DNA from: Candidatus Poribacteria bacterium
GTDB lineage: Bacteria > Poribacteria > WGA-4E > UBA9662
Direction of reading: 5' to 3'
DNA length: 5,082 bases
Assembly: GCA_002729015.1 (NCBI GenBank)
Contig: PBVO01000021.1
Span: 1-5,082, forward strand
The translations under genes were made by a program, and so were the position numbers. Positions 1 to 5,082 of this stretch are shown in pieces; position 1 is the first letter of the stretch; every line of letters starts with the position of its first letter. The notes under the pieces are model-generated. The model was given only the letters and a program-made list of their open reading frames with translations. It did not search any database and was not told where the DNA came from.

Positions 1-638
1 AGATTATCGATACGTCGTTTCATATTTTTATCATGGCTGATAATTGCACCGCCTTCGAAGGTATTAAATACTTTTGTTGCGTGAAAGCTTAGTATAGACA
101 TGTCACCGCAATTCAGAATGCTTTTGTTTTTATCTTCTACGCCAAAGGCGTGCGCGGCATCGTAAATTACTCTTAAGTTATTTATTCGTGCAATTCTCTC
201 AATTTCAGCTGTATCGCATGGATTGCCATAGCAATGCACGGGTAATATAGCGGTTGTTTGGGGTGTGATGGCAGCTTCGATTTTTTTTGGATTGATGTTT
301 AGAGTGTGAGGTTCAATGTCCACAAAAATAGGTTTTATACTATTCCACAATAAAGAATGCGAGGTGGCTACAAAAGAATAGGGGGTCGTTATAACTTCAC
401 CGGTCACTCTAAGAGCCTGCAGAGCTGATACCAAAGCTAATGTCCCATTTGAGAATAAGGATACGTATGGTACGTTCAGGTAACTCGCTAAACCGGACTC
501 TAGTTGGGTGTGAAAGGGGCCATTGTTTGTTAGAGATCTATTTTCCCAAATTTTCTCAAGGTATGGTAGAAATTCCTCAAGCTCCGGCAAATATGGGCGG
601 GTGACTTCAATTGATCTGTTTTTCAATTCCGTTTCCAT
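1..638 (-). CDS. DegT/DnrJ/EryC1/StrS-family sugar aminotransferase, partial (C-terminus beyond left edge)
   Basis: A PLP-dependent aminotransferase of the family that converts nucleotide-linked keto-sugars to amino-sugars in the cytoplasm, for surface polysaccharide or glycoprotein synthesis. I translated 212 codons from the ATG at 638; the frame stays open to the window edge. Family hallmarks are the N-terminal segment VTRPYLPELEEF (12-23), LTNNGP (36-41), FSNGTLAL (62-69, phosphate/PLP region), TTPYSFVAT (84-92), DAAHAFG (160-166, with Asp160 expected to pair with the PLP ring nitrogen) and SFHATK (184-189, with Lys189 the expected Schiff-base lysine). Members usually have about 370-390 residues, so a bit over half is visible and the catalytic core looks intact. 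The style resembles VioA/FdtB-like 4- or 3-amino-dideoxysugar transaminases, but the exact sugar cannot be read from this. It lies 61 bases after the GT-B glycosyltransferase on the same strand, probably in one operon. The ribosome binding site is weak (GGG about 8 bases upstream). Confidence -1.
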   Translation of the reverse strand, partial: METELKNRSIEVTRPYLPELEEFLPYLEKIWENRSLTNNGPFHTQLESGLASYLNVPYVSLFSNGTLALVSALQALRVTGEVITTPYSFVATSHSLLWNSIKPIFVDIEPHTLNINPKKIEAAITPQTTAILPVHCYGNPCDTAEIERIARINNLRVIYDAAHAFGVEDKNKSILNCGDMSILSFHATKVFNTFEGGAIISHDKNMKRRIDN

Positions 639-699
639 CTTACAAACCCATGCTAAACAACTGTTGCAGAAAATTAATGGCAGATTACCCCGGCAGTGA

Positions 700-2283
700 T
701 CAGTTTATCAAACTTTGTGATTTTTGGTTTGCAACATTTATTCTGTCTTTATTATGTTTCCATTCTAGCGCCCTAATCAACTTTTGAACGCTATCTTTGA
801 ACTTTGGAAATTGATCAAAGATAGAGTACGCTATTTGTTGGCGAGTGGCTTGATCCAACTCTAAATGATAAGTGATCAATCCAAGAAGCTCCGTATAGTT
901 ATCTGCTAGGTATTCCGAAGGCAAAATGTTTGATACGTCGCCATAATTTATGGAAAAAACTGGTGTTCCATGTCCGATGGCCGTTGCAGCTGCACCACCA
1001 CCGCCTAATCGTTTGGTATTGACTAGAAAATCAATCATACTCAGGAACGTTTTTATTTCTGTTATCTGTCCAAGAAATTCTGCGCGTGGCCCACACATCC
1101 GACCTATCTTTGTAACGAGCTTATCCTCGCAACGACCAACAAGAAGAAATTTTATTCTTGGGTCTGTTTGAAGTGTTTTATTGATAAATTCAATTTCATC
1201 AAGCCCAATCTCCCAATCTAATCTATTACTCACAACAGCTATTAAAATTTCCTCAGCTTTGTATCCGAATTCGGATTTGCTGGCTGGTTTTCTTCCAAAT
1301 AAACTATCTTGTTGCGCCGCCTGGCTCACTATTTTTTTATATTTTTTTGAATCAATTTGTGCGCCCTCAAGCGCCTTGATTTGTGTCGAAGAAAGTTCTT
1401 CAAATACACTTACGAGTGAAGAAAAAGGCGAGGGAACAAGCATGGATGATGTCATGTAGATGAGTGATGGTATATGACTCGCGATAAATTCTTGGAAAAT
1501 ATTGTAACCCCCAACATTTATCATAAAGCCAGGTTGTATTTTTTCTAGGATTTCGAAGAAGTCCTCTAGAGAACTTTTCTTGAAATGACTGGCGGCTAAA
1601 TTGTATATAGGGACCTCCTTTCCATCAAAATCCCAGATACGAAACCCTTCTGGAGTGTCAAGGTAATTTCCTTTGAATGGCTCTATCACGGGTAATTTAT
1701 TCTCGGGTGGAAAGGACTGAATTTGCACTATTAATACCTCAAAGCCTAATTCCAGAAGTGCATCATACAGTTCTAATAAAAGCTGTGTTGGTGAATGACT
1801 CACGCTGAGGATCTGGCTTGAAACAAGTAAAATTGTTTTTTTATTCTGATTAACGTTGTACTCCAGAGTTAAGTCGGAAGATTCATCTTTAAACTCCTTA
1901 ACAAGAGAATTGAACATTTTGGCTAACGGCTTATCGAAAGATATATTTTTCCGAAACCCTATTGTGACTAGATTATAAATAAAGGCGTTTTTATTCTCTA
2001 CCCCCGAGATTTTATTGAAAATTTTTTGGATATGATGGTCAATTTGTTCGTCATGAAAATATGATGCGTAAATGCTCAAATAAAAGATACTTAATGGGAG
2101 TTGTTGCTTTAAATTGTGTTCATTCGTCAGGAAGTTTTTAATCTGATCTCGCACATAGTCCTTATTTTCTTGGGAAAGATTTGGGATTTCATTACGATTA
2201 TCAGCAATTGCCCGACAATGAGAATCTAGATCGCCTTCTAATCGGAAAAGTGAATTGAAAGCTGATAATAAAATATCCGACAT
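700..2283 (-). CDS. GT-B-fold glycosyltransferase with N-terminal helical domain
   Basis: A predicted cytoplasmic or membrane-associated glycosyltransferase of 527 residues from the ATG at 2283; an in-frame ATG at 2295 would add four residues. I prefer 2283 because it overlaps the upstream stop as TAATG and has GGGA six bases before it, while 2295 has no ribosome site. Residues 1 to about 140 look helical and match no domain I can name. A first Rossmann-like half begins at about 149 (TILLVSSQILSVSHSP) and a second at about 345 (ILIAVVSNRLDWE, then FLLVGRCED near 379-387). The second half carries the donor-site glycine motif GGGGAAATAIGHGTPVFSI (427-445). The usual glutamate in the E-A-(M/L)-A-x-G-x-P-V pattern is a threonine here. 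There is no signal peptide or transmembrane segment. The neighbouring sugar aminotransferase suggests polysaccharide assembly. The GT-B fold call is fairly secure, but CAZy family and sugar specificity are unknown. Confidence -1.
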   Translation of the reverse strand: MSDILLSAFNSLFRLEGDLDSHCRAIADNRNEIPNLSQENKDYVRDQIKNFLTNEHNLKQQLPLSIFYLSIYASYFHDEQIDHHIQKIFNKISGVENKNAFIYNLVTIGFRKNISFDKPLAKMFNSLVKEFKDESSDLTLEYNVNQNKKTILLVSSQILSVSHSPTQLLLELYDALLELGFEVLIVQIQSFPPENKLPVIEPFKGNYLDTPEGFRIWDFDGKEVPIYNLAASHFKKSSLEDFFEILEKIQPGFMINVGGYNIFQEFIASHIPSLIYMTSSMLVPSPFSSLVSVFEELSSTQIKALEGAQIDSKKYKKIVSQAAQQDSLFGRKPASKSEFGYKAEEILIAVVSNRLDWEIGLDEIEFINKTLQTDPRIKFLLVGRCEDKLVTKIGRMCGPRAEFLGQITEIKTFLSMIDFLVNTKRLGGGGAAATAIGHGTPVFSINYGDVSNILPSEYLADNYTELLGLITYHLELDQATRQQIAYSIFDQFPKFKDSVQKLIRALEWKHNKDRINVANQKSQSLIN

Positions 2284-2465
2284 TAGTTTTCCCATTCTGG
2301 ACGAAATTTACTTAATGCCTGTTTTGCTAGCAAGATATATGCCATTGTTAGCCAAGGTTTTTTATGCTTTGCGTAATAGTTTATGGAAGACTTTATTTCA
2401 CATTGTCTGATTAAAATGGCAGATGGATTTAATTTTGATGGGGTATTTTTTAGTAATCGGTACAA
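2283..2465 (-). CDS. Short unidentified frame, possible remnant of a larger gene
   Basis: A 60-codon frame opening with TTG at 2465 and ending in a TAA that shares its last base with the ATG of the GT-B gene (TAATG). The peptide reads like ordinary globular protein: PSAILIRQCEIKSSINYYAK, followed by a basic helical stretch with KKPWLTMAYILLAKQALSKF and the end RPEWEN. I do not recognise it. No ATG is available. The frame continues upstream of the TTG through plausible codons (ISCLFLCKQEL) to a TAG at 2505-2507, which fits a 3' remnant of a decayed or deleted gene at least as well as an independent small protein. The stop/start overlap with the next gene is typical of genuine adjacent genes in an operon, which favours past or present translation. 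Chance is not excluded. Confidence -1.
   Translation of the reverse strand: MYRLLKNTPSKLNPSAILIRQCEIKSSINYYAKHKKPWLTMAYILLAKQALSKFRPEWEN
2290..2293 (-). promoter_or_regulatory. Candidate ribosome binding site deciding the GT-B gene start
   Basis: On the minus strand GGGA followed by six bases precedes the ATG at 2283, inside the last codons of the 60-codon frame. The alternative ATG at 2295 has only TCGTCCAGA before it, with no purine-rich core. The site supports the start at 2283 and translational coupling through TAATG. The match to the Shine-Dalgarno consensus is only partial. Confidence -1.
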
Positions 2466-2502
2466 TTCTTGCTTGCATAGAAATAAACATGAGATTGTTT
2501 GT

Positions 2503-2515
2503 ATCTAAATTAGAT
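2503..2515. repeat. Perfect 6-bp inverted repeat ATCTAA-A-TTAGAT, operator-like
   Basis: Two six-base arms mirror each other around a single central A in the divergent intergenic region, about 95 bases upstream of the plus-strand ATG. It has the form of a small dimeric-regulator site, but it is short and AT-rich and could arise by chance. It also contains the TAG that closes the upstream extension of the 60-codon frame. Confidence -1.
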
Positions 2516-2596
2516 GGAAAAGTAAGTGAAATAAATACGTAAGTACCCAAGGTTCTGCGAGAAGAAATATCACAAAATGGCTTGATTCTAAAACGT

Positions 2597-2600
2597 GGAA
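2597..2600 (+). promoter_or_regulatory. Candidate ribosome binding site for the GT2-radical SAM gene
   Basis: GGAA lies nine bases before the ATG at 2610. The upstream in-frame GTG at 2595 overlaps this site and has no purine-rich sequence before it. GT2 proteins also usually begin just before the (L)SIIVPTFNR strand, which fits the ATG start. The site is weak but is the best available. Confidence -1.
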
Positions 2601-2609
2601 AAAATAACA

Positions 2610-4868
2610 ATGACCAAGAAAACCTTACTCTCCATTATTGTGCCTACGTTTAATCGCCAATTCGCATCAGAGAGAATACTGGAATATTGTAGGGTGCTTC
2701 ACCTAGCGTTGGAAGGCACCACGGTACAATTCGAAATGATTGTAATAGATGACGGCTCAAAAGAAGATATTTGCGCTGAAAACAAACGCAAACTCAAGAA
2801 AATGTCCGCGATAAAATTTTACGAGTCTCACCAAAACAAGGGACCAGGTGTTGCCCGTGATTATGGACTCCAATTTTCATCAGGCAAATGGGTTTGGTTT
2901 CTCGATGATGACGACGAACTTGATCCGAAGGGGTTAAAAACACTCGTTGATGCGCTCAGCTCAGAGTTTCGAAAGGAAGATGTAATCGCACATTCACTCC
3001 AAAACGATTACTCTAATCACGCGGGAGAATTGGCTGAAACGATAATAAAAAAATTACTGCACTTCAGAGAAAAACAAGAAGTATTTAATTACATTTTCCG
3101 GAGGGAATTTCTTCTTAGTAACGAAATTAAATTTTCAGAAGGATTTCATGAGGATATAAGATATCTTTATCAAGTTTTTTCCGAAATGTCTGGTTTTCAT
3201 ATCTTGCCGAGAAGAGTGGTACTGAAAAGAAATTCAGAGGAAGCTATAACATCAAAAATGACGAGCGATCGTATAGACGGATATTTTCGTGCATTTTTGG
3301 AAATTATTGACTACGAGAGTTCAAACCGCAAAAAACTGAGAACTCAAGTGGATGTGGATGAACTATTCTCGCAGACACTCGGCGTTATTCTACATTGCAC
3401 AATGCAAGAGAACGACCAAGTTGTAGCTCACCTGCTCTCATATTTGAGAGAAAAAGTAAGTTTGGATTTGGAACTGTCTCGCCACTCGAGAGAGTGTCGC
3501 AAACATGGCGTGAATTCTACCAATTTCAAATACGCTAGCAGCTTTTGGCGAACCAACATGAAAGCTGAGCAAAGCCTGTTAATAAACGGGCTTCGTAAAA
3601 TATTTGGCACTCGACTTTCATGCAAAGACTTGGACTCTTCCTTGTTCCTTGGGCCTGACGAAATCCGTGCATGCTGTAAGAGGTTCTTTGTTGCAGGCAA
3701 GAGAAAAGGTGACGTCGTTCTCCTAAAGGGAGGTGACGAAGTAGATCTCAAGGCAATCAATGCAGCTAAGGCAGATCTAATCAGGCGTATCAATGTTGAG
3801 GGAGCTGAGGAGTGCAAAGGCTGCCCATATATAGAGCGAAGAGAGATAGGCAGTGACGCAGTCGACTATATATCTCTTGAAAATTTTTCATATTGCAATA
3901 TGAGATGCACGTACTGCTCCCCAAAATATTATGGAGGCACCGAAGCTAGTTATAATGCCGCAAAAGTAATCGAGGAACTCACAAACAAATGTGGGGGTTT
4001 GAGTCAGGATTGTCATGTTGTATGGGGCGGTGGAGAACCAACTCTCAGCCCACGCTTCAAGCCGGTAAATGAACACCTCATTTCAACGAATGCGGTTACT
4101 AAGCTACGTGTCTTATCTAATAGCCTGAGACATTCAGATCAATTACATAGTTTAATTGCTGACAAAAGAGTGCATCTTGTTACCAGCATTGATGCTGGCA
4201 CACCCTTGGCATTTCGGGAGATACGAGGTAAGGGCAACATAACCACAGTCATTGAAAATCTGCAGGCGTACTCCACTGCAATGAAGGAAAAGCGCAGGCT
4301 AACCATTAAGTACATTTTAATGCCAAATAATGCATCCTCAAGTGAATTAGAATCATTCGTATCGCTTATGGTGGAAGCAGGGTTGATGGAGTCCATGTTT
4401 CAGATAAGCTGTGATTTTACTCTAGAGTCAGCGCCAAGTTTGCTGGTCTGTGCAATGTATGAGCTAGCCGCCAGACTATACGCTGCAGGTGCAGCTATCG
4501 TTTTTTTTGACGATCTGATTCGAGACAGAGTTAAACTCGCTGACCTGGATATAAATTCGGTAAGGGAACACCTACAAAAAAACTTAGTAAGCCAGAAATT
4601 TATTCAGTTTCCGAACCCGGAGAAAAAAATTGTATTATGGGGACGCGGACTACAAGCACGTTGGTTATCCGGTAGTACAAATTGCGGGCACTCGGGTTTA
4701 ATCATTGATACGGTAAGCGACGAAGCGCAATATTTTCACAAACGAGCATCTGAGGGTCTAAGTGATCTGTTGATTTACCCATCAGGCGTGCAGTCAATTT
4801 ATGAAATTATAAAAAACATTGAAGATGCAAAATTAGGCGATAAAATTCTCCGGGGTGTTTTAATTTAA
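2610..4868 (+). CDS. GT2 glycosyltransferase / radical SAM fusion protein with C-terminal Rossmann-like segment
   Basis: A 752-residue multidomain protein (757 if the GTG at 2595 is used). Positions are from the ATG. Residues about 6-210 are a GT2, GT-A-fold glycosyltransferase: LSIIVPTFNR (7-16), VIDDGS (45-50, nucleotide-binding Asp), NKGPGVARDYGL, the metal site WFLDDDDE (96-103) and HED (180-182, candidate catalytic base). A mainly helical linker spans about 215-340. Residues about 345-620 hold a radical SAM unit: CC (355-356) in a CCKRFF motif, CKGC (402-405), the 4Fe-4S motif CX3CX2C (Cys429, 433, 436), WGGGEPT (472-478, SAM binding) and SIDAGTPLAFREIRG. Residues about 672-750 resemble a Rossmann-type nucleotide-binding piece starting IVLWGRGLQARWL. 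No SPASM cysteine cluster, signal peptide or transmembrane helix is seen. The enzyme probably transfers a sugar and performs a radical reaction in surface-glycan synthesis; both substrates are unknown. Domain calls are secure, and the frame is uninterrupted. Confidence -1.
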   Translation: MTKKTLLSIIVPTFNRQFASERILEYCRVLHLALEGTTVQFEMIVIDDGSKEDICAENKRKLKKMSAIKFYESHQNKGPGVARDYGLQFSSGKWVWFLDDDDELDPKGLKTLVDALSSEFRKEDVIAHSLQNDYSNHAGELAETIIKKLLHFREKQEVFNYIFRREFLLSNEIKFSEGFHEDIRYLYQVFSEMSGFHILPRRVVLKRNSEEAITSKMTSDRIDGYFRAFLEIIDYESSNRKKLRTQVDVDELFSQTLGVILHCTMQENDQVVAHLLSYLREKVSLDLELSRHSRECRKHGVNSTNFKYASSFWRTNMKAEQSLLINGLRKIFGTRLSCKDLDSSLFLGPDEIRACCKRFFVAGKRKGDVVLLKGGDEVDLKAINAAKADLIRRINVEGAEECKGCPYIERREIGSDAVDYISLENFSYCNMRCTYCSPKYYGGTEASYNAAKVIEELTNKCGGLSQDCHVVWGGGEPTLSPRFKPVNEHLISTNAVTKLRVLSNSLRHSDQLHSLIADKRVHLVTSIDAGTPLAFREIRGKGNITTVIENLQAYSTAMKEKRRLTIKYILMPNNASSSELESFVSLMVEAGLMESMFQISCDFTLESAPSLLVCAMYELAARLYAAGAAIVFFDDLIRDRVKLADLDINSVREHLQKNLVSQKFIQFPNPEKKIVLWGRGLQARWLSGSTNCGHSGLIIDTVSDEAQYFHKRASEGLSDLLIYPSGVQSIYEIIKNIEDAKLGDKILRGVLI

Positions 4869-4909
4869 TTAAACTGGTTTTGTGGATTTCTGGAAGGGGT
4901 TTTGAAAAC

Positions 4910-4935
4910 TTTCAAGATGAGGTAGCATCTCGAAA
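4910..4935. repeat. Imperfect hairpin downstream of the GT2-radical SAM gene
   Basis: Arms TTTCAAGATG and CATCTCGAAA pair at nine of ten positions around the six-base loop AGGTAG. It lies 42 bases past the stop codon, between this gene and the FAD-type oxidoreductase. No T-tract follows on the plus strand, so it is not a standard intrinsic terminator. It could be an mRNA-stabilising 3' structure, a processing site or chance. Confidence -1.
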
Positions 4936-4972
4936 AATATCCCAGACTGTCATAGATGGGTAAGATAGTTCA

Positions 4973-4982
4973 TGAGTACTCA
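4973..4982. repeat. Perfect 10-bp palindrome TGAGTACTCA
   Basis: A gap-free palindrome 32 bases upstream of the start of the oxidoreductase gene and just before a run of six T (4988-4993). It could be a regulator-binding site. As RNA it would form only a three-pair stem, too weak to be a terminator. Chance occurrence is possible. Confidence -1.
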
Positions 4983-5014
4983 CACCCTTTTTTCAATGGA
5001 AAAATCTGCGAATT

Positions 5015-5082
5015 ATGAGAAATAGAGTTTTAATCGTGGGGGCGGGACCCGCTGGATTGTCTCTGGCTGCTTATTTAACCAA
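5015..5082 (+). CDS. FAD/NAD(P)-binding oxidoreductase, N-terminal fragment
   Basis: The first 22 codons of a gene cut by the right edge: MRNRVLIVGAGPAGLSLAAY, then LT. The strand-glycine-loop-helix pattern VLIVGAGPAGLSLA is the classic GxGxxG dinucleotide-binding fold at the N-terminus of FAD-dependent oxidoreductases. Possible relatives include amine oxidase/protoporphyrinogen oxidase-like enzymes, UDP-galactopyranose mutase-like enzymes and FAD-dependent monooxygenases; the fragment cannot separate these. I chose the ATG at 5015 because it directly precedes the first beta strand and an in-frame TGA lies upstream at 4973-4975. GGA at 4998-5000 is rather distant for a ribosome site. It is 146 bases downstream of the GT2-radical SAM gene on the same strand, so co-transcription is possible but not shown. 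Confidence -1.
   Translation, partial: MRNRVLIVGAGPAGLSLAAYLT

What the first reader, a model, noticed from the sequence alone, without database searches (positions are those of the whole stretch)
2610..4868. One polypeptide joins a GT2 glycosyltransferase, a radical SAM enzyme and a Rossmann-like tail
Seen: an uninterrupted frame with complete GT2 motifs (IVPTFNR, DDGS, DDDDE, HED) followed by complete radical SAM motifs (CX3CX2C, GGEP, SIDAGT) and a WGRG nucleotide-binding-like end. Known: radical SAM genes occur in polysaccharide clusters (sugar dehydration, epimerisation, methylation or peptide modification), usually as separate proteins. Inference: fusion to a glycosyltransferase suggests that sugar transfer and a radical modification act on the same acceptor, for example a lipid-linked glycan or a protein. 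This is the best candidate here for an undescribed system.
Basis: partly seen in the sequence, partly recalled or inferred. Interest (0 to 1): 0.72.

Follow-up and report, generated by a model that had tools for sequence, protein, structure and literature searches.

The report
Sugar transferase fused to radical enzyme
A real bacterial and phage protein joins a sugar-attaching enzyme to a radical-chemistry enzyme, and half of the relatives that could be placed sit beside flagellin genes, which suggests an unreported way of attaching and chemically altering sugars on flagella or other surface proteins.

Summary
Confirmed: window 2610-4868 (+) encodes one 752-aa protein with an intact GT2 glycosyltransferase, an intact radical SAM core and a Rossmann-like tail. 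It is no assembly join: 112 of 120 listed homologues carry both domains. Both active sites and five extra cysteines before the core are kept in 78 of 79 GT2-containing rows. In four Prochlorococcus/Pelagibacteraceae loci the two parts are adjacent separate genes.

Carriers are rare (1-4 of 295-369 genomes in six surveys) and span five phyla plus viral contigs. In 9 of 18 genomes examined the gene lies within 25 kb of a flagellin gene. Recurrent neighbours: DegT aminotransferase (DesI-like in the window), Gfo/Idh oxidoreductase, and either an ATP-grasp ligase or an AMP-ligase.

Best reading: a bifunctional enzyme that transfers and radically alters a dTDP-derived amino sugar on flagellin, or on tail fibres in phages. 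The radical step is inferred; two-electron oxidation followed by Gfo/Idh reduction is my first choice. The window is too short to show flagellar genes. Nine paper searches listed no description. New variant of a known kind (flagellin glycosylation islands).

The parts
2610..4868 (+). GT2-radical SAM-Rossmann fusion protein, 752 aa
2622..3329 (+). GT2 glycosyltransferase domain, residues 5-240 (D99-D102, HED 180-182)
3342..3605 (+). helical domain, about residues 245-332
   Evidence: helices in the AlphaFold2 model; no Pfam match over cut-off
3609..3848 (+). five-cysteine, twitch-like module before the radical SAM core, residues 334-413 (C338, C355, C356, C402, C405)
   Evidence: C338, C355, C356, C405 in 91 of 91 and C402 in 90 of 91 rows; beta strands and a helix in the model; the auxiliary Fe-S cluster is inferred
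3861..4529 (+). radical SAM core, residues 418-640
   Evidence: PF04055 6e-11; fold matches include SkfB, PFL-activating enzyme, SuiB, BlsE, DesII
3894..3917 (+). CX3CX2C cluster motif, C429-C433-C436
   Evidence: 91 of 91 rows
4626..4865 (+). C-terminal Rossmann-like domain, residues 673-752 (WGxGxQ ... PSGVQS)
   Evidence: conserved; the profile of A3 matches 3nkl, named UDP-D-quinovosamine 4-dehydrogenase, E 9e-5
3..638 (-). DegT aminotransferase, cut by the window edge; DesI-like
   Evidence: PF01041 1.7e-60; best NCBIfam model PLP_DesI, 184.8 bits, under its full-length cut-off of 650; 70% identical to the L001 DegT, whose nearest solved chain is 2po3
700..2295 (-). 531-aa protein, possibly a GT-B-type glycosyltransferase
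   Evidence: only a sub-threshold Glyco_trans_1_4 match, 22.8 against 27 bits; no PDB sequence match at E<=1
5015..5082 (+). start of a probable FAD/NAD-binding oxidoreductase (MRNRVLIVGAGPAGLSLAAYL), cut by the window edge
   Evidence: read from the sequence; not searched

Best explanation
A bifunctional glycan-tailoring enzyme of a surface-protein (in many carriers flagellin) glycosylation pathway. Neighbour genes make a dTDP-4-amino-4,6-dideoxyhexose (RmlA, RmlB, DesI-like DegT). The GT2 domain transfers that sugar, or adds to a chain bearing it. The radical SAM domain, with its SAM-cleaving cluster and a probable second cluster held by the five preceding cysteines, abstracts a hydrogen from the sugar or its acyl group; I favour a two-electron oxidation with the second cluster as electron acceptor, after which the co-encoded Gfo/Idh oxidoreductase reduces the product. 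An acid is attached by an ATP-grasp ligase or, in other clusters, by an AMP-ligase, in some with a carrier protein. Shown: the fusion, conservation of both active sites, the gene partners, the flagellin adjacency of half of the placed relatives. Inferred: the donor, the acceptor, the radical reaction and its order, and that the window's own locus is flagellar.
For: Both active sites and the five cysteines intact in 78 of 79 GT2-containing rows. 9 of 18 genomes carry the gene within 25 kb of a flagellin gene, 6.5-15.2 kb in the nine. By my reading of ORFs it lies beside fliA/fliZ in L007, fliS/fliD/flagellins in L004, flagellins in L001, fliD/fliS and fleQ-like regulators in L002. The window's nearest relatives with genome context are L001 and L002, both flagellin-linked. 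Partners over 27 loci: DegT 24, Gfo/Idh 18, ATP-grasp 16, AMP-ligase 9, RmlB-like 11, RmlA 8. ATP-grasp only 14, AMP-ligase only 7, both 2, neither 4, Fisher p 0.011. DegT of the window's clade is nearest to DesI. GT2 fold is closest to RmlT (solved with TDP-rhamnose), TarS and TarP. Unfused adjacent pairs in L009, L012, L015, L016. BtrN is a two-cluster radical SAM enzyme that oxidises an aminocyclitol (PMC9012708, passages).
Against: In 9 of 18 genomes no flagellin gene was found near: two have none, one is 334 kb away, six have them on other contigs or on contigs that could not be matched. Four Pelagibacteraceae loci (L012, L013, L015, L016) were not put into the flagellin search; counted as unlinked they would make it 9 of 22. 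The window holds no flagellar gene. The nearest sequence relatives in the PDB are mostly peptide or cofactor enzymes. Gfo/Idh is missing from 9 of 27 loci, including flagellin-linked L002, L004, L043 and L045, so reduction by it cannot be universal. RmlA and RmlB are in a minority of loci (8 and 11 of 27). No sequence test gives the donor.
Confidence: 0.5

Rival explanations
1. The radical SAM domain modifies the protein or a peptide (for example flagellin side chains), and the GT2 domain glycosylates the same protein: a two-step protein modification rather than sugar tailoring.
For: Sequence and fold neighbours include peptide maturases SkfB, SuiB and the sulfatase-maturating enzyme; flagellin adjacency.
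Against: Among families shared by three or more loci the short ones are an acyl-carrier-like F15 and phage-only F12 and F25, no obvious precursor, though ORFs under 80 aa were not collected; partners are sugar-nucleotide and acylation genes.
Confidence: 0.2
2. The radical SAM domain is a sugar epimerase (NeoN-like logic, recalled), with C601 as hydrogen donor.
For: C601 is invariant in the 40-row alignment nearest the window and lies at the end of a strand of the model.
Against: Another residue in 13 of 91 rows of the wider family; epimerisation would not need the recurrent Gfo/Idh.
Confidence: 0.15
3. The pathway builds an LPS O-antigen or capsule unit; flagellin adjacency reflects shared insertion sites.
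For: Half of the genomes are not shown flagellin-linked and two have no flagellin gene; in pelagimyophages glycosyltransferases were read as O-chain modifiers (PMC7029224, passages); radical SAM and glycosyltransferase genes share capsule and sulphation clusters in Campylobacter jejuni HS:19 (PMC8743553, passages).
Against: 6.5-15.2 kb proximity in five lineages, where 1.3-9.3% of each of the ten genomes measured lies within 25 kb of a flagellin gene.
Confidence: 0.2
4. Assembly or sequencing join of two genes.
For: None found.
Against: 112 of 120 listed homologues have both domains; AlphaFold2 pTM 0.90.
Confidence: 0.01

Closest known systems
Clostridium difficile type B flagellin modification (PMC5207246; passages read)
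   Same: Flagellin-linked cluster with glycosyltransferase GT3, an ATP-grasp protein (0245) and an FdtB-like aminotransferase (0247); the paper links GT3, 0245 and 0246 mutants to loss of a sulfonated peptidylamido-sugar.
   Different: Has an ornithine cyclodeaminase-like and a FemAB-like protein; the passages read name no radical SAM enzyme.
Pseudomonas syringae viosamine island (PMC3927599; search listing and start of abstract only)
   Same: Flagellin glycan with a modified viosamine.
   Different: The listing names vioA, vioB, vioT, vioR, vioM, fgt1 and fgt2; whether a radical SAM gene is there was not checked.
Pelagimyophage tail-fibre region (PMC7029224; passages)
   Same: Reports glycosyltransferases in the hypervariable region with the tail-fibre genes and, in one pair of genomes, extra cassettes 'related to radical SAM' there.
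   Different: The passages describe no fusion and no DegT-Gfo/Idh-ATP-grasp module; sequences were not compared.
BtrN (butirosin; PMC9012708, passages)
   Same: Radical SAM with one auxiliary 4Fe-4S cluster; two-electron oxidation of an aminocyclitol.
   Different: The review describes twitch modules as C-terminal extensions; here the cysteine module precedes the core and a GT2 is fused.
DesI/DesII of desosamine biosynthesis (DesII structures 8hzv, 8hzy; pathway recalled)
   Same: A DesI-like aminotransferase beside a radical SAM enzyme; DesII is among the fold matches.
   Different: DesII works on a nucleotide sugar and is not fused to a transferase (recalled); the fold match is shared with many radical SAM enzymes.
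Listeria RmlT and Staphylococcus TarS/TarP
   Different: Wall teichoic acid enzymes (recalled), 14-19% identity, no radical SAM domain.

Membership tests
Glycosyltransferase family 2 (PF00535) | Profile score over curated cut-off | tested here: met
   75.1 against 23.3 bits
Glycosyltransferase family 2 (PF00535) | DXD-type metal motif and catalytic acidic ED | tested here: met
   D99, D101, D102 in 79 of 79 rows with letters (12 gapped); E181, D182 in 83 of 83 (8 gapped)
Radical SAM superfamily (PF04055) | Profile over cut-off, CX3CX2C and GGEP motifs | tested here: met
   43.1 against 29.5 bits; three cysteines in 91 of 91 rows
Radical SAM superfamily (PF04055) | SAM cleavage to 5'-deoxyadenosine | not testable with these tools
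   needs anaerobic enzymology
Twitch/SPASM radical SAM enzymes | Extra cysteine module that binds an auxiliary Fe-S cluster | tested here: inconclusive
   Five conserved cysteines N-terminal to the core; NF033640 N_Twi_rSAM scores 34.6 against a cut-off of 170, its best stretch being residues 416-597, after the module
DesII | Sequence membership of a DesII model | tested here: inconclusive
   Fold match only; no DesII model among the 25 of 45 NCBIfam matches shown
Flagellin glycosylation island | Location beside flagellin genes | tested here: inconclusive
   Met in 9 of 18 genomes holding relatives; the window itself is too short and no whole genome is held
Flagellin glycosylation island | Product changes the flagellin glycan | not testable with these tools
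   needs mass spectrometry of mutants
C. difficile type B-like pathway | ATP-grasp plus DegT plus glycosyltransferase at a flagellin locus | tested here: inconclusive
   Such combinations seen in relatives L001, L002, L007, L040; homology to the C. difficile proteins not compared; no ATP-grasp gene in the window

The most novel reading that the evidence does not exclude
One polypeptide attaches a dTDP-derived amino sugar to flagellin (and, in phages, to tail fibres) and rebuilds it in place by radical SAM chemistry, giving a class of protein glycan, an oxidised or deoxygenated amino-acylated sugar, not described so far; bacteria and their phages share the same four-gene module (DegT, GT2-radical SAM, Gfo/Idh, ATP-grasp).
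Probability: 0.3. Interest if true: 0.85.

Novelty: new variant of a known kind. Interest (0 to 1): 0.6.

Why it matters
Radical SAM chemistry was not among the reported steps of flagellin glycosylation in the papers found here. A fused transferase and radical enzyme, spread over several phyla and carried on viral contigs, would give a direct handle on radical editing of sugars on proteins, and could help to assign flagellin glycans with unexplained masses.

Tried and rejected
Assembly join: rejected. Plasmid carriage: 153 plasmid records match, none over 80% of the protein; the 20 listed cover at most 37%, all in the GT2 part. Named phages in INPHARED: 16 records, all listed, none over 80%, all in the GT2 part; copies are in 8 IMG/VR loci. 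Relatives of the window's 531-aa protein among the neighbours of the other loci: none at a meaningful E-value. Family-wide epimerase cysteine: rejected, C601 in 78 of 91. The whole-model fold searches listed only GT2 folds, so the radical SAM part was folded and searched alone.

Selections before counts. Flagellin search: 12 of the 18 genome-contig loci were given; left out were L012, L013, L015, L016 (Pelagibacteraceae) and the weak L017, L018. The 27-locus count dropped L017 and L018 (weak matches), L022 and L025 (same families and same best match as L021), L042 (near copy of L007) and the window (too short); L002_13 was recounted as a housekeeping acetyl-CoA synthetase by my reading of its sequence. 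Flanks are under 3 kb on one side in L006, L011, L012, L013 and L016, so absences there are weak. In the tree, 16 rows were labelled unfused by length or gene layout; adjacency to a GT2 gene was seen for four loci only, and six short proteins (P0108, P0111, P0119, P0121, P0160, P0174) were left unlabelled, some of which may be unfused.

Full report
Observation. The frame at 2610-4868 (+) is open for 752 codons. Pfam finds GT2 at 8-119 and radical SAM at 428-573, both over the curated cut-offs. The search against 5.8 billion proteins gave 364 homologues, of which 120 are listed; 112 of these carry both domains. Of the eight without a GT2 domain, seven are on contigs shorter than 2 kb, and the eighth (P0112, 650 aa, 33-kb contig) starts inside the GT2 domain. 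The fusion is therefore a real family.

Evolution. In four loci (Prochlorococcus L009; Pelagibacteraceae L012, L015, L016) the GT2 and radical SAM parts are separate genes on the same strand, spaced by 6, 0, -8 and 1 bases. In a tree of 46 rows the unfused label needs two changes, and the Prochlorococcus rows are nested among fused ones, which points to fission there (midpoint root, and see Tried and rejected for unlabelled rows). Survey with the radical SAM profile at E<=1e-40: 1 of 369, 3 of 298, 2 of 297, 1 of 299, 2 of 295 and 4 of 295 genomes in six groups; each count includes the known carrier used as centre, and one search found only the two carriers already known. The family is rare and patchy, as expected for variable surface-glycan genes. 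Carriers are labelled Pseudomonadota, Campylobacterota, Verrucomicrobiota, Planctomycetota and Cyanobacteriota.

Neighbourhood. Over 27 distinct loci: DegT (or a ~210-aa mini-DegT) 24, Gfo/Idh 18, ATP-grasp 16, AMP-ligase 9, RmlB-like 11, RmlA 8. ATP-grasp alone in 14, AMP-ligase alone in 7, both in 2, neither in 4 (Fisher p 0.011; relatedness not corrected, and five of the 14 are viral contigs). I read the two as alternative ways to activate an acid for attachment. In the window's clade the DegT is DesI-like: best NCBIfam model PLP_DesI, and nearest solved chain 2po3 at E 6e-71 against 3e-47 for the next (query L001; that 2po3 is DesI is recalled). The window's DegT is 67-72% identical to those of L001, L005, L006 and L007, 49% to L003 and 24-41% to the remaining full-size ones listed.

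Flagellin link. Flagellin_N positions were sought in 12 genomes of the loci and in 6 further carriers. The gene lies 8.6, 13.1, 6.5, 15.2, 6.9, 14.8, 9.4, 8.9 and 12.8 kb from a flagellin gene in G001, G002, G004, G007, G386, G1325, G1598, G1677 and G1827, and 334 kb in G543. Of the other eight, G008 and G009 have no flagellin match; G003, G005 and G006 have them on contigs other than that of the gene; for G010 and G012 the flagellin positions exceed the length of the gene's contig, so they too are elsewhere; for G011 the contigs could not be matched, and no link is assumed. Counting the four Pelagibacteraceae loci that I did not search as unlinked gives 9 of 22. At an assumed 4% chance per genome, 9 or more of 18 has p about 1e-8, but the genomes are not independent: five lineages contribute (G001; G002; the family of G004 with four; the family of G007 with two; the class of G003 through G386). 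Flagellar genes next to it were recognised by my reading of ORFs: fliA and fliZ (L007), fliS, fliD, flaG and three flagellins (L004), two flagellins (L001), fliD, fliS and fleQ/fleS/fleR-like regulators (L002). The window is nearest to L001 and L002 among rows with genome context, and that is the main reason to read its own locus as flagellar.

Viral contigs. Eight viral-contig loci carry it. L019-L025 share the order mini-DegT, GT2-radical SAM, Gfo/Idh, ATP-grasp, in L019 with one gene between the first two. In L021 the third ORF after the ATP-grasp gene is a 1567-aa tail-fibre protein, of a family also present in L022 and L025; L026 lies beside tail-protein genes. Whether all these contigs are viruses was not tested further. 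A paper on pelagimyophages already noted glycosyltransferases and radical SAM cassettes in a tail-fibre region (PMC7029224, passages).

Mechanism. Steps shown: none biochemically. Steps inferred: sugar supply by RmlA/RmlB/DegT, transfer by GT2, radical oxidation helped by an auxiliary cluster as described for BtrN and SuiB (PMC9012708, passages), reduction by Gfo/Idh, and acylation by ATP-grasp or AMP-ligase. I give the oxidation step about 0.3 on its own, and involvement in flagellin or other surface-protein glycans in the carriers about 0.6. Pairing of a radical SAM enzyme with a reductase in aminoglycoside pathways (AprD4/AprD3) is recalled, not looked up.

Against what is known. The nearest described system is C. 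difficile type B flagellin modification, where a transferase, an ATP-grasp protein and an ornithine cyclodeaminase-like protein are needed for a peptidylamido-sugar (PMC5207246, passages); no radical SAM enzyme is named in the passages read, and the search listing counts no occurrence of 'radical SAM' in that paper. Shewanella sfmE also has an ATP-grasp_4 domain and affects flagellin (PMC3765264, passages). The survey of enterobacterial flagellin glycosylation islands has no occurrence of 'radical' in its main text (PMC4875605, term search). Radical SAM and glycosyltransferase genes occur in the same C. jejuni HS:19 surface clusters (PMC8743553, passages), as separate genes. Papers with 'radical SAM' and 'flagellin glycosylation': one, on Rickettsia genomes (listing only). 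That this is not in print rests in an open-licence library that lacks most subscription journals; some searches listed only part of their matches, and most listed papers were not opened. Database names such as 'glycosyltransferase involved in cell wall biosynthesis/sulfatase maturation enzyme AslB' show that annotation pipelines see both domains.

Noticed in passing
L003 (Helicobacter sp. 11S02596-1), 4520-21839: Eleven poly-G or poly-C tracts of 10-13 bases, each in a different mechanically called ORF, GT2-radical SAM included (10388): the locus looks phase-variable. Three metagenomic relatives (P0140, P0146, P0147) are shortened and begin inside the GT2 domain; two of them start near a run of three glycines, as a poly-G tract would encode (DNA not seen).
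   Followed up: partly
27 loci: ATP-grasp and AMP-ligase neighbours largely exclude each other (14, 7, both 2, neither 4), as if either can supply the acyl step.
   Followed up: partly
L021 9357-14471, and L019-L025: Viral contigs carry a compact module with a ~210-aa DegT-like protein, under two thirds of the usual length.
   Followed up: partly
L019 8608-9936: A class-II DAHP synthase gene (PF01474, 4e-157) lies between the mini-DegT and the GT2-radical SAM gene on a viral contig.
   Followed up: no
window 700-2295 (-): 531-aa protein with only a sub-threshold GT1-type match and no PDB sequence relative, transcribed divergently from the fusion gene.
   Followed up: partly
L003 1761-2780 and 12310-13377: Two further ORFs with radical SAM-like cysteine motifs in the same Helicobacter cluster, by eye.
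   Followed up: no
PMC6321876, table passage: The Campylobacter phase-variation survey lists CFT03427 genes for an ATP-grasp-type protein and two radical SAM proteins with poly-G tracts; not compared with this family.
   Followed up: no
window 5015-5082: Start of a probable flavin or NAD-type oxidoreductase downstream, cut by the window edge.
   Followed up: no
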